Below are positions 1 through 64,000 of a stretch of 64,000 nt of DNA, piece by piece. How positions within the stretch are numbered: position 1 is the stretch's first letter; each line of letters begins with the position of its first letter. The position numbers were made by a program, and so were the translations under genes. The DNA is from Aequitasia blattaphilus (GTDB lineage Bacteria > Bacillota > Clostridia > Lachnospirales > Lachnospiraceae): NCBI RefSeq assembly GCF_024721305.1, contig NZ_JAMXOD010000002.1:186001-250000 (forward strand), in the 5' to 3' direction. The notes under the pieces are model-generated. The model was not told where the DNA came from and searched no databases. It saw nothing but the letters and a program-made list of their open reading frames with translations.

Positions 1-437
1 GAGAACTGAACACTGTTGCCCTTACCTCTTCCAATTGTCACAGAGCCTTGGTCTAATTCGCTATAGTACCATGTGTTTTCACCTTGTAATTCATTGTAAA
101 TAAGTAAAACCATGTAATCCGGATTTTTAAGGTTCCCGATTTTTAAAATCGTGTTATTAACCAGCTCCACGTATCCATATGCTTTATTCAAAAGAATTCT
201 CTCTGAATAGTTCTCCAAATAAGTTCCATTGCTGCTATCATTGTCCCGGTAATAAACCTTGTCACCGCTAATGTAAAAATCTCCCTGACACTTTGAAACC
301 ATCTCATCTGGAATAACAATATCACAAACATTACTGTTTCTGCCAACAACTAGATTTTCCTTTCCATGTTCTCCCAGATTGTATTCCGTAATAGTTCCCT
401 GTGAATCAATAATTGTTAAATTATGTGTCATTTCCAT
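1..437 (-). CDS. FHA-domain protein, C-terminus cut by the window edge
   Basis: The frame opens with ATG at 437, directly against the TAG of the preceding gene, and runs off the left edge after about 145 codons. FHA domains bind phosphothreonine peptides. The first FHA domain is visible at about residues 10-90: a 'VVGRNSNVCDIVIPD' strand-turn with the binding-loop GR and N, followed later by 'NDSSNGTYL', which matches the family SxxH/NGT signature. A second FHA domain appears to start near residue 130 ('SVTIGRGKGNSVQFS') and continues outside the window. The abutting start suggests translational coupling with the zinc-ribbon TPR protein upstream. Double-FHA proteins are often partnered with Ser/Thr kinases or type VII secretion ATPases, but none of these lies inside the window, so the partner is unknown. 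Confidence 0.85.
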   Translation of the reverse strand, partial: MEMTHNLTIIDSQGTITEYNLGEHGKENLVVGRNSNVCDIVIPDEMVSKCQGDFYISGDKVYYRDNDSSNGTYLENYSERILLNKAYGYVELVNNTILKIGNLKNPDYMVLLIYNELQGENTWYYSELDQGSVTIGRGKGNSVQF

Positions 438-2150
438 CTATTCTTGTCCTTCCGCGTAGTCACTGCGCACTCCATATCTTTCGAAAACCATATCGTATAT
501 TCGCCCATCCGGTTCAACTCGATACAAAAAACTTGTCACTATATGAGTCTCCATATCGTCAAAACCTCGGTAAATTTCTCCCTCTGTCGAGGGCGAACCT
601 GGCTCTAATTCTACATACTCCGGGATATATTCACCCTTTTCCCGCAGAATACTTAATAAATATTCCCTATTATCTCTGGGTTGTTCTTCTTCCTGATCCT
701 CACTATCTTTTCTGAGAATTTCATTCGCCTCTTCATACACTGCCATATTAATAATAACTTTATCTGTCCCATCCGTTGTAAATGTTGAAGCATCCTTGAT
801 ATTGCCTTCTTCATCAACTCGGGTAGAAACACCATTGAAATAAAGTAACGCATCACCTTCTATTTCCGAAAAATCATAGGACAATAAATAGTTCTCACTG
901 ATATTTTGAGCGCTTTTTTCTAAGCCCCAGGCTTCTAACTTCTCAATGGTTTCTAGATTTTCTTCCTCAAAGTCAACAAACCCGCTCCCAATATAATCTG
1001 CCTTTATATACTCTTCAAATCCATTCGTTGTATATTGAACAGCAAACATTTGTAAATGAGAACCTGATGCAAACGTAAAAAGGTCAACCTTTGCATCTCC
1101 ACATATATATAGGTTTCCATCCTTCTCTTGAAGAAAAATCTTACCAACCTCTGAATCTCCATAGCCCATTACGTCTTCAAACATCGCATATTTATGCAAA
1201 GGGCGCAACGCACCCTTATGCTTTTCATACATTGTCATTGTTAGGATATTTCTCTCTTGATAAAAATGAGCAGCTTCCACTTCACCCTCATTTTCATAAG
1301 GCTCTATATTAATCGCCAAAATCTCATCTATATCATCATGATCAAAATCATATGTATAAGTCGCAATAGCACCACTTTTTTCTATTTGCTGTACTCCACC
1401 ATCTTCTAGATAAGAACACTCAAATGGACCCAGGCCTATCTCCTCCCCCGATGAAAAGATTCGCTCTGTTTCCTTTGTTGCTTTTACATCACATGCAATA
1501 TTAAAGACGGGTTCTACTTTCTTTTCTGTTTTTTCTGCTTTTACTTTTTCTTCCTTGGTCTTATCTTTATCTGCGGTTTTCTCAGTAGATTCTTCTTTTT
1601 TTTCTTCATGCTTTTTTTCTTTATTGGTTTTTACTTCTTCTAAAGCTTTTTTAGCCTCTTCATTATTTTCATCTTTTTCAACCACTTGGTTTAACTTTTC
1701 TTCTGCCTTATCATATTCTTCCAGCTGATTATAGGAATTCCCGGCTGCAACTTGTAAGTTATCGCTTTCTTTATCTGGAATTTTATCTATCCCATCCTCA
1801 TATACATCAACAGCTGCTTCATAATCACCTTCTTCTTCATATAAAGTACCTAGCTGAATATATGCATCCTTCTCTTTCGGATTGATTTTAATTGCTTTTA
1901 GATATTCTGCCTTCGCTTTATCGTAATCTAAGGCTTCTAAATAACGATTGGCACTATCCAATCTCGTTTGATACTTTCTCTCTTTTTGTTGTCCAAACAG
2001 AAGAAAACAATTAATTACCAGAACGCAAAAAAGCACACAGGTAGTTACCAGTATGCCTATATTTCTTGTTGGTGTGAGCTCACGCCCACAGCCAACACAA
2101 TATTTTACTCCACTCTCATTTTGATAGTTACACTTCTTACATCTCATCAT
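438..2150 (-). CDS. Zinc-ribbon, single-span membrane protein with TPR repeats
   Basis: This 570-residue protein begins with a zinc ribbon (CxxC near residues 4-7 and 18-21), followed by a hydrophobic membrane segment at about 31-52. TPR-like helices occupy about 58-170 (alternating A/Y/L positions such as 'YLEALDYDKAKAEYLKAI'), then comes a very Lys/Glu-rich linker at about 172-215. The C-terminal 350 residues look like a folded extracytoplasmic domain that I do not recognise. The start is supported by GGAGGAATAG just before the ATG pair at 2150. The layout suggests a cytoplasmic zinc ribbon, one membrane pass and an exported TPR scaffold. It is co-directional with another zinc-ribbon membrane protein upstream and an FHA protein downstream, so the three probably work together. 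The biochemical function is unknown. Confidence 0.8.
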   Translation of the reverse strand: MMRCKKCNYQNESGVKYCVGCGRELTPTRNIGILVTTCVLFCVLVINCFLLFGQQKERKYQTRLDSANRYLEALDYDKAKAEYLKAIKINPKEKDAYIQLGTLYEEEGDYEAAVDVYEDGIDKIPDKESDNLQVAAGNSYNQLEEYDKAEEKLNQVVEKDENNEEAKKALEEVKTNKEKKHEEKKEESTEKTADKDKTKEEKVKAEKTEKKVEPVFNIACDVKATKETERIFSSGEEIGLGPFECSYLEDGGVQQIEKSGAIATYTYDFDHDDIDEILAINIEPYENEGEVEAAHFYQERNILTMTMYEKHKGALRPLHKYAMFEDVMGYGDSEVGKIFLQEKDGNLYICGDAKVDLFTFASGSHLQMFAVQYTTNGFEEYIKADYIGSGFVDFEEENLETIEKLEAWGLEKSAQNISENYLLSYDFSEIEGDALLYFNGVSTRVDEEGNIKDASTFTTDGTDKVIINMAVYEEANEILRKDSEDQEEEQPRDNREYLLSILREKGEYIPEYVELEPGSPSTEGEIYRGFDDMETHIVTSFLYRVEPDGRIYDMVFERYGVRSDYAEGQE

Positions 2151-2178
2151 CTATTCCTCCAGAACTAATCTTATGCCT

Positions 2179-2838
2179 TTATTGAATATTTGATTCTATA
2201 ATCTGAAGTCGTAAATCCTCTCCATCTTCCCTACTCAAAGTTGCTGTTCGTTTTTCCTCATTCAGCTTGATTTTAATAGCATCACCATCATTCGAAACCA
2301 TTGGAAAACATAAAATCCCTTTCGAATATCCGTATGCTTGTATGATTCCTTTTGAATGATAAACCGTGTACATTGACCCAACTTTCAAATCTAAAGTATA
2401 GGATTTTACCCATCCTGAATCAACAACCGTACCTTCTTTTATTTTACTATCTTCTGTGACCTTCTTGTCTTCTTTCTTTTCTTCCTTCTTATCTGCAACT
2501 TTACTACTAATATTGTCATACACTAACAAACCAGATGTAACCAATACTGCTACTACCAACAAACTAAGGAGAACAATTAATAAAATATTTTTATTTTTGC
2601 CACCTTTTTGAGGTGGAGCTGATGGATTTCTTCTTGGTTGTACCGGCGGAACCTGGTTTGCTGGTCTTGGCTGCACTGGCGGTACTGGATTCACCGGACG
2701 TGGCTGCACATTGACTGGCGGAACAGCCCCCTGATTTACTCTTACTGTTTCATCTCTCTTTTCACCAAACTGATACCCACAGAATGGGCAGTGTTTACTG
2801 TTATCTTCAATTCCTTTACCACAATTACTACAAAACAT
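2179..2838 (-). CDS. Zinc-ribbon membrane protein with proline-rich linker
   Basis: The protein has 219 residues. It starts with a double-CxxC zinc ribbon (Cys 3, 6, 17 and 20), followed by a proline-rich stretch with repeated 'PVQPRP'-like units at about 40-75. A transmembrane helix lies at about 84-108, then a Lys/Glu-rich spacer, then a small beta-rich C-terminal domain of about 80 residues, probably outside the membrane. An AAGGA-type ribosome site lies 9 bases before the ATG. The architecture (zinc ribbon, Pro-rich linker, one helix, small outer domain) is common in Clostridia, where such proteins are annotated only as zinc-ribbon domain proteins. It is the first gene of the short FHA/zinc-ribbon set and is preceded by a 71-base gap that may hold its promoter. 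No specific function can be assigned. Confidence 0.75.
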   Translation of the reverse strand: MFCSNCGKGIEDNSKHCPFCGYQFGEKRDETVRVNQGAVPPVNVQPRPVNPVPPVQPRPANQVPPVQPRRNPSAPPQKGGKNKNILLIVLLSLLVVAVLVTSGLLVYDNISSKVADKKEEKKEDKKVTEDSKIKEGTVVDSGWVKSYTLDLKVGSMYTVYHSKGIIQAYGYSKGILCFPMVSNDGDAIKIKLNEEKRTATLSREDGEDLRLQIIESNIQ

Positions 2839-2854
2839 AATGTCATTCCTTTCA

Positions 2855-2860
2855 AGTATA
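2855..2860 (-). promoter_or_regulatory. Possible -10 element for the zinc-ribbon/FHA set
   Basis: Read on the minus strand, TATACT lies about 17 bases before the start at 2838, in the 71-base gap after the acetyltransferase gene. No convincing -35 is seen at the expected distance. This is a weak call, based only on the -10 match and the position in the largest local gap. Confidence 0.25.
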
Positions 2861-2909
2861 TTCTTTTCTATAAAATAAAATCTCTTGATTCATTAAAGAA
2901 CCAACATAT

Positions 2910-3494
2910 TTAGCAAAGTGCCTGATTTGAAGAATTTTTATACTGCCGAAATCTTTCTAAATTTTTCATCAGTGCCTTTTTATTTGTTTTACCTACTTTT
3001 TTTGCTGGTTTTCCATCATAAATGCTCCAACTACTCAAATCACTATTAACATATGAGAATGCCCCTACTGATGTCCCCTCACCAATCTTCACATTTGGCA
3101 TAACAAGGCTATCATAACCAATTAAAGAATACTTCCCTATGTATACAGCTCCACTTCTTCCATTCTTCATTTCTCCTGGCACACACGGCGAGTGCAATGT
3201 TGAAAGGGAATAATCTGACGAATGTGTAATAATCGCACATCGATATGCGCATTCACTATGATCGTCAAATTCAACCCCTTCATCGGTTCCTCCTATATGT
3301 GTATACATAGCAATATGTACATATTTTCCCAACTTGATTTTACCAGTTAAGACACAATAATCATCAACTCTACTCTCATCTCCCAACTCTGTTTTTTCAG
3401 GACTATATATTTGGGCTAGCTTCGATATCATTACATTGTGACCTAGATATTTAAAATTCATCTTTTCTAATTCTTCTCTTGAATAATATCCCAT
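2910..3494 (-). CDS. Left-handed beta-helix acyltransferase (WbbJ/LacA-like O-acetyltransferase)
   Basis: The 194-residue protein consists mainly of imperfect hexapeptide repeats ([LIV]-G-x4), for example around 'KIKLGKYVHIAMYTHIGG' and 'GKYSLIGYDSLVMPNVKIGEG'. The N-terminus 'MGYYSREELEKM' is typical of sugar O-acetyltransferases of the WbbJ/LacA/NodL group, which transfer acetyl from acetyl-CoA to a sugar hydroxyl or amine. It is the last gene of the AT-rich part of the polysaccharide locus, downstream of the PaaK-like gene. It could O-acetylate the polymer or N-acetylate the amino sugar made by the WecE homologue. There is no strong ribosome site at the expected distance, so the start rests on the family N-terminus. 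Confidence 0.85.
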   Translation of the reverse strand: MGYYSREELEKMNFKYLGHNVMISKLAQIYSPEKTELGDESRVDDYCVLTGKIKLGKYVHIAMYTHIGGTDEGVEFDDHSECAYRCAIITHSSDYSLSTLHSPCVPGEMKNGRSGAVYIGKYSLIGYDSLVMPNVKIGEGTSVGAFSYVNSDLSSWSIYDGKPAKKVGKTNKKALMKNLERFRQYKNSSNQALC

Positions 3495-3533
3495 CGTTTG
3501 ACGCAGTATCCTACGTTCTCCTCTCTTTAAATT

Positions 3534-4865
3534 TTACAATTCAAACTCCGTATTTTGATACTTCTTATCCACATCGGAAACAACAAATCTAACTTTACCT
3601 GCTGGAGTGAACGGTATATCTTCTTTATTCACTATTTTATATTGAATTTTAATTGTACTTCCTACACGCTTTCTTAGTTCTTGTTCTAATAACGGCTTCT
3701 CTGTTTTCAAACTAAAATCATCGAATGGATAAATATTCACAATGATATTTTCTATATTGGGCTGATATATATAAGCTAATTTTATATTTTTATTATATTT
3801 AAATGCTGCATCCAACCGCCCTACCAAAACACCTTCAGGCGTGACCACAATATCTTCAATTCTTCCCCATATTTTTTTAACAATCGGGAAATTTGAACCA
3901 CACGGACAAGAAATTTCCGTTTCCCACTCTGCCAAGTCACGCGTATCATATCTAATCAAAGGCATGGCTCTATTATAAAGCCCTGTACAAACTAAGCGCC
4001 CCACGCCTTCTTTAACGCTCCTATTATTGGCATCTAAAATTTCATGAAATCCATAATCATTTTGTGCATGTAATCGTCCTTCCATACACTCACATATGGA
4101 TGCAGTTCTTTCCCAATGTGTATAATGATCTATCACTTTTCCTTTGAAAAATTCTTCTATAAATTCCCTTTGAAATGGTAATAGTGTTTCCGCACCACTG
4201 AACATCACATCAAATTGAAGGTGCAGATTTCTTTCATTCAATAACTGTGCAAATCTATACAACGAAGATGGGTACCCACGTATAAATTTAACTTTATACT
4301 TAAGTATTAAATTATAAAAATTTAATACTGTTTCTTCATTCAAATGAAAAGAAGACAAATATAAGATTTTTGAAAATCTATTATACTTCCATTCTCCCTC
4401 TGCATATCCAGAAATTGTAGCCTGTGGCTTTGTAATATTCCAATCTTTACACATGTTCCATGTTCTATTAAAAAGAGCCAAACTGGCCGTATTTACATTA
4501 TTATCTAGCAAGAATTGCATAGGTGTTCCTGTTGATCCCGAAGTTTCACACTCAACTGCTCCAAGTTTTTCAGCCTCGTCCGAAATTAACCTATCATAAT
4601 TATTTCTGACAACATCTTTATCCAATACTGGTAATCTTTCAAAATATTCAAAACTCTGCATTTGATAGGGCGAAAAATCCGCATCATGAAACCACTCTTT
4701 ATAAAAAGGAACATGTTCGTACGCATAGATACACATCTCTCTTAACCGTACTAGCAATTCCTTTTCAAAATCCTCCTTGTTACGATAAGGTGCTGCTTTC
4801 ATTGACCTATTAATTCTTAGTAGTTGTAGTGGCATGGATAAATAATCTTTAAATCGAAAGTCCAT
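3534..4865 (-). CDS. CapK/PaaK-family adenylate-forming enzyme
   Basis: The 443-residue protein carries the AMP-binding P-loop 'TSGSTGTP' at about 110 and the 'LIRYDTRD' motif at about 305, both diagnostic of the phenylacetate-CoA ligase (PaaK) superfamily. Members found in capsule clusters are called CapK; they activate a carboxylate as an acyl-adenylate, but their substrates are mostly unknown. GGAGG lies 5 bases before the ATG. There is no separate carrier protein nearby, so whether the acyl group ends on CoA, a carrier or a sugar amine cannot be told. A role in acylating the amino sugar made in this cluster is an inference from position between the acetyltransferase and a GT-C-like membrane protein. 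Confidence 0.8.
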   Translation of the reverse strand: MDFRFKDYLSMPLQLLRINRSMKAAPYRNKEDFEKELLVRLREMCIYAYEHVPFYKEWFHDADFSPYQMQSFEYFERLPVLDKDVVRNNYDRLISDEAEKLGAVECETSGSTGTPMQFLLDNNVNTASLALFNRTWNMCKDWNITKPQATISGYAEGEWKYNRFSKILYLSSFHLNEETVLNFYNLILKYKVKFIRGYPSSLYRFAQLLNERNLHLQFDVMFSGAETLLPFQREFIEEFFKGKVIDHYTHWERTASICECMEGRLHAQNDYGFHEILDANNRSVKEGVGRLVCTGLYNRAMPLIRYDTRDLAEWETEISCPCGSNFPIVKKIWGRIEDIVVTPEGVLVGRLDAAFKYNKNIKLAYIYQPNIENIIVNIYPFDDFSLKTEKPLLEQELRKRVGSTIKIQYKIVNKEDIPFTPAGKVRFVVSDVDKKYQNTEFEL

Positions 4866-4877
4866 TTCAGCCTCCTT

Positions 4878-6638
4878 CTATTTTCCTTTATTCTCTGCTC
4901 TAAGCAACAAAATTCTTCCATCATTTATAGTCTTATCAACTACCCACTCTTTATCTGGATAATAATTCCATAAATATTCTTCTAGAAATTGTATATCTTG
5001 AAAGGCAGTGATAGCAATATAAACATTTTCGTGCTCAAATAGTGCATTATTGGTTGAGCTAAAACCATATTTCTTATACTTCTCTTGCAACAACGGACTT
5101 CTTGTAAGCCACCCACCAAGAGAAGTGAAACTCAATAACTCATCTTCATTTTCAACATATAATTTGTCACTTGCATCAGCAAAAGAGTACACATAATAGT
5201 AATAGAAATTTTCTTTATTTTCCCTTGAATACTTTATCATGTATGTGTAATCATTTGAGGCTTCAACAATATATTCATATTGCTCACGATCTGCCATTTC
5301 ATTTCTATAAATACAAAAAGAAGCCAATCCAATAACTCCCAAGTAGATACAACTTTGCACTATATAACTACTTCCATATTTGCGTTTTGTATTTACCTTT
5401 ATATCTAAAATGTACAATAATGAAAACAAAACTAAAGGACACCATAAAGTTTCTGCTATTCTTTGCGGAAATCTCATAATAAAAATAAAGTATAAACTCC
5501 CAAATATAACCATCGATGTTGCTGCTCCTAAATGCAAAAATTGTGTCCACCTTCTCTTATATGCAAAAAGTATTATAAACAATATTGCAATTATAACTAA
5601 AAAGAATGGTTGCCATTTAAATGTAGAAAACTTTTGATAACTGCTAATCACGCCAAAAACTGCTCTTTTGAGTTCTCCCTTTAGATTTCTATCAAAATCT
5701 TCTTTTTGATAATCAACCACCTTTTTCATCTTCTCTATTGAGATATCATCTCCCAATGCTAAAGAATAGTTCTTAATTGTCTGCCATTGTATATAATCTA
5801 AATTTATTTCATCAAAGAACTCCTTATTCTCATAATAGTCCGGCATCTTATAATAATCATTAATTTGTGATCGTAATATGTTAAATTCTCGATATGTCTT
5901 ATACTCCTCTTCCTGATAATTAGACTTATCCACCAACCTTATCGAAATCAATGAAGCGCTTACAACAACCAAAATCGTCAAATTAACAAACCATGTGCGT
6001 TTGTTTTTTATATTAGGTTTGTTTTTTATAAAAATGATAATAACAAAAAGAGGAATCATCATATAAAAAACTAATGTCCTATACATAAATCCGAACAGTA
6101 TACAATAGTATATTGCTAAGAGAGAAAAAAGGTTATCTTTTACTTTTTTTGTCCAGTCTGTTGTTGCATATAGAATAATTGCTGTAGACGATAAAACACC
6201 TGAGGTAGTTGTAAATTGAGGAAAAATAATCATGCGTTTAAAAAATAATAAATATACCAACAAATAAAAAAAGATCACATATGTATACTCTTTTATATTG
6301 CCACACTTTTTTATTGCCTTATAAAGTACTATACTTACACAGATAATAACATTTCCAATTATACTGATTAAATACCAAGGAACAGTAGGTAGTCCTTTAT
6401 ATAAAGTACTTAATATTACACCTAATGGATATTGCAAAAAAATCACATGTGGATCCGGCGTCCCCGTCATTGCTCCCGACACAATATCTCGCATACGTGT
6501 ATCGTCAACAGTAGCATAATATGGTTCTCTAAGCCTCAGAAAAATAATACTTATAATTAGATTAAAGACTACTACACCTAAAAAAAGTGCCACTTTTTTA
6601 TATGATATGTTTTGTGTTTTCATACTATTTGTTTTCAT
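4878..6638 (-). CDS. Multi-pass membrane protein, possible GT-C glycosyltransferase (copy 1)
   Basis: The protein has about 586 residues, with roughly 10-12 hydrophobic segments and a soluble C-terminal tail. An acidic pair ('YATVDDTRM') follows the first membrane helix, where GT-C transferases such as ArnT carry their catalytic acid. It is clearly paralogous to the protein at 11648-13417: both share, in order, 'DD', 'SGA.....P.PH..F', 'LYK..P...WY', 'PQFT.TS' and a loop with 'RS...DY' and 'EKM.KV'. I start it at ATG 6638, which has GGTGGG upstream; a GTG at 6653 is also in frame but lacks a ribosome site. If it is a GT-C enzyme it would use undecaprenyl-phosphate sugars on the outer membrane face. 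That role is inferred, not proven by motif. It is very AT-rich. Confidence 0.65.
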   Translation of the reverse strand: MKTNSMKTQNISYKKVALFLGVVVFNLIISIIFLRLREPYYATVDDTRMRDIVSGAMTGTPDPHVIFLQYPLGVILSTLYKGLPTVPWYLISIIGNVIICVSIVLYKAIKKCGNIKEYTYVIFFYLLVYLLFFKRMIIFPQFTTTSGVLSSTAIILYATTDWTKKVKDNLFSLLAIYYCILFGFMYRTLVFYMMIPLFVIIIFIKNKPNIKNKRTWFVNLTILVVVSASLISIRLVDKSNYQEEEYKTYREFNILRSQINDYYKMPDYYENKEFFDEINLDYIQWQTIKNYSLALGDDISIEKMKKVVDYQKEDFDRNLKGELKRAVFGVISSYQKFSTFKWQPFFLVIIAILFIILFAYKRRWTQFLHLGAATSMVIFGSLYFIFIMRFPQRIAETLWCPLVLFSLLYILDIKVNTKRKYGSSYIVQSCIYLGVIGLASFCIYRNEMADREQYEYIVEASNDYTYMIKYSRENKENFYYYYVYSFADASDKLYVENEDELLSFTSLGGWLTRSPLLQEKYKKYGFSSTNNALFEHENVYIAITAFQDIQFLEEYLWNYYPDKEWVVDKTINDGRILLLRAENKGK

Positions 6639-6657
6639 TATCCCACCACTCACATTT

Positions 6658-6990
6658 TTATATAAAATATATTATCATTCCTAAAATAATGATAATATTA
6701 CCAACTATCTTACCTTGTATTTTTTCCTTAAGGAAAATCAAAGAAAAAAAGAGCGAAAAAACATAAGTTGCAGCAGCAAACACTGGTGCAAATTTATATG
6801 GAACACCTCTATATGCATAAACATTCACCAATAAAGATGTCATAAGCAGTATATATCCTACAATCACTCTAGGATTCAAATACTCATTTACAATATTCTT
6901 GTGACTTGAATTTGCACTTTTTTTTAAAAGCACCTGAGAAATCGCAGCCAAAAAAGAACCACCAAACATTATCAAAAAATATATATTCAT
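6658..6990 (-). CDS. SMR/EamA-type small transporter subunit (ArnE/ArnF-like), partner 1
   Basis: The protein has 110 residues with four predicted membrane helices and the late 'FLKEKI' acidic motif common to small multidrug resistance/EamA half transporters. It overlaps the next SMR-like gene by 4 bases (ATGA), so the two are translationally coupled and probably form a heterodimer. In Gram-negative bacteria the same arrangement, ArnE plus ArnF, is thought to flip undecaprenyl-phosphate-aminoarabinose. The neighbours (an ArnC-like glycosyltransferase, a sugar aminotransferase and GT-C-like membrane proteins) make lipid-linked sugar flipping the best guess. Drug efflux is the alternative but is less likely in this context. 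Confidence 0.75.
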   Translation of the reverse strand: MNIYFLIMFGGSFLAAISQVLLKKSANSSHKNIVNEYLNPRVIVGYILLMTSLLVNVYAYRGVPYKFAPVFAAATYVFSLFFSLIFLKEKIQGKIVGNIIIILGMIIYFI

Positions 6991-7352
6991 TTTTTCACAT
7001 CCTTATTCCTAATAATAATTATTATACCTAAAATTATACATAACAACCCTAAAAAGTTATTCCATTGATATTTTTCCTTAAAAAAAACAATTGCAAAAAA
7101 AACTCCCCAGATCAAATAAAGAGTCTTAATCGCATTTGCCACATTCAGTTCATAAATCTTTAGTATCTGTTGCCACAATAATGCATAAATCACCAACACT
7201 AAAATTCCACCTGCCATACTGCACAAGCATTCAAAGGAGAACAACCCATATTCAGCCATAAAATTAGAAGCGATCTTAAAAAAAACATTGCTAAATGCGA
7301 ATAAAAATATAGCAATTTGTAATAAGATAAATCCAAGTGTCTTATTTTTCAA
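6987..7352 (-). CDS. SMR/EamA-type small transporter subunit (ArnE/ArnF-like), partner 2
   Basis: The protein has 121 residues, four membrane helices and 'FFKEKY' near the third-fourth helix, the same layout as its downstream partner but with little sequence identity. Paired, dissimilar SMR proteins are typical of heterodimers such as ArnE/ArnF. Its start overlaps the 3' end of the CapA-like gene by 11 bases, and its end overlaps the next subunit by 4 bases, which places it firmly in the polysaccharide operon. The expected job is moving a polyprenyl-phosphate-linked monosaccharide across the membrane; this rests on context. Confidence 0.75.
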   Translation of the reverse strand: MKNKTLGFILLQIAIFLFAFSNVFFKIASNFMAEYGLFSFECLCSMAGGILVLVIYALLWQQILKIYELNVANAIKTLYLIWGVFFAIVFFKEKYQWNNFLGLLCIILGIIIIIRNKDVKK

Positions 7353-8358
7353 TGTCTTTCCCCTTTCTACGTGATTTTAAAAACATTCTCATTTCATTCA
7401 CAAAAAAATGTACATCTACTACTTTTCCTTCTACAAATGTATTGCTCACGATTAATGATTTCATTTTTCGATAGTACATAATGAATTTAGAAATCCTATA
7501 ATGTGATTCAATATTTCTTTTTATCTTTTTGGTTCTCAGTTTCTTTTTTGTATAATCACATTTGTATACATCCACATTAGATAATTTATGATTATTCATA
7601 CCAACAACAATTGATTTCTTATTCCAAGATAATTGCTTCTTTCTATATGCAATTCCAATATCATCCTGTGTTTTTCTAAATGCTCTTACAGAGAAATCCG
7701 AAAAATATAAATTCCCCAAACTATAAAATATATACCGTTTCTTATATATTTCATATGGTTGTGTACAATGTGGATGATGCCCAATCACTATATCCACTCC
7801 ATGATCTATCAACCATCTTCCAATATTTCTCTGCTCTTGGGTTTCTTTTGGCGACTCTTCAACTCCCCAATGCATATTAACAATAATTTTGTCAACGGCT
7901 ATCAGAGAACATTTTTTCAAGTCGCTTAAAACCCTCTCTTTTTCAAAAAAAGAAACACTATTAATGTCACTTTGATATTTCCCTAATGTACAATACCCAA
8001 GAAAAGCATATTTTTGACCATCAATCATTTCAATATGAGGGTTATTAAAGCTATTCTCAATTGTACCTGCTCCAAAAAAGGCTATATTGTTTTCAGTTAA
8101 ATATTTTATTGTACTATTAAATCCCTCATCTCCTGCATCCATTAAATGATTATTTGCCAGTGAAACAATAATCTTTTGGGCAGGTATGAGTTTTTTCCAA
8201 TCATATAGACTCACAAGAGGAACTTTTCCCAATACACAACTTTCATCAGAGTATGCAAATTCCATATTGAACATAAAATAATCTGCCTTGAAAGCACTTA
8301 AATCTACATCTTCGTTAAAAAATGCATCTCCTCCCATTAAAAGTTTGTACTTATCCAT
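7342..8358 (-). CDS. CapA-family (PGA_cap) metallophosphatase-like protein
   Basis: The 338-residue protein shows the CapA fold signatures 'MGGDAFF' at the start, 'ANNHLMDAGDEGF' near 85, 'GAGT', 'HWGVEE' near 165, 'IGHHPH' near 195 and 'SLGNLYF'. CapA is the calcineurin-like accessory protein of poly-gamma-glutamate synthesis in Bacillus, and homologues are common in polysaccharide loci. Here there is no signal peptide, whereas classical CapA is membrane-anchored, so this one would be cytoplasmic. I start at ATG 8358, where AGGAG lies 6 bases upstream; an ATG at 8364 is too close to the same site. It overlaps both neighbours by a few bases. With the adjacent ATP-grasp gene it suggests amide-bond chemistry on the glycan. 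Confidence 0.8.
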   Translation of the reverse strand: MDKYKLLMGGDAFFNEDVDLSAFKADYFMFNMEFAYSDESCVLGKVPLVSLYDWKKLIPAQKIIVSLANNHLMDAGDEGFNSTIKYLTENNIAFFGAGTIENSFNNPHIEMIDGQKYAFLGYCTLGKYQSDINSVSFFEKERVLSDLKKCSLIAVDKIIVNMHWGVEESPKETQEQRNIGRWLIDHGVDIVIGHHPHCTQPYEIYKKRYIFYSLGNLYFSDFSVRAFRKTQDDIGIAYRKKQLSWNKKSIVVGMNNHKLSNVDVYKCDYTKKKLRTKKIKRNIESHYRISKFIMYYRKMKSLIVSNTFVEGKVVDVHFFVNEMRMFLKSRRKGKDIEK

Positions 8359-9538
8359 TCCCATCTCCTATATCGCATCTTATATATTGATTGAAATTTT
8401 CCACAAAATCATTCACATTCTCTTGACTGCTTTCACATATCAAAGCCTGACCAAATCGACAGGTACCATTGGAAAACGCCTCTACTCTATCACCTTTAGA
8501 AATATCCAAATCTATTTTAATCTTGTCCATTCCCTTCATTATTTCTACATTATTAAGTACTCCACCAAACTCTGAAAACAGTAGTCTAGATGCACAAAAC
8601 CCTTTAGGTTTCATTTCCAACTCAAGTTTCTCACCCAAAGCAATCTGAATAATACATTTATAAAAATCAATATCATAGAATAATGAAAGTAATTCCGGAA
8701 TTCCCGTAGCTCCTGCACGTGCACCCGCTTCAATAATTTTAATCTGTCCATCATCAGTAATAAAAACATCCATATTCACAGCACAATTATCTAACTCCAA
8801 CGCACTAATTACTTTTTTAACCTGCTCATGTATTTGACTATTCAGAACATCATTGCTTAAATACGGGAAAACATGACCTATTGGTATTCCTGTACCCATA
8901 TAATTATATGTGATTTTATCATGAGGTGCCATCATAATAACTTTTTTATTTTGCACAATTGCATCAATGCCTATTTCATGTCCTTTTATAAATTCTTCTA
9001 CAACCAAATAATCTTTTTCTGTTTCTTGTATTAACCTTTCATATGTTTCTTTAACCTTATCGTATTCTTTTATCTGAACAATTCCTCTACTCCCAGATTT
9101 ATCCGTCACCTTCATAATAACATTAGAGTTTAATGCAAAAAACGCATCTTCTGCTTCAGCAGCCGAGGATACAACCCGAAATTCCGCTGTTTCAACTCCA
9201 TTTTCTAAAAATGCTTTTTTCATCATTTTTTTATCGGTAGCTTTTTGTGCTGCCCTATATGTAATACCACATAATGATAAAGCGTCGCATACTTTTCCTA
9301 TTGTGCTAACTGCCACATCTGTTCCAGATGTGCAAATACCATCTATTTTTTCTTTAGAGGCAATTTCTATTATTTGATCTGAATCTCTTGTGTCAACATA
9401 ATAACTTTTATGTGCATCCTTGAAGCCCGGATAATTTCCCGGAATACTGCATACAATTGATTGCATTCCCAACTCATTCACTTTCTTTATAAGTTGAACT
9501 TGATAAATTCCAGCTCCTAATATCATTATCTTCTTCAT
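8351..9538 (-). CDS. ATP-grasp ligase (PurK/carbamoyl-phosphate-synthase-like)
   Basis: The protein has 395 residues, with an N-terminal Rossmann-like subdomain ('KIMILGAGIYQ') and an ATP-grasp domain showing 'IMKVTDKSGSRGI' (ATP-binding lysine and Gly loop) near 125 and the metal-binding 'IIEAGARAGATGIPE' near 275. ATP-grasp enzymes join a carboxylate to an amine or thiol through an acyl phosphate. I use ATG 9538, which has GAGGAGG upstream and leaves a 4-base gap to the preceding stop; an ATG at 9559 overlaps the neighbour. In this cluster a plausible reaction is coupling an amino acid or other acid to the 4-amino sugar made by the WecE homologue. That substrate is a guess. Confidence 0.8.
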   Translation of the reverse strand: MKKIMILGAGIYQVQLIKKVNELGMQSIVCSIPGNYPGFKDAHKSYYVDTRDSDQIIEIASKEKIDGICTSGTDVAVSTIGKVCDALSLCGITYRAAQKATDKKMMKKAFLENGVETAEFRVVSSAAEAEDAFFALNSNVIMKVTDKSGSRGIVQIKEYDKVKETYERLIQETEKDYLVVEEFIKGHEIGIDAIVQNKKVIMMAPHDKITYNYMGTGIPIGHVFPYLSNDVLNSQIHEQVKKVISALELDNCAVNMDVFITDDGQIKIIEAGARAGATGIPELLSLFYDIDFYKCIIQIALGEKLELEMKPKGFCASRLLFSEFGGVLNNVEIMKGMDKIKIDLDISKGDRVEAFSNGTCRFGQALICESSQENVNDFVENFNQYIRCDIGDGNG

Positions 9539-9542
9539 AATC

Positions 9543-10472
9543 CTATTCCTCCTCAACATTTATCATCTCTCGTATTACAAATTGAGGTTGATTATTTATA
9601 CATAAAAAAATACGTCCTATATATTCACCTATTAGGCCAAGAACCATTAAAACAACTCCAAAAAATAGAAATAAAGCTGCCATTATCGATGACCAACCCA
9701 AATAAATATTATTAAAAACAAGTTTTCTAATTACAATAATCAATGAACTAATTATACCTAAGCTTGCAAAAATAAATCCTACTAGCATGGACAATCTTAA
9801 TGGTACTATGGAAAAATTAATACAACTCGCCCATAGTCTAAGTAACTTCCTTAGTGTATATCCTGATTTTCCTACTTTTCTTTCTCTGTGTTCAATATCC
9901 ACATTACAGATTCTTTTCGTAGTTCTTAAAAACAACCCCTGTAAATGTACATTGTAATTCTTACATTTTATCACTTCATCTCTGACTAATTTCCTAGCTG
10001 CCCAAAAACTACTTGCCACCAATCCTTTCGGTTTTTTCAATAACTTCCGAACAGTAAAATCATTAAACTTACTCCCTAAATTCCTGAAAAAACTTTGCTT
10101 CTTCTTCGGATATTTCCCGTAAACTAAGTCATATCCCTCATTTAGCTTACGAACTAAGATTGGTATCTGTGATGGATGTGTCTGCAAATCGTCATCCATA
10201 CCAACAATAATATCTCCTTTTGTATAATGAAGTGCTGTCATCAACACATTATGTTGCCCAAAGTTTCGTGTCAAATCAATTCCTTTTACAGAAGAATATT
10301 TATCGCACAAATCCCTTATCACATCAAAGGTATTATCACTGGAGAAGTCATTAACTAAAATAATCTCCGATTCATACCCTTTCATTTTTCCTATTTCTTC
10401 AATAACTAAACTAACTACTTCTGCAATTGTTTTTTCCGAATTATAACAAGGAATAATAACCGATATCAACAT
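9543..10472 (-). CDS. Polyprenyl-phosphate glycosyltransferase, GT2, ArnC/GtrB/DPM-like
   Basis: The 309-residue protein has an N-terminal GT-A domain with 'IIVGMDDDLQTHP' (the metal-binding aspartates and the DLQ typical of the DPM/GtrB/ArnC group) and an 'HRERKVGKSGYTLRKL' motif that positions the lipid phosphate. Two C-terminal membrane helices lie at about 225-250 and 262-290. These enzymes transfer a sugar from a nucleotide donor to undecaprenyl phosphate on the cytoplasmic face. The product would be flipped by a small transporter such as the SMR pair downstream, then used by a GT-C transferase. The donor is probably the nucleotide-4-amino-6-deoxy sugar made by the WecE homologue immediately upstream. 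Confidence 0.87.
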   Translation of the reverse strand: MLISVIIPCYNSEKTIAEVVSLVIEEIGKMKGYESEIILVNDFSSDNTFDVIRDLCDKYSSVKGIDLTRNFGQHNVLMTALHYTKGDIIVGMDDDLQTHPSQIPILVRKLNEGYDLVYGKYPKKKQSFFRNLGSKFNDFTVRKLLKKPKGLVASSFWAARKLVRDEVIKCKNYNVHLQGLFLRTTKRICNVDIEHRERKVGKSGYTLRKLLRLWASCINFSIVPLRLSMLVGFIFASLGIISSLIIVIRKLVFNNIYLGWSSIMAALFLFFGVVLMVLGLIGEYIGRIFLCINNQPQFVIREMINVEEE

Positions 10473-10499
10473 TTCTTCACCACTTTCTATAGATTCGCA

Positions 10500-11627
10500 T
10501 CATTTAAAAAATGCTTCTATTTCTTCTACTACTTTGTATACCGAATCATTGTCGAGTCCATAATACAACGGCAATCGCAACAATCTTTCGCTTTCTGAAG
10601 TTGTGTAATTATCCTCTCCCACAAAATCACAATATTTCATCCCTGCATCTGATGAATGTAACGGAACATAATGGAACACACTGTTTACACCTCGATCTTT
10701 TAGATGCTTAATCAACTTTGATCTCGTTTCTAAATCTTTCACTTTTATGTAAAACATATGTGCATTATGTTCACACTCTTTTGGAATATATGGTAACTCA
10801 ATATAGTTTCTATCAGATAGATTTTTTAATTCTTTATAGTATATTTCCCACAGTTGCTTTCGCTGACTATTTATTAAATCTGCATTTTCCAATTGCGTCA
10901 ACAAGTACGCTGCATTTAACTCACTTGGTAAATACGATGATCCCACATCAACCCACGAGTATTTATCTACCTCACCTCTAAAGAACTTGCTTCGATCTGT
11001 ACCTTTCTCTCGAATAATCTCTGCTTTTTCTCTAAAAGACGAATCATTAATAAGTAAGGCACCACCTTCACCCATACTATAATTCTTTGTTTCATGAAAG
11101 CTAAAACATCCAAACGCTCCCATACTTCCTAAACTTTTTCCTTTGTATGTTGATTTCACTCCTTGAGCAGCGTCTTCAATAACATGTATATTTTTATCTT
11201 TTGCCAGCGCACATATTGTGCTCATCTCACAACCCACACCTGCATAATGAACCGGTACAATGGCCTTTGTACGCTCTGTGATTGCGGCTTCAATTAAATT
11301 TTCATCTATATTCATAGTATCAGGTCTAATGTCAACAAACTTTACTTTTGCACCACGTAAAACAAATGCATTTGCTGTAGAAACAAAAGTATACGACGGC
11401 ATAATCACTTCATCTCCAACTCCAACTCCTGCTAATATAGCTGCCATTTCAATTGCATGTGTGCAGGATGTTGTCAATAACACTTTTTTTGATTTCGTTA
11501 ACTGCTCCAGTTTTCTTGAACATTTTTGTGTAAATAACCCATCTCCACTTATTTTATGATTTAAAATTGCTTCTTGTATATACTCCATTTCAGAACCCAA
11601 GTATGGTGGAACATTAAATTTGATCAT
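10500..11627 (-). CDS. wecE: dTDP-4-amino-4,6-dideoxygalactose transaminase, WecE/RffA family
   Basis: The 375-residue PLP enzyme follows enterobacterial WecE almost block by block: 'MIKFNVPP', 'LTTSCTHAIEMAA', 'GDEVIMPSYTFVSTANAFV', 'VDIRPDTMNID', 'PVHYAGVGCEM', and the PLP lysine K181 in 'CFSFHETKNY', the same number as in E. coli. WecE converts dTDP-4-keto-6-deoxyglucose to dTDP-4-amino-4,6-dideoxygalactose using glutamate. I start at ATG 11627, where AAGGAAG lies 8 bases upstream; an earlier in-frame ATG at 11669 overlaps the previous gene. The RmlA and RmlB steps that make the substrate are not in the window. It sits next to the ArnC-like transferase, giving an ArnB-ArnC style pair. Confidence 0.88.
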   Translation of the reverse strand: MIKFNVPPYLGSEMEYIQEAILNHKISGDGLFTQKCSRKLEQLTKSKKVLLTTSCTHAIEMAAILAGVGVGDEVIMPSYTFVSTANAFVLRGAKVKFVDIRPDTMNIDENLIEAAITERTKAIVPVHYAGVGCEMSTICALAKDKNIHVIEDAAQGVKSTYKGKSLGSMGAFGCFSFHETKNYSMGEGGALLINDSSFREKAEIIREKGTDRSKFFRGEVDKYSWVDVGSSYLPSELNAAYLLTQLENADLINSQRKQLWEIYYKELKNLSDRNYIELPYIPKECEHNAHMFYIKVKDLETRSKLIKHLKDRGVNSVFHYVPLHSSDAGMKYCDFVGEDNYTTSESERLLRLPLYYGLDNDSVYKVVEEIEAFFK

Positions 11628-11647
11628 CTTTTTTTCTTCCTTCTTTA

Positions 11648-13417
11648 TTATATTTCTTTTAACTTCCATATGGGATACCCCTCAACATATTTTACAAGTT
11701 CTGCTTCAACGTCAATATTATAATGTTCTTTAATAAATTCAACTTTTAATTCAACATTTTCATCAACCAAAAAAACATTCTCATCTATCAAACTCTTCAT
11801 CGGATTGTAAATATCATTGCTTATCAACAAATCATTTACATCTGGATGATTGATAGTAATCCCCGCAAAATACGAAAAGTTCTTATAATACCCTTTTGGT
11901 AAAGAGTGGAATGGCGAATTGTCATAATATAGAGTTTGAATCGTTGTACTAAAATCCAAAAAATAGAAATTATTTTTATTGTCTAACATTTCATTATACA
12001 ATGAATCCTCAGGTATATTTTTGTTTATCACCCTTCTATACTTTCTACCATCATACTCCCACGATTTGAAAAAGACTCGCTCTACAAAATACCTTCTTTC
12101 CTCACTTGGTACATTTATATAGGTGTTGTCAGGAATCAATAAAGGGAGCTTTCTAAAAAGTAAAACACCAATGAATATCCAAACTATTTTCTTACTTATT
12201 TTACTTTTATCCTCTTCTATTCTAAATATATAAACCAAACTTAGGAGTATGCCTACAAATATACAGAATTCAACACGATATATCACTCGATTTCTCCAAT
12301 ACAGTAAAAGATAAAGAAATCCGCCTATCAGGTAAACACAAAATAACATCCATCTCTGTCTTGTACAAAAAATAATCATAAAAATTCCTAACACAATACA
12401 TGACAAAAAAAGTGGATATGCCGCTATTTTTCGTTCTTGCATCAATTCATATATTTGCATCAAACTCAACGTCTTGCTTTTTTGATGTTTAACTATAATA
12501 TCACCAACTTTTTGCATTTTTTCCAAAGAAAAATAGGTAGGATCAGCAAAATTCCATGTTTTCATACACATATAGTCATCATATGATATACCCAATTCCT
12601 TTAGCTCTTCTTCATATTCTTCATATCCAAGATCTTCATAATCTACAACTCTGCTCCTTGCCTGGCTATACTCATAGTAATACTTGTATTCTTCATCTAT
12701 CTGATAACAATAAATATTCAAATATTCTAGACAAAAAATAATACCGCACAGAATAAGTCCATGAAAAATTGCTCTTTTAAAGACTGCTTTTTTCAACGCA
12801 CTGTCATCTTCTCTGCTCAAACAAAAACACTCATAGCAAACTAAAAACAATACGAAAACACCTGCAACATAAATGCTTGAAAATCTAATGAGTCCTCCGA
12901 TAACACATAAAAATGCTCCCACAATTTCTTGTCCTCTTTTTTTATCTATAGAAAAAACAGCATCTATAAACAAAAGAGAGCCTGACATAATTGCAACCAT
13001 TGATGTTTTTGTAAACTGTGGTAATATATATACATCATCTATCAAAAAGCTGATTATCAGCGTAACTAAAACCCACCGCATTCTATTATCTACCTTTTGA
13101 ATTATAGCGTACGTAATTGCTATTAGCGATACTAGACCAACCACAAGTAAAAACAAAAAATACCAGCTAAATCCAGGAAATAACTTGTATAAAGGTAATA
13201 AGCCATATCCAACTATTATATTAACAAATAAGATATGAGGATTGGGAGAATTACCAAATGCACCTGATAAAATATTTTCCATAATAAAATCGTCAGACAC
13301 TTCGTATTTAGGTGCGCAAAAAAAGAGAACAATTAGAAACACAAAAATATTAAGGAAAAAACTTCTTGCCAAGTCTGTATTGTACACTCTCTCTACTTGT
13401 TTGAGCATATGTTTCAT
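11648..13417 (-). CDS. Multi-pass membrane protein, possible GT-C glycosyltransferase (copy 2)
   Basis: This 589-residue polytopic protein is a diverged paralogue of the one at 4878-6638. It has 'EVSDDFIM' after the first helix (candidate catalytic acids), 'LSGAFGNSPNPHILF', 'LPQFTKTS', a long extracytoplasmic loop rich in Tyr/Asp/Glu near 235-300 containing 'ARSRVVDY' and 'LEKMQKV', and a soluble C-terminal region. The start at ATG 13417 has GAGGG 5 bases upstream; ATG 13429 lacks a site. It is the first gene after an 84-base gap that holds a promoter-like hairpin, so it probably opens the AT-rich transcription unit. Two such proteins in one cluster suggest two acceptor sites, or donor/acceptor variants, for the same lipid-linked sugar. 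Confidence 0.65.
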   Translation of the reverse strand: MKHMLKQVERVYNTDLARSFFLNIFVFLIVLFFCAPKYEVSDDFIMENILSGAFGNSPNPHILFVNIIVGYGLLPLYKLFPGFSWYFLFLLVVGLVSLIAITYAIIQKVDNRMRWVLVTLIISFLIDDVYILPQFTKTSMVAIMSGSLLFIDAVFSIDKKRGQEIVGAFLCVIGGLIRFSSIYVAGVFVLFLVCYECFCLSREDDSALKKAVFKRAIFHGLILCGIIFCLEYLNIYCYQIDEEYKYYYEYSQARSRVVDYEDLGYEEYEEELKELGISYDDYMCMKTWNFADPTYFSLEKMQKVGDIIVKHQKSKTLSLMQIYELMQERKIAAYPLFLSCIVLGIFMIIFCTRQRWMLFCVYLIGGFLYLLLYWRNRVIYRVEFCIFVGILLSLVYIFRIEEDKSKISKKIVWIFIGVLLFRKLPLLIPDNTYINVPSEERRYFVERVFFKSWEYDGRKYRRVINKNIPEDSLYNEMLDNKNNFYFLDFSTTIQTLYYDNSPFHSLPKGYYKNFSYFAGITINHPDVNDLLISNDIYNPMKSLIDENVFLVDENVELKVEFIKEHYNIDVEAELVKYVEGYPIWKLKEI

Positions 13418-13453
13418 AGTATCCCTCATTTATCAATCATATTTCACACCAAA

Positions 13454-13487
13454 ATGGATTATATCACATAATCCATTCATTTACCAA
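13454..13487 (-). promoter_or_regulatory. Promoter-like site embedded in a palindrome
   Basis: On the minus strand, TTGGTA (13482-13487) and TATAAT (13458-13463) are separated by 18 bases. The -10 overlaps a perfect inverted repeat, ATGGATTAT-N5-ATAATCCAT (13454-13476). The site lies in the 84-base gap between the DUF3048 gene and the GT-C-like gene. The hairpin could instead be a weak terminator for the DUF3048 gene (only TTTT follows), or an operator over the promoter of the AT-rich cluster. Confidence 0.45.
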
Positions 13488-13513
13488 AAAAAAAATTATA
13501 AATCACTTGATTT

Positions 13514-14614
13514 TTATTCAAAAGTCCCCCTATTTGCATAATTCACCGCAATATAAGTCTTCCCTCGATTGATTTTCAAAGTATTATGATTTTCATCAAA
13601 AAGATGAATTCTTGATTTCTCATTATTGGCATCCTTGGACCAGAAGATTTTTTGAATCTTTCCTCCTGAGATATAATATCCCGTAGCGTTTCCTGTTCCA
13701 CCGCCATCCCAGACAACCTCTTTGTGTCCAACCTCATCCCGGACAGATATCTGGGTCTCTAGGATTAATACATTGGTAAACGCCAACTGCTCATTCGTCA
13801 CACTGTCCATCTGAGGCGAACCATTCATATCTTTCTTATAAGTCTTGCTGGCTTCATCATAGTTCAAGGTAGCAGACTGAGCTCCAAAATTAATGCTCGC
13901 CTTATTACAGCTATTTCCATCTGCTGGGATCAACTCATCCAACTTATTAAAGACAAATGCATTGTCCTTTTTATCCTCTGCCAAGTCCAGTCTTCTTCCA
14001 GCGCTGGTTAACACCTGAGGAAGCATGCTGCCTTCAACGTACCCCGTATGCTCCAAGGCGTATCCTGCTGCTTGTTTTGCCTCGTCTCTTCCAAACATAC
14101 CGCCTGCGCCACTGATTCCATCAAATCTTTCAATTCCAAGAGCATCAAAGTATTCCTGCATGGTATCATCCATACCCCAATGAATCATAAAGGCGTCAAA
14201 TCCTTCCGAATAGGATGCAAAATAAGCACGTAAGCTTCTTACCGGACAAATCTTTGGCACCTGTGTATAATCTCCGTACAGAGCCATTAATCTTGTATTA
14301 TCTCCCTCCACCGGAATCTCAAAGATAATATCTGCTTGAGAAATTCCGTATTGAGGCATTGCCGCTTGGGCATTGTTAATCATAACTGCCACAGGACGCT
14401 TTCCAATTGCTCCATCTGTAAGCGTGGGAAGTCCTGTAAGAGTATTGGTATTCGCCGCATCTGGCTCCACTACTTCTTCCTCTTCCGGTTCTTCAACCAC
14501 TTCCTTTTTCGTTTCTTTTTTGGTTTCTTCCTTTGGTTCTTCCTTCTTCTTACATGCACTTATGCCAAAGACCAGCACCAAAGCCATAAGAATCAGTAAT
14601 ACTCTTCTTTTCAT
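13514..14614 (-). CDS. DUF3048 lipoprotein (YerB-like)
   Basis: The 366-residue protein has a lipoprotein signal peptide: Lys/Arg start, hydrophobic core, lipobox ending 'GISAC' at about residue 21. An acidic/lysine linker follows at about 24-50, then the two-part DUF3048 domain. Family hallmarks are 'NTLTGLPTL', 'RPVAVMINN', 'ISQADIIFE' and 'PVRSLRAYF'. Bacillus YerB belongs to this family; its activity is not established. I choose ATG 14614, 8 bases after GGAGGT; ATG 14620 is only 2 bases from it. The protein would sit on the outer face of the membrane. Its place between glycosyltransferases and the AT-rich cluster suggests an envelope role, although the family is also found outside polysaccharide loci. 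Confidence 0.85.
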   Translation of the reverse strand: MKRRVLLILMALVLVFGISACKKKEEPKEETKKETKKEVVEEPEEEEVVEPDAANTNTLTGLPTLTDGAIGKRPVAVMINNAQAAMPQYGISQADIIFEIPVEGDNTRLMALYGDYTQVPKICPVRSLRAYFASYSEGFDAFMIHWGMDDTMQEYFDALGIERFDGISGAGGMFGRDEAKQAAGYALEHTGYVEGSMLPQVLTSAGRRLDLAEDKKDNAFVFNKLDELIPADGNSCNKASINFGAQSATLNYDEASKTYKKDMNGSPQMDSVTNEQLAFTNVLILETQISVRDEVGHKEVVWDGGGTGNATGYYISGGKIQKIFWSKDANNEKSRIHLFDENHNTLKINRGKTYIAVNYANRGTFE

Positions 14615-14631
14615 ATTCATTGACCTCCTCT

Positions 14632-15699
14632 TTATCTCCCCGATTTCGTCTTATTATAGAAAACCGGAATTCGATTACGTATAATATCTACCACTCTTCC
14701 CATAAACAAACAAAGTCCAGCTCTCTTTCTTTTAAAAATAAAAAGCCAGATACGAAGGGCTTTACTCTCCTTCGCCTTTGCATGGGGTACCAAATCTATA
14801 TACAACTTATTTCTGAAGATGTCCAATATAAACCCTTTGCGGTCTTTCCTTTTCAACCCGCTTCTCGGATCAAAATTTCTCTGTATTGCTGACAGTACGT
14901 ATCTCCCATAAAGACTTCCAAGAATCCCTTTATTTTTAGGAGTGTCCTCTCCCCAATACCGGAGAAGTCGATAAAAATCCCGAATCCTTCTTTCATGAAG
15001 CTTATAGTAATCTGGGACAAACTTATTAGTCAGACTTCCTGTACCTCTCTTCCCGTAGTGATACGGTGCAAAGGCCAAGGTATTCATGGAATGAATATCC
15101 TTTACAAAAGCAATATTAAAAACAATGTCCTCAATCAAAGTCACCTTCTCATACTTTAAATCTATTTTATAGAGATGGTCTCTTTTGTAAAATTTATTCC
15201 ACGCATATCCAAAAAGTGTTTCCTGCTCCAGCTCCATAATATATCTTCGCAGCTCTTCCTTGTTTCGAAAGCAATGCTCTTTCGGCATCCGGGTATTACT
15301 GTAAAGATACGTATCCTTTTCGTAATACTCCTCTTTAAGTCCAAAAATAATCAAGTCTGCTTCATTCTTAAGAGTAGACTGATACACTCTTTCAATCAAA
15401 TCCTTGTCAACAATGTCATCTGGATCCATAAACCAAAGATACTTTCCTCTTGCCACTTCAATCCCTGTGTTTCTTGCCATACTTAAACCCTGGTTTTTTT
15501 CGTGGCATATGATTTTGATACGCTCATCAATCTTCCGGTATCTCTTTGCAATTTCAATACTGTTATCAGGAGAAGCATCATCTACTACTATAATTTCAAA
15601 ATCCCGAAAGCTTTGCTTTAAAAGACTTTGCAGGCTTTGCTCTATGTACTTTTCTACTCCATAGGTGGGTAATATGATACTGACAAAGGGTTTATTCAT
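14632..15699 (-). CDS. Glycosyltransferase family 2
   Basis: The 355-residue cytoplasmic enzyme has a GT-A fold: 'VSIILPTYGVEKYIEQSL' at the N-terminus, 'IIVVDDASPDNS' near 38, and the DxD-type 'LWFMDPDDIVD' near 92. The C-terminal third is basic and may be membrane-associated. Its start overlaps the stop of the upstream glycosyltransferase by 4 bases (ATGA), and no good ribosome site is seen, so it probably depends on coupled translation. It is one of four GT2 enzymes in the cluster that should extend the repeat unit on undecaprenyl diphosphate. Donor and acceptor cannot be read from sequence. Confidence 0.88.
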   Translation of the reverse strand: MNKPFVSIILPTYGVEKYIEQSLQSLLKQSFRDFEIIVVDDASPDNSIEIAKRYRKIDERIKIICHEKNQGLSMARNTGIEVARGKYLWFMDPDDIVDKDLIERVYQSTLKNEADLIIFGLKEEYYEKDTYLYSNTRMPKEHCFRNKEELRRYIMELEQETLFGYAWNKFYKRDHLYKIDLKYEKVTLIEDIVFNIAFVKDIHSMNTLAFAPYHYGKRGTGSLTNKFVPDYYKLHERRIRDFYRLLRYWGEDTPKNKGILGSLYGRYVLSAIQRNFDPRSGLKRKDRKGFILDIFRNKLYIDLVPHAKAKESKALRIWLFIFKRKRAGLCLFMGRVVDIIRNRIPVFYNKTKSGR

Positions 15700-16916
15700 A
15701 ATAATTCACTGATTAACCTTTCGATTTTTTCATAAGCCTTTGGCCGGTCAAACTGCTCCTCAGCAATCTGCCTTGCTCTTTTTCCCATTTCCAAACGTCC
15801 AGCCTCATCGGCCTGAAGCTTCAAAATGGCCTCCGCAAGAACATTTACGTCCTCTGGCATAATATTAACACCAAAACCATCCTTTTCGACTTTCCCGCGG
15901 AATTCAGGACTCATACCGGTATTAATCATTGCTTTTCCGCTGGCCAGATAATCACCAATCTTAGTGACAATGCTTTGAGGCGCCTTCTTCACAAATGAAT
16001 TGATTACGATATCTGATTTTTTCAAATAGGCTGCCATCATCTCGTAGGAAACATACCCTACGAACTCAACATTTTTAATATCCTGATCCTGTACCAGCTT
16101 TTCTAACGCTTCCTTTGTGGGACCGCCACCCATAATTTTAACCTTTATGTTTTCGTGCCCCTCCATCAGAAGCTTTTCGCCGGCTAAAACCAAAGTTTTA
16201 ATATCATAGCTGGTGCCAATTGTACCGGCATAGGAAATCCAGAACTCCTCTTCCTTCTTCTCCACTTCAGCCTCATGCTTTTTTGCACCTAAGTCAAATT
16301 CCGCAATTTCATTTCCTACATAAACTGTTTCACTGGGAATCTTTCCTTTCCGGTCATTGTTTTCGAAAGGCCGGTCTCTGTATTCATCTGAGGTTCCAAT
16401 TACACCTGACACTAAGGAATACACTTTTTCAGCATCTCTTTGAAGTGGGTGAAACAACAAATCACTCAGCAGAGGAATATCCAAAACCATCTTCATGGCT
16501 TCCGGCCACAAATCATTTACATCTGCTACAAAAGGGATATTCTTTTCTTTTGCATAGGTTGCTGCCACTAAAGCCACATCATTCGGTGGAATCTCTGCAT
16601 ACAAGAGATCATAATCTCCTTCCGCCTCCAGTAGAGCCCGCAAATTCTTTGCCGCCACCTTATGACTGTAAATTCTTTTCAAGTCAACATTTTTCTTATA
16701 GCCTGGTTCATATATGAATTTCAACCCAAAAGGATACCGGTCCTTTTTAATGTCCTCAATATCTCTTTGAGCCTTTTCCCAATGCTGAAAGCTTGTGGTA
16801 ATCAAGTCCACCTGATACCCTTTTTTCACTAAAAATTCCGAAAGATACCGAAATCTTGTATATCCTTTTTCTCCATTTAATTTCACACCCATGGTGATAA
16901 TTCCAAGCTTCTTCAT
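15696..16916 (-). CDS. Glycosyltransferase family 4 (WbuB/GT4-like)
   Basis: The 406-residue protein has a two-Rossmann GT-B layout: N-terminal 'MKKLGIITMGVKLNGEKGYTRF' replaced in part by a family-typical acceptor domain to about 190, and a C-terminal donor domain with 'SYAGTIGTSYDIKTL' and 'VKIMGGGPTKEALEKL'. A late acidic 'SIVTKIGDYLASGKAMI' segment matches the nucleotide-sugar-binding region of GT4 enzymes such as WbuB. It lies between the small initiating phosphoglycosyltransferase (5 bases upstream) and the GT2 gene it overlaps. It is a candidate for adding the second sugar to the lipid-linked repeat unit; its sugar specificity is not evident. Confidence 0.85.
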   Translation of the reverse strand: MKKLGIITMGVKLNGEKGYTRFRYLSEFLVKKGYQVDLITTSFQHWEKAQRDIEDIKKDRYPFGLKFIYEPGYKKNVDLKRIYSHKVAAKNLRALLEAEGDYDLLYAEIPPNDVALVAATYAKEKNIPFVADVNDLWPEAMKMVLDIPLLSDLLFHPLQRDAEKVYSLVSGVIGTSDEYRDRPFENNDRKGKIPSETVYVGNEIAEFDLGAKKHEAEVEKKEEEFWISYAGTIGTSYDIKTLVLAGEKLLMEGHENIKVKIMGGGPTKEALEKLVQDQDIKNVEFVGYVSYEMMAAYLKKSDIVINSFVKKAPQSIVTKIGDYLASGKAMINTGMSPEFRGKVEKDGFGVNIMPEDVNVLAEAILKLQADEAGRLEMGKRARQIAEEQFDRPKAYEKIERLISELL

Positions 16917-16921
16917 CCTGT

Positions 16922-17626
16922 TTATTCCTTCCTTTTTAGCACTGCCACAACAGTATCTATCATAACTTTAAGATCTCCTAAAAAGCTAAACTTTTTCAAA
17001 TAAGTAAGATTATACTCCATTTTCTCTGGCAATATAATGTTTGTATAAATATCCTCCACTTCCATTCCCTGCTTTTCGTACTCCTGAATCACTTCCGTTT
17101 CATCCTTATACTTAATGCTGGCTGGAGAGGTGATTCCGGCTGGCAGTAAAAGCGTTGCCATCATTTCCGGCGTATACTTTTCAACGTACTGTAAAACCTC
17201 CGGTCGGGTTCCCACAAAGGTCATATCTCCTGTCAGTACATTCAACAACTGGGGAATCTCATCAATGCGTAAGTCCCGTATCTTACTTCCCACCTTCGTA
17301 ATCCTGTTGTCATTTTTCCCGGTAATCAGCTGTTTGTTCTTCCCTTTGCTGTTTACCATGGTTCGAAATTTGAAAATTCGATATTGCTTCCCATATTGAG
17401 TCACACGTATCTGGCGGTAAAATATCGGTCCGGGACTGTCGACCTTAATTAAGATTGCTACAATCAACATAACCGGACTTAATAGAATAAGCAGGAAGCT
17501 TCCCACAATCAAATCAAAGGCACGTTTTAATATTAAGCTTATTCTTTTCTTCTTGATTTGTAAATAGTAGGACAAAATTTCCGGTTTCTGCATAAACCCC
17601 GGTAACTGGTCATAAGGTCGGATCAT
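16922..17626 (-). CDS. Initiating phosphoglycosyltransferase, small PglC/WcfS-like form
   Basis: The 234-residue protein has one N-terminal membrane (re-entrant) helix at about 33-57, then the bacterial sugar transferase domain. Signature blocks are 'SPGPIFYRQIRVTQYGK', 'FKFRTMV', 'RDLRIDEIPQLLNVLTGDM' and 'VGTRPEV'. Enzymes of this monotopic family move a phosphosugar from a UDP-sugar to undecaprenyl phosphate and start repeat-unit assembly. It overlaps the upstream DegT aminotransferase by 4 bases. That pairing, together with the CapD/PglF-type dehydratase in the same cluster, suggests the substrate may be a UDP-4-amino-4,6-dideoxy-N-acetylhexosamine, as in the WcfR/WcfS pair of Bacteroides PSA. 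That is inference. Confidence 0.88.
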   Translation of the reverse strand: MIRPYDQLPGFMQKPEILSYYLQIKKKRISLILKRAFDLIVGSFLLILLSPVMLIVAILIKVDSPGPIFYRQIRVTQYGKQYRIFKFRTMVNSKGKNKQLITGKNDNRITKVGSKIRDLRIDEIPQLLNVLTGDMTFVGTRPEVLQYVEKYTPEMMATLLLPAGITSPASIKYKDETEVIQEYEKQGMEVEDIYTNIILPEKMEYNLTYLKKFSFLGDLKVMIDTVVAVLKRKE

Positions 17627-18828
17627 TTTTGTATACTCCTTAATGCTTCTTTATAGTTCTTTATAATATAGCTCACTTCCTCATCGGTAAGCTTTGTATG
17701 CAGAGGAAGTGTAACTTCATTCTGATACATTTCGAAAGCATTTGGATAATCTTTTATCTGGTATCCCTGGTTTTTATATGCCGTAAGAAGAGGAAGAGGT
17801 TTATAGTGAACATTCGTTGCAATTCCCCGCTCTGCCATTTCTTCAATAAAACGATTTCTCTCCTCCAAGGTAAATCCTGGAATTCTGGTCAGATACAAAT
17901 GTCCTGCCGACTCATTCCCATCACAATAGTGAGGCAGGGTGTGAATCCCCAGCTCTTGAAGGCCTTCGTTATACTGGTTAATAATCTCTTTTCTTCTTCT
18001 TAAAATCTCCGGATATCTCTGGTACTGCACCAAACCAATTCCTGCTGCAATATCCGTCATATTGCATTTATAATAAGGTGCAACCACATCATATTCCCAG
18101 GAACCAAGCCGTGTCTTTGCCAAAGCATCCTTTGACTGCCCGTGCAAAGATAAAAGCATATATTCCTTATAGATTTCTTCATCCCATTCTTCTGAAACAT
18201 TCCAGGTCAGACCTCCGCCTTCTCCTGTAGTGAGATTTTTCACCGCATGAAAAGAATAGCAAGTAAAATCTGCCCAGGTACCGTTTGACCGATTCTGACG
18301 TTTCGCGCCAACACTATGAGCACTGTCTGCAATCACTGCAATGCGCCCCATACCCTCCTGAAACTTAGACTTTGGAACAAAAATTTCTTTTTTACTTTCG
18401 ATAACCTTATATAGTTTATCATAATAGGGGTAGATGATGCCACCTAAATCCACAGGAATAATCCCCTTTGTTTTCTCTGTAATTGCTGCCTCCACCTTTT
18501 CCGGATCCATCCAATACTCTCCCTTGATGGTATCCACGATTACAGGCCTTGCTCCTACATGGCATATACAGCTTGCTGTAGCAGTATACGTATAAGCCGT
18601 TGTAATCACTTCATCTCCCGGACCAATCCCCAGCAAATGAAGAGTCATTTCCATACAAGCCGTTGCAGAATTCAGTGCAACTCCTCTTCTCGTATTTGAA
18701 ATCTCTGCAATTTTTTCTTCAAATTTCTTTGTCTTAGGACCAGTGGTAATCCAACCACTTCTTAAAACCTCTGCTACTGCTTCAATCTCTTCTTCTGTTA
18801 TATCTGGGGGTGAAAACGCTATCTTCAT
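17623..18828 (-). CDS. DegT/DnrJ/EryC1-family sugar aminotransferase
   Basis: The PLP enzyme has 401 residues from ATG 18828; an earlier in-frame start at 18927 would lie inside the flippase gene. Key blocks are 'FSPPDITEEEIEAV', 'SGWITTGPKTKKFE', 'GDEVITTAYTYTATA' and the PLP lysine K197 in 'YSFHAVKNLTTGEGG'. An insertion of about 20 residues before 'VIADSAHSVGA' is seen in capsule-type members. It should aminate a 4-keto-6-deoxy nucleotide sugar. The ketone would come from the CapD/PglF-like dehydratase at 25788-27791. Its start overlaps the flippase stop by 1 base (TAATG). It is distinct from the WecE homologue, so the locus makes two different 4-amino sugars or isomers. Confidence 0.88.
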   Translation of the reverse strand: MKIAFSPPDITEEEIEAVAEVLRSGWITTGPKTKKFEEKIAEISNTRRGVALNSATACMEMTLHLLGIGPGDEVITTAYTYTATASCICHVGARPVIVDTIKGEYWMDPEKVEAAITEKTKGIIPVDLGGIIYPYYDKLYKVIESKKEIFVPKSKFQEGMGRIAVIADSAHSVGAKRQNRSNGTWADFTCYSFHAVKNLTTGEGGGLTWNVSEEWDEEIYKEYMLLSLHGQSKDALAKTRLGSWEYDVVAPYYKCNMTDIAAGIGLVQYQRYPEILRRRKEIINQYNEGLQELGIHTLPHYCDGNESAGHLYLTRIPGFTLEERNRFIEEMAERGIATNVHYKPLPLLTAYKNQGYQIKDYPNAFEMYQNEVTLPLHTKLTDEEVSYIIKNYKEALRSIQK

Positions 18829-20276
18829 TATCTTTTCCTTCTTTCCAACAAACCATGAAGTATATCCATGGTGAATTTTTCTTTTGTGATAACCAAAACA
18901 ATCAGGTATGTTCCAAAAAAGATGCAAGCGGAAACCACCATTGTTAAGAACGCATTCAAGTCCACAAACCTCATGAAGAACCAGACCAATCCAATACTAA
19001 GGGCACTGGCCAAAAGGTTTTGTAAAAAACTTATCTCTGGAAGAATTTCTTTTAAGGTCTCTCTTAAATAAATTCCCTGTACCATCAATACCACACCTTC
19101 TGCAACTAAAGTTGCAAGGGCGGCGCCGGCGGCGCCATAAAGACGTATTAATATCATGTTTAATATAAAATTAATCCCCGCCCCCCAGAGAATAGAGTAA
19201 AGAACCTTTCTTTCCTCACCTCTTGGCGTCAGTATTTGAATTCCAGTAATATTTGATAATCCAATAAACAATACTGCTGGCATTAAAATCTGCATTGGCA
19301 GAACAGATCTGTCATAATGAACACCTGCTAAAATTAATATAGACTCTTTTGCATAAAGTGTAAAGTAAACCGTCACCGACAAACCAATAATCAGTACAAA
19401 ATTAAAGGCTTTTATAATAATCTTTTGAAAGGCTTTATTTTCTCCATCCTTCATCAAATAAGTCAGCCTTGGAAGGAGTACCGTACCGAGAGAGGTAATA
19501 AAGGTCACCAGCAGAGTTTTCACCTTAATTGCAGCCGTGTAATATCCAACCTCCGTATTCCCACTGATAAACCTGGTCATAACAATGTCCAGATTGGTAT
19601 AAACACTAATTGCTGCCGTCATAGCAAAAAAGACTAAAATCGGCTTGAAATGTCTTTGAAATTCATAAGCCCCCTTCTTCCGAAAGGATATATACCTTCT
19701 TAAGTTCAAGAAGTTTACAATGTATGAGGCACTTCCTGCAAAAACTGTAATTCCTCCATATACAATATAATCCTCCGGGCTTTTCACCAGCAAGAACATA
19801 AAGATAATGGAAATCACCTTGCAAATAATGGATACCGTCGTAATATATGCATATTGCTCTATTGCATTGTAAAACCAAGCAACCCCAATCACATTTAAAA
19901 CCATACTAATACTATTGATCAGAAACAGTTCCTTCTCTGCATAAAATTGAGGAACAAGGCGAAGCAGAATTAAAAACACTCCATAAGTAATACACATGGT
20001 AACCGTATTAATAATCATCAATTCCTGTACCGTCTTCGACAGCTTATCTCTGTCATCCCTTACCTTTGCACAGGCTCGTATCCCATAGGTTGGTATACCG
20101 AGAGAAGCAAACATCATAAAGTACGTAATAACAGATGCCACAAAATCCACTTTTCCACTGGCCTCTGGCTGCAGCACACGAAAAATATAGGGTGCCGTAA
20201 TAAGAGGGAAAATAATGGAAGATGCTGTCAATATAAAGTTCATGATAAAATTGAATTTAACTGAGCGTATCTTCAT
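18828..20276 (-). CDS. Wzx-type polysaccharide repeat-unit flippase
   Basis: The 482-residue protein has about 12-14 hydrophobic helices. It starts with 'VKFNFIMNFILTASSIIFPL' and 'APYIFRVLQPEASGKVDF', the typical opening of RfbX/Wzx proteins of the MOP superfamily. 'LGIPTYGIRACAKVRDD' and 'FYNAIEQYAYITTV' are also family-typical. It would move the undecaprenyl-diphosphate-linked oligosaccharide to the outer face for polymerisation by the Wzy candidate at 24401-25813. It overlaps its upstream GT2 gene by 20 bases and its downstream aminotransferase by 1 base. Confidence 0.9.
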   Translation of the reverse strand: MKIRSVKFNFIMNFILTASSIIFPLITAPYIFRVLQPEASGKVDFVASVITYFMMFASLGIPTYGIRACAKVRDDRDKLSKTVQELMIINTVTMCITYGVFLILLRLVPQFYAEKELFLINSISMVLNVIGVAWFYNAIEQYAYITTVSIICKVISIIFMFLLVKSPEDYIVYGGITVFAGSASYIVNFLNLRRYISFRKKGAYEFQRHFKPILVFFAMTAAISVYTNLDIVMTRFISGNTEVGYYTAAIKVKTLLVTFITSLGTVLLPRLTYLMKDGENKAFQKIIIKAFNFVLIIGLSVTVYFTLYAKESILILAGVHYDRSVLPMQILMPAVLFIGLSNITGIQILTPRGEERKVLYSILWGAGINFILNMILIRLYGAAGAALATLVAEGVVLMVQGIYLRETLKEILPEISFLQNLLASALSIGLVWFFMRFVDLNAFLTMVVSACIFFGTYLIVLVITKEKFTMDILHGLLERRKR

Positions 20277-21294
20277 TTACTTCTTCCTTTGGTTGATTTC
20301 TTCTCTGTGCATAGGACACAATCGGTCGGTAAAATGCAAAGCTTAAGCGGCGAAGCAGGCGAAGCATGCCACTGTACTCTCCTGTCCGCTTATAAATCTC
20401 AAAATTCGTTTGTTTCAATTCCTGGTCAAAAACATAAAACAAGTCTTGAATATCCTCATTGCTGGCATCATAGCTCATAAAAATATTAACTTGATCTCTG
20501 GCCATTTGTGCAATTCTCGTTTTAATACACTCCTGCTTAACGGGATTATCTTCTTTATAATCTCTGGCAAAAGCAGCCAAATGCAGAACCACATCAATAT
20601 GATCTTGTATATGCTTTTGGTAGCCTCTCATACTAACACTTTGATGTACTTGAGCAAGGCGGTACATATAGATATTCAAATCCAGATAAGTAATGTCCTT
20701 CGCATAAGGAATGGGGAACAGTACGTATTCAACATCGACATAAAAACGATGCTCATCCATGACAATTTTCTCTCTCTGGAGCAATTCCAAACGAATAGTA
20801 AGAGCATGCATGGGAAGCAGAATCTTATCAAGAACCTCTTCAATCGGAACCGGCTGGCCGGAAGTAAATTCTTTGTAGTCAATCAGTTTCTTCTCCTTCG
20901 TCTGATCATCCACCTCATAATAATTGGTGAAAACAAAGTCTGTGTCCACATCTTCAAGTGCTGGTATAAGCTTTGCAAAATCTTCTGTGTCAACCCAGTC
21001 ATCTCCATCCAGTACTTTAAAATACTTTCCTTTTCCTTCTTTGATTCCGCTGTTAATAGCAGAGCCGTGTCCGCCGTTTTCCTTGGAAATCACCCGAAAT
21101 GTATCGGGATATTTCGTCTCATACGTTAAACCAATCTCCCTCGTTCCATCCATTGACCCATCATCTACAATTAGAACCTCCAACTTTTTCATCAAATCCT
21201 CTGCTATCACCAAAGAATCTAATGTTTGTTCTAAAAATCTTTCCACGTTATATGACGGAATTGCAACAGTTAGAACCTTCTCTTCATTCAGCAT
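20257..21294 (-). CDS. Glycosyltransferase family 2
   Basis: The 345-residue enzyme opens with 'KVLTVAIPSYNVERFLEQTL', has 'VLIVDDGSMDGT' near 38 and the catalytic 'FKVLDGDDWVDTEDF' near 93. The C-terminal 150 residues contain no membrane helices. It is typical of clostridial capsule GT2 proteins that act in the cytoplasm on lipid-linked intermediates. It begins 2 bases after the stop of the duplicated GT2 pair and overlaps the flippase start by 20 bases, so it belongs to the same operon. Specificity is unknown. Confidence 0.88.
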   Translation of the reverse strand: MLNEEKVLTVAIPSYNVERFLEQTLDSLVIAEDLMKKLEVLIVDDGSMDGTREIGLTYETKYPDTFRVISKENGGHGSAINSGIKEGKGKYFKVLDGDDWVDTEDFAKLIPALEDVDTDFVFTNYYEVDDQTKEKKLIDYKEFTSGQPVPIEEVLDKILLPMHALTIRLELLQREKIVMDEHRFYVDVEYVLFPIPYAKDITYLDLNIYMYRLAQVHQSVSMRGYQKHIQDHIDVVLHLAAFARDYKEDNPVKQECIKTRIAQMARDQVNIFMSYDASNEDIQDLFYVFDQELKQTNFEIYKRTGEYSGMLRLLRRLSFAFYRPIVSYAQRRNQPKEEVNEDTLS

Positions 21295-21296
21295 CC

Positions 21297-22286
21297 TTAT
21301 ATCCTCTCCTTTAATTTTCTAAGCTTCGAAAACAGCACCATAACCCAATAATTTCCACTCTCAATCGACCATAAATGAAAACGATCCTTTCTTGATAAGG
21401 TGGCCGTATAAGGGTTCTTCTTAAAATCCGGAAATCTTTGGTACATATACTCTTTGAATTTTCGAATTCCTTTCTTGCGATAATCCGATAAAATCATTTC
21501 TCTTGAAGGAAAAAAATAACCATTAAAAAAAGTCATCCAGGAAAGCTCATTATAAAACTCCTGATATTCTCCCTTCTCCTTGTAAAACCTTAAGATTTCA
21601 TCCACCATTTCCGTTCGGTCCCGAAAGTTTCTTTCTAAGACTTGTCCAGTCATAATTGAACCAGGACGAATCATATAGTTATAAAATGCTTTTTTAAAGT
21701 AAGTAATCCTATTTGCCAAAAGCAAAAGCTTAGGCGTCGTTCCCAAATCCTCATAATGCTTACCGAGAGGAAAGGTTACACCACTTTTTAAAAGAAACGC
21801 TCTAAGATACATCTTATTCCATGCTGATGGAGAGCTTAACAAAAGTTTCTTTTCCTGTTTCAATGTATAGCAGCCACTTTTTAACCCATCAATGGTATTG
21901 ATTTCTTTTCGGCCCTCCTCCACACGTACAAAGTCAAAAATCAGCATCTCACTTTCGTCCTGTGTGATTTTTTCCAGACACTCCTTTACCATGTCTGGCT
22001 CTACATAATCATCACTATCAATGAAAATTACGTAGTCACCTGCCGCCTCTTTTAAGCCTGTATTTCTTGCATCACTTAAGCCGCCATTTTCCTTATGAAT
22101 GGTGCGAATGCGGGAATCCACTTTTCCATAAGAATCACACATCTCTCCGCTTTGATCTGTGGATCCATCATTCACTAAAATGATTTCCATATTCTCGTAG
22201 GTTTGATTTCTTAAACTTACTACACAGCGTTCCAGATAGGCCTGTACATTATAAACCGGAACAATAATACTCACTAAATACTCCAT
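21297..22286 (-). CDS. Glycosyltransferase family 2, tandem duplicate (copy B)
   Basis: The protein has 329 residues. 'VSIIVPVYNVQAYLERCV', 'IILVNDGSTDQSG', 'NGGLSDARNTGL' and 'YVIFIDSDDYVEPDM' are the standard GT2 blocks. It aligns without gaps over its whole length with the next gene upstream (22307-23302) and is about three-quarters identical by eye, so the two arose by tandem duplication. I start at ATG 22286, about 10 bases after GAGGA; starts at 22295 and 22364 are also in frame, but the first is too close to the site and the second lies inside the neighbour. Differences cluster in the middle and C-terminal region, which may mean the copies transfer the same sugar to different acceptors. 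Confidence 0.88.
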   Translation of the reverse strand: MEYLVSIIVPVYNVQAYLERCVVSLRNQTYENMEIILVNDGSTDQSGEMCDSYGKVDSRIRTIHKENGGLSDARNTGLKEAAGDYVIFIDSDDYVEPDMVKECLEKITQDESEMLIFDFVRVEEGRKEINTIDGLKSGCYTLKQEKKLLLSSPSAWNKMYLRAFLLKSGVTFPLGKHYEDLGTTPKLLLLANRITYFKKAFYNYMIRPGSIMTGQVLERNFRDRTEMVDEILRFYKEKGEYQEFYNELSWMTFFNGYFFPSREMILSDYRKKGIRKFKEYMYQRFPDFKKNPYTATLSRKDRFHLWSIESGNYWVMVLFSKLRKLKERI

Positions 22287-22306
22287 CCCAATCATTTCCT
22301 CTTCTT

Positions 22307-23302
22307 TCAACCCAATATGGTTTCTTTTAATTTCCGAAGCTTCGAAAAAAGAATCATAATCCAATAATTTTCCGAATCAATAGTCCAAAGATGAAAACCA
22401 TCCTTTTTGGACAGATTTTTCCTGTAAGGGTTTTTCTTGAAATCCGGAAACCTCTTATACATATACTGTTTGAATTTTCGAATTCCTTTATTTCGATAAT
22501 CCGACAAAATCGTTTCTTTCGATGGAAGAAAATACCCATTTAAGAAAGTCATCCAGGAAAGCTCATTATAAAAAGTTTGATACTCTCCCTTCTCTTGATA
22601 AAACTTTATGATTCTGTCAATCATCTCCGTTCGATCCCTATAATTTCTCTCCAGTACCTGCCCCGTCATAATCGAGCCTGATCGAAGAACATAGTAATAA
22701 AAAGCCTTCTTTATATAGCTGATTTTATTTGCTAAGAGAAAAAGCTTTGGTATCGTCCCTAAGTCCTCATAGTGTTTTCCCACCGGAAAGGTCACGCCAC
22801 TTTTTAATAAAAAATCTCTTCGAAACATCTTGTTACACGCCGACGGCGAACTAAGAAGAATCTTCTTTTCCTCCTTCAACCTATAACAACCACTCTTTAG
22901 CTCATGGATGGTATCAATCGATTCCTGATTATCTTCTACACGAATCAAATCAAATATCAATAAATCGCTCTCATCTTGAGTAATTCTCTCTAAACAAGCT
23001 TTAACCATATTAAGTCCCACATAATCGTCACTATCGATGTAGATGACATAATCTCCATTGGCAGCTTTTAAGCCTGTATTTCTTGCATCGCTTAAGCCAC
23101 CATTTTCTTTATGAATGACCTGAATACGAGAATCCCTCTCTTTTAGACTGTCACACAAGGCACCACTGCCATCTGTGGAGCCATCATCCACCAAAATAAT
23201 CTCAACGTTTCTGTAGGTTTGATTTTCCAGGCTAATAACACACCGCTCCAAATATGCCTGGACATTGTATACCGGAACAATAATACTCACTAAAGCCTTC
23301 AT
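22307..23302 (-). CDS. Glycosyltransferase family 2, tandem duplicate (copy A)
   Basis: This 331-residue GT2 enzyme has 'VSIIVPVYNVQAYLERCV', 'IILVDDGSTDGSG' and the DxD-type 'YVIYIDSDDYVGLNM'. It is the tandem sister of the next gene downstream and shares long identical stretches such as 'LLKSGVTFP', 'GKHYEDLGT' and 'SIMTGQVLERN'. The start at 23302 overlaps the stop of the GT4 gene by 4 bases (ATGA); a longer frame to 23368 would lie inside that gene. No GGAGG is seen at the right distance, so it probably relies on coupled translation. The donor sugar is not predictable from sequence. Confidence 0.88.
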   Translation of the reverse strand: MKALVSIIVPVYNVQAYLERCVISLENQTYRNVEIILVDDGSTDGSGALCDSLKERDSRIQVIHKENGGLSDARNTGLKAANGDYVIYIDSDDYVGLNMVKACLERITQDESDLLIFDLIRVEDNQESIDTIHELKSGCYRLKEEKKILLSSPSACNKMFRRDFLLKSGVTFPVGKHYEDLGTIPKLFLLANKISYIKKAFYYYVLRSGSIMTGQVLERNYRDRTEMIDRIIKFYQEKGEYQTFYNELSWMTFLNGYFLPSKETILSDYRNKGIRKFKQYMYKRFPDFKKNPYRKNLSKKDGFHLWTIDSENYWIMILFSKLRKLKETILG

Positions 23303-24399
23303 CTTAACAATTTCCTCTGCTTTTCCTTTAGCGCTTCCATTCGGTACTGATCCTTTATCGAAAGCCACTGTATCTCTTCTCTATTTTTACTTTTTATCCT
23401 CAAGATTTTATCCACCCAAATCTTTTCATCCTGAATGGTTAAAAACTCACAGTCCTTTGTAATCTTCACTTCCCTGGTGATGGTATCACTCATCAAACAT
23501 GGCAATCCCACACATTGTGCTTCCACACCTACTGTAGGCAGTCCTTCAAACCTTGAGGGAAGAAGAAAGACATCCATTCCATTCATCAAAGCATTTACAT
23601 CCTTACGAAAACCAAGAAAACGAATATTCTCTGTAAGATTTTCTTCCTTCACCAGACTTTCAAACCACTCTTTCCTTGGACCTTCTCCCACAATTAGAAG
23701 AACCACGTCCCTTCTGGTTTTCACCACTTCTTTCATTACCCGAATCAAGAATTCCTGGTTTTTTTGGTACCGTAGATTCCCTACATTTCCTAAAACCAAA
23801 GAGTCTTTTATATTCAACTCCTCTCGAAGCCTTTTTCTCTCTTCCTCTGAATAATGAAACTTGCTGAAATCCACAGCATTTAAGATTGTCTCATATTGCG
23901 GAGACTCCACAACCTTCTCTGGAAATATCCATAATCCCGCCTTTTTTGAGCAACCATAAAACTCCGTTCCAAAACGGTAAAGAAACTTTCGACACACCCA
24001 GTTTACTCCATCCAGAATTCTTCTCTTTACACTGCTCTCGCTGTCATTCCCACTGGAGTGAGAATGAATCAGCCGCCTCTTTACTCCGGCGCTTTTTCCA
24101 GCCATAGGGCTAATAAAATCAATGGCAGTTGAAATGTTAAAATAAAGGGTGTCATAATTTTCCTTTTGAATCAACTTTTTCACAAAGCGATATTGGGCAA
24201 AAGGCCGCCTTAATGAAGGTATTGCAAATATTCTGCTTTTGTATGGTTTGAGACGTTCCTGTAACTCTTCGTCTATGCGGTCAGATAAAAAATCAATTCT
24301 CAGCTCCGGCTCCCAGACATTCTCTAAAAGATTCAATAAATAATTATCAATCCCACCACTTCTGCCATCCATAATAAATCCAACGAGTATACGCTTCAA
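23299..24399 (-). CDS. Glycosyltransferase family 4 (EpsF-like)
   Basis: The 366-residue GT-B enzyme has an N-terminal 'GFIMDGRSGGIDNYLLNLL' glycine-rich acceptor loop, 'IHSHSSGND' near 118, and the C-terminal donor site 'LGNVGNLRYQKNQEFLI', 'VLLIVGEGPRKEWFE', 'FLGFRKDVNALMNGMDVFLL' and 'SRFEGLPTVGVEAQCVGLP'. The E-x7-E-like arrangement in that last block is diagnostic of family 4 retaining transferases. It closely resembles EpsF-type proteins of exopolysaccharide operons. It starts one base after the polymerase stop and overlaps the first duplicated GT2 by 4 bases. Confidence 0.9.
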   Translation of the reverse strand: MKRILVGFIMDGRSGGIDNYLLNLLENVWEPELRIDFLSDRIDEELQERLKPYKSRIFAIPSLRRPFAQYRFVKKLIQKENYDTLYFNISTAIDFISPMAGKSAGVKRRLIHSHSSGNDSESSVKRRILDGVNWVCRKFLYRFGTEFYGCSKKAGLWIFPEKVVESPQYETILNAVDFSKFHYSEEERKRLREELNIKDSLVLGNVGNLRYQKNQEFLIRVMKEVVKTRRDVVLLIVGEGPRKEWFESLVKEENLTENIRFLGFRKDVNALMNGMDVFLLPSRFEGLPTVGVEAQCVGLPCLMSDTITREVKITKDCEFLTIQDEKIWVDKILRIKSKNREEIQWLSIKDQYRMEALKEKQRKLLR

Positions 24400-24400
24400 C

Positions 24401-25813
24401 TTATTTCTCCTCTTTTTTACTGTAAAAGTAATGCATTAAATACCCGAGAAAGCTCCAAAGAATAAAGGCTCCTGGCGAATTCGTATAAACGCCTTCTAAT
24501 AAAAACATCATGGAGCAGGCCACAATCACAACACCTGTAGTTAAAACAGCCAGATAACCTCCATCCTCTTTTTGAATAGAGGCAAACCCTTTCACATAAT
24601 ATCGAATTGCCAAGCCGATAAATACAAGCATTAAAAGGAATCCTAAAATCCCTTGATATACTAAAATATTAACATAACCATTGTGAAGACTTACGTATTC
24701 TCCCTGATTATTATTCACAACATAGGTGTCTTCTACGTTTTCCTTCGTATAAGGTATAAAGGAATTGTATCCTGTTCCTAAAACAGGACTTGTTTTCCAT
24801 ACTTCAAGACCACTTTTCCACAAATCCAGCCTTCCATTACTGATATTGTTTTCAATATCCTTCTTTCTGCCTAGCATTTGCTCTTTTTTCTTTTCTGCAT
24901 TTGTCTTGTTCTTCTGATTTTTCTTGGCATTTTCTTTTTCAATCCGTGTAACTTCCTTTTGAATCTTTACGTTATATTCTAATTTCAGCAAAGTGGTTCC
25001 AGCCAGAAAAACACCAGACAATAGCACTCCACACAAAAGAGAGAGTAAAATCTTTTTCACTCCCTTCCTTTTTACCATCTGGTATACAAATATATAGCTT
25101 AGAATTCCGGCAATCATAGTCAACTCTGCCGTCCTTGAATCCGAAAAAACAATATAGACATAATTCAATAGCATTGCTATTCCATAGAGAAGTTTACCTG
25201 GAAGCTTTCTCTGCATAAAAAAGTAGATACATAGAAAGATTGCCACAACACTTACGACTGCTCCGTAGTTTGGATCTGTATAGGCACCCCAAAGCCTTCC
25301 CCATTTGAAACCTGCGATCAGCATTTCTCCTGATTCGGATGTCAGAAAGCTGCTGTAATAGGTGAACATCAGATACAAACTCCAAATAGCTTCAATGACA
25401 CTGCATCCAATAAATACATGGGCAATCAAAGTAAATTCTTTCTTATAACTATCCTCTTTCGTTTTTTGACGAACTGTATAAAGTAAAAAGAATAGAAATA
25501 CCGTCCAGATCACCCATTTTAAATCATCTGTCATACGACCATATTGGCGGTTCGTAAAAATCGACAGTAAAAAGCTGCCAATAAAACCTGCCAGCACAAA
25601 CCAATACGGCATTTTTATATATTCCTTAAAGTGAATTGCCCGCAAAATCAGAGCAATCCCTCCCAGCCCCAGACAAATCTTAACCAGGACTGGCTGAACT
25701 GGTGATAAATAAATAAAGGTATTAAAGGTGGCAAAAGTAAGAAGCAAAAATGCAATTTTAAATGCCAACTCTACGCTATAGATGTAATCAATCTTCTTGT
25801 TTTTCTGCAACAT
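24401..25813 (-). CDS. O-antigen polymerase/ligase-family protein (Wzy candidate)
   Basis: The 470-residue polytopic protein has about 11 helices and a long hydrophilic loop at about 285-345 rich in Lys/Glu/Asn. The motif region 'GRLDLWKSGLEVWKTSPVLG' with 'GTGYNSF', followed by 'SLHNGYVNILVYQG', is the Wzy_C signature (conserved R, GxGxxxF and HN). Such proteins link repeat units from undecaprenyl diphosphate, or ligate glycans to acceptors. It is the only such protein in the window, so polymerase is the natural assignment. It overlaps the CapD-like gene by 26 bases. Confidence 0.85.
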   Translation of the reverse strand: MLQKNKKIDYIYSVELAFKIAFLLLTFATFNTFIYLSPVQPVLVKICLGLGGIALILRAIHFKEYIKMPYWFVLAGFIGSFLLSIFTNRQYGRMTDDLKWVIWTVFLFFLLYTVRQKTKEDSYKKEFTLIAHVFIGCSVIEAIWSLYLMFTYYSSFLTSESGEMLIAGFKWGRLWGAYTDPNYGAVVSVVAIFLCIYFFMQRKLPGKLLYGIAMLLNYVYIVFSDSRTAELTMIAGILSYIFVYQMVKRKGVKKILLSLLCGVLLSGVFLAGTTLLKLEYNVKIQKEVTRIEKENAKKNQKNKTNAEKKKEQMLGRKKDIENNISNGRLDLWKSGLEVWKTSPVLGTGYNSFIPYTKENVEDTYVVNNNQGEYVSLHNGYVNILVYQGILGFLLMLVFIGLAIRYYVKGFASIQKEDGGYLAVLTTGVVIVACSMMFLLEGVYTNSPGAFILWSFLGYLMHYFYSKKEEK

Positions 25814-27791
25814 CGTTATTCTCCAAAGTATGTGAATTATTTAAAAAGGCTTGGGGAAGCTTCTCGTTCGTATCACTGTACTCCCGATTCAGCTTATCCG
25901 ATATCTTCTTGTCTCTTTCAATATCTGCACCCTTTATTGTATAGGTGGGCACCAATCGGCTAATAATCTGTTTGATTCCCGGATTTTCTGCATAAGTAAG
26001 AGCATACAGCTTCTCCAGTTCCCGTAAAAACTCTTCTTCGTCAAAGTCCAAAGGTTTTCCAATATGAATCAGAGAATTTTCTGTTTCCTCTAATCCCTCT
26101 TCATCCATTAAAATCTCTTCATAAAGCTTCTCTCCGGGACGCAGTCCCGTATATTTAATCTCAATATCTACCTCCGGTGTGTAACCAGATAAGCTAATAA
26201 GATTTCTTGCCAAGTCTACGATTTTCACCGGCTTACCCATGTCCAGGACAAAGATTTCTCCACCCTTCGCACTGGCTCCAGCCTCCAGAACAAGAGACAC
26301 TGCTTCTGGAATCGTCATAAAATAACGGATGATATCCGGATGTGTAACGGTAACCGGCCCTCCTTCTTCAATCTGCTTCTTAAAAAGAGGAATCACACTT
26401 CCGTTACTTCCCAATACGTTTCCAAACCGTACTGCCACATATTCTGTCTGAGAGCGCCTTCCAAATATCTGGATAATCATCTCACACATACGCTTTGTGG
26501 CACCCATAATATTAGTAGGGTTCACTGCCTTATCGGTAGAAATAAGCACAAATTTTTCCACTCCGTACCGATCTGCCGCCAATGCAGTCTTGTAGGTTCC
26601 AAAGACATTGTTTTTAACCGCTTCGTTTGGGCTGTCCTCCATAAGAGGCACATGCTTGTGAGCCGCTGCATGGTACACGATGTCTGGTCTGTATTGAGCA
26701 AACACCTTGTTCAGCTTTCTGCTGTTTCTTACGGAACCAATCAGCACCACTAAATCAAGGTTTTCATACTTTTGTTTCAGCTCCTGCTGAATATCATAAG
26801 CGTTGTTTTCATAGACATCAAAGATAATTAGCTGTCTGGGACCATTGGCTGCAATCTGTCTGCACAGCTCACTTCCGATACTTCCACCTCCACCGGTAAT
26901 CAGCACCACCTTATCGGATACGTACCGTCCGATTTTCTCAGAAGTAATCTGGATTGGATCCCTTCCCAGCAAGTCTTCGATTTCCACATTCCGGATTTTC
27001 GATACGGTAACCTCTCCATTTACCAACTGGTAAACTCCCGGTAAAATTTTCAACTCGCAATCCGTTTTCTGACAAATCTCAATGATTTGAGAGACTTCCT
27101 TCTTTTGCGCACTGGGAATCGCTATTACAATTTCTGTTATATTGTATTTTTTTGCAGCATCTAAAATCATATCTCGTCCACCAATTACTTTGATGCCGCG
27201 AATATAATTCCCCTGCTTTTTCGGATTATCATCAATAATACAACAGATTTTCGCATCAAGAGCACCGCTTTGCTCCAACTCATTAATGACGACATTACTC
27301 GCCTCTCCTGCACCAATAATCATGGTGTTACGCATTTGACTGCCGTGTTGATTCTTCCGGTAAACCGTCCGGGCAACCCGGTAAGCAAAACGTGTTGCAA
27401 TTGTAAAAATAAAAAGAAAGGTTCCATAGAGAATAAAGTAGCTTCTATAAATAGGCTGATATCCTAAATAGTACATTAGAATATTGAGCAGCACGGATGC
27501 AACACAGGCCTTTATGACATAGAAAAATTCTTTCATTCCCGCAAACCGCCATAATGAAGAATAGAGGCGGCACAGGGCAAAGATTAAAATTGTCCCCGCC
27601 GTATTAAATCCTGCCATTCTCGTGACGGATATATAGTATTCCTCTGGAATCTCGCTTAGCTGAAGATTGAAGCGCAGCAAGAGGCCCAGAGCAGAACTGA
27701 AATTAATAAAAATAATATCAAATCCCAACAATATGAATTTATATAAAACCGATAAATCAATCCCTCTTACTTTACTTAATAATCGTTCCAT
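25788..27791 (-). CDS. Membrane-bound nucleotide-sugar 4,6-dehydratase, CapD/PglF family
   Basis: The 667-residue protein has four N-terminal membrane helices (about 15-125), a CoA-binding-like Rossmann domain ('MIIGAGEASNVVI' near 158), then an SDR domain with 'VLITGGGGSIGSELCRQI' (NAD binding) near 297, 'YHAAAHKHVPLMED' near 375 and 'ISTDKAVNPTNIMGATKRM' near 425. The last block carries the TDK...MxxxK catalytic arrangement that replaces YxxxK in UDP-GlcNAc 4,6-dehydratases. The product, a UDP-4-keto-6-deoxy-N-acetylhexosamine, would feed the DegT aminotransferase at 17623-18828. A Gln/Glu/Asp-rich tail follows residue 620. The start ATG overlaps the LCP stop by 1 base. Confidence 0.9.
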   Translation of the reverse strand: MERLLSKVRGIDLSVLYKFILLGFDIIFINFSSALGLLLRFNLQLSEIPEEYYISVTRMAGFNTAGTILIFALCRLYSSLWRFAGMKEFFYVIKACVASVLLNILMYYLGYQPIYRSYFILYGTFLFIFTIATRFAYRVARTVYRKNQHGSQMRNTMIIGAGEASNVVINELEQSGALDAKICCIIDDNPKKQGNYIRGIKVIGGRDMILDAAKKYNITEIVIAIPSAQKKEVSQIIEICQKTDCELKILPGVYQLVNGEVTVSKIRNVEIEDLLGRDPIQITSEKIGRYVSDKVVLITGGGGSIGSELCRQIAANGPRQLIIFDVYENNAYDIQQELKQKYENLDLVVLIGSVRNSRKLNKVFAQYRPDIVYHAAAHKHVPLMEDSPNEAVKNNVFGTYKTALAADRYGVEKFVLISTDKAVNPTNIMGATKRMCEMIIQIFGRRSQTEYVAVRFGNVLGSNGSVIPLFKKQIEEGGPVTVTHPDIIRYFMTIPEAVSLVLEAGASAKGGEIFVLDMGKPVKIVDLARNLISLSGYTPEVDIEIKYTGLRPGEKLYEEILMDEEGLEETENSLIHIGKPLDFDEEEFLRELEKLYALTYAENPGIKQIISRLVPTYTIKGADIERDKKISDKLNREYSDTNEKLPQAFLNNSHTLENNDVAEKQED

Positions 27792-29287
27792 TACTCTCCA
27801 ATCACTTCTTTCATATGTGCTTTAATATCGTTTATTACATTTTCATCCGGCCACATTACGTAAAGCGGCTGAGCTCCGGACGAGAAGCAAGGCTGTTCAT
27901 CTCCCGTTCCGATTGCAGAAGCCGATTGGATATCATAATCCCCGCCTGTGGCAAGCTGATCATTTACAAGCTTCGACATCTCATCCTTCGTCATGTTTGT
28001 CTGTACACTTCCTTCAACGCTGCCTAATATCTGACCAAAATTTGTCAAAAGGGTAGGTGAAAGCATCTTTTTAAAGATGGCTGTAATTACCTTTTGCTGG
28101 TTAATTCCTCTCTGTACATCTCCTCCAGCAAGAGCATAACGCTCTCTTACGTATCCAAGAGCCTTTTGTCCATCCAGCTGATTCATTCCTTCATTAATCT
28201 GATAACCGCCGATTTCTGTTACAAAGGTTTCTTCTGAATAAACCTCTACGCCTCCTACTGCATCTACAATCTGAATCAGAGAATCAAAGTTTACCCTTGC
28301 ATAATACTGAATTGGGATATCGTAAAGCTGTGATAAGGTACGCATCGATGCATCCACACCATAAATACCTGCATGGGTCAGCTTATCTCTTGCATCACCG
28401 CTCACCTCTGGAATGGTAACGTAAAAATCTCTTGGAGTTGTGGTTAGGAGAACCTTCTTTGTATCCGGGTTAATGGTCATAAGGATATTCACATCACTTC
28501 GGCTATTCGTAGTAATTGGTCCGCTTACATCAATCCCACTAATGTACACCGTAAAGGCTTTCGATACGTCCTTTTCCACTTCCTCTTCTTTTACCTCTGT
28601 ATGGATTCCATGCTGGTATATTACCCGCACCTGCCCGGAATAGCCTTCAATAGTATCTTCCAGCATACTTCCATATCCTTCATTATAGAAAGCTGCTTTT
28701 ACTTCCCCTGATAGCACCGCTTCCGCAACCTCATTCAAGGAATTGTATTCTCTCGTTGCAATGGTTGATTCCAATTCCTCTTCCATTGCAGAAATCATTG
28801 TTCCGTTATTCTTTGCGTCTGTTGCAATCTGATAACCAAAGGTATAATCTTTTGCATCCTTTAATGTTTTTGCAGGATCTGAATCCTTAACGACTACAAC
28901 CATATTGTCGGTTTTGTATTTTCCACCACTTACCTTGCCAGCCAGATTGTTTGCAGAGATTACAAAATAGATTCCATATCCAACAATCACACTGAATAAT
29001 AAACTGAATACGATTCCAACTATTTTTGCCTTTTTCTTTCCAAACTGGAGACTAAAGGTTATAAGGAACAGGAACAACAGTCCTCCACCTACAATGACCA
29101 AATATTTCATCGGTGCAAATCCAGTCATTCCAATCGTCGCAACAAGGAGAACCGATACCATTAGCTGAATCAAAACAATAATAAATCCAGCTCTTTTTAA
29201 TCCGGTTCCACCCTTTTCTGATTTCCTTGTTTCTTTTACTTGTTGTTTTTTTCTTCCTCTATGGTAGTTCTTTCTTGAATCGCTCAC
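27791..29287 (-). CDS. LytR-CpsA-Psr (LCP) glycopolymer transferase
   Basis: The 498-residue protein starts at GTG 29287 with GGAGGAG 6 bases upstream. A basic cytoplasmic tail is followed by two to three membrane helices (about 30-115), then an outer region. The LCP domain from about 245 shows 'DVNILMTINPDTKKVLLTTT', 'PRDFYVTIP', 'KLTHAGIYG', 'VDAVGGVEV', 'LDGQKALGYVRERYA' and 'GDVQRGINQQ', including the arginines that bind the polyprenyl pyrophosphate. LCP proteins attach teichoic acids or capsule to peptidoglycan. Between the helices and the LCP domain lies about 120 residues resembling half of a solute-binding protein ('NEVAEAVLSGEVKAAFYNEG'), known from some clostridial and streptococcal members. 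It is the expected anchor for the polymer made here. Confidence 0.92.
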   Translation of the reverse strand: MSDSRKNYHRGRKKQQVKETRKSEKGGTGLKRAGFIIVLIQLMVSVLLVATIGMTGFAPMKYLVIVGGGLLFLFLITFSLQFGKKKAKIVGIVFSLLFSVIVGYGIYFVISANNLAGKVSGGKYKTDNMVVVVKDSDPAKTLKDAKDYTFGYQIATDAKNNGTMISAMEEELESTIATREYNSLNEVAEAVLSGEVKAAFYNEGYGSMLEDTIEGYSGQVRVIYQHGIHTEVKEEEVEKDVSKAFTVYISGIDVSGPITTNSRSDVNILMTINPDTKKVLLTTTPRDFYVTIPEVSGDARDKLTHAGIYGVDASMRTLSQLYDIPIQYYARVNFDSLIQIVDAVGGVEVYSEETFVTEIGGYQINEGMNQLDGQKALGYVRERYALAGGDVQRGINQQKVITAIFKKMLSPTLLTNFGQILGSVEGSVQTNMTKDEMSKLVNDQLATGGDYDIQSASAIGTGDEQPCFSSGAQPLYVMWPDENVINDIKAHMKEVIGE

Positions 29288-29315
29288 AATTCTCCTCCTA
29301 ATCTATCTTGGTGTT

Positions 29316-30764
29316 TTAACTTTCATTTTTAAACAGCACCTTTATTGTCATCAGTAAAATTTTTACATCTAAACCAAAGGACCACTCATTAATATATTTT
29401 TTATCTAATTCAACGACTTTGTCGAAATCCTGTATGTCCTGATTCCGGTAAGTTGCCTGCCAAAGTCCTGTAACTCCCGGCTTGATTGCAAGCCGTCCTC
29501 TGTGGCTGTATTCGTATTTCTCCCATTCATCCACTGTTGGCGGTCTCGTTCCCACCAGTGACATGTCTCCCTTTAATACATTGTAAAACTGAGGAAACTC
29601 ATCTAATGAATGATTGCGGATAAAATAACCAAGACCCTTATCCTTGCCCTTCTCACTGTCTATAATCCTTGGATCGTAGTCCATTTTAAACATCAAGTCA
29701 TTTTTGTACTTATTACTTTTCAGGAGCTCTTTCTTTCGCTCCTCCGCATCTAAGTACATGCTGCGAAACTTATACATTTTGAACTTTCTTCCATTTTTTC
29801 CTATTCTCAATTGGGAAAAGAAAATCGGTCCCGGTGACTTTCGATAAATAAGAGGTGCCAGAAATATAAATAAAATTCCTGTGATAAGGCATCCCACAAC
29901 CCCTCCTATTATATCAATTACACGCTTTGCAATCAAATGGTGCGTACGAATGATATTAACGCTTGTTGTCAGCACGGTATAATTCCCTACTTTTCCAATG
30001 CTTTGCTTCTTTCCAATCAGATTTTGAAGCTCTGCTATCTTCAAGTGGACAATCACACCCATTTCTGTAATTTGATTCACAATTTCCTGCATCTGCCCAC
30101 GATACAGTATTTCATCCGGCAAGCAGACCAGGACTTCATCAATGGATCTGGACAAAATATAATCCAACAAATTGCTTCCATCTGCTACAATCGGAACGTG
30201 GTCAATGTGTCCGCCTACATAATCGCCATCAATAATAGCAACTCCGTCTATCCGGTATTTCCCATAATTGTTGTCCCGTACATTGTAAACCGTCTCTGTA
30301 GCCAGGTCTGTTGAAGTAACAATAAAAAGGAAGCTATTTCCTTCTTTCCTTGCAATTCGTTTGAGCAGATAAACCTTTCGAATCATACGTACTATAAATA
30401 TGGATATGGAAAAAAGTACAAAGGTTAAGGATACTACAATACGAGAGTACCAGATTCCTCTTTTTAGCACGAAAAGATACAAGGTAAAAAGCATTACCAT
30501 CAGCATTACCTGCTTGATAATGGCACTGATTTCTGTATATACGCTGCGCTTTAATATGTTCTTATGAGGCTCAAATAAAAAGGTTACGATTATACAAGTA
30601 AGCATAACCCCAACCGCAAAATCCTGATATATTTCATTCCAATAAGGATTGGACCAGCCAAAGTAAAACAAATAGGATATGACAAAAGATATCTGTAAAC
30701 AAATGAGATCAATCAACATAAAATCTAAATGTTTCAGCCATTTACTTTTCGTTTTTTTATACAT
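29316..30764 (-). CDS. Initiating phosphoglycosyltransferase, long WcaJ/CpsE-like form
   Basis: The 482-residue protein has four N-terminal membrane helices (about 12-130), a CoA-binding-like domain (about 145-260), another hydrophobic segment near 285-305, and the catalytic sugar-transferase domain with 'SPGPIFFSQLRIGKNGRKF', 'YKFRSMYLDAEERK', 'SLDEFPQFYNVLKGDM' and 'SLVGTRPPT'. These enzymes load the first phosphosugar (often Glc, Gal or a 6-deoxy amino sugar) onto undecaprenyl phosphate. It is the first gene of the large polysaccharide operon as drawn, only 15 bases after the MBL-fold gene. Together with the small enzyme at 16922-17626 it gives two initiators in one cluster. Confidence 0.9.
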   Translation of the reverse strand: MYKKTKSKWLKHLDFMLIDLICLQISFVISYLFYFGWSNPYWNEIYQDFAVGVMLTCIIVTFLFEPHKNILKRSVYTEISAIIKQVMLMVMLFTLYLFVLKRGIWYSRIVVSLTFVLFSISIFIVRMIRKVYLLKRIARKEGNSFLFIVTSTDLATETVYNVRDNNYGKYRIDGVAIIDGDYVGGHIDHVPIVADGSNLLDYILSRSIDEVLVCLPDEILYRGQMQEIVNQITEMGVIVHLKIAELQNLIGKKQSIGKVGNYTVLTTSVNIIRTHHLIAKRVIDIIGGVVGCLITGILFIFLAPLIYRKSPGPIFFSQLRIGKNGRKFKMYKFRSMYLDAEERKKELLKSNKYKNDLMFKMDYDPRIIDSEKGKDKGLGYFIRNHSLDEFPQFYNVLKGDMSLVGTRPPTVDEWEKYEYSHRGRLAIKPGVTGLWQATYRNQDIQDFDKVVELDKKYINEWSFGLDVKILLMTIKVLFKNES

Positions 30765-30779
30765 ATATGTTACCTGACC

Positions 30780-31475
30780 TTATCTTTCTTTTTCCAGCTG
30801 CTTTTCCAGCATCTCTCTCGTAATAATCCGTGTATGTGATGGTGCAAAGTATTGGCACTTGGTATCTAACAGCTGAAGCCATGAACGAATAATAATTTCT
30901 TCATCTTCTCCAAAGATTGGAAACATAGAAACAATGCCCTTTCCCATAATATCTCCTACCAAGGCCACATCATCACAAACCACAAAGCTTAAGCTGTCTC
31001 GGGAATGCCCTGGAGTATCGATTACTACAACCTCTTCTCCAATGATTTCTTTCACCACATCCACTGATATAATATGAACATTTTGGCAAGGCTCATACAA
31101 AGAAACATCATAAATCTTTGACAGAGAGGTTGCCATTCTTTCAAAAAATCTTCCTGTAGGACTTAATCCCTTGGGAATTCCCGGTCTTCCAATCAATAAA
31201 TTCAGGCTTCCCAGATGAGACACATAGACTCTGCAGCCGTACTTTTTTGAAAGTGCTTGCGCATTCCCTGCATGGTCTCCATGATTATGCGTCAGAAAAA
31301 TCCCATCCAGCCTGCCTTTGGCATAAGTTTTTATTGCAGACGTGATTTTTCTTCGTTCGATTGGTGTCGCTGTATCAATCAGGACACTTTTACCTTCATG
31401 ACAAATCAGATAACACTTGCAGCGAATTGTACTAATTCGATATATTTGATATCCATTTCGATCGTATATTTGCAT
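30780..31475 (-). CDS. MBL-fold metallo-hydrolase
   Basis: The protein has 231 residues from ATG 31475, which has GGAG 8 bases upstream; a longer frame to 31544 would overlap the helicase gene. The metallo-beta-lactamase zinc motif 'FLTHNHGDHAGNA' (HxHxDH) is at about residue 60. Further metal ligands appear in 'DTPGHSRDSLSF' (about 150), 'VGDIMG' and 'FAPSHTRI' (about 210). The family includes glyoxalase II, nucleases and quorum-sensing lactonases; this protein lacks the extra domains of DNA-repair nucleases such as SNM1. It follows the helicase closely, so it may be the last gene of the SOS-type operon. Confidence 0.82.
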   Translation of the reverse strand: MQIYDRNGYQIYRISTIRCKCYLICHEGKSVLIDTATPIERRKITSAIKTYAKGRLDGIFLTHNHGDHAGNAQALSKKYGCRVYVSHLGSLNLLIGRPGIPKGLSPTGRFFERMATSLSKIYDVSLYEPCQNVHIISVDVVKEIIGEEVVVIDTPGHSRDSLSFVVCDDVALVGDIMGKGIVSMFPIFGEDEEIIIRSWLQLLDTKCQYFAPSHTRIITREMLEKQLEKER

Positions 31476-31515
31476 TTTCTTTTCTCCAGTTAGAATAAAT
31501 CCTCTGCCTATCATA

Positions 31516-33882
31516 CTACAAAGTGTAATTATTTTCAATTTCAAACCAAAATTCGCATATTTCTCTTTTAATGTTTGAAATTGTGCACAGCTCTATCTTT
31601 TCCCATTCCCTTGGAAAGATTGCTCTGTATTCATTTCGTTTAAAGCGTTCATCTAAAAGTAAGATTATTCCCCTGTCCTTTTCCGTACGTATGACGCGCC
31701 CTGCCGATTGCAAAACCTTATTCATTCCAGGATACAGATAAGCGTAGTTAAAACCATTTTCTCCTTTTTTGTCAAAATATTCCTTTAACAGCTCCCGCTC
31801 TCTTCCGATTTGGGGAAGACCTGTTCCTATTATAATAGCGCCAATTAATTTATCCTTGGTCAGGTCAATGCCTTCTGAAAAAATTCCTCCCATCACCGTA
31901 AATCCCACAAAGCTTTCCTCTCGCTCTTCTGTAAAATTTTCCAGAAATATTTCTCTCGCTTCTTCCGACATATAAGGACCTTGGGTAGCATATTCGATTT
32001 TTTCACCCTTACTCACTTCCAAAAATTCCATATAAACATCTTCTAAAAACTGGTAGGAAGGAAAAAAGACTAAGTAATTCCCCTTTTGGGTTTGTACCGT
32101 ATCAAGTATGTATTGGGCATATTTTTTATACGTATCCGGTCCCCGCATCGTATATTTTGTAGACACATCTCCACCAATTAGAATCTTTCGGTTTTCCCCT
32201 CGAAAAGGCGAGCTTGCATACACCGCATAATCGTCCTCTCTTGTGCTTAAGAGGCCCTTATAATATTTTACCGGTAACAAGGTGGCCGAAAAAAATATAC
32301 TAGAGACTCCCTTATCCAGATATTTACTTAGGTTTGCACCGGGATTTACGCAAAAGAGACATACCTTGAATTCTCCCGACGATCCATTTTCTTCATAGAT
32401 TTGATAGTTCTCATCTAAGTTTTCATATACAGATAAAAAACTCCTTACCTTAAAGAATAACCCCAATACATCCTCTTCTACCTTTTTACTTTTATTCTCA
32501 TCAAAGTAGCGTTCCATCTCAAACATAAGTTTAGACAAACTAAAATAGAGATCTGGAACACTTTCCAGCACCCTAAAGTCATCACATTCCTTTTTCATTT
32601 CCAGCATTTTTTTATTCACAGCAGCTAATGCTTTTTTTAATCTTTCATTCTCATTTCCCAGAACCTTCTTTGCCTGTAAAAAGTCCTGCTTGTAAATCGT
32701 GGCACTGTACATATCCCTTCCCCGCTCCACCAGGTTGTGAGCCTCATCAATGAGGAAAAGATAGTCGCCCTTGACACTATCTGCAAAGAATCGTTTTAAA
32801 TGGGCATTCGGGTCAAATGCGTAATTATAATCACAGATAATACCATCCATCCAAAGAGAAATATCCAGCCCCAGCTCAAAAGGACACACTCTCCACTTCT
32901 TTGCATGCTCTTCTATGGTTTCCCGGTCAAACACGTCCCTTTGGGTAATCCCATCAAATACTGCATCGTTAATGCGATCATAATGCCCCTTTGCATAAGG
33001 ACAGTATTCCGGATTACAGTTGGTCTCATCCATAAAACAAATCTTATCCTTTGCAGTCAGAATAATGGTTTTAAATAAGAGACCCTTTTCCCTTAGCTTT
33101 TCATATCCTTGATGAGCAACTACTCTGGTGATTGTTTTCGCCGTAAGATAAAAGATTTTTTCTCCCAGCCCTTCTCCTACTGCCTTCACAGAAGGAAAAA
33201 GAGTTGCAAGGGTTTTTCCTACTCCTGTAGGGGCTTGGATAAAGAGCTGCTTCTTCCGCAATATAGAGCGATACACTGAAAGCACCAGCTCTTTTTGCCC
33301 TTCCCTGTATTCATAGGGAAATTCCACCTGCTTGATACTATCGGTACGTATCTTTCCCCATTCTATGGAAAAACTCGCCCATTTCCGGTATTCTGCCAAA
33401 AGCTCATCTAACCATTCTCTTAGATATTCAGAAGTAAAAAGCTCGCGAAATCTTTTCACTTCTTCCGTTTCCAGATTTGCATAAGTCATCTGAACAGCAA
33501 TTTCTTTTAATTGGTTATCTTCTGCATAAATACAGGCATAGCACATAGCCTGTGCAAGATGAACTTTCACAGGCTTTTCCATTTGATGAATGTCTGCTAA
33601 AACCCCTTTAATTTCATCGATGCAGACACCCTCCTCGTCTTTTATTATTCCATCGGCTCTTCCTTCTAGCTGAAGAAAAATACCCTCTAAGTCATAAGTT
33701 TTCTTTAGGGATACCTCTGAAGTGTAATTGCTTCCCATTCTTTGCTGAATTTTTCTATGAAGTCTTGCTCCCTGCTGCATTGCATCTAAGTCCATCCCAC
33801 CGCTGCGATTGTCAATATCTCCTTCTTGCAACAGGAATTCCACAAAGTTTCTTACCGATATCCTTACATGATTTTTTTCCAT
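31516..33882 (-). CDS. XPD/DinG-type helicase with N-terminal Cas4-like nuclease domain
   Basis: The protein has 788 residues from ATG 33882; a TTG at 33900, overlapping the upstream gene, is the alternative. An N-terminal PD-(D/E)XK segment is visible: 'LEGRADGI' about 10 residues before 'VCIDEIKGV', giving the D...ExK core (near 77 and 90-92). Helicase motifs follow: Walker A 'APTGVGKT' near 217-224, four cysteines near 282, 289, 294 and 333 that match the iron-sulfur cluster of XPD/DinG enzymes, and DEAH ('LIDEAHNL') near 379. Motif VI appears as 'QSAGRVIRTEKDRGI'. The protein should unwind DNA with 5'-3' polarity and may cut it. It follows the TIGR03915/TIGR03916 pair under a LexA-box promoter, which supports a DNA-repair role. 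Confidence 0.88.
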   Translation of the reverse strand: MEKNHVRISVRNFVEFLLQEGDIDNRSGGMDLDAMQQGARLHRKIQQRMGSNYTSEVSLKKTYDLEGIFLQLEGRADGIIKDEEGVCIDEIKGVLADIHQMEKPVKVHLAQAMCYACIYAEDNQLKEIAVQMTYANLETEEVKRFRELFTSEYLREWLDELLAEYRKWASFSIEWGKIRTDSIKQVEFPYEYREGQKELVLSVYRSILRKKQLFIQAPTGVGKTLATLFPSVKAVGEGLGEKIFYLTAKTITRVVAHQGYEKLREKGLLFKTIILTAKDKICFMDETNCNPEYCPYAKGHYDRINDAVFDGITQRDVFDRETIEEHAKKWRVCPFELGLDISLWMDGIICDYNYAFDPNAHLKRFFADSVKGDYLFLIDEAHNLVERGRDMYSATIYKQDFLQAKKVLGNENERLKKALAAVNKKMLEMKKECDDFRVLESVPDLYFSLSKLMFEMERYFDENKSKKVEEDVLGLFFKVRSFLSVYENLDENYQIYEENGSSGEFKVCLFCVNPGANLSKYLDKGVSSIFFSATLLPVKYYKGLLSTREDDYAVYASSPFRGENRKILIGGDVSTKYTMRGPDTYKKYAQYILDTVQTQKGNYLVFFPSYQFLEDVYMEFLEVSKGEKIEYATQGPYMSEEAREIFLENFTEEREESFVGFTVMGGIFSEGIDLTKDKLIGAIIIGTGLPQIGRERELLKEYFDKKGENGFNYAYLYPGMNKVLQSAGRVIRTEKDRGIILLLDERFKRNEYRAIFPREWEKIELCTISNIKREICEFWFEIENNYTL

Positions 33883-33886
33883 TTCT

Positions 33887-34654
33887 CTATGATAACACAA
33901 ATTCCGTCATATTTCCTCTATATCTGAGAGGCAAATGATTCATTTGGCATCTTCTGTTTTCCCGTGAAGCAATCGATATAGATTTACAAAAGCCCTGCCA
34001 CATACGAGAAAATTCTTCTTCCTTTTCTGAAAATTGTAAGGTTTTCTCAATCTTTAATTCTTCATCCGAAACCAAAACCCATTGTTTCTTCGCCTCATGC
34101 ACCACAAGCATATGATGGCTTTTGTCATAAATCATCCAGTTTTCCACTGGCAATCGGTCTGCAAAATGAGGTGCAAGACAAGTAAGCACCTGATTTTTAG
34201 GAGTGATTTCTCCATACAAAATCTGGCTCTGCAGCTCTTTAAACCTTACAAATCCAGTAAGATTGTGAGCTTCACCTCCTACATTCCGGCTGAGGGCAAA
34301 TACCTTTAATACACTTGGGTTTGACAAATGCTCCATAATCTTTTTACTATCCTTTAATTTCCTGGCCTCTAAAATGGTCTCTGCTATTGCATTGCCTTTA
34401 CTGTAATCAAAAGAAAGAGCAGCATGATAAATATCCCAATAGGCAGCATAGCCTAAATGTCTCTTAATCATCGATTCAACTGCCAGCACTTTTCGGTTGT
34501 TCTCCTCAACCTCCACATAAGTAGAAAAAAGTTCCAGCTCTCCGTCTTCTTTGATTTTAATTCCCCACTCTTCGTCTCGTCTTTCCTTCCATCCATCATA
34601 GATAGCAGAAAATATTCCCGTTACGGTATTACTGCATTGATATACGGTTTTCAA
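33887..34654 (-). CDS. TIGR03915/DUF4130-family putative DNA repair protein
   Basis: The protein has about 255 residues from TTG 34654, chosen because GGAGG lies 8 bases upstream; GTG and TTG codons further upstream sit inside or before that site. It begins 'LKTVYQCSNTVTGIFSAIYD', and has 'GEAHNLTGFVRFKEL' near 135 and 'PHFADRLPVENWMIYDKS' near 170, all family hallmarks. In many genomes this protein is encoded beside the TIGR03916 radical-SAM protein, and in some it is fused to a uracil-DNA-glycosylase domain. No glycosylase domain is present here. The pair's biochemical reaction is not established. It overlaps the radical-SAM gene by 26 bases, so co-translation is likely. Confidence 0.87.
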   Translation of the reverse strand: MKTVYQCSNTVTGIFSAIYDGWKERRDEEWGIKIKEDGELELFSTYVEVEENNRKVLAVESMIKRHLGYAAYWDIYHAALSFDYSKGNAIAETILEARKLKDSKKIMEHLSNPSVLKVFALSRNVGGEAHNLTGFVRFKELQSQILYGEITPKNQVLTCLAPHFADRLPVENWMIYDKSHHMLVVHEAKKQWVLVSDEELKIEKTLQFSEKEEEFSRMWQGFCKSISIASRENRRCQMNHLPLRYRGNMTEFVLS

Positions 34655-35960
34655 AACTTCCACCTCCAAATCTCACATCATCAAACAAGGACATTTGCTG
34701 ATAAGTCATCCCATCTACTCCTGCCGGTAAACGCTCCTTATGATCCAGCATATTTCTGGCAATATAGTCTTCCTCCAGCTTTGTCTTGTACATCATCCGT
34801 CCACTGCATGTGATAAAGTACAAAGCCCGTTTCAAAACCACGCCCATCTTTTTCAAGTCATTAAAATCAAGGGTTCCTAGTCTTCTTGCTTTCACAATTC
34901 TGGTGGCGCTGGTATACCCGATTCCAGGAACCCGAAGGAGTACCTCATATTTCGCTGCGTTAATCTCTACCGGGAAATACTCCAGATTTTTTAGTGCCCA
35001 ATTACACTTCGGGTCAAATAGGACATTGAAGTTTGGACTTTTTTCATTTAAGATTTCATCTGCCCGAAAACGGTAATAGCGAAGAAGCCAATCTGCCTGA
35101 TAAAGTCTATGTTCTCTTAAAAGAGGCGGTCCTTCTCCTGTTTTTGCCGGTAAGGCTTTATCCTCATTTACATGGATGAATGCAGAATAAAATACTCTTT
35201 TCAATTCAAACTTCTGGTACAAACTCTCTGCAACCTTTACAATCTGGTAATCACTTTCTGGCGTAGCACCGATAATCATCTGAGTGCTTTGCCCTGCCGG
35301 AACGAATTTCGGGGTATTTTTATAAGTAACCAACTCATATCCATTCTGGCTCCTTTGGTTTTGCACCAAACGCATTGGCTTTAAAATGCTTTCCCGGCTC
35401 TTATGGGGAGCAAGGGCTCGCAGCCCCTCTGCCGTAGGCAGTTCTAGGTTTACACTCATACGATCCGCTAAAAATCCCAGCTTCGTTACCCACTCCTGGC
35501 TTGCCCCTGGGATTGCTTTTACATGAATATAGCCTTGGAAGTTATGTACCGTTCGTAACTTATGCAGGGTGGCATAAATTAATTCCATCGTATAGTCCGG
35601 ACTTCTCATCACCCCTGAGCTTAGGAAAAGCCCCTCAATGTAATTTCTCCGATAAAATTCCATCGTCAAACTACACACCTCATCCGGTGTAAATGCTGTA
35701 CGCTCTATATCATTACTCCGTCTGTTGTAACAATACTTGCAGTCATAGACACATTCATTCGTAAAAAGAATTTTCAAAAGGGAAATACATCTGCCATCTG
35801 CGGAAAAAGAATGACAAATCCCTGCCGCCTGGCAATTCCCGATTCCAGTTCCATCATTTTTCCGGTCTACTCCACTGGAGGTACAGGCAACATCATATTT
35901 TGCTGCATCGGACAGGATATTTAATTTATCATATAAGGATTTTTCTTCTTGGATTCTCAC
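34629..35960 (-). CDS. TIGR03916-family radical-SAM protein, putative DNA modification/repair
   Basis: The 443-residue protein has a radical-SAM cluster motif CxxxCxxC ('CVYDCKYCYNRR', near 70-77), four more N-terminal cysteines ahead of it that could hold a second metal site, and a C-terminal helix-hairpin-helix ('LLRVPGIGYTSATRIV', near 345) for DNA binding. TIGR03916 members pair with TIGR03915 proteins, and a DNA modification or repair role is proposed. The start is uncertain: GTG 35960 lies 7 bases after GGAGGG, while ATG 35966 is too close and ATG 35981 would leave almost no leader. It is the first gene of an operon whose promoter contains a LexA box, so DNA damage should induce it. Confidence 0.88.
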   Translation of the reverse strand: MRIQEEKSLYDKLNILSDAAKYDVACTSSGVDRKNDGTGIGNCQAAGICHSFSADGRCISLLKILFTNECVYDCKYCYNRRSNDIERTAFTPDEVCSLTMEFYRRNYIEGLFLSSGVMRSPDYTMELIYATLHKLRTVHNFQGYIHVKAIPGASQEWVTKLGFLADRMSVNLELPTAEGLRALAPHKSRESILKPMRLVQNQRSQNGYELVTYKNTPKFVPAGQSTQMIIGATPESDYQIVKVAESLYQKFELKRVFYSAFIHVNEDKALPAKTGEGPPLLREHRLYQADWLLRYYRFRADEILNEKSPNFNVLFDPKCNWALKNLEYFPVEINAAKYEVLLRVPGIGYTSATRIVKARRLGTLDFNDLKKMGVVLKRALYFITCSGRMMYKTKLEEDYIARNMLDHKERLPAGVDGMTYQQMSLFDDVRFGGGSFENRISMQ

Positions 35961-35992
35961 ACTCATTCCCTCCCTCAACATTTGTTTCTTTT

Positions 35993-36021
35993 ATTATATC
36001 GAACATTTGTTCTTTTGTAAA
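35993..36021 (-). promoter_or_regulatory. Sigma-A promoter of the radical-SAM/helicase operon
   Basis: On the minus strand, TTTACA (36016-36021) and a perfect TATAAT (35993-35998) are separated by 17 bases, the optimal spacing. Transcription would start near 35986, about 25 bases before the GTG at 35960. The LexA box lies entirely within the spacer. Confidence 0.85.
36001..36012. promoter_or_regulatory. LexA (DinR-type) SOS box
   Basis: The sequence GAACATTTGTTC is a perfect match to the Gram-positive LexA consensus GAAC-N4-GTTC. It occupies the spacer between the -35 and -10 of the leftward operon, so bound LexA would block RNA polymerase. A degenerate second copy, CAACATTTGTTT, sits at 35976-35987 around the predicted transcription start. 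Rightward transcription of the toxin-antitoxin genes could be affected as well. Confidence 0.88.
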
Positions 36022-36040
36022 GAAAAGGATTTTCTTGCTT

Positions 36041-36073
36041 TTATGATAAAATTATGATAAAATTACGATATTA
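36041..36073 (+). repeat. Three tandem 11-bp repeats, likely operator/promoter of the TA pair
   Basis: TTATGATAAAA occurs twice back to back (36041-36051, 36052-36062), followed by a diverged third copy, TTACGATATTA. The 11-base period places the copies on the same face of DNA. A candidate promoter, TTGCTT-17-TAAAAT (36035-36040, 36058-36063), overlaps them. Phd-type antitoxins repress their own operons through repeated sites, so these are the natural operator candidates. Confidence 0.6.
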
Positions 36074-36090
36074 AATGTGGAGGTGACATG

Positions 36091-36351
36091 ATGATTCATA
36101 TTCGACCAGTATCAGACTTGAGAAATAAATTCCCTGAAATCGAAAATCTTGTAAAAGAAGGGGGACCAGTTTATTTAACGAAAAATGGACACGGTTCCAT
36201 GGTTGTATTAAGCATAGAGCAATACGGAAAACTCACAGAATATGTCGAAACCCAATTGGATGAAGCTGATATGGTAGCCGAATCCACTAGTCAAAGGCTG
36301 GGACATAACGAAATTTTCCAAAAAGTTCGGAGGAAATTAGATGAATTATAA
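36091..36351 (+). CDS. Phd/YefM-family antitoxin
   Basis: The protein has 86 residues from ATG 36091; GGAGGTG lies 5 bases upstream, and the adjacent ATG at 36088 is only 2 bases away from it. The N-terminal 'IRPVSDLRNKFPEIENLV' followed by 'GPVYLTKNGHGSMVVLSI' is the canonical Phd/YefM DNA-binding domain. The C-terminal 30 residues are acidic, as expected for the toxin-neutralising tail. The gene overlaps the toxin by 11 bases. It should repress its own operon, and loss of the labile antitoxin would free the toxin. Confidence 0.92.
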   Translation: MIHIRPVSDLRNKFPEIENLVKEGGPVYLTKNGHGSMVVLSIEQYGKLTEYVETQLDEADMVAESTSQRLGHNEIFQKVRRKLDEL

Positions 36352-36646
36352 ACTGCAATATCTTTCTCTGTTTGAAGAGGATTTACTCAATGCAGTACTC
36401 TATATTTCTGAAGAACTAAATAATCCCTATGCCGCTCAACGTTTAATAGATGACGTTGAGCGTTCTATTCTTCGTCGTTTGGTAAATCCTTTATCCTTTG
36501 AACCTTTTGTATCTTCTAAAGCACGTGACTCTTTATATTATCGGATATACGTCCGTAATTATACTGTCTATTATGTTGTAATCGATGAAATTATGGAAGT
36601 CAGACGGCTTCTTTATAATGCCTGTAACACAGACGTGCACTTATAA
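36341..36646 (+). CDS. RelE/ParE-family toxin
   Basis: The 101-residue protein has 'SLFEEDLLNAVLYISEELNN' at the N-terminus and the conserved C-terminal strand pattern 'YYRIYVRNYTVYYVVID' and 'EVRRLLY', typical of the RelE/ParE superfamily. ParE-like members poison gyrase and RelE-like members cut mRNA on the ribosome; the sequence alone does not decide between them. GGAGG lies 7 bases before the ATG, inside the antitoxin's last codons. The reading frames overlap by 11 bases. The pair ends at a strong bidirectional terminator. Confidence 0.9.
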   Translation: MNYKLQYLSLFEEDLLNAVLYISEELNNPYAAQRLIDDVERSILRRLVNPLSFEPFVSSKARDSLYYRIYVRNYTVYYVVIDEIMEVRRLLYNACNTDVHL

Positions 36647-36650
36647 AGCA

Positions 36651-36695
36651 AAAATCCTGTTCCAAGCAAACTCACAATGCTTGAAACAGGATTTT
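36651..36695. terminator. Bidirectional intrinsic terminator between the toxin and RidA genes
   Basis: The arms 36651-36668 and 36678-36695 form a long, nearly perfect hairpin (AAAATCCTGTTCCAAGCA pairing with TGCTTGAAACAGGATTTT, with one mismatch) around a 9-base loop. Flanking A and T runs allow termination in both directions, matching the convergent gene ends. Confidence 0.88.
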
Positions 36696-36709
36696 CACTC
36701 TATTCATAC

Positions 36710-37087
36710 TTATTCTTCTACAACTGCCAATACTTCCACTTCAACCAGTACATTCTTTGGCAAGGTTTTTACAGCCACACAGCTTCTTGCCGGTTTCGAT
36801 GTAAAATACTTTCCATATACTTCATTAAACGCTGCGAAATCTCCCATATCTGAAAGAAAGCAAGTCGTTTTTAATACCTTGTCGAAGCCTGTTCCAGCCG
36901 CTTCCAATACCGCCGCAAGATTCTTGCAAACTTGTTCCGTTTGTTCTGAAATGCTTTCTGCTTCTATTGCATCGGTAGCCGGATTAATTGGTATCTGTCC
37001 TGCACTATAGAATAATCCGTTGTGGATGTATCCTTGTGAGTAAGGTCCTAACGCTTTTGGTGCTTTGTCTGTTTGTACTGCTTTCAT
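36710..37087 (-). CDS. ridA: RidA-family reactive intermediate deaminase
   Basis: The 125-residue protein has the standard RidA length. Diagnostic blocks are 'APKALGPYSQGYIHNG', 'YSAGQIPINP', 'QVCKNLAAVLEAAG' and 'ARSCVAVKTLPKNVLVEVE', including the catalytic arginine and the terminal glutamate. RidA hydrolyses reactive enamines and imines such as 2-aminoacrylate formed by PLP enzymes. It starts 4 bases after the ornithine cyclodeaminase-like gene, an enzyme whose chemistry produces imines, so a joint role is sensible. It is the last gene of the leftward operon, before the terminator. Confidence 0.93.
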   Translation of the reverse strand: MKAVQTDKAPKALGPYSQGYIHNGLFYSAGQIPINPATDAIEAESISEQTEQVCKNLAAVLEAAGTGFDKVLKTTCFLSDMGDFAAFNEVYGKYFTSKPARSCVAVKTLPKNVLVEVEVLAVVEE

Positions 37088-37091
37088 AATT

Positions 37092-38045
37092 TTAATTCTC
37101 CTTTGTATTTAATATTTTATGAGAGACGCAGATATCGAAAAGAGCCATCCCTACCGATTTAAAGTAGGTAGTTTCCCCTTTCTCTATCGCCCTTCTTTCT
37201 CCTTTTAAATAGTCGCTCATTAAAACAACATTTTCTTCCTTTAAGATTCCTTCAGCCAAAGGCTGGGCCAGATCTCCTGTCTCCTCCATTGCATAGGGCA
37301 GCTCAATATACACCTTATCAACCAAAGAGCAGACCACGTCCGGTATTTCCCGCATCTCTGGGGTATAAGAACCAATACTAATGATACATTTTCCTCTTAA
37401 CTGCTCTGCATCATTTGGAAGCACTGGAGCAGTCGCGGTAGTTGTAGTACATAAGATATCACTCTTTTTTACCAGCTCTTCTACCTCTTTGTATTCACAA
37501 ATTTCAACTTCTCTTCCTGTCTTTTCCAGAATTTCTTCCTTCAAGTTCTTCTTATATTCTTCCATATCCTTTCCCCGGCGGTTAAACAGATTCACCCTTT
37601 CTAATTCTCTGGCACAGGCGGCAAAGAGTGCTTGATAATAGCCTTGTGTGCCTGCACCGATAATTCCAACTGATTTCGCATCTTTCTTCGCAAAATGGCG
37701 AATACCAACACCTCCTACTGCTCCTGTCCGATAGGCGGTTATGGTCTGGCCATCTAACACTGCAATTGGCTGTCCGGTTTCTACATCATTTAGCAGAACA
37801 ACCCCATCAATGAGAGGAAGATTTATTTTTGCATTCTCCGGAAAAATGGATAATATCTTTGTCCCAATCACTTCCTTCGTATAACAAGGCATGTACATCA
37901 TGGTTTTATTGCTATCCTCTACACTTTGTCTTGGAGGCATAAAATAATTTCCTTCTCCAAAAACAGTGTATGCATGCTCAATCTCATCCATCATCTCATT
38001 TAAATTAATTCTCTTTTTGATCTCTTCTTTCCCCAATACAATCAT
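37092..38045 (-). CDS. Ornithine cyclodeaminase / mu-crystallin family protein
   Basis: The 317-residue protein has 'GTKILSIFPENA', 'LLNDVETGQPIAVLDGQTIT', 'YRTGAVGGVG' and the NAD-binding 'SVGIIGAGTQGYYQ' near 127, followed by 'LFNRRGKDM'. Family members are ornithine cyclodeaminases, alanine dehydrogenases, ketimine reductases or opine-like enzymes, so the substrate cannot be fixed by sequence. The start ATG at 38045 overlaps the MATE gene stop by 4 bases. Pairing with RidA downstream supports an imine-generating reaction on an amino acid. Confidence 0.87.
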   Translation of the reverse strand: MIVLGKEEIKKRINLNEMMDEIEHAYTVFGEGNYFMPPRQSVEDSNKTMMYMPCYTKEVIGTKILSIFPENAKINLPLIDGVVLLNDVETGQPIAVLDGQTITAYRTGAVGGVGIRHFAKKDAKSVGIIGAGTQGYYQALFAACARELERVNLFNRRGKDMEEYKKNLKEEILEKTGREVEICEYKEVEELVKKSDILCTTTTATAPVLPNDAEQLRGKCIISIGSYTPEMREIPDVVCSLVDKVYIELPYAMEETGDLAQPLAEGILKEENVVLMSDYLKGERRAIEKGETTYFKSVGMALFDICVSHKILNTKEN

Positions 38046-39451
38046 AGCTGACTCCTTTCTTCTCTCGTTACATCCTTAAGCCACTTATAGCTTTTATATC
38101 GTTTCAGCGTAAATGGTAATTTCAATACCTCATCACTTAATAATAGCACATACACCACCGGTACGCTAAGCTTAAACACAAATGCCGCCAGGGCACCTGC
38201 TATAATGGAAAATCCCCACATTGTCACCAAATCTAAAATGAGCCCCATCTTCGTATCTCCACCGGCTCGAAACACTCCTACTACCAAGGTCGAATTAATT
38301 GCCTGGCAAAAAGCAAAGTAACTCATGACGATAAACATTACCTTCACATACTCCTTCGCCAAATCTCCTAATGCAAGGTTCGCTGTTGCAACTGGACCCA
38401 GCACTAAAATAAGCAAACCTCCAAAGACTCCCAATATCACACTAATCCAAACAAAGTGCTTCGCGTAAACCTTGGCAAGCTCCATTTTCTTTTCTCCAAT
38501 GGTCTTTCCCAACAAAATAGCTGTTGCATTAGCCACCCCAAAGACCACGACCATCGCCAGCTGTCGCGCCACCTGTGCCACTGAGTTCGCAGCCGTAGCT
38601 GCACTTCCCATATGCCCGATAATCGCCGCATTGGCAGATGTCCCCATCCCCCAAAGCAATTCATTGATTACCACAGGTAGAGCATAGATGATAAAATCCT
38701 TTACCAACCAGCCATCTAACTTCACCATGTGTCTGAAACGAATTTTCACTTCCTTGTTTTTGAGCTTTGCGTAGAAAAAAACGATTGTCATTTCCACTAT
38801 TTTCGCAGCCAGTGTTCCGATTGCTGCACCTTGTATGCCCAGCTTCGGGAATCCCCAAAGGCCAAAGATCAATAAAGAGTTTATACATACATTGGTAATC
38901 AAAGAAGCTAAGTAAACGAAGGTAGCAATCAGTACCCTTTCAATGCTTCTCATAATATATAGGTAGACCTGTGTAATCGAGGTTAGGACGTAAGAAATTC
39001 CTATGATGCGCAGGTATTTCACTCCCTCTGCTATCACCTCAGGATCATTACTGAAAATCCCCATCAATACTTGGGGTATGGATAATGCTAAAATTGCAAA
39101 AAGCACTCCTGCGCCTACCCCAAATAATAATGCCATTCCCAGTATTTTTTCTATGGTCTGAACATCCTTTTTTCCCCAATACTGTGCAGTCAATACCGTT
39201 GCTCCCGAAGTGATCCCCATTAGAATCAGCGTCATAATAAACTGGACTTGATTCGCTAAAGAAGCGCCGGATAATACCTTCTCTCCTACCTTCCCTAACA
39301 TGATTACGTCTGCTGCCGTAATCCCTACATTAATCAGATTTTGAAGTGTCATAGGGATAATCAAGGCAAATACCTGTCCGTAAAAGGACCTTGGATTAAA
39401 CCCCAGGCTCTTCGTTTGCTCTTTTGTATATTTCATATGCTTTTTGCGCAT
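38042..39451 (-). CDS. MATE-family efflux transporter
   Basis: The 469-residue protein has 12 predicted helices. 'LIIPMTLQNLINVGITAADV' and 'IMLGKVGEKVLSGASLANQV' near the N-terminus and 'GFPKLGIQGAAIGT' near 200 are typical of MATE/NorM exporters, which use Na+ or H+ gradients. The start is a little uncertain: ATG 39451 has a weak AGGA site, and the frame overlaps the alcohol dehydrogenase by 56 bases. The operon context (amino-acid enzyme, RidA, alcohol dehydrogenase) gives no clear substrate. Confidence 0.88.
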   Translation of the reverse strand: MRKKHMKYTKEQTKSLGFNPRSFYGQVFALIIPMTLQNLINVGITAADVIMLGKVGEKVLSGASLANQVQFIMTLILMGITSGATVLTAQYWGKKDVQTIEKILGMALLFGVGAGVLFAILALSIPQVLMGIFSNDPEVIAEGVKYLRIIGISYVLTSITQVYLYIMRSIERVLIATFVYLASLITNVCINSLLIFGLWGFPKLGIQGAAIGTLAAKIVEMTIVFFYAKLKNKEVKIRFRHMVKLDGWLVKDFIIYALPVVINELLWGMGTSANAAIIGHMGSAATAANSVAQVARQLAMVVVFGVANATAILLGKTIGEKKMELAKVYAKHFVWISVILGVFGGLLILVLGPVATANLALGDLAKEYVKVMFIVMSYFAFCQAINSTLVVGVFRAGGDTKMGLILDLVTMWGFSIIAGALAAFVFKLSVPVVYVLLLSDEVLKLPFTLKRYKSYKWLKDVTREERSQL

Positions 39452-40589
39452 CTATCCTGCAAAAAACACCGAGGGTTTTCGTATCTCCAAATGTGGATAT
39501 ATCTGCCATTTTCCGTAACTCCTCATCCTCCAACTTCCCTTTGGATAATTGTGTTAAACGAATGGGCATATCCAAAGACTTGAAAAACTGCTCCGTTGTT
39601 TCAATTGCTTCGAGTGCTGCTTCCTCCTTATTCTCATTTTCAATATTGAATACTCTCTTTCCATACTGGACAAATCTGTCTATATCTTCCTGATAGACTT
39701 CTCGCGCCCAGCTTGACCAAAGAGCCGACAGTGTCCCACCATGGGCTTCATCATACAAAGCACTCAATACATGGCCAATTCCATGGACTGCAAAATCCTT
39801 TCCATTTCCCAATCCGGTTAAATCATTATGAGAGAGACTTCCGCTCCACATAATCTCGCTCATGGACTGATAATCCTTTGGATTACGATAAGCCTTCTTT
39901 CCATTTCTTATGACATTTCTCATAAGACCTTCTGCAATCTCATCCGTCATCTCATTTCCACTGGCTTTCGTGAAATAGCGCTCAATTGTATGCATATAGA
40001 TATCTGTAATTCCACACGCCAAGGGATATTTCGGAAGGGTAAATGTAAGCTCCGGGTTCAAAATTCCAAACCGTGGCCGATTTAAATCTGATGTCAGCCC
40101 CTTCTTACGGTCTATTTCTGTATTGGTTAAAACTGCTGATGGACTGCTTTCACTTCCTGCTGCCGCAAGGGTTAAAATCACACCGACTGGCAATGCCTTC
40201 TTTGGCACCTCCTCATCCATCCAAAAACTCCAAATATCGGTTTTGGGATTCGCTGCACCCACTGCCACTGCTTTACCTGTATCAATTGCACTACCACCGC
40301 CAATTGCCAAGACAAAGTCTACTCCTGCTTCAATGGCCTTCTTTACACCTTCTCTTGCAAAATCCAGCCTTGGATTTGGTTTGGCTCCTCCATGCTCTAC
40401 GTACAAAATTCCATCTTTCTCCAGAATTTTCTTCACCTCGTCTAAAAGCCCGCTTCTTACCACCGAACCACTTCCGTAGACAATTAAAACCTTACTTCCA
40501 TTGTATTTTTTTATCAATTCACCCGTCTTCTCTTGTGCCTGTCTTCCAAACACAATTTCCGTAGGGCTGTAATATCGAAAACTATCCAT
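39396..40589 (-). CDS. Iron-containing alcohol dehydrogenase (BdhA/YqdH-like)
   Basis: The 397-residue protein opens with 'FRYYSPTEIVFGRQAQEKTG', has the NAD(P)-binding 'AIGGGSAIDTGKAVAVGA' near 100, and the metal-binding histidine regions 'AVHGIGHVLSALYDEAHGG' near 265. These define the Fe-ADH superfamily, and the layout is closest to NADPH-dependent butanol dehydrogenases such as BdhA. It would reduce aldehydes or oxidise alcohols in fermentative metabolism. GGAGG lies 8 bases upstream of the ATG, and the gene overlaps glgX by 8 bases. Confidence 0.92.
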   Translation of the reverse strand: MDSFRYYSPTEIVFGRQAQEKTGELIKKYNGSKVLIVYGSGSVVRSGLLDEVKKILEKDGILYVEHGGAKPNPRLDFAREGVKKAIEAGVDFVLAIGGGSAIDTGKAVAVGAANPKTDIWSFWMDEEVPKKALPVGVILTLAAAGSESSPSAVLTNTEIDRKKGLTSDLNRPRFGILNPELTFTLPKYPLACGITDIYMHTIERYFTKASGNEMTDEIAEGLMRNVIRNGKKAYRNPKDYQSMSEIMWSGSLSHNDLTGLGNGKDFAVHGIGHVLSALYDEAHGGTLSALWSSWAREVYQEDIDRFVQYGKRVFNIENENKEEAALEAIETTEQFFKSLDMPIRLTQLSKGKLEDEELRKMADISTFGDTKTLGVFCRIDAQKAYEIYKRANEEPGV

Positions 40590-42690
40590 TGTTTTTACCT
40601 CCTTCTTTTTTTCCTACAAATATGATAATCGATCTGCTTCCAATCAGACACTCCTCACTCTCCATTCTTATTGGTTCATGATACACACTGTCTTCCAGAC
40701 CTGTATTAACCACTATATAATATCTTTTCTGTGCCGGCAAGGAGGGAAGGGAAATATTTTGACTTTCCCAATGGGGATTCACATAAATCAACACAATGTC
40801 CTCCTCTGCTTTGTCTTCGTCGTATCCAGCAAACTGTACACCAACTACTCCATTGGAAAAGTTCATATCCCTTACATAGGGTTGCAAACTGTGAAAGCTG
40901 ATTTCTGGCAGTCCCTGTGAAGACATTTTTGTTCTTCCCCGGAGAACTGGATGCTCTTTTCGAAAGGCAATCATAAATTGGAAATACTGGAAAATATCCT
41001 TATTTTTTTCCAAATCCTTCCATGAAATCCATGAAATTTCATTATCCTGACAGTAAGGATTATTGTTTCCATATTGTGTGTTACAAAACTCATCTCCCGC
41101 CAAAAACATAGGAGTGCCTCTGCTGCAGAAAAGAACACCTGCCCCATTCTTAATCATTCTTTTTCGAAGTGCACGTACCTCTTCATTCGTTGTTTCCCCT
41201 TCCACTCCACAATTCCAGCTCCGGTTATCATTTGCTCCATCTGTGTTATCCCATCCGTTTGCTTCATTGTGTTTCTCATTATAGGAATACAAATCATAAA
41301 GAGTAAATCCATCGTGACACGTTAGAAAATTAATTGAGGTTTTCAGTCCCCTCTCTTCCGTCAAATAAATATCTTCCGACCCGGCAATTCTCTTTGCCGC
41401 CTGGGCTGCACTTTCCAGCCCTCCCTTTAAATACTCCCGAAGAGTGTCTCTGTACTGCCCATTCCATTCAGACCAACGATTAAATGTAGGAAAGCTTCCC
41501 ACCTGATAAAGCCCACCTGCATCCCATGCCTCCGCAATCAACTTTGTGTTGCTCAAGATGGAATCAAAAGCCAAGGACTCTATCAAAGGTGGATTTTTCA
41601 AGGGCTCTCCCGATTCATCTCTTCCTAAAATGGAAGCAAGGTCAAAGCGAAACCCATCAATACGATAAGTTGTTACCCAATAGCGCAGGCAATCCACGAT
41701 CATTCTCCGCACCACTGGGTGATTGCAGTTCATGGTATTTCCTGTGCCGCTAAAATTATAATAGTTGCCATCCGGATTCAGCATATAGTATATGTTGTTA
41801 TCCAAGCCCTTAAAAGAAATAAAGGGTCCTTCTTCATTTCCTTCTGCCGTATGATTAAATACCACGTCTAAGATAACTTCTATATCATGATTATGAAGCT
41901 CCCGAATCAGCTCCTTAAATTCTCTTCCTTCAAAATTATACTCGATTGCATTGGCATAGCTTGTATTGGGTGCAAAAAAAGCAGTGGAACCGTATCCCCA
42001 GTAATTTACAAGCTCTTTTCCATTGTGAAATCTTCTCCCGCTTAATTCATCAAATTCAAACACAGGCATCAACTCCACTGCATTGACTCCCAGTTCTTTT
42101 AAGTATGGAATTTTTTCCTTCAGTCCTGCAAAGGTTCCCTTTGCTTCTACACTTTCATCTTGAATCGTAAAGCCACGTACGTGAAGCTCATAAATCACCA
42201 AGTCTTCTATCGGTGTGTCTAGTTCATGCCAGGGACCCCAGTCAAAATCATTTTTAACCACTCTTGCTTTATACCCTTTTGTATTGAGATGCACTCCCCA
42301 TTCTCTTTGACCTGCCACTGCTTTTGCATAGGGATCCAAAAGAACATTATCCTTATTGAATAAAAGACCTTTTTGTGGTTCCCATGGGCCATCAAACCGA
42401 TAGGCATATTCCAGGTTTTTAACACTAATACCAAAAACAATAATTGAATACACCGTTCCTACACGGTAGCTTTTTGGAATTGGTATAATGACAAAGGGTT
42501 TGTTCTCTCCCTTGTGAAAAAGTAAAAGCTCACAGGAGGTTCCGCCTTTTGATGCAATTGTAAAGCAGACTCCACCAGATGGAATGGCCATCGCTCCCAA
42601 ATGTTCATAAAATCCCGGTCTGACGTCATAACCATTAATCGTTTCCACTGGTTCTAGGTGATACCCAAACTCAAATCCCTCAATTGACAT
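40582..42690 (-). CDS. glgX: Glycogen debranching enzyme / isoamylase, GH13 (GlgX-like)
   Basis: The 702-residue enzyme has an N-terminal CBM48-type domain (about 20-130) and a GH13 catalytic barrel. Catalytic residues are visible: nucleophile D350 in 'YRIDGFRFDLAS', acid/base E387 in 'LIAEAWDAGG', and the stabilising H459-D460 in 'FLTCHDGFTLYD'. It also carries 'ILDVVFNHT' near 273. GlgX-type enzymes hydrolyse alpha-1,6 branches of phosphorylase-limited glycogen. No other glycogen gene is nearby. The gene starts 13 bases after the response-regulator gene, so it is probably co-transcribed with the two-component system, which is unusual. Confidence 0.9.
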   Translation of the reverse strand: MSIEGFEFGYHLEPVETINGYDVRPGFYEHLGAMAIPSGGVCFTIASKGGTSCELLLFHKGENKPFVIIPIPKSYRVGTVYSIIVFGISVKNLEYAYRFDGPWEPQKGLLFNKDNVLLDPYAKAVAGQREWGVHLNTKGYKARVVKNDFDWGPWHELDTPIEDLVIYELHVRGFTIQDESVEAKGTFAGLKEKIPYLKELGVNAVELMPVFEFDELSGRRFHNGKELVNYWGYGSTAFFAPNTSYANAIEYNFEGREFKELIRELHNHDIEVILDVVFNHTAEGNEEGPFISFKGLDNNIYYMLNPDGNYYNFSGTGNTMNCNHPVVRRMIVDCLRYWVTTYRIDGFRFDLASILGRDESGEPLKNPPLIESLAFDSILSNTKLIAEAWDAGGLYQVGSFPTFNRWSEWNGQYRDTLREYLKGGLESAAQAAKRIAGSEDIYLTEERGLKTSINFLTCHDGFTLYDLYSYNEKHNEANGWDNTDGANDNRSWNCGVEGETTNEEVRALRKRMIKNGAGVLFCSRGTPMFLAGDEFCNTQYGNNNPYCQDNEISWISWKDLEKNKDIFQYFQFMIAFRKEHPVLRGRTKMSSQGLPEISFHSLQPYVRDMNFSNGVVGVQFAGYDEDKAEEDIVLIYVNPHWESQNISLPSLPAQKRYYIVVNTGLEDSVYHEPIRMESEECLIGSRSIIIFVGKKEGGKNNG

Positions 42691-42703
42691 TTTTGATTCC
42701 CCC

Positions 42704-43324
42704 TTACTTATTATTCAGATAGAATACTGCCAGCTGTGTTCGATCACGCAAATTTAATTTCTCTAATATTTGACTCAAATAATTACGTACAGTTCCCTCA
42801 CTCAAATATAAAGTGTTTGATATTTCCTTATTGCTCAATCCCTGTGCAACCAAACGGATAATATCCATCTCCTTTGCTCCAATTTCATAGGCTGTAAAAT
42901 CACACTTCTGTTCTCTTTGGAGAAGCCCTGGAATCTTTGAAACAATTTCATTTCCGAAAACAGTCTGTCCTGAATACACAGCATGGACTGCAGGAATAAT
43001 ATTTTCATAGTCCTGTTTAATCAAGTATCCCTTCACTCCATACTTCAAGGCTTTTATAATGTACTCATCATCGGAAAATGTAGTAAGAAGCAAAATTTTA
43101 GCATCTTTATTGGTTTCTAATATTTCTTTAGACGCACTCAGTCCATCCATCTCCTCCATGCGGATATCCATTAAAAGTACATCCGGTGTATACTCTCTAA
43201 ATAAACGAATAGCATCCTTTCCATCCTGTCCAATTCCAACCACCTCAATGGATGGATCTCCTTCTAAAATAATCTTTAATGACACAGAAACCAGCTTATC
43301 ATCATCTACAATTAATATTTTCAT
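42704..43324 (-). CDS. NarL/LuxR-family response regulator
   Basis: The 206-residue protein has a receiver domain with the acidic pocket 'LIVDDDK', phospho-acceptor D53 in 'DVLLMDIRM', and the conserved Thr ('LLTTF') and Lys ('YLIKQDY'). The C-terminal LuxR-type helix-turn-helix lies at about 140-200 ('IIRLVAQGLSNKEISNTLYL'). Its ATG directly abuts the kinase stop codon (TAAATG). With the HisKA_3 kinase it forms a LiaRS/DesKR-type system. The dyad-rich gap 44402-44507 in front of the divergent ABC exporter is its most likely target. Confidence 0.93.
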   Translation of the reverse strand: MKILIVDDDKLVSVSLKIILEGDPSIEVVGIGQDGKDAIRLFREYTPDVLLMDIRMEEMDGLSASKEILETNKDAKILLLTTFSDDEYIIKALKYGVKGYLIKQDYENIIPAVHAVYSGQTVFGNEIVSKIPGLLQREQKCDFTAYEIGAKEMDIIRLVAQGLSNKEISNTLYLSEGTVRNYLSQILEKLNLRDRTQLAVFYLNNK

Positions 43325-44395
43325 TTATACTCTCCCTGTATGAATTGGTATGGTTATAAAAATACGAAACCCCTTCTCTTTTTGAATCCTCATAGTTCCC
43401 TTAAAGCCCTCTACCCGGTCTTCCATATTCATTAAGCCGATTCCCTCTCCTTCATTCCCCGGCTTTTGACCATTGTCTTCAATAATAAACTGATACATAG
43501 ACGGATGCTCAATAAGAGATACCTTTACCTCTGTTGCATCGCTATGCTTTGCAACGTTGCTCAATCCCTCTTTCAAAATAGATAGAAAGGTATATTTCAG
43601 CTCTCTTTTTACATCCTTCTCCATTTCAAATTTTAAAGTAACGGGACAAAAATCAAATTCTCTTGTAATCCTTTCAAACATACTTCTTAAATCGATGGAT
43701 TCGTCATGTAAATCATGAACACTCTCACGGATACTGGTCATTGCCTGATCCAAAGTATCTTTCAGCTGGGCAAGCCCCTCCCTTTTAGCCCCTTCTTCCT
43801 CTCGGGAAAGAATTGCTCCATTAATTAAAATTGCCCGTGACAACATATGCCCCACGTTATCATGAATTTCTCTTGCAATGCGATTTCTTTCCTTCAACGT
43901 AGCATTGTGAATTTCATACTCCTTATTGGACAGAATCGCCCTGTTTTTCTCCTTTAAAAGAAGTTCTTTCTCTACACCTGTATCTCTGGTTTCAATATAT
44001 TCATTTTTTAATTTTTCATAGCTCATCGTTTGATGATGAAAGAGCAGACAGATTGTGAGTCCAAGTACTAAAAAAACAGTTAATTGGATATTATCTGTCC
44101 CCCATTGATAGATATAGACGCCTGCTAATGGAAGAATCACCCAGGTGTTTTTTCGCCTAAGTGCTCCATAAAAAATCACCGGAATAAAAAGCAAAGCAAT
44201 GGGGTTTATAAGTCCGGAAACAAGATATACCAGCACCACAACTAAATTGCCTGTTTTATAGTTTACGCAAAAGTCGATAGCTCCATATAAAACCACCAGC
44301 AGAAAAGCAATGATAAATCCATCCTCTAACCCAATAATAAAAGCACTTGTGATGCAATATAATAACAAAATAACTTGATCAATGACCGATTTCAT
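43325..44395 (-). CDS. HisKA_3 sensor histidine kinase
   Basis: The protein has 356 residues from ATG 44395, which has AAGGA 7 bases upstream; an in-frame GTG at 44401 overlaps that site. About five to six membrane helices occupy the first 125 residues with very short loops, the intramembrane-sensing layout of DesK/LiaS-type kinases. A coiled coil at about 128-165 leads to the phosphorylated histidine in 'RIAREIHDNVGHMLSRAI' (about 178). The ATPase N-box is 'EGLSNVAKHS' and the G-box 'GEGIGLMNM'. It is divergent from the ABC exporter and probably senses membrane stress or the exporter's substrate. Confidence 0.92.
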   Translation of the reverse strand: MKSVIDQVILLLYCITSAFIIGLEDGFIIAFLLVVLYGAIDFCVNYKTGNLVVVLVYLVSGLINPIALLFIPVIFYGALRRKNTWVILPLAGVYIYQWGTDNIQLTVFLVLGLTICLLFHHQTMSYEKLKNEYIETRDTGVEKELLLKEKNRAILSNKEYEIHNATLKERNRIAREIHDNVGHMLSRAILINGAILSREEEGAKREGLAQLKDTLDQAMTSIRESVHDLHDESIDLRSMFERITREFDFCPVTLKFEMEKDVKRELKYTFLSILKEGLSNVAKHSDATEVKVSLIEHPSMYQFIIEDNGQKPGNEGEGIGLMNMEDRVEGFKGTMRIQKEKGFRIFITIPIHTGRV

Positions 44396-44414
44396 ATTCA
44401 CTTCCTTAATTTAA

Positions 44415-44448
44415 TGACATTTGTCACATGCCTTACTGACATGTGACA
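44415..44448. promoter_or_regulatory. Operator-like nested inverted repeats between the TCS and ABC operons
   Basis: A 12-base palindrome TGACA-TT-TGTCA (44415-44426) overlaps a perfect 9-base inverted repeat, TGTCACATG (44422-44430) and CATGTGACA (44440-44448), with 9 bases between. It lies in the 106-base gap between the divergent kinase and ABC genes. LuxR-type regulators bind such paired half-sites. A weak -10 (TATACT, 44473-44478) for the ABC operon follows with no good -35, which fits activated transcription. Confidence 0.65.
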
Positions 44449-44507
44449 CTTCTATTATATACGCACAGATTCTATACTACAAGTAAGAAAAGAAAGGGGT
44501 AAGACAA

Positions 44508-45437
44508 ATGATTCAAATAGAAAATCTAGTAAAAAGATATGGCAGCTTAGTTGCCCTGGACCATTTAAACTTAAATATTGAAGAAGGTGAGATTTTTGGA
44601 CTGCTTGGTCCAAATGGCTCTGGAAAAACAACGGCAATCAATTGCTTGTTAGCACTTTTGCGTTACGACAAAGGAGATATCCGTATATTTGGTAAACCTA
44701 TGAAACCGAACAGTTACGATATCAAAAAAGACATCGGCGTAGTGATGCAGAATGTAGCAGTATTTGATTTGATGAGTGTTTATGAAAATATCGATTACTT
44801 CTGTGGCCTTTACGTTACAAATAAAAAGAAAAGAAAGCTCCTTGTCGAAGAAGCTCTTGAATTTGTTGGTCTTTCCGATTATCGGAAAATGCGTCCCAAA
44901 AAGCTCTCCGGTGGACTTTTACGCCGGTTAAACATTGCCTGCGGAATTGTTCACAAACCAAAGCTTATTATTATGGATGAACCAACGGTAGCTGTGGATC
45001 CACAAAGCAGAAATAAAATATTGGAAGGAATCATGGAGTTGAATCGTCAAGGCTCCACAATCATCTACACCTCCCACTATATGGAGGAAGTAGAGCAGAT
45101 TTGCAGCCGCATTGCTATTATGGATAAAGGGCGGGCAATTGCTACCGGCACCACTGAGGAACTGAAAAAAATGATTAAGACCGGAGAAATCATTCTGATT
45201 GATGCCATATCCCTGACCCCTGATGAGTTAGCAAGAATACAGGAGCTTCCTCATGTCTACGACGTAAGCTACACAGACCATAAGCTGAAAATAAAGCTCA
45301 GCAGTGGAAAGCACAATCTCGTTCGCGTACTGGAATATCTCCAGTCAGAAGACATTTACTTTGGCCGGGTACTTTCTGAACTTCCAACACTAAATGACGT
45401 TTTCCTTGAAATTACCGGAAAAGAACTGAGAGACTAG
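44508..45437 (+). CDS. ABC transporter ATP-binding protein (drug/lipid exporter type)
   Basis: The 309-residue ATPase has Walker A 'GPNGSGKT' at 34-41, the Q-loop 'VVMQN' near 78, the signature 'LSGGLLRRL' at 132-140, Walker B 'LIIMDEP' at 152-158 and the H-loop 'IYTSHYMEE' near 190. The C-terminal 90 residues form the small extra domain common to CcmA/DrrA/NatA-like exporters. It is followed by two permeases in the same operon and is divergent from a two-component system, an arrangement typical of antibiotic or envelope-stress exporters. The sequence does not show what is exported. Confidence 0.92.
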   Translation: MIQIENLVKRYGSLVALDHLNLNIEEGEIFGLLGPNGSGKTTAINCLLALLRYDKGDIRIFGKPMKPNSYDIKKDIGVVMQNVAVFDLMSVYENIDYFCGLYVTNKKKRKLLVEEALEFVGLSDYRKMRPKKLSGGLLRRLNIACGIVHKPKLIIMDEPTVAVDPQSRNKILEGIMELNRQGSTIIYTSHYMEEVEQICSRIAIMDKGRAIATGTTEELKKMIKTGEIILIDAISLTPDELARIQELPHVYDVSYTDHKLKIKLSSGKHNLVRVLEYLQSEDIYFGRVLSELPTLNDVFLEITGKELRD

Positions 45438-45448
45438 GAGGAATCACC

Positions 45449-46597
45449 ATGTTACATCTTATAAAATACCGTTTCATACAAATTGTGAATGACCGGACCT
45501 CTATGTTTTGGAGCTTAGTCTGGCCTCTGCTTCTTGGAACCATGTTCTTCGTTGCCTTTGGCCGTTTGGGATCAAATGATGCTATTGGATCCGCTGATTC
45601 TGACTGGACGGAAATTCCAGTAGGAGTCATAACTGTGGATGATTCCAGGGAAGGAGACACCTTTGCTGCTTTCTTAGAGAGCGCTGATGAAGATATAATT
45701 GCCCTTCAGTCCTACAGCACAGAAAAAGAAGCCGAAAAAGCTCTTAAAGAAAAAGAAATTTCTGGTATCTATAAAGTTCAGAAAGAGCCTGAATTGATTG
45801 TCGGAAAATCTGGCATGAATGAAAGCATCCTTTCCTCTTTGTTGGAAAGCTATAACAAAAATTACCATCTTATGACTTCTATAGCAGCCAAACATCCAGA
45901 AAAAATTGCGACTGCCATGGAAGAAATTGCAAATTATGAAAGCTACACCAAAGAGAACTCTCTTGGCGGCTCCTCATTGAACCCTATAATTCACTACTTT
46001 TTCGCATTGATTGCATACAGCTGTTTATCCGGTGCTTTTCTCGGAATAAAAGCAAGCATTGATGGCCAGGCCAACACCTCGCCCCTTGGTGCACGACGCA
46101 GCATTACTCCAACTCACAAGCTCACCTTGATTTTAGTAGACTTTTTTGTTCTCGTTACTGTACATTTCATTAATGTATTGATTTTATGTGGATACCTGCG
46201 TTTTATTCTAAAAATTGATTTTGGCTCAGAGGTGGGGAAATTGTTGATGATCTTATTCATGGGAAGTGTGATTGGAATTTCCATAGGTGTTGCTTTTGGA
46301 GCAGTCAGCAAATTATCTATTAATGGAAAAATGGGATTTGCCGTCCTTCTTACATTGTTCCCAAGCTTTCTTGCAGGACTTATGTTTGGAAACATCCAGC
46401 ATATTATCGAGAATAATCTGCCTATCGTCAATCGGATTAATCCTGCAGCAGTCTTAAGTGAATGCTTTTATTGTCTGGGAATCTATACGGATGCAGCAAA
46501 GCTTAGTAGAAATCTTATCACCCTTGGTCTTATGAGCATCTTAATACTTGCCATTGCATTTATCGCAGTAAGGAGGGAACAATATGACAGTATTTAA
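45449..46597 (+). CDS. ABC-2-type permease, subunit 1
   Basis: The protein has 382 residues, with one N-terminal membrane helix ('LVWPLLLGTMFFVAFG'), a large outer domain (about 45-175) and five C-terminal helices (about 178-375). This is the layout of the ABC-2/YhgE-like permeases used by drug and lipid exporters. AGGAGG lies 8 bases before the ATG. The 3' end overlaps the second permease by 14 bases. With the companion permease and one ATPase it should form the heterodimeric exporter. Confidence 0.88.
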   Translation: MLHLIKYRFIQIVNDRTSMFWSLVWPLLLGTMFFVAFGRLGSNDAIGSADSDWTEIPVGVITVDDSREGDTFAAFLESADEDIIALQSYSTEKEAEKALKEKEISGIYKVQKEPELIVGKSGMNESILSSLLESYNKNYHLMTSIAAKHPEKIATAMEEIANYESYTKENSLGGSSLNPIIHYFFALIAYSCLSGAFLGIKASIDGQANTSPLGARRSITPTHKLTLILVDFFVLVTVHFINVLILCGYLRFILKIDFGSEVGKLLMILFMGSVIGISIGVAFGAVSKLSINGKMGFAVLLTLFPSFLAGLMFGNIQHIIENNLPIVNRINPAAVLSECFYCLGIYTDAAKLSRNLITLGLMSILILAIAFIAVRREQYDSI

Positions 46598-47741
46598 AGG
46601 ATTTTTACTTCTGGCAAAACGAAATATAGGCATTGGCATTATGTATCTCGGCATCTTCCTTTCAATTGCAATTGCCATTGAAAGAGTGGGCGGTGCTAAG
46701 GCTCAAACCAGCTTTGAAGAAACCTCTCTGAAAATCGGGGTTGTGGATGAAGACCATTCCGAATTGTCTCAAGGACTCAAGGAGTATTTAAGTACAAAGC
46801 ATACTGTTACTTCCTATCCTATGGATAAATCCCTGCTTCAAGATAAGCTATTTTATCGGGATATCTCCTATATTATTTACATTCCCGAAAATTTTGAAGA
46901 GAAGGTCATTCAAAACGGGGACTCTTTATCGGTTACTAAATTACCAGACAGTACCTCTGCTATTTATGGAGACCAGGAAATCGATGCTTTCTTAAATGGA
47001 ATCCGAACATTAAAAACAAGTGGTTTTTCAACCTCCGAAGCTGTAGATGAAATGCTGGACTCAACAAAGATTGAAACCTCAATTACCTTAGTTGATTCCA
47101 ATGGAAACGGCGGAACAATAGCGCCGCATTCATTCTACTATCAGTACATGCCTTATATCATGCTGGCCATTTGCTGCTTCATCTTTGGAACAATTTATCT
47201 GGAATATCGGAATTTAGATTTAAAAAGGAGACTGCTCTGCTCTTCCATTTCTTCCAGGAAGCAAAATATGGAACTTTTGCTGGGTACACTGGCTGTTGGA
47301 TTTTTACTCTTTTTAATAATCACTGGCCTTGCCTTGATTCTGTACGGCAGAAATATGACAAATGACTCCAATATATGGCATTATATAGCAAACTCATTTT
47401 TACTCCTGGTTATGTCCTTATCTCTGGCCTTCCTGGTTGGTAATCTCATAGACAGAGAAAATCTTCTAAACCCTATTACCAACATACTATCTCTTGGAAT
47501 GGCTTTCCTTTGCGGAGTATTTGTTCCCATGGAGTTTTTAGGTTCCGGTGTCCTTACTGTTGCAAAGTTCTTACCTGTATATTGGTATGAAATTGCAAAT
47601 GATATTCTAGCTCATAACACGATCTTATCTGCCAGTCAAATGGCAACATTAATAAAATGCTATGGAATACAACTACTGTTTGCCGCCGCTTTCTTCAGCG
47701 TTTCCATAGTGGTCTCTAGGTTAATGCAGCAAAAACAGTAG
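46584..47741 (+). CDS. ABC-2-type permease, subunit 2
   Basis: The 385-residue protein has the same layout as its partner: an N-terminal helix (about 15-30), an outer domain to about 190, then six helices with the ABC-2 'GMAFLCGVFVPMEFL' segment near 312 followed by 'AKFLPVYWYEIANDIL'. AGGAGG lies 7 bases upstream of the ATG. The gene ends just before a bidirectional terminator shared with the leftward dnaJ operon. Similar pairs occur in many Clostridia next to LiaRS-like systems. Confidence 0.88.
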   Translation: MTVFKGFLLLAKRNIGIGIMYLGIFLSIAIAIERVGGAKAQTSFEETSLKIGVVDEDHSELSQGLKEYLSTKHTVTSYPMDKSLLQDKLFYRDISYIIYIPENFEEKVIQNGDSLSVTKLPDSTSAIYGDQEIDAFLNGIRTLKTSGFSTSEAVDEMLDSTKIETSITLVDSNGNGGTIAPHSFYYQYMPYIMLAICCFIFGTIYLEYRNLDLKRRLLCSSISSRKQNMELLLGTLAVGFLLFLIITGLALILYGRNMTNDSNIWHYIANSFLLLVMSLSLAFLVGNLIDRENLLNPITNILSLGMAFLCGVFVPMEFLGSGVLTVAKFLPVYWYEIANDILAHNTILSASQMATLIKCYGIQLLFAAAFFSVSIVVSRLMQQKQ

Positions 47742-47755
47742 CTTTATCCCATGAA

Positions 47756-47784
47756 AAAAGAAGGAGTATCAAACTCCTTCTTTT
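47756..47784. terminator. Bidirectional intrinsic terminator between the ABC and heat-shock operons
   Basis: The perfect 12-base stem AAAAGAAGGAGT (47756-47767) and ACTCCTTCTTTT (47773-47784) flanks a 5-base loop. A and T runs at either end make it active for both convergent transcripts, 15 bases after the permease stop and 8 bases after the dnaJ stop. Confidence 0.9.
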
Positions 47785-47791
47785 ACTATCT

Positions 47792-48937
47792 TTAATCAAA
47801 AAGCTTCTTTTTCGTTTTCTTCGGTTTAATTTCCTGCTTTAAAGTATTGCCTGTCAATTCATCAAAATGTTTTAAAGCTTCTTTCGCTTCCGGGCTTAAT
47901 TTTTCCGGAGTCTGAATAACCAAAGTTACATAGTGGTCTCCTCTTACCTTTGGATTTCGCAGAGAAGGAACACCTTTTCCTTTTAAACGTACTTTGGTAT
48001 CTGTTTTCGTTCCTGGTTTTACCGTGTATACTACTTCACCATCAACTGTTTTCACTCGAATATCATTTCCCAGAGTTGCCTGAGCAAAGGAAATTGGAAC
48101 GGTTGAGAAGATATGTGTATCTTGTCTTTGGAAAATTGGATGTCTTGCCACAATCACCTCTACAAGTAAGTCTCCTCTTGGTCCGCCATTTGTACCTGGT
48201 TCACCTTTTTCACGAATGCGTACACTTTGACCATTATCAATTCCTGCTGGAATATTCACTTTGATTTTTTTATTCACAGAGATAAATCCGCTGCCCTTAC
48301 AATCTGGGCACTTCTCCTTAATAATTGTTCCAGTTCCATGACAATCCGGACAAGTCTGTACATTTTGAACGGTTCCAAAGAAGGACTGCTGTGTATACAC
48401 CACTTGGCCTTTTCCACCACATTTCCGACAGGTCTCTGGACTCGTTCCAGCCTTTGCGCCTGTACCGTTACAGGTTGGACAAGACTCTTTTAACTGAATA
48501 TCCATTTCTTTTTCCGTACCAAAAACCGCTTCTTCAAAGGTAATACGAACACTTTTTCGTACATTCATTCCCTTCATCGGTCCCTGATTCGAGTATCCTC
48601 TTCTGCTTCCACCAAAGATATCTCCGAAGATATCTCCAAAGATATCACTGAAATCAGCACCACTAAAGTCAAATCCACCGAATCCACCGGCGCCTCCTGC
48701 ACCACCATCAAAGGCAGCATGACCTAATTGATCATATTGGCGACGTTTCTCAGAATCACTTAATACTGCGTAAGCTTCAGAGGCTTCCTTAAATTTCTTT
48801 TCTGCTTCAGCATCACCCGGATTCATATCCGGGTGATACTTTTTAGCAATCTGCCTATATGCTTTTTTTAGCGTTGCGTCATCTGCATCTTTACTGACGC
48901 CTAGCACTTCATAGTAATCTCTTTTTGATTCAGCCAT
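47792..48937 (-). CDS. dnaJ: Chaperone DnaJ (type I Hsp40)
   Basis: The 381-residue protein has a J-domain (5-70) with HPD at 35-37, a Gly/Phe-rich region (about 75-110) with tandem 'DIFGD' repeats, four CxxCxGxG zinc-binding repeats (about 145-210), and the C-terminal peptide-binding domains. DnaJ stimulates the DnaK ATPase and delivers unfolded clients. It is the last gene of the hrcA-grpE-dnaK-dnaJ operon, 2 bases after dnaK, and is followed by the shared terminator. Confidence 0.97.
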
Positions 48938-48939
48938 AT

Positions 48940-50811
48940 TTATACTTCCTTATAATCTCCGTCTACAACATCGTCTCCATCAAAGCCTTCTGGTGCCGGG
49001 CCTGTTCCAGCCTGTTGTCCCATATCTGGACCTGCCGCTCCATCAGCGCCTGCCTGAGCATAAACCTTTTCAAAAAGTTTTTGTGCGCTTGCCATTAGCT
49101 TTTCTTTACCTTCATTTAATTCTGCAATTTCAGCATCGGAAACATTTTCAACGTTTACCTTTTCTACAACTGCTTTCAATGCTTTCAAATCAGCCTCTAC
49201 TGCTTCCTTATCTGCTGCATCCAGTTTATCACCAATGTCAGTCAAAGATTTCTCTGTCTGGAACACCAATGCTTCTGCATCATTCTTCGCATCGATTCCT
49301 TCTTTACGCTTTTTATCTTCTGCCTCAAACTGTGCTGCCTCTTTTACTGCCTTATCAATATCATCATCAGACATATTAGAACCAGCTGTAATTGTAATGT
49401 GCTGTTCTTTACCAGTTCCAAGATCTTTTGCAGATACATTTACAATACCATTGGCATCAATATCAAAGGTTACTTCGATTTGTGGTACTCCACGCATTGC
49501 CGGTGGGATTCCATCCAGTCTAAATTGTCCTAAAGATTTATTATCCTTTGCAAACTGTCTTTCACCTTGTACTACATTGATGTCTACCGCTGTTTGATTG
49601 TCTGCTGCTGTGGAGAATACCTGACTCTTCTTTGTCGGAATCGTTGTATTTCTCTCGATTAATCTTGTTGCAACTCCTCCCATGGTTTCAATTGAAAGAG
49701 AAAGTGGAGTTACGTCAAGAAGAAGTACATCTCCCGCTCCTGCATCTCCTGCAAGTTTACCACCTTGTACGGATGCTCCGAGAGCTACACATTCATCTGG
49801 ATTCAATTTATTACTTGGCTCTTTGCCAGTTAGCTTCTTCACTTCTTCTACCACTGCTGGTATACGAGTAGATCCTCCTACTAAAAGAACCTGTCCTAAG
49901 TCAGATGCATTGATTCCTGCATCAGAAAGCGCTCTCTTTACTGGCTCTGCAGTTCTTTGAACTAAGTCATGTGTTAATTCATCAAATTTAGCACGAGTCA
50001 AATTCATGTCAAAATGCTTTGGTCCTTCATTTGTTGCAGTGATAAATGGCAAATTGATGTTCGTTGTTGTTGATGCTGAAAGCTCCTTTTTCGCCTTTTC
50101 AGCTGCTTCTTTTAATCTTTGAAGAGCCATCTTATCGCTTGATAAATCTACACCTTCTGTCTTTTTAAACTCATCCAGCATATATTTTGTTACTTTTTCA
50201 TCGAAGTCATCTCCACCAAGTCTGTTATCACCTGCTGTTGAAAGCACTTCAATAACTCCATCACCAATTTCAATAACAGATACGTCGAAGGTACCACCAC
50301 CTAAGTCATATACCATAATCTTTTGTTCGCTTTCATTATCAAGGCCATAAGCCAAAGCTGCTGCTGTAGGCTCATTGATGATACGCTTTACATCTAATCC
50401 AGCAATTTTTCCTGCATCCTTTGTTGCTTGTCTTTGCGCATCATTAAAGTAAGCTGGTACTGTAATAACTGCTTCTCCAACACTTTCTCCTAAATAGTTT
50501 TCTGCATCTGCTTTCAGCTTCTGAAGCACCATTGCAGAGATTTCCTGTGGAGAATATTTCTTTCCTTCTACTTCTACCTTGTAATCTGAGCCCATTTCTC
50601 TTTTAATAGAAGAAATTGTTCTCTCAGAGTTTGTAACTGCCTGACGCTTTGCAGGCTCTCCTACAAGACGCTCTCCTGTCTTTGTAAATGCTACTACAGA
50701 GGGTGTTGTTCTTGATCCTTCTGTGTTTGTGATAACCGTTGGTTTACCACCTTCCATTACTGCTACACAACTGTTTGTTGTTCCTAAGTCAATACCAATT
50801 ATTTTACCCAT
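48940..50811 (-). CDS. dnaK: Chaperone DnaK (Hsp70)
   Basis: The 623-residue protein has '[20 protein letters not shown]' at the N-terminus, the ATPase motifs '[18 protein letters not shown]' near 170 and '[17 protein letters not shown]' near 310, a substrate domain from about 365 ('[16 protein letters not shown]'), and the acidic C-terminus ending in '[10 protein letters not shown]'. The short nucleotide-domain form lacking the Gram-negative insertion is typical of Gram-positive DnaK. AGGAGG precedes the ATG. Expression should follow the CIRCE/HrcA circuit. Confidence 0.98.
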
Positions 50812-50842
50812 AATATAACCTCCTGATTTATTATCAATTTTT

Positions 50843-51439
50843 CTAGTTTGCTACTTTTACCATACTGAATCGAACTACAGTATCTTTATACATATAACCT
50901 TTTTGTAACTCTTCTGCTACTACATTTTCTCCAAGACTTTCATCCTCCACATGCATCACTGCATTATGGAAATCTGGATTGAATTCTTGTCCTAAAGCAT
51001 CGATTGGCTTTACTCCTACCTCTTCTAAGGATGTGATAAGCTGTTTATAAATCATTTCCATCCCTTGAACGAAAGGCTCACTTTTTTCTTCTTCTGTTAC
51101 TGCCTCTAAACCTCTTTCAAAGTTATCAATTACCGGAAGTATTTTTTCAACAATGTCTTTCGCACCAATCTCATACATTTTAGATTTTTCTTTATCTGTA
51201 CGCTTACGGAAGTTTTCAAATTCCGCCATTTGGCGCGTCAGCTTGTCAGTAAGTTCCTCTATTTTTTCGTCTTTTTTGTCTTGCTTTTTGGACTTTTTCT
51301 TCTTTGAATTTTCTTTTTCCTGCTTGGCCTCCTCTATGATGGGATCTGCCTTTAATTCTTCTTCGTCTACAACCTCCCCGGAAGCCTTTGCTTCTTCTAC
51401 TGCTTCCTTAATCATGTCTTCTTTCTTCTTTTCACTCAA
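50843..51439 (-). CDS. grpE: Nucleotide exchange factor GrpE
   Basis: The protein has 198 residues from TTG 51439. I choose TTG because GGAGG lies 8 bases upstream, while the earlier in-frame GTG at 51460 has no ribosome site and overlaps hrcA. An acidic/lysine-rich low-complexity N-terminus (to about 60) leads into the long coiled coil and the GrpE core: '[20 protein letters not shown]', '[14 protein letters not shown]' and '[20 protein letters not shown]'. GrpE releases ADP from DnaK and acts as a thermosensor in some species. Both grpE and hrcA use TTG starts. Confidence 0.95.
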
Positions 51440-51456
51440 GGATACGTCCTCCTTTC

Positions 51457-52497
51457 TCACTCTTTTTTGTGAAACATACTATCCAGTTCCTGTTGGAGCT
51501 TCTTCATGGACTTCAACACATGCTCATAATCCATTCTTTTGGGACCGATAATTCCTATGCTGCCTCTTAAGCCTTCACCTAAATCGTAGGTGGCTGTAAC
51601 AACACTGCAGTCCTTCATATTTTCAACAGGGGTTTCGTCTCCTATATAGACTTGTATTCCTGTATTTTCTTCTTTTGTTAATGTCTGTGTTACCAATTCC
51701 GTTAGCTGCTGCTGCTCTTCAAATGCACTGATGATTTCCTGAGCATTCTCTTTATCACTTAGCTCCGGATATTTGAAAAGATTTCTTGCTCCGCTGGTAT
51801 AAACCTGAATGTCATCATCTAATGAAACTGCTCTTGCAACCTCATCCAACACACATCCTACCACATCACTGTGAATCCCTGCTTCTTCTTTTAGTTTTGC
51901 AATCAGACCCAGGTTAATCTCTGCAATGGGTAATCCATTTAGTGTAGTGTTTAAAAGCATATTTAACTTTAACAGGACTTCATCCGTTATCCTTTCGTCT
52001 ACATCTATAATGGTGTTCTTAATCACATTTCCACCTAAAACAATAACTGCAATAATCTGTTCACTGTTTACTCTCGAAAGCTGAATAAACTTTATCTTGT
52101 TCCCACTGTTTGCAGGGGACGTAATCAGCGTCGCATAATTTGTATTGCTTGCCAGCACAGTTGCCGCTTGCTTTAAGAGCTTCTCCATCTTGTCTACTTT
52201 CTCAAGCATGGCATCCTGTCTTTCCATCAGCTCTTTTTCCTTTTCCGCCATCAGCATATCCACATAAAGCCGATACCCTTTATCGGAAGGAATTCTTCCT
52301 GCAGATGTATGAGGCTGTACAATGTATCCCATCTCCTCTAAATCTGCCATTTCATTACGTATAGTTGCTGAACTTAAATTCAAATCCGTATACTTGGATA
52401 TTGTCCTTGAGCCCACCGGCTCACCTGTCTCCAGATAATTTTTTATAATCGCCTGCAAGATACGAAGTTTTCGTTCTGCCAGTTCATGTTCTGCCAA
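51457..52497 (-). CDS. hrcA: Heat-inducible transcription repressor HrcA
   Basis: The protein has 346 residues from TTG 52497, which has GGAGGTGA 4-5 bases upstream; the in-frame ATG at 52521 precedes that site, close to the CIRCE element. The N-terminal winged helix shows 'RKLRILQAIIKNYLETGEPV' and 'LSSATIRNEMADLEEMGYIV', then 'PHTSAGRIPSDKGYR', both strongly conserved. The rest is the GAF-like and dimerisation region. HrcA binds CIRCE and is kept active by GroEL. It is the first gene of its own operon and so autoregulates. Confidence 0.97.
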   Translation of the reverse strand: MAEHELAERKLRILQAIIKNYLETGEPVGSRTISKYTDLNLSSATIRNEMADLEEMGYIVQPHTSAGRIPSDKGYRLYVDMLMAEKEKELMERQDAMLEKVDKMEKLLKQAATVLASNTNYATLITSPANSGNKIKFIQLSRVNSEQIIAVIVLGGNVIKNTIIDVDERITDEVLLKLNMLLNTTLNGLPIAEINLGLIAKLKEEAGIHSDVVGCVLDEVARAVSLDDDIQVYTSGARNLFKYPELSDKENAQEIISAFEEQQQLTELVTQTLTKEENTGIQVYIGDETPVENMKDCSVVTATYDLGEGLRGSIGIIGPKRMDYEHVLKSMKKLQQELDSMFHKKE

Positions 52498-52522
52498 GAG
52501 CTCACCTCCTTTTTTCAGCATG

Positions 52523-52549
52523 TTAGCACTCGACGTTTCTGAGTGCTAA
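52523..52549. promoter_or_regulatory. CIRCE operator (HrcA binding site)
   Basis: TTAGCACTC (52523-52531), 9 bases, GAGTGCTAA (52541-52549): a perfect match to the CIRCE inverted repeat. It lies between the promoter and the hrcA start, in the leader of the heat-shock operon. Confidence 0.98.
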
Positions 52550-52563
52550 CACCTACGTATATA

Positions 52564-52592
52564 AATCTACCACTTGAAAGAGGTCTTGTCAA
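52564..52592 (-). promoter_or_regulatory. Sigma-A promoter of the hrcA-grpE-dnaK-dnaJ operon
   Basis: On the minus strand, a perfect -35 TTGACA (52587-52592) and a -10 TAGATT (52564-52569) are separated by 17 bases. The CIRCE element starts 15 bases downstream of the -10, so HrcA would overlap the initial transcribed region. Confidence 0.8.
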
Positions 52593-52602
52593 CACTTCTT
52601 GC

Positions 52603-53883
52603 TTATTTTTTACCTTTTTCATAGTCTCCCGGGTGAAAAAAACGTTCGTTTTTAATTTCATCAGGCAAATACTGCTGTTCCACATAGTGCCCGGGGTAAT
52701 CATGTGGATACAAATAACCCGTTCCCCGTCCCAAATCTGGTGCTCCTTTATAGTGAGCATCCTGAAGATGAGATGGAACACTGGTCTTTTTACGCTTGAC
52801 ACTATTCATTGCCTCAAAGATTCCCAATGCCGAATTGCTTTTCGGTGCGTTTGCAATGTACAAAACTGCCTGAGACAAAATAATCTGAGCCTCTGGCATA
52901 CCAACCCGCTCTACTGCAAGAGATGCACTCACTGCGACGTTTAATGCCATAGGATCTGCATTGCCTACATCTTCCGATGCACAAATCATGATTCTTCTTG
53001 CAATAAACTTCACATCCTCACCAGCTGTCAGCATTTTTGCCAAATAGTACAGAGCCCCATCCGGATCTGAGCCCCGCATGCTTTTTATAAAAGCCGAGAT
53101 TGTGTCGTAATGGTTATCTCCTTTTTTATCATAGTTCAATACTCTTCTTTGTATACATTCCGCTGCAACCTCCAGAGTAATATGTATCTTTCCATCATCG
53201 CTGCGTTCCGTCGTCATAATGCCTAATTCAATTGCATTGAGAGCACTTCTTGCATCTCCTCCTGAGACATCTGCCAGAAAATCAATTGCCTCTGGCGTAA
53301 TTTCCGCATTATAGCTTCCCATTCCCTTTTTCTCATCGTAAACTGCCCGTTGGATTAGTTTTTTAATATCCTCTTCAGACAATGGACGAAGCTCAAAGAT
53401 ACTGGATCTGGAAAGCAAGGCAGAATTCACCTCAAAAAAAGGATTTTCTGTCGTCGCTCCAATCAGCACCAAAGTACCGTCTTCTACAAAAGGTAACAGA
53501 TAATCCTGCTGGGCTTTGTTAAAACGATGAATTTCATCTACGAAGAGAATAGTTTTCTTCTGATACATTCCAAAGTCATCCTTTGCCCTTTTTACCACCT
53601 CTTCCATGTCTTTTTTCCCTGCAACAGTAGCATTGATTTGAACAAAGCTTGATTCTGTTGTATTTGCAATCACTTTTGCGATTGTGGTTTTTCCAGTTCC
53701 CGGAGGTCCATAAAAGATAACCGAGCCCAATTTATCTGCCTTTATGGCACGGTACAGTAATTTCCCCTTTCCTATGATATGCTCCTGGCCTACCACCTCT
53801 TCTAATGTCTCTGGTCTTAGTCTGGCCGCTAATGGAGATTCTTTTTCCATATTTTGTTCCCTTACGTAATCAAATAGATCCAT
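52603..53883 (-). CDS. rarA: Replication-associated recombination protein A (RarA/MgsA AAA+ ATPase)
   Basis: The 426-residue protein has Walker A 'GPPGTGKT' at 59-66 within 'VIFYGPPGTGKTTIAKVI', Walker B 'ILFVDEIHRFNKAQQD' near 112-127, sensor 1 'LIGATTENPFFEVN' near 140, and the C-terminal 'MRGSDPDGALYYLAKMLTAG' block typical of MgsA. RarA works at stalled replication forks together with SSB. It lies 13 bases downstream of tcdA in the same direction, so they are probably co-transcribed. Its 3' end is 11 bases from the hrcA promoter region. Confidence 0.95.
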   Translation of the reverse strand: MDLFDYVREQNMEKESPLAARLRPETLEEVVGQEHIIGKGKLLYRAIKADKLGSVIFYGPPGTGKTTIAKVIANTTESSFVQINATVAGKKDMEEVVKRAKDDFGMYQKKTILFVDEIHRFNKAQQDYLLPFVEDGTLVLIGATTENPFFEVNSALLSRSSIFELRPLSEEDIKKLIQRAVYDEKKGMGSYNAEITPEAIDFLADVSGGDARSALNAIELGIMTTERSDDGKIHITLEVAAECIQRRVLNYDKKGDNHYDTISAFIKSMRGSDPDGALYYLAKMLTAGEDVKFIARRIMICASEDVGNADPMALNVAVSASLAVERVGMPEAQIILSQAVLYIANAPKSNSALGIFEAMNSVKRKKTSVPSHLQDAHYKGAPDLGRGTGYLYPHDYPGHYVEQQYLPDEIKNERFFHPGDYEKGKK

Positions 53884-53896
53884 ATTTTCTCCTCTC

Positions 53897-54583
53897 TTAC
53901 ATCTGAAGGATGTCCCGGACTACTTCACCGGCAATCAGCAATCCTGCAACAGGGGGTACAAAGGATACACTCCCTGGAACAGAAGACTCTCCAACATCCA
54001 TTGGCTTTTCTTTTGAGAAGAGCACCTTTAAGTGGTAAATTCCTCTCTTTTTAAGCTCTCTTCTCATGACACGGCTTAATGGATCCATACTGGTTTTTGA
54101 AAGATCCCCTATTTCAAAAAGTTCTGCATGCACTTTATTCCCGGTACCCATACAGGATAGAATTGGAATATTATGTTCCTTCGCTTTTTCTACAATACAA
54201 ATTTTTGCTGTAATCGTATCAATAGCATCAATAATATAATCCACTTTCATTTCAAAAAATTTATCTACATTAGAAGGAAGAACGAAATCTTCAAAGGTAA
54301 TCACCCTGGTATCCGGTGAAATGTCTTTGATTCGTTCTTCCATAAGGTTTATCTTCTTCTCCCCTATTGTACTATGGTATGCAATGGATTGGCGGTTGAT
54401 ATTAGATGGGGATACCACATCATTATCCACTAAAATAAGATTCCCCACTCCTGCTCTTGCCAAAGCCTCTATGCAGTGAGAGCCTACTCCCCCCACACCA
54501 AAAATTAAAACCGTAGACTTTGCCAAAGTGGATACTCCTTCACTTCCTAACAAAAGTTCGGTTCTTGAAAATACATTTGTCAT
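53897..54583 (-). CDS. tcdA: tRNA threonylcarbamoyladenosine dehydratase (TcdA)
   Basis: The 228-residue E1-like (ThiF) protein has the ATP-binding 'VLIFGVGGVGSHCIEALARA' at 25-44, 'LVDNDVVSPSNINRQ' near 55, 'YIIDAIDTITAKICIVEKA' near 120 and the C-terminal 'PGSVSFVPPVAGLLIAGEVV'. TcdA (CsdL/YgdL) cyclises t6A37 of tRNA to ct6A. The length and these blocks fit TcdA better than ThiF or MoeB, because no sulfur-carrier gene is nearby. A promoter with TTGATT-17-TATGAT lies upstream, overlapping the dyad shared with the divergent MATE gene. Confidence 0.9.
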   Translation of the reverse strand: MTNVFSRTELLLGSEGVSTLAKSTVLIFGVGGVGSHCIEALARAGVGNLILVDNDVVSPSNINRQSIAYHSTIGEKKINLMEERIKDISPDTRVITFEDFVLPSNVDKFFEMKVDYIIDAIDTITAKICIVEKAKEHNIPILSCMGTGNKVHAELFEIGDLSKTSMDPLSRVMRRELKKRGIYHLKVLFSKEKPMDVGESSVPGSVSFVPPVAGLLIAGEVVRDILQM

Positions 54584-54602
54584 AATTCTTCACCTCTTAC
54601 GT

Positions 54603-54654
54603 ATCATATCATATGAAATTTTAGGTTGACAATCAATTTTATTCAACCTACAAT
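54603..54654. promoter_or_regulatory. Divergent tcdA/MATE promoters over a shared dyad
   Basis: An 8-base inverted repeat TAGGTTGA-N13-TCAACCTA (54622-54629, 54643-54650) overlaps the rightward promoter TTGACA-17-TACAAT (54626-54631, 54649-54654). A leftward promoter for tcdA, TTGATT-17-TATGAT (54631-54636, 54608-54613), overlaps the same region. A regulator binding the dyad would sit on both promoters. No regulator gene adjoins. Confidence 0.65.
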
Positions 54655-54685
54655 TGTCTAATGAGAAATTGGAGGAAATATAAAT

Positions 54686-56050
54686 ATGGAAAATAAAATG
54701 GGAACAAAACCGATACCAAGTCTTTTGGTATCCATGTCACTGCCAATCATGATTTCAATGCTTGTACAAGCACTTTACAATATAGTTGACAGCATTTTCG
54801 TTGCAAAACTTGGAGAAAATGCTCTTACTGCTGTTTCATTAATCTTCCCGATACAGAATTTAATGATTGCAACCGCGGCAGGGACGGGAGTTGGTATGAA
54901 TGCAATTCTCTCCCGCTGTCTTGGAGCCAAAGATACTGCTCAAGCCAATCGCACTGCACAAAACGGTGTACTCCTGGGGGTTTTGAACTTTGTAATCTTT
55001 GCACTCATCGGAATTTTCTTTTCAAGGACATTTCTTTATGCACAGACTACAGACCCTGAGATATCTCGTATGGGAATACAGTATATGGAGATTATTTCCA
55101 TCTTCTCCGCTGGTATTTTTTTAGAAATAACCTTTGAAAGACTGTTACAATCCACCGGGAAAACCTTCTATACCATGATTACTCAAGGAATCGGTGCCAT
55201 TATCAATATCATCTTGGATCCAATTTTAATCTTTGGTTATTTCGGCTTCCCTGCATTAGGGGTATCTGGTGCCGCAATCGCTACCGTATTTGGACAATTT
55301 GTAGCATGTGGTTTGGCGATTTATTTCAACTTAAAAAAGAACAAAGAAATTCATTTATCCATTAAGGGCTTCCGCCCTCACAAGCAAACCATTGGCGCCA
55401 TCTATAAAATTGGAATTCCTTCCATTGTCATGCAGTCCATTGGTTCCATAATGACTTTTGGTATGAATAAAATCTTACTGATGTTCTCTTCTACTGCTAC
55501 TGCAGTATTTGGTATTTACTTCAAGTTACAAAGCTTTATTTTCATGCCGGTATTCGGTCTTAACAATGGTATGATTCCAATTATTGCCTATAACTACGGT
55601 GCGAAAAAACCAGATCGTATTGTGAAAACCATCAAACTCAGCGTATTACTCTCTTCATCCCTTATGTTAATAGGGCTTGTTATCTTCCAGTTTGGAACAG
55701 AGTTTCTACTGCGCACATTGTTTTTTGCATCCGAAGATATGGTAAGCATTGGTGTGCCTGCTCTTCGTATTATCAGCTTAAGCTTTATTTTCGCAGGCTT
55801 CTGTATTATTACCAGTGCTGTATTCCAGGCTCTTGGAAATGGAATGTACGCTTTAATCGTATCGGTAATACGACAGCTGATTTTCATCTTGCCTCTGGCT
55901 TTTCTGTTTTCCAGAACCCTGGGCTTGCATTTTGTATGGTGGTCATTCCCCATTGCTGAGCTTTCATCCTTGACCTTTTGTACCTTGCTGCTTCGAAGAA
56001 TTTACCGCCTTAAAATCAAACCTCTTAAGAGCGTTTCTTCTGAACACTAA
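54686..56050 (+). CDS. MATE-family efflux transporter
   Basis: The 454-residue protein has 12 helices. It begins 'MGTKPIPSLLVSMSLPIMIS', followed by 'LYNIVDSIFVAKLGENALTA' and 'GVGMNAILSRCLGAKD', the hallmark of clostridial DinF/NorM-like MATE proteins. 'FGYFGFPALGVSGAAIATV' near 185 is also typical. GGAGG lies 8-9 bases upstream of the ATG. It is unrelated in context to the other MATE gene at 38042-39451. Its promoter is overlapped by an inverted repeat, which suggests induction by a substrate-sensing repressor. The last 26 bases overlap the convergent flavin reductase gene. Confidence 0.92.
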   Translation: MENKMGTKPIPSLLVSMSLPIMISMLVQALYNIVDSIFVAKLGENALTAVSLIFPIQNLMIATAAGTGVGMNAILSRCLGAKDTAQANRTAQNGVLLGVLNFVIFALIGIFFSRTFLYAQTTDPEISRMGIQYMEIISIFSAGIFLEITFERLLQSTGKTFYTMITQGIGAIINIILDPILIFGYFGFPALGVSGAAIATVFGQFVACGLAIYFNLKKNKEIHLSIKGFRPHKQTIGAIYKIGIPSIVMQSIGSIMTFGMNKILLMFSSTATAVFGIYFKLQSFIFMPVFGLNNGMIPIIAYNYGAKKPDRIVKTIKLSVLLSSSLMLIGLVIFQFGTEFLLRTLFFASEDMVSIGVPALRIISLSFIFAGFCIITSAVFQALGNGMYALIVSVIRQLIFILPLAFLFSRTLGLHFVWWSFPIAELSSLTFCTLLLRRIYRLKIKPLKSVSSEH

Positions 56051-56597
56051 ACCCGAATTTTCCTAAGGGTTTTCCAACTGTATAATATTCCCCGTGGGAA
56101 TAAGTAATAAGGCCTGCTTTGTTCAGGGAGAATTTTCCTCCCTCCTCGAAGTAGGCTTTTTCTACCTGCACATTTTTCACTTCCCCTATAAACATATGGT
56201 GGGAGCCTAATTCCACAATCTCCTTCACCTGACATTCAATACTAACCGGACTTTCTTTTATGATTGGAGCATATTTCAGCTCTTTTGCTTTTCCCTTGTG
56301 AAGTCCTGTTTCTTTAAATTTATCCAGATCACGGCCCGATTTCACTCCACAAAAGTCACAAGCATGGGCTAGTTTTTTCGTTGTCAGATTAATGACAAAC
56401 TCCTTTGTTTCTTTAATCATTCCGTAAGAATGTCTCTCTGGTCTTATGGATACATACACCATCGCTGGATTGGTACATAGAGTACCTGTCCAGGCTACTG
56501 TAATAATATTTGTATTTTTCTTTTTATCACTACAGCTGACCATAACGGCCGGCAGAGGATAAACCATATTCCCTGGTTTCCAATGTTCTTTCCCCAT
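56025..56597 (-). CDS. Flavin reductase-family (flavoredoxin-like) FMN-binding protein
   Basis: The 190-residue protein has 'YPLPAVMVSCSDKKKNTNII', 'AWTGTLCTNPAMVYVSIRPE' and 'SYGMIKETKEFVINL', the FMN-binding blocks of the split-barrel flavin reductase (DIM6/NTAB) family, as in flavoredoxin. Cysteines near 81 and 84 ('ACDFCGVKSG') are common in these anaerobic members. It probably carries FMN and moves electrons to an unknown partner. It is convergent with, and overlaps by 26 bases, the MATE gene, and lies 9 bases downstream of the pyrophosphatase gene. Confidence 0.9.
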   Translation of the reverse strand: MGKEHWKPGNMVYPLPAVMVSCSDKKKNTNIITVAWTGTLCTNPAMVYVSIRPERHSYGMIKETKEFVINLTTKKLAHACDFCGVKSGRDLDKFKETGLHKGKAKELKYAPIIKESPVSIECQVKEIVELGSHHMFIGEVKNVQVEKAYFEEGGKFSLNKAGLITYSHGEYYTVGKPLGKFGFSVQKKRS

Positions 56598-56606
56598 TCT
56601 TCCCTC

Positions 56607-58250
56607 CTATTGCTGTAATTCACTCATTAATGTAGGAATCAGCTGTTTCTTTCTGGATACCACACCTTTTAACAAGATATCCTTTGTATTCTCTGGCAGT
56701 TCAAAAGCCTCTATTATATGTTCCCTGGCCTGATTTCCTACACAAATCAGCTCTGAGGTTTCTGTCAAAATATTGGTAAGCATAAAGAAAACCATATCCA
56801 AATTCTTTTTCTTCATAAATCCCGGCAGATATGGAATTAATTTATTTTTTATTTCTTTTAATTCCTCTACATCCATAGAAGAAATCTGTCCAACTCCAAA
56901 ATTCGTCTGATCCACGGCAAACTGCTTAAAGTCCTGATTTGCAATTTCATTCTCTGTCTTTCCTTCCAAAGAACTCCCTGCCCGAAACATTCCCTTCGCC
57001 AAATCCTCTAAATCAATTTCAGCAATTTGAGCCAGCTTCTTTGCTGCTCCTTCATCTGCCTTTGTGGATGTAGGGGAACGGAAAAGCAATGTATCGGAAA
57101 CAATAGCACTGGCTAAAAGTCCTGCTATTTCCTTGGGTATTTCGACTCTCGCCTCTTCATACATTTGGGCAACAATGGTTGCAGTACAGCCCACCGGCTG
57201 GTTTCGGAAAAATACCGGGCTTAAGGTCTCAAGGCTTCCAATTCTATGATGATCAATAATTTCAATGATTTCTGCCTCTTCTATCCCTTCTATCGCCTGG
57301 GATTTTTCATTGTGATCCACTAGAATCACCTGCTTCTTCGTCGCATTCATCGTTCTTCTTCGAGAGATAAATCCTACAAAATTTTTATGCTCATCCAGAA
57401 TCGGGAAATCACGATACTTCTTACTGGTCATAGAAGTTTTAATATCATCCACATAATCATTTAATTTAAATGTCATAAGTGGTCCCTTTGTCATAAACTG
57501 TTTCACCGGAACGCTTTGATTAATTAAGCGTGCCGCTGTAAATGTATCGTGAGGTGTTTGAATTACAACGATATCCTGCTCTTCTGCTTTCTTTATAAGC
57601 GCCTCTGATACGTGCTCATTACCACAAATAATCAAGCAGCACGCATTAATTTTCAAAGCAACCTCTTGGGCATCTTGTCGATTTCCCAAAATCACCATAT
57701 CGTTTTCACAAATGAATTCTTCCATCCGCTTCGAATCGGAAGCTCCAATTGCCACCTTTCCCTCTACAAAAATTCCATGGGGATTACCGGTAACCAGAGT
57801 TCCATCCAATGTAGAAAGAATATTTTTATATTGGGTTTTCGCTGCTGCAAGTGTCGTACTTTCGTGTACCTCCATATAGGATCTGGCAATATCTCCTGTG
57901 GAAATCAATCCAACTAAATTACCTTTTTCTAAAACCGGCAAGGTTTTAATATTATTTTCCTTCATCATCACCCAGGCTTCCCGTATGGAAACCTTGGGAG
58001 AAATTCCTTCTGTCTTATGGATGTCTAAATCTTTTACCTGCAGCTTTACGTTTTTTAAATATCTTGGAGGCTTTACTCCAAACTTCGTCAGCACATAATG
58101 GGTTTCTTCATTTATATGTCCTGCTCTTTTAGGAACGAACTCTCCCTGATCTATTTTTGATTTCAAATCTGCATAAGCAATTGCGGAGCAAATAGAATCC
58201 GTATCGGGATTCTTGTGTCCAATTACGTATACTCTTCTTTTTTCTTTCAT
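56607..58250 (-). CDS. ppaC: Mn-dependent inorganic pyrophosphatase with CBS and DRTGG domains
   Basis: The protein has 547 residues from ATG 58250 (AAGGTGA 5 bases upstream; an in-frame GTG at 58259 overlaps that site). The family II pyrophosphatase DHH core is split: 'VIGHKNPDTDSICSAIAYAD' at the N-terminus and 'EIIEIIDHHRIGSLET' near 330. Between them lie two CBS domains (about 70-130 and 255-310) flanking a DRTGG domain. The C-terminal DHHA2 domain has 'SAIVSDTLLFRSPT' near 390 and 'FRAGSSLEGKTENE' near 435. In related clostridial enzymes the CBS domains bind adenine nucleotides and the DRTGG-containing regulator responds to diadenosine polyphosphates. It hydrolyses pyrophosphate from biosynthesis. 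Confidence 0.93.
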   Translation of the reverse strand: MKEKRRVYVIGHKNPDTDSICSAIAYADLKSKIDQGEFVPKRAGHINEETHYVLTKFGVKPPRYLKNVKLQVKDLDIHKTEGISPKVSIREAWVMMKENNIKTLPVLEKGNLVGLISTGDIARSYMEVHESTTLAAAKTQYKNILSTLDGTLVTGNPHGIFVEGKVAIGASDSKRMEEFICENDMVILGNRQDAQEVALKINACCLIICGNEHVSEALIKKAEEQDIVVIQTPHDTFTAARLINQSVPVKQFMTKGPLMTFKLNDYVDDIKTSMTSKKYRDFPILDEHKNFVGFISRRRTMNATKKQVILVDHNEKSQAIEGIEEAEIIEIIDHHRIGSLETLSPVFFRNQPVGCTATIVAQMYEEARVEIPKEIAGLLASAIVSDTLLFRSPTSTKADEGAAKKLAQIAEIDLEDLAKGMFRAGSSLEGKTENEIANQDFKQFAVDQTNFGVGQISSMDVEELKEIKNKLIPYLPGFMKKKNLDMVFFMLTNILTETSELICVGNQAREHIIEAFELPENTKDILLKGVVSRKKQLIPTLMSELQQ

Positions 58251-58329
58251 TTTAATCACCTTAACTTTCTATCCTACTAGTAAGATTGCCATTTTTTTGT
58301 ATTTTCGTCAACTATAATTTTGTTATTTA

Positions 58330-58338
58330 TGCTATACT
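58330..58338 (+). promoter_or_regulatory. Extended -10 promoter for the S1-domain gene
   Basis: TGCTATACT is a TGn-extended -10 element 36 bases before the ATG at 58374. No clear -35 is visible, which is usual for extended -10 promoters. Confidence 0.6.
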
Positions 58339-58373
58339 TATATATGAAATATAAATGAGTGAGGACATGTACA

Positions 58374-59045
58374 ATGAGTGAAGAAATTAAAAACGAAGAA
58401 ACTATGGCAGACTACGAAGAACATTTTGATGATGCAAACCCTTGGAGAGTGGCAGAACGTTATATGAAAGACCAAACAACTCTTCCTGTAAAAATCGAAG
58501 GAATTGTAAATGGCGGTGCCATCGCTATGGTAGAAGGAATCAGAGGCTTTATCCCTGCCTCAAAGCTTTCTCTTTCCTATGTGGAGGATCTGGAATCCTT
58601 CCTGCTGACAGACATGGAGGTTCGTGTCATTGACGTAGACGAATCAAACAACCGTCTGATTCTATCCGCAAATGATATCCTGAAAGAAAAAAGAGCCAAA
58701 GAAATGGAAGAACGTTTAGACAACGTACAAGTTGGTTCTGTGTTGGAAGGAATCGTAGATTCTCTGCAAACCTATGGCGCTTTTATAAAATTGGAAAATG
58801 GACTATCTGGTCTTGTTCACATTTCTCAGATTAGTGCGAAGAGAATAAAGTCTCCATCTGAAATTTTAGAAAAAGGACAGAAAGTAGAAGTAAAAGTAAT
58901 TGGCGTTAAGGACGGCAAAATCAGCCTTAGCATGAAAGCCTTGGCATCCGATGTTGTAGAAGAAGTCTATGAAAAAGTAGACATTCCAAAAGCAGAGGAC
59001 ATTGGTACCAGCCTTGGTGATTTATTCAAAGACATAAAATTCTAA
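58374..59045 (+). CDS. S1 RNA-binding domain protein
   Basis: The protein has 223 residues from ATG 58374, with GAGG 9 bases upstream; an in-frame GTG at 58359 precedes that site. Two S1 (OB-fold) domains are visible. A diverged first copy lies at about 35-100 ('KIEGIVNGGAIAMVEGIRGF', 'IPASKLS'). A canonical second copy lies at about 115-190 ('LEGIVDSLQTYGAFIKLENG' then 'LSGLVHISQIS', ending 'GKISLSMKAL'). Such short two-domain proteins resemble pieces of ribosomal protein S1 and are widespread in Firmicutes. It should bind RNA, but no specific target is evident. Confidence 0.88.
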   Translation: MSEEIKNEETMADYEEHFDDANPWRVAERYMKDQTTLPVKIEGIVNGGAIAMVEGIRGFIPASKLSLSYVEDLESFLLTDMEVRVIDVDESNNRLILSANDILKEKRAKEMEERLDNVQVGSVLEGIVDSLQTYGAFIKLENGLSGLVHISQISAKRIKSPSEILEKGQKVEVKVIGVKDGKISLSMKALASDVVEEVYEKVDIPKAEDIGTSLGDLFKDIKF

Positions 59046-59056
59046 GAGGTTTTATT

Positions 59057-59812
59057 ATGACGGATATAGATTTAAGAAATGAAATCGAAGTATTTATTTC
59101 GGATTGTATCCTAACAAAAGACAGCGGACATCCTTTCGGAAAGATTTGGAGAGAGCCTTTGGTTGGATTTGGAGATGCGATGCATCCCTACATTCAAAAC
59201 CTGCCTCATGTTGTGGCAAAAGAACACAGCCTTCCCCAGTCTTTCCTTTTGATGCCCAAAATTGTGATTTCCTATTTTATTCCTTTTACAAAGGAACTTG
59301 CCCAGACGAACCACCATGCCCCTGACAATTACACATCGCCAGAGTGGGCCAAAGCCTATACCATCACCAATCAGCGAATCGCCCAGACCAACGAAGCTCT
59401 TGTGAAAAAAGTAGAGTCTCTTGGCTTTTCCGGAGCCGTCCCTGAATGGAACATGGATTACAATCGGCTTATAAGCAATTGGTCTCAAAGACATATTGCA
59501 TATGCCTGTGGACTTGGTACCTTTGGAATCAACAATATGCTCATTACAAAAAGGGGTTGCTGCGGACGTTATGGTTCCATCGTCACGGATCTTCCCCTTG
59601 TACCGGATGAGATTCTTGAAGATGAAAATTGCCTTTACAAAAGAAAAGGCACCTGTAAAGTTTGTGTTAAAAACTGCTTTACAGGCGCCCTCACACCAGA
59701 TGGCTTTGATCGTTTTCTTTGCTTTGAAAAAGGCTGCCTTCCCAACGACTCCCTCTATGGAGAAGAAGTCTGTGGAAAGTGCACCGTAGGGATTCCTTGT
59801 GCCTCTCTATAA
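59057..59812 (+). CDS. QueG-like (epoxyqueuosine reductase-related) iron-sulfur protein
   Basis: The 251-residue protein ends in a cysteine-rich ferredoxin-like region (about 170-250) with 'CCGRYGSIVTDLPL', 'CKVCVKNCFTGAL' and 'CGKCTVGIPC', and has 'YACGLGTFGINNMLITKRG' upstream. These blocks match the [4Fe-4S] and cobalamin-proximal parts of QueG. However, the protein is shorter than QueG (about 310-380 residues), and the C-terminal HEAT repeats are missing. It is commonly annotated as epoxyqueuosine reductase in Clostridia; a reductase of other specificity is just as possible. It starts 11 bases after the S1 gene, and its last 6 bases overlap the convergent nadE gene. Confidence 0.75.
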   Translation: MTDIDLRNEIEVFISDCILTKDSGHPFGKIWREPLVGFGDAMHPYIQNLPHVVAKEHSLPQSFLLMPKIVISYFIPFTKELAQTNHHAPDNYTSPEWAKAYTITNQRIAQTNEALVKKVESLGFSGAVPEWNMDYNRLISNWSQRHIAYACGLGTFGINNMLITKRGCCGRYGSIVTDLPLVPDEILEDENCLYKRKGTCKVCVKNCFTGALTPDGFDRFLCFEKGCLPNDSLYGEEVCGKCTVGIPCASL

Positions 59813-61699
59813 AAAGCTTTGACTGGAAGCATCACTGGGCATACGAAGATCTCCTCTGGGAGAAAGAGCAACGCTGCCAACCTTAGGTCCGTCCGGAAGG
59901 GCGGATCTTTTAAATTGGTTGTTAAAGAATCTGCGGATAAAAATATCCAGCCACTTTTCTATTGTCTCATCTTTATATTCTCCATCAAAAGCCTTTTTTG
60001 CAATGCGGAAAATCTTGTCTTTTTCATATCCAAACCGAAGCATATAGTATAAAAAGAAATCATGAAGCTCATATGGTCCGACTAAATCTTCTGTCCTTTG
60101 AGAGATTTCTCCATCTTTCGGTGGAATCAGCTCCGGACTCACTGGCGTGTCCAACACATCAAATAAAATTTCTTTCAGTTCCACGTCCGTTGTCAAATTT
60201 CCATAATATTCAACCAGATAACGAACCAAGGTCTTTGGTATGGAAGCATTCACTCCATACATGGACATATGGTCTCCATTATAAGTTGCCCAACCAAGGG
60301 CAAGTTCTGACAAATCTCCCGTTCCAATGACAATTCCATTTACCTGGTTTGCAACGTCCATAAGTACTTGTGTACGTTCCCTTGCCTGGGCATTTTCATA
60401 CGTCACATCATGGACATTTTCATCCTGTCCAATATCTTTAAAATGAGAGCGTACCGTCTCTCCGATTGGGATTTCTCTTAAAGTAGCCCCCAACTTCTTT
60501 GTCATGAAACATGCATTGGTATACGTTCGGTCTGTCGTACCAAAGCTTGGCATGGTAACGGCTATAATCCCTTTCTTATCCAGCTTTAAAAGCTCAAAGG
60601 TTTTCACCATTACTAAAAGTGCCAGGGTAGAGTCCAGCCCCCCTGAAATGCCAACCACTGCTGTCTTTGCTCCAATATGATCCAATCGTTTTCGAAGTCC
60701 CATTGCCTGAATCATTAATATTTCCTCACATCTTTTGCCCCGTTCATCTGTTTTCTCAGGTACAAAAGGATTTTTCGGAAATTCTCTGGTCAGAGGGGTC
60801 TCTTCCCAATCCATTTCAAACGGAACTGAAATCAAGTCCATATCCTCCATCGGCGAAAAGGTAGTGTTTTTTTGGCGCTCCATCAAAATACGCATCGTGT
60901 CAATTTCACTGTATATGATTTCATTTTCAAAGCACTTGTTTTCTTTTAAAACACTTCCATTTTCAGCAATAATATCATGGCCTCCAAAGACCACATCTGT
61001 TGTGGATTCACCAATACCCGCATTACTGTATACGTAACCACATATCAGCCTTGCAGACTGTCCCTTAATCAATTCTCTGCGGTAAGCAGCCTTTCCTACC
61101 AGCTCATTGCTTGCAGAAGCATTTACCACAATGGTTGCCCCCCCTAAAGCTCCTTCGATGCTTGGAGGTATTGGGGACCATAAATCCTCACAAATTTCTG
61201 CCGTTACAACGCAAGATTCCATGTCCTTTGCCCGAAACAAAAGCTTTGGACCAAAGGGGATTTTCTCACCTCTGTAATCAATAAATCTTGCCTTCGCCGG
61301 TCCTCTTTGGAATTGGCGCATCTCATAGAATTCACTGTAGTTTGGCAAAAAACTCTTTGTTGTAAAGCCCAGCAGCCGTCCTCGATTCAAAGCCGCCACC
61401 ACATTATAGAGCTTTCCTTCCACAGCCAAAGGTAATCCAATAAAGATTAGTCCATCTATCTCTTTTGAATAAGCTTGTATCTTCTCCAGACCTTCTCTCG
61501 CCCTTTTCAGAAGACGCTCCTGAAGAAACAAATCCCCACAAGTATATCCTGTCATACAGAGTTCAGGAAATACAATAATCTTTCCTTTCTCTTTCTTGAT
61601 TGCAGAGAGGTTTTCAATTATTCGACTAACATTATACTCTACATCTCCCACCTTAAGATCCGGGGTGGCCGACGCAACCTTTACAAATCCATGCTTCAT
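59807..61699 (-). CDS. nadE: Glutamine-dependent NAD+ synthetase (NadE)
   Basis: The 630-residue two-domain enzyme has an N-terminal nitrilase-type glutaminase with the catalytic triad E46 ('VFPELCMTGY'), K115 ('GFTTKSFLPNY') and C170 ('VVTAEICEDLW'), offset by 6 from the Mycobacterium enzyme. The synthetase domain has the PP-loop 'SGGLDS' at 352-357 and 'GTGDLSELALGWATYNGDH' near 475. It amidates NaAD to NAD using ammonia channelled from glutamine. GAGGAGA precedes the ATG. It lies 12 bases downstream of hslO and overlaps the convergent QueG-like gene by 6 bases. Confidence 0.96.
   Translation of the reverse strand: MKHGFVKVASATPDLKVGDVEYNVSRIIENLSAIKKEKGKIIVFPELCMTGYTCGDLFLQERLLKRAREGLEKIQAYSKEIDGLIFIGLPLAVEGKLYNVVAALNRGRLLGFTTKSFLPNYSEFYEMRQFQRGPAKARFIDYRGEKIPFGPKLLFRAKDMESCVVTAEICEDLWSPIPPSIEGALGGATIVVNASASNELVGKAAYRRELIKGQSARLICGYVYSNAGIGESTTDVVFGGHDIIAENGSVLKENKCFENEIIYSEIDTMRILMERQKNTTFSPMEDMDLISVPFEMDWEETPLTREFPKNPFVPEKTDERGKRCEEILMIQAMGLRKRLDHIGAKTAVVGISGGLDSTLALLVMVKTFELLKLDKKGIIAVTMPSFGTTDRTYTNACFMTKKLGATLREIPIGETVRSHFKDIGQDENVHDVTYENAQARERTQVLMDVANQVNGIVIGTGDLSELALGWATYNGDHMSMYGVNASIPKTLVRYLVEYYGNLTTDVELKEILFDVLDTPVSPELIPPKDGEISQRTEDLVGPYELHDFFLYYMLRFGYEKDKIFRIAKKAFDGEYKDETIEKWLDIFIRRFFNNQFKRSALPDGPKVGSVALSPRGDLRMPSDASSQSFL
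59886..59911 (+). terminator. Possible intrinsic terminator for the S1/QueG-like genes, inside the nadE 3' coding end
   Basis: On the plus strand, a 9-base stem (59886-59894 pairing with 59899-59907, two G-T wobbles) with a GGAA tetraloop is followed by TTTT, about 75 bases after the QueG-like stop. The same bases encode the conserved nadE motif 'ALPDGPKVGS', so the hairpin may be accidental. Confidence 0.4.
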
Positions 61700-61711
61700 T
61701 CCGGTCTCCTC

Positions 61712-62590
61712 TTAATTACTTCTTTCTAGTATTCTTTCCAAATCCTCTACTGTGTAGTGGTAAGCACTGTTACAGAAATGACATTTCACCTCAATGGTCT
61801 CGCCTTCTTCAATCATTTCTTCAATTTCTTTCCTTCCCACACTGGCAACTACTTCTTCCACATTCTCTTTGCTGCAATTACAGTAAAACTGTACGGGCAC
61901 ACTCTCCTGCACTTCCATTTCAATATTTCCCAGTACTTCTTGCACGAGCATTTCAGGCGTATAACCTTTTTCCAGATACTGTGTCACCGAATCGAATCCT
62001 TTTAGGTTCTCTTCCAATGCTGTGATTGTCTCTTCCGATGCAAAGGGCATTAATTGGATGATAAAACCACCGGCACAATTTACTGTATTATCCTTGTTCA
62101 TCAAGACCCCTAACCCTACGGATGATGGTACTTGCTCTGAGTTTGCAAAGTAGTACGTTAAATCCTCTGCAATTTCACTGGTTACCAATATTGTTTGGCC
62201 GGAGTATGGCTCTTTTAGCCCCATATCCTTTGTAACAGACAGCAAGCCAATTCCAACTGCTCCTGCTACATCAAGCTTTCCCTTGCTATTGGGCGGCAGC
62301 ATAACGTGGGGATGATTCACATACCCCTTCACATCTCCTTTTGCATTGGCTGTAACAGTAATACCTCCAATTGGTCCATCTCCATGTACCTGCAAAGTGA
62401 GCACATCAGAAGGATTTTTCATCATCAATCCCATCATAGCACCACCTGTCAGCAAACGTCCCAAAGCAGCACATGCTACGGGACTCAGATCATGTCTCTC
62501 TCTTGCTTCTTCTACTGTACTCTTTGTATATGCTCCAAAGATACGGATTTCACCATTGGCCGCCGTACCTCTAATCATATAGTCTTTCAT
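61712..62590 (-). CDS. hslO: Redox-regulated chaperone Hsp33 (HslO)
   Basis: The 292-residue protein opens 'MIRGTAANGEIRIFGA' and has 'ACAALGRLLTGGAMMGLMMK' and 'LQVHGDGPIGGITVTANAKG' in the core. The C-terminal redox switch has zinc-binding cysteines in CxC at 237/239 and CxxC at 270/273. Oxidation releases zinc and activates holding of unfolded proteins. GGAG lies 5-6 bases before the ATG, and the start overlaps the stop of the methyltransferase by 4 bases. In an anaerobe it would protect against transient oxygen or hypochlorite stress. Confidence 0.96.
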   Translation of the reverse strand: MKDYMIRGTAANGEIRIFGAYTKSTVEEARERHDLSPVACAALGRLLTGGAMMGLMMKNPSDVLTLQVHGDGPIGGITVTANAKGDVKGYVNHPHVMLPPNSKGKLDVAGAVGIGLLSVTKDMGLKEPYSGQTILVTSEIAEDLTYYFANSEQVPSSVGLGVLMNKDNTVNCAGGFIIQLMPFASEETITALEENLKGFDSVTQYLEKGYTPEMLVQEVLGNIEMEVQESVPVQFYCNCSKENVEEVVASVGRKEIEEMIEEGETIEVKCHFCNSAYHYTVEDLERILERSN

Positions 62591-63360
62591 TTAATCTCCT
62601 CTTTCTTTGCTGCCTTCCTTGCAATCACACAGATTCTTTCGCTCTTTTTCTTTACTGGATTTCTTTGATAATCCTCAAAAGCCTCTGTAAACTCCAAGCC
62701 GGCATCTTCTATCAGTTCTTTTATCTCGTCTAAGGTATATCCTCTTTGATAATGGATTTCCTCATACTTGTTATACAACATTTCTTCTTCTTTTACAAAT
62801 AATGTCAATTCGTAGCAGTTGATTCCCTCTTCCTTGTCATAAGTATTTTCCCAAATAAAGCTTATATCTTCCCGGTTTTCTGCGATTACTCTGTCGCCTA
62901 TCACTGTCTCATACTTATAAACGGTATTAAAGTCAAAGAAAAAGAGCCCACCTGGGTCCAGATATTTCTCTACCAGCTGGAAAACTCTTTTTAGCTCTTC
63001 TTTCTCTAATATATAGTTAAGGGTATCACAGATACTTATGATAGCTTGCACACTTCCATAAAGCTCAACCTCTCGGATATCTTGCAGCAGATACAAAATA
63101 TCCAAGTCTTTTTCAAACTTCTTATCCGTTGCAATTTCAAGCATGGATGATGCATTATCAATACCAATCATATCATATCCATGCTCTGCCAGAATTTCTG
63201 TCATTGCACCGGTTCCACATCCTAAATCTGCTATCAATCCATTTTCTATTTGATTCTCTTTTAAAATATGAATGATAAAATCAGACCAGATATCATAGGG
63301 CACATTATCCATAAGCTCATCATATACTTCTGCCAAATAATCATACGACTTATATAACAT
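62587..63360 (-). CDS. Class I SAM-dependent methyltransferase
   Basis: The protein has 257 residues from ATG 63360; an upstream in-frame start at 63384 would lie further inside the aminotransferase gene. SAM-binding motif I 'IADLGCGTGAMTEILAEHG' lies near 40 and motif II 'MIGIDNASSMLEIA' near 60, with 'IISICDTLNYILEKEEL' at the motif IV position. The C-terminal half has a small beta insertion seen in YqeM/CapMT-like proteins. The substrate is unknown. It overlaps ilvE by 11 bases and hslO by 4 bases, so it belongs to one operon with both. Confidence 0.87.
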   Translation of the reverse strand: MLYKSYDYLAEVYDELMDNVPYDIWSDFIIHILKENQIENGLIADLGCGTGAMTEILAEHGYDMIGIDNASSMLEIATDKKFEKDLDILYLLQDIREVELYGSVQAIISICDTLNYILEKEELKRVFQLVEKYLDPGGLFFFDFNTVYKYETVIGDRVIAENREDISFIWENTYDKEEGINCYELTLFVKEEEMLYNKYEEIHYQRGYTLDEIKELIEDAGLEFTEAFEDYQRNPVKKKSERICVIARKAAKKEEIK

Positions 63361-64000
63361 AAATCCATCCCTTAGGTGCTTCAATTTCTCCCATTTGAAT
63401 TCCTGTTAAAGTATCATAAAGCTTCTGGGTTACTTTCCCCATCTGATCCATGCCTGATGGAAATACAATTTCCTCCCCATGGTTCACAATCTTTCCAACA
63501 GGAGATATGACAGCTGCTGTTCCACAGAGACCACACTCTGCAAAATCTTTCAGTTCCTCAACATCCACTTCTCTTTCTTCTACCTCTAAGCCCAAATACT
63601 CCTTCGCCACATACAGAAGGGATTTTCTTGTAATAGAAGGAAGAATAGTCGAAGATTTTGGTGTCACTACCTTGTTATCCTTTGTGATAAAGATAAAATT
63701 AGCGCCTCCCGTTTCTTCTACCTTCGTTCTTGTTTTTGCATCCAGATACATATTCTCATCATAACCAAGCTCATGGGCTTCCACAATAGCGTGGAGGCTC
63801 ATTGCATAATTCAACCCAGCTTTAATGTGTCCCGTTCCATTTGGTGCTGCCCTGTCATAATCACACACACGAATGGTAATAGGCTTTGCTCCTCCCTTAA
63901 AATAAGGACCTACTGGTGTGGCAAAGATTCGAAATTGATATTCATCCGCTGGTTTTACTCCAATCACAGGATTTGACCCAAACATATAAGGACGTAAGTA
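63350..64000 (-). CDS. ilvE: Branched-chain amino acid aminotransferase, N-terminus cut by the window edge
   Basis: The frame is open to the right edge; the first visible residues are 'YLRPYMFGSNPVIGV', an internal block of type II (eukaryotic-like) BCATs. 'GPYFKGG' and the PLP-lysine segment 'GTGHIKAGLNYA' follow, then 'VEETGGANFIFITKD' and the C-terminal 'CGLCGTAAVISPVGKI'. About 217 residues are present, and some 120-140 residues are missing at the N-terminus compared with family members. The enzyme transfers amino groups between Leu/Ile/Val and 2-oxoglutarate. A downstream ATG at 63985 is not the real start. Confidence 0.94.
   Translation of the reverse strand, partial: YLRPYMFGSNPVIGVKPADEYQFRIFATPVGPYFKGGAKPITIRVCDYDRAAPNGTGHIKAGLNYAMSLHAIVEAHELGYDENMYLDAKTRTKVEETGGANFIFITKDNKVVTPKSSTILPSITRKSLLYVAKEYLGLEVEEREVDVEELKDFAECGLCGTAAVISPVGKIVNHGEEIVFPSGMDQMGKVTQKLYDTLTGIQMGEIEAPKGWIYVI

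Follow-up and report, generated by a model that had tools for sequence, protein, structure and literature searches.

In a 64-kb window of Aequitasia blattaphilus DNA (the whole stretch that was analyzed), a radical-SAM/HhH protein (rSAM, TIGR03916) and its DUF4130 partner (TIGR03915) are encoded next to each other behind a promoter that contains a perfect LexA box. We propose that this locus is a LexA-repressed SOS operon and that the damage-induced pair would recognize a DNA lesion and alter or excise it by radical chemistry, a reading to which we assign a probability of roughly three in four. The promoters of related loci lend strong support to SOS control of the rSAM/DUF4130 pair.

The operon, its promoter, and its genome

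Pfam and NCBIfam profiles confirmed the identities that an earlier note on this DNA had given to the four products, namely rSAM/HhH, DUF4130, helicase, and MBL fold (Table 1). rSAM scores 687 bits against TIGR03916 (curated NCBIfam cutoff 343.5), and its partner scores 234 bits against TIGR03915 (curated NCBIfam cutoff 112) and 164 bits against Pfam DUF4130 (cutoff 27). The CX3CX2C motif of rSAM (C71, C75, and C78) is invariant, as are C27, C50, and C59. Its HHH_3 match, at 26.6 bits, lies slightly below the Pfam gathering score of 27, and the rSAM profile also has a ComEA-like match. The DUF4130 gene starts at TTG 34669 or, going by the ribosome site, at TTG 34654, and the ATG of the helicase gene lies 4 bases past its stop.

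The helicase carries Helicase_C_2 and DEAD_2 domains and four FeS-type cysteines. The Cas4-like domain that had been claimed for it stood in part: residues H43, D78, E91-I-K93, Q112, and Y116 are invariant in 15 sequences and the N-terminus matches phrog_1706 ("CRISPR/Cas system associated", E 1.4e-13), but Pfam places neither a nuclease domain nor a DnaQ exonuclease in the helicase N-terminus. By the pattern that we take to be Cas4-like (H, D, ExK, Q-x3-Y), this region contains a PD-(D/E)XK nuclease motif and is a putative nuclease. The NCBIfam matches of the MBL protein, mostly to beta-lactamases and glyoxalase-type hydrolases, all fall far under their cutoffs, and a promoter-like TTGAAA-17-TATGAT sits directly upstream of its gene.

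Table 1. Features of the operon and its promoter (positions in the window)
Feature	Position	Strand	Remarks
Radical-SAM/HhH protein, TIGR03916 (rSAM)	34629..35966	minus	ATG 35966 after GGAGGG
DUF4130/TIGR03915 partner	33887..34669	minus	overlaps rSAM gene
XPD/DinG-type helicase with N-terminal Cas4-like PD-(D/E)XK motif; optional third operon gene	31516..33882	minus	
MBL-fold hydrolase	30780..31475	minus	profile hits; 40 bases after helicase
Perfect LexA box GAACATTTGTTC (GAACAAATGTTC on minus strand)	36001..36012	.	pattern search
Sigma-70-type promoter TTTACA-17-TATAAT, box in spacer	35993..36021	minus	11/12 consensus positions
Degenerate second LexA-like box AAACAAATGTTG, 2 mismatches	35976..35987	minus	read from sequence

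The perfect LexA box within the 17-base spacer of a near-consensus promoter was likewise found as described: the entire box fits between the -35 element (TTTACA, 36021-36016) and the -10 element (TATAAT, 35998-35993), so that LexA bound there would obstruct RNA polymerase. It is the sole perfect GAACN4GTTC match in the window. Relaxing the pattern by up to one mismatch yields 12 sites compared with 18.6 expected from shuffling, and 98 of 100 shuffles of the window gave at least 12; the pattern by itself is thus no evidence. Similarly, TTTACA-17-TATAAT is the top scorer of 16 promoter-like sites between 30500 and 36300, and since shuffling gives 15.5 such sites, it counts only by its quality and place. 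The degenerate second box, which is absent from the earlier note, lies 25 bases from the perfect one, so that the two boxes flank the -10 element.

The genome as a whole contains 19 perfect sites and 39 matches to the reversed pattern, and a lone box would therefore say little. Assigned by eye, six of the 19 stand before genes (recA, uvrB, a second copy of the uvrB start, a Y-family polymerase, the rSAM operon, and the vicinity of a 73-aa ORF), 11 are within ORFs, and 2 are in contig-end hairpins. lexA is present, with no box in the 39 bases upstream of it on its contig. We recognize an SOS regulon in this genome by lexA together with canonical SOS genes that bear the same box.

LexA boxes at orthologous promoters

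rSAM exceeds its cutoff in 169 of the 299 Lachnospiraceae genomes sampled, and 111 of these 169 were examined for boxes, with start codons set by script from alignment to the window protein, as in the phylum set below. Between -300 and +30 of rSAM, 59 of the 111 loci have a perfect box and 110 have one with at most one mismatch; narrowing the region to -200..0 leaves 58 and 110. The reversed-pattern control in this narrower region gave 1 perfect match and 6 with at most one mismatch. Random 200-bp windows yielded 2/2023 and 121/2023, respectively, a one-mismatch box thus occurring in about 6% of them. For perfect boxes in family loci versus random windows, Fisher p is ~1e-79 with related loci taken as independent. 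At least two boxes with no more than one mismatch are found at 79/111 loci, their position and spacing vary, and a single family locus (L051) has none. The scan of homologous operons for GAAC-N4-GTTC that the earlier note had suggested thus recovered boxes at almost all of the family loci examined, contrary to the note's refuting outcome that orthologous promoters would lack them.

Other families of the phylum, represented by 40 of 91 over-cutoff genomes (one per family, with some families left out), show a perfect box at 14/40 loci, one with at most one mismatch at 28/40, and none at 12/40. In a set of named genomes that overlaps the family and phylum sets, the corresponding counts are 38/80 and 60/80, with no box at 20/80 between -300 and +120. 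Some of these 20 misses are artefacts because the scan was anchored on the longest ORF start: Paenibacillus auburnensis (L278) is a miss here, and what is apparently the same locus appears in the other-family set as L132, with a perfect box at -46.

In Alphaproteobacteria, a perfect GTTC-N7-GTTC is present between -150 and +10 of rSAM in 11/11 records, compared with 1/626 windows, when both strands are scanned. These 11 loci, from nine genera, were hand-picked by genus among 40 listed of 158 plasmid records; the annotated start was used for Phaeobacter and the match start for two records without annotation. In the betaproteobacterium Caballeronia, CTGTN8ACAG occurs at -29 of rSAM (one locus, given without a background rate), and none of six LexA patterns tried was found upstream of rSAM at the one Bacteroides finegoldii locus. 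The available text of PMC4234289 describes in vitro binding of a clostridial LexA to both GAACN4GTTT and GAACN4GTTC operators. The use of GAACN4GTTC in the family and GTTC-N7-GTTC in Alphaproteobacteria indicates that the pair is part of the SOS response in lineages whose LexA dialects differ.

Fold, gene neighborhood, and alternative readings

A first alternative is that rSAM is an SplB-like enzyme for direct reversal of a UV lesion. DUF4130 is cited alongside SplB-like radical SAM photolyases (in the available part of PMC3765255), and SplB and rSAM are both SOS-linked radical SAM DNA enzymes. The Radical_SAM hits of rSAM are generic, however, and NCBIfam gives no SplB match at E ≤ 0.001. In Foldseek, the rSAM model (pLDDT 78, moderate) is closest to the solved folds of HydE, viperin, biotin synthase, and lipoyl synthase, and spore photoproduct lyase is absent from the best 50 of 1431 matches. 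We also count against this reading that we know of no DUF4130 partner of SplB, and we regard it as unlikely.

The AlphaFold2 model of DUF4130 (pLDDT 92.9) has its best Foldseek matches in PAP phosphatase 8a8k (E 3e-5, TM 0.37), presumably a member of the DHH family, a DHH domain, and RecJ/NrnA. An hhalign comparison with a 7-sequence NrnA-like profile returned a probability below 1%, and a search against PDB sequences gave a single match at E 0.43. Because the profile comparison gave no support, the DHH-like fold of DUF4130 is a lead only.

Slightly less probable than direct reversal is that the pair modifies DNA, or acts in defence or mobile-element control, and that SOS control serves this function rather than repair. 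NCBIfam calls TIGR03916 "DNA modification/repair", the helicase matches the PADLOC type IV-A DinG model, and homologues occur in the 158 plasmid records. Nevertheless, neither rSAM nor DUF4130 has a PADLOC match at E ≤ 0.01, and the presence of rSAM in more than half of the family genomes (169/299) would suit an inherited trait better than a sporadic island.

The neighborhoods separate the pair from the genes that follow it. DUF4130 comes after rSAM in 78/80 family loci and 78/80 named loci, and tblastn detected it in only 33/40 other-family loci. The helicase gene is downstream in 33/80 family loci, 17/80 named loci, and 0/40 other-family loci; among the 47 family loci where it is not downstream, one has it on the opposite strand and some contigs stop early. 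Claveliimonas bilis (L261) and Faecalicatena contorta (L245) are examples of relatives that carry the operon. At E ≤ 1e-50, the helicase is found in 253/299 family genomes, and it is present in 14 of 20 rSAM-less genomes listed. Since it is widespread without the pair, its position in the operon may be chance, and we rejected it as a constant operon member. Upstream of stand-alone helicases, 0/40 have a perfect box and 5/40 have one with at most one mismatch; these distances are approximate, "stand-alone" in rSAM-positive genomes means on another contig or distant on the same one, and draft contig breaks could mask linkage to rSAM. The MBL gene was found in none of the relatives' operons (0/80 family, 0/80 named). 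We therefore rejected its product as a cutting enzyme; it is most likely a passenger.

The four-gene unit put forward in the earlier note is thus not conserved. Its further suggestion, that the four genes make up a complete pathway for processing a lesion, from modification or reversal through unwinding to cutting, retains that the helicase adjoins the pair in part of the relatives and loses the MBL protein and a fixed helicase. The genes overlap or nearly touch on a single strand behind a single promoter, and the helicase and nuclease motif residues are intact. Yet the MBL matches are far under cutoffs, its gene does not recur, and away from the pair the helicase is without a perfect box, which makes this reading improbable. 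That the box arose as a palindrome by chance or belongs to another regulator, as the 11 of 19 perfect genomic sites inside ORFs might suggest, is rejected by the family, phylum, named-genome, and alphaproteobacterial comparisons, in which it is kept in 110/111 loci despite shifting position and spacing and another LexA dialect replaces it in all 11 alphaproteobacterial records.

Proposed mechanism and comparison with known systems

In the SOS-operon reading that we prefer, DNA damage would lead to LexA cleavage and induction of the pair, which would recognize a DNA lesion via the HhH domain; rSAM would then alter or excise the lesion by radical chemistry, with DUF4130 as its constant partner. 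In the Pseudomonadota records examined, the partner carries a fused uracil-DNA glycosylase domain of the UdgX type, which the clostridial version does not have. In a subset of Lachnospiraceae, the XPD-like helicase with its Cas4-like nuclease motif appears to have joined the operon; it would thereby come under SOS control, and its role would be to open the DNA near the lesion and trim it. More speculatively, and with little confidence, the pair could be an unrecognized SOS radical DNA-repair machine, in which DUF4130, as a divergent member of the DHH phosphoesterase fold, would handle the DNA, rSAM would alter or free the damaged base or sugar, and lineage-specific finishers (a UdgX domain that traps covalently in Pseudomonadota, the helicase-nuclease in part of Lachnospiraceae) would complete an oxygen-independent excision apart from BER and NER.

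We found no description of a reaction for the TIGR03916/TIGR03915 pair, though rSAM is common in the family. Near-constant LexA control there, together with another dialect in Alphaproteobacteria, suggests that the substrate appears or matters upon DNA damage. With a damage switch at the pair in most relatives and in some unrelated bacteria, the reaction can be sought as a DNA-damage step: the SOS link tells which inducer to use and which genes to delete, and damaged DNA from deletion strains is the place to look for a persisting lesion. The comparison also parts the constant core (rSAM and DUF4130) from exchangeable modules (UdgX and the helicase-nuclease).

Among XPD/DinG helicases, with which it shares FeS-type cysteines and Helicase_C_2, the locus helicase matches 9kqh ("DNA 5'-3' helicase") over residues 4-762 of 789 (E 4e-153). 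It is far under the cutoffs for DinG/YoaA, failing the DinG equivalog models with 108.5 bits versus 789 and 83 versus 598. SplB is likewise a radical-SAM DNA enzyme, with a gene pairing that is, to our knowledge, unlike rSAM/DUF4130; SOS regulation of SplB in several species is stated in the available text of PMC8565304.

The closest counterpart is the two-gene COG1573-COG4277 operon, which resembles the Aequitasia blattaphilus operon in combining a LexA-controlled rSAM/HhH protein with a DUF4130-bearing partner. We take COG4277 to be the TIGR03916 protein, an identity that the alphaproteobacterial operons fit (rSAM, then a DUF4130-UdgX fusion, behind the GTTC-N7-GTTC box). In Paracoccus denitrificans PD1222 and Phaeobacter inhibens, this UdgX version is plasmid-borne. 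The portion of PMC8565304 available to us calls the Bacteroidetes operon "UDG base excision repair", predicts its LexA control, and says that such control has been reported for Verrucomicrobia and Alphaproteobacteria; PMC3765255, likewise in part, predicts DUF4130 to be an enzyme related to mutagenesis and links it with UDGs and SplB-like radical SAM proteins. The earlier note had offered the LexA box as independent evidence of a DNA-damage role; the SOS link holds, but these two sources precede it.

In Aequitasia blattaphilus, by contrast, DUF4130 is a protein on its own, and the pair can be followed by a helicase-nuclease: Pfam finds no UDG domain in the operon, UdgX included, and TIGR03914 has no match in the genome. 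UdgX is described as a uracil-DNA cross-linking glycosylase (available text of PMC10359453), and four Pseudomonadota partners that we checked bear GEQPG together with KRRIH, KRRLH, or, in Phaeobacter, RKRLH. The UDG motif GE[QA]PG occurs behind rSAM at 3/201 loci, which come from overlapping sets of mostly Bacillota and are in some cases truncated by contig ends, and all three were rejected as UDGs and read as chance. The SOS link is in print for the UDG-containing version in other phyla, and what is new here is the clostridial version without UDG. Both window proteins are adjacent members of TIGR03916 ("putative DNA modification/repair radical SAM protein") and TIGR03915 ("putative DNA repair protein") at about twice the cutoffs, and what the promoter comparison adds to these families is predicted SOS control in Bacillota.

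Layout and promoter of the rSAM operon

We examined the operon of Aequitasia blattaphilus (genome 3.2 Mb, 60 contigs) that encodes a radical-SAM/HhH protein (rSAM), its DUF4130 partner, an XPD/DinG-type helicase with a Cas4-like nuclease motif, and an MBL-fold hydrolase. Among named organisms, the closest relative found with the rSAM protein was Faecalicatena contorta, at 78% identity. The earlier note had placed a perfect LexA box (GAACN4GTTC) in the promoter spacer, and this was confirmed on the minus strand. At 25 bases from this box there is a second, degenerate one, and the two flank the -10 element; at least two boxes at ≤1 mismatch occur in 79 of 111 Lachnospiraceae loci. The MBL gene may have its own promoter.

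Features of the operon and of perfect LexA boxes in the A. blattaphilus genome (window coordinates; L-numbers are loci extracted from the same genome)
Feature	Position	Strand	Remark
Phd/YefM antitoxin and ParE-type toxin pair	36088-36646	+	divergent from operon; start 75 bases from LexA box
Tandem repeat TTATGATAAAA	36041-36070		11-base unit, 2.7 copies; between both divergent transcription units
Perfect box, rSAM operon	36001-36012		ahead of operon
Promoter TTTACA-aaaGAACAAATGTTCga-TATAAT		-	ahead of rSAM
rSAM gene (TIGR03916)	34629-35966	-	ATG 35966; first gene behind promoter
DUF4130 gene (TIGR03915)	33887-34669	-	overlaps rSAM
Helicase gene	31516-33882	-	ATG 4 bases past DUF4130 stop
MBL-fold gene	30780-31475	-	40 bases behind helicase
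Perfect box, recA			ahead of gene; TIGR02012
Perfect box, uvrB			ahead of gene; TIGR00631
Perfect box, second copy of uvrB start			ahead of copy
Perfect box, Y-family polymerase			ahead of gene; consistent profile matches, all under curated cut-offs
Perfect box GAACATTAGTTC	L011:1519		upstream of 73-aa ORF; locus on contig C27
Perfect sites in hairpins	L008:1502; L015:1021		near contig ends
Direct repeat of uvrB start	L010:1174-1920; 4911-5657		exact, 747 bp; L010 spans 87650-94400 of contig C23

LexA boxes in the genome, the phylum and beyond

Taken alone, the single box at the operon is hardly more than chance, because the genome holds 19 perfect sites compared with 39 for the reversed pattern. 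Assigned to their surroundings by eye, 11 of these 19 lie within ORFs, two in contig-end hairpins, and six ahead of genes. The 73-aa ORF, in which no Pfam family was found, is a possible further SOS gene. The genome contains lexA, with no LexA box in the 39 upstream bases present on the contig. The two hairpin sites are centers of similar long hairpins and are probably insertion-sequence ends or terminators, not LexA sites. The uvrB start is duplicated together with its box: one copy continues as UvrB to the locus end, the other is a 137-aa ORF, and an AbiEi/AbiEii toxin-antitoxin module (PF08843, PF13338) lies between them. The arrangement suggests an inserted element that carried in a copy of the uvrB 5' end with it.

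TIGR03916 scores above cut-off in 169 of 299 Lachnospiraceae genomes (drawn from 298 genera), of which we examined 111, namely the window and 110 others from the top of the list. Between -300 and +30 of the rSAM start, 59 loci have a perfect box and 110 have one at ≤1 mismatch, the only exception being L051, from a relative. Within -200 to 0 the counts are 58 and 110, against 1 and 6 for the reversed pattern. Another seven rearrangements of the motif each had none or one perfect and between 1 and 11 with a mismatch. Of 2023 random 200-bp windows taken from other parts of these loci, 2 held a perfect box and 121 one at ≤1 mismatch. The boxes differ among loci in where they lie, in how they are spaced, and in their four middle bases, as expected for a maintained site rather than copied DNA. 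These comparisons lend good support to SOS control of the rSAM/DUF4130 pair, as the earlier note had proposed. The scan of homologous operons that it suggested also returned boxes in other families of the phylum (one genome each), with 14 of 40 loci perfect and 28 at ≤1 mismatch. Among 80 loci from named organisms, a set not independent of the others, 38 are perfect and 60 at ≤1 mismatch. Two of the 20 box-less named loci are titled Lachnospiraceae, and at least eight are titled Oscillospiraceae or come from genera we take to be such; the miss at L278, from Paenibacillus auburnensis, is an artefact of start choice.

On PLSDB plasmids, the gene after rSAM is annotated as UdgX family in all nine annotated alphaproteobacterial records and in Caballeronia. 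DUF4130 and UDG domains are both present in all three such partner proteins scanned, and all four checked contain GEQPG plus KRRIH, KRRLH or RKRLH, motif types given as UdgX marks in the abstract of PMC10359453. Perfect GTTC-N7-GTTC, the alphaproteobacterial form of the box, occurs on one strand between -150 and +10 in 11 of 11 alphaproteobacterial loci of our own choosing, versus 1 of 626 windows. The single Caballeronia locus, which has no control, carries CTGTATAAATATACAG at -29 of rSAM, a LexA box of the E. coli type. Bacteroides finegoldii has rSAM and a stand-alone DUF4130, with no match upstream of rSAM to any LexA pattern tried. At the sequence level, the rSAM gene is thus linked to LexA by two distinct recognition sequences for which controls were run, and by a third seen in one locus.

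Gene coupling and the helicase

DUF4130 follows rSAM in 78 of 80 Lachnospiraceae loci, each followed as far as +6 kb or until its contig stops; one of the two misses is due to such a stop. It also follows in 78 of 80 named loci, and tblastn found it in 33 of 40 other-family loci. The helicase lies downstream on the same strand in 33/80 Lachnospiraceae, 17/80 named, and 0/40 other-family loci, and the MBL gene was found in 0/80 Lachnospiraceae and 0/80 named loci. The four-gene lesion-processing pathway of the earlier note is thus not supported as stated. Of the 13 helicase-less loci viewed, 5 have a comM-like gene (judged by eye) next. Four relatives' loci (L053, L056, L060, L107) have a small gene between DUF4130 and the helicase, HPr-like (PF00381) in L056, the sole one tested.

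The helicase is encoded somewhere in 253 of 299 Lachnospiraceae genomes (E ≤ 1e-50), and 14 of 20 listed genomes without rSAM have it too. Where the helicase gene stands alone, a perfect box was seen upstream of it in 0/20 rSAM-positive and 0/20 rSAM-negative genomes, and one at ≤1 mismatch in 1/20 and 4/20, near background; in-operon helicases have their own box in 1/43 (perfect) or 4/43 (≤1 mismatch) cases. The helicase thus appears to be placed under SOS control by its position in the rSAM operon. The protein matches the solved DNA 5'-3' helicase 9kqh over almost its whole length; cysteines C283, C290, C295, and C334 and nuclease-motif residues H43, D78, E91, and K93 are invariant in 15 sequences, and no Pfam nuclease domain was found in it. 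Profile scores rule out DinG in the strict sense.

The rSAM/DUF4130 pair and its relation to known SOS genes

The rSAM protein, which we take to be COG4277, has a CX3CX2C motif, three more invariant cysteines (C27, C50, C59), and a ComEA-related HhH domain. Its moderate model (pLDDT 78) best matches HydE, viperin, biotin synthase, and lipoyl synthase, with no spore photoproduct lyase among the 50 structural matches listed. The confident DUF4130 model (pLDDT 92.9) has PAP phosphatase 8a8k (E 3e-5), a DHH domain, RecJ, and NrnA as best solved matches, at TM-scores below 0.4; profile comparison gave no support for this DHH-type match, and the modeled likeness is a lead only. E132, R141, F142, F168, R171, D181, R235, and E255 are invariant in DUF4130.

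As features of the DNA itself, the box and its conservation, the promoter-like site, and the gene coupling are demonstrated. From known SOS biology, LexA would repress the operon, and RecA filaments on damaged DNA would cause LexA cleavage and induction. More tentatively, rSAM and DUF4130 would act on a DNA lesion, and the finishing step might vary by lineage, with UdgX in some and the helicase-nuclease in others.

The radical SAM proteins previously linked to the SOS response in Gram-positives, Balneolaeota, and Streptomyces venezuelae are presumably SplB-like. In excerpts of PMC7739468, "a radical SAM protein" belongs to the core SOS regulon of Gram-positives (seven species, no Lachnospiraceae) and Balneolaeota, and in those of PMC9380542 one is LexA-linked in S. 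venezuelae, the family being named in neither; these could be closer prior art for an SOS-linked rSAM. In the setting of the SOS response, sections of PMC3765255 connect DUF4130 to UDGs and to radical SAM proteins that are SplB-like. C. difficile LexA binds GAACN4GTTC-form operators by surface plasmon resonance (PMC4234289), and the pair is not among the operators in the parts of that paper covered. Among the matches listed, from a search with most subscription journals outside it, there was no recognizable report of the clostridial UDG-less operon or its helicase. Passages of PMC8565304 predict that LexA controls a COG1573-COG4277 operon in Bacteroidetes; for Verrucomicrobia and Alphaproteobacteria they mention such control as already reported. 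The SOS link of the pair is already in print for other phyla, and the new part is the clostridial form, which lacks UDG and can include a helicase-nuclease.
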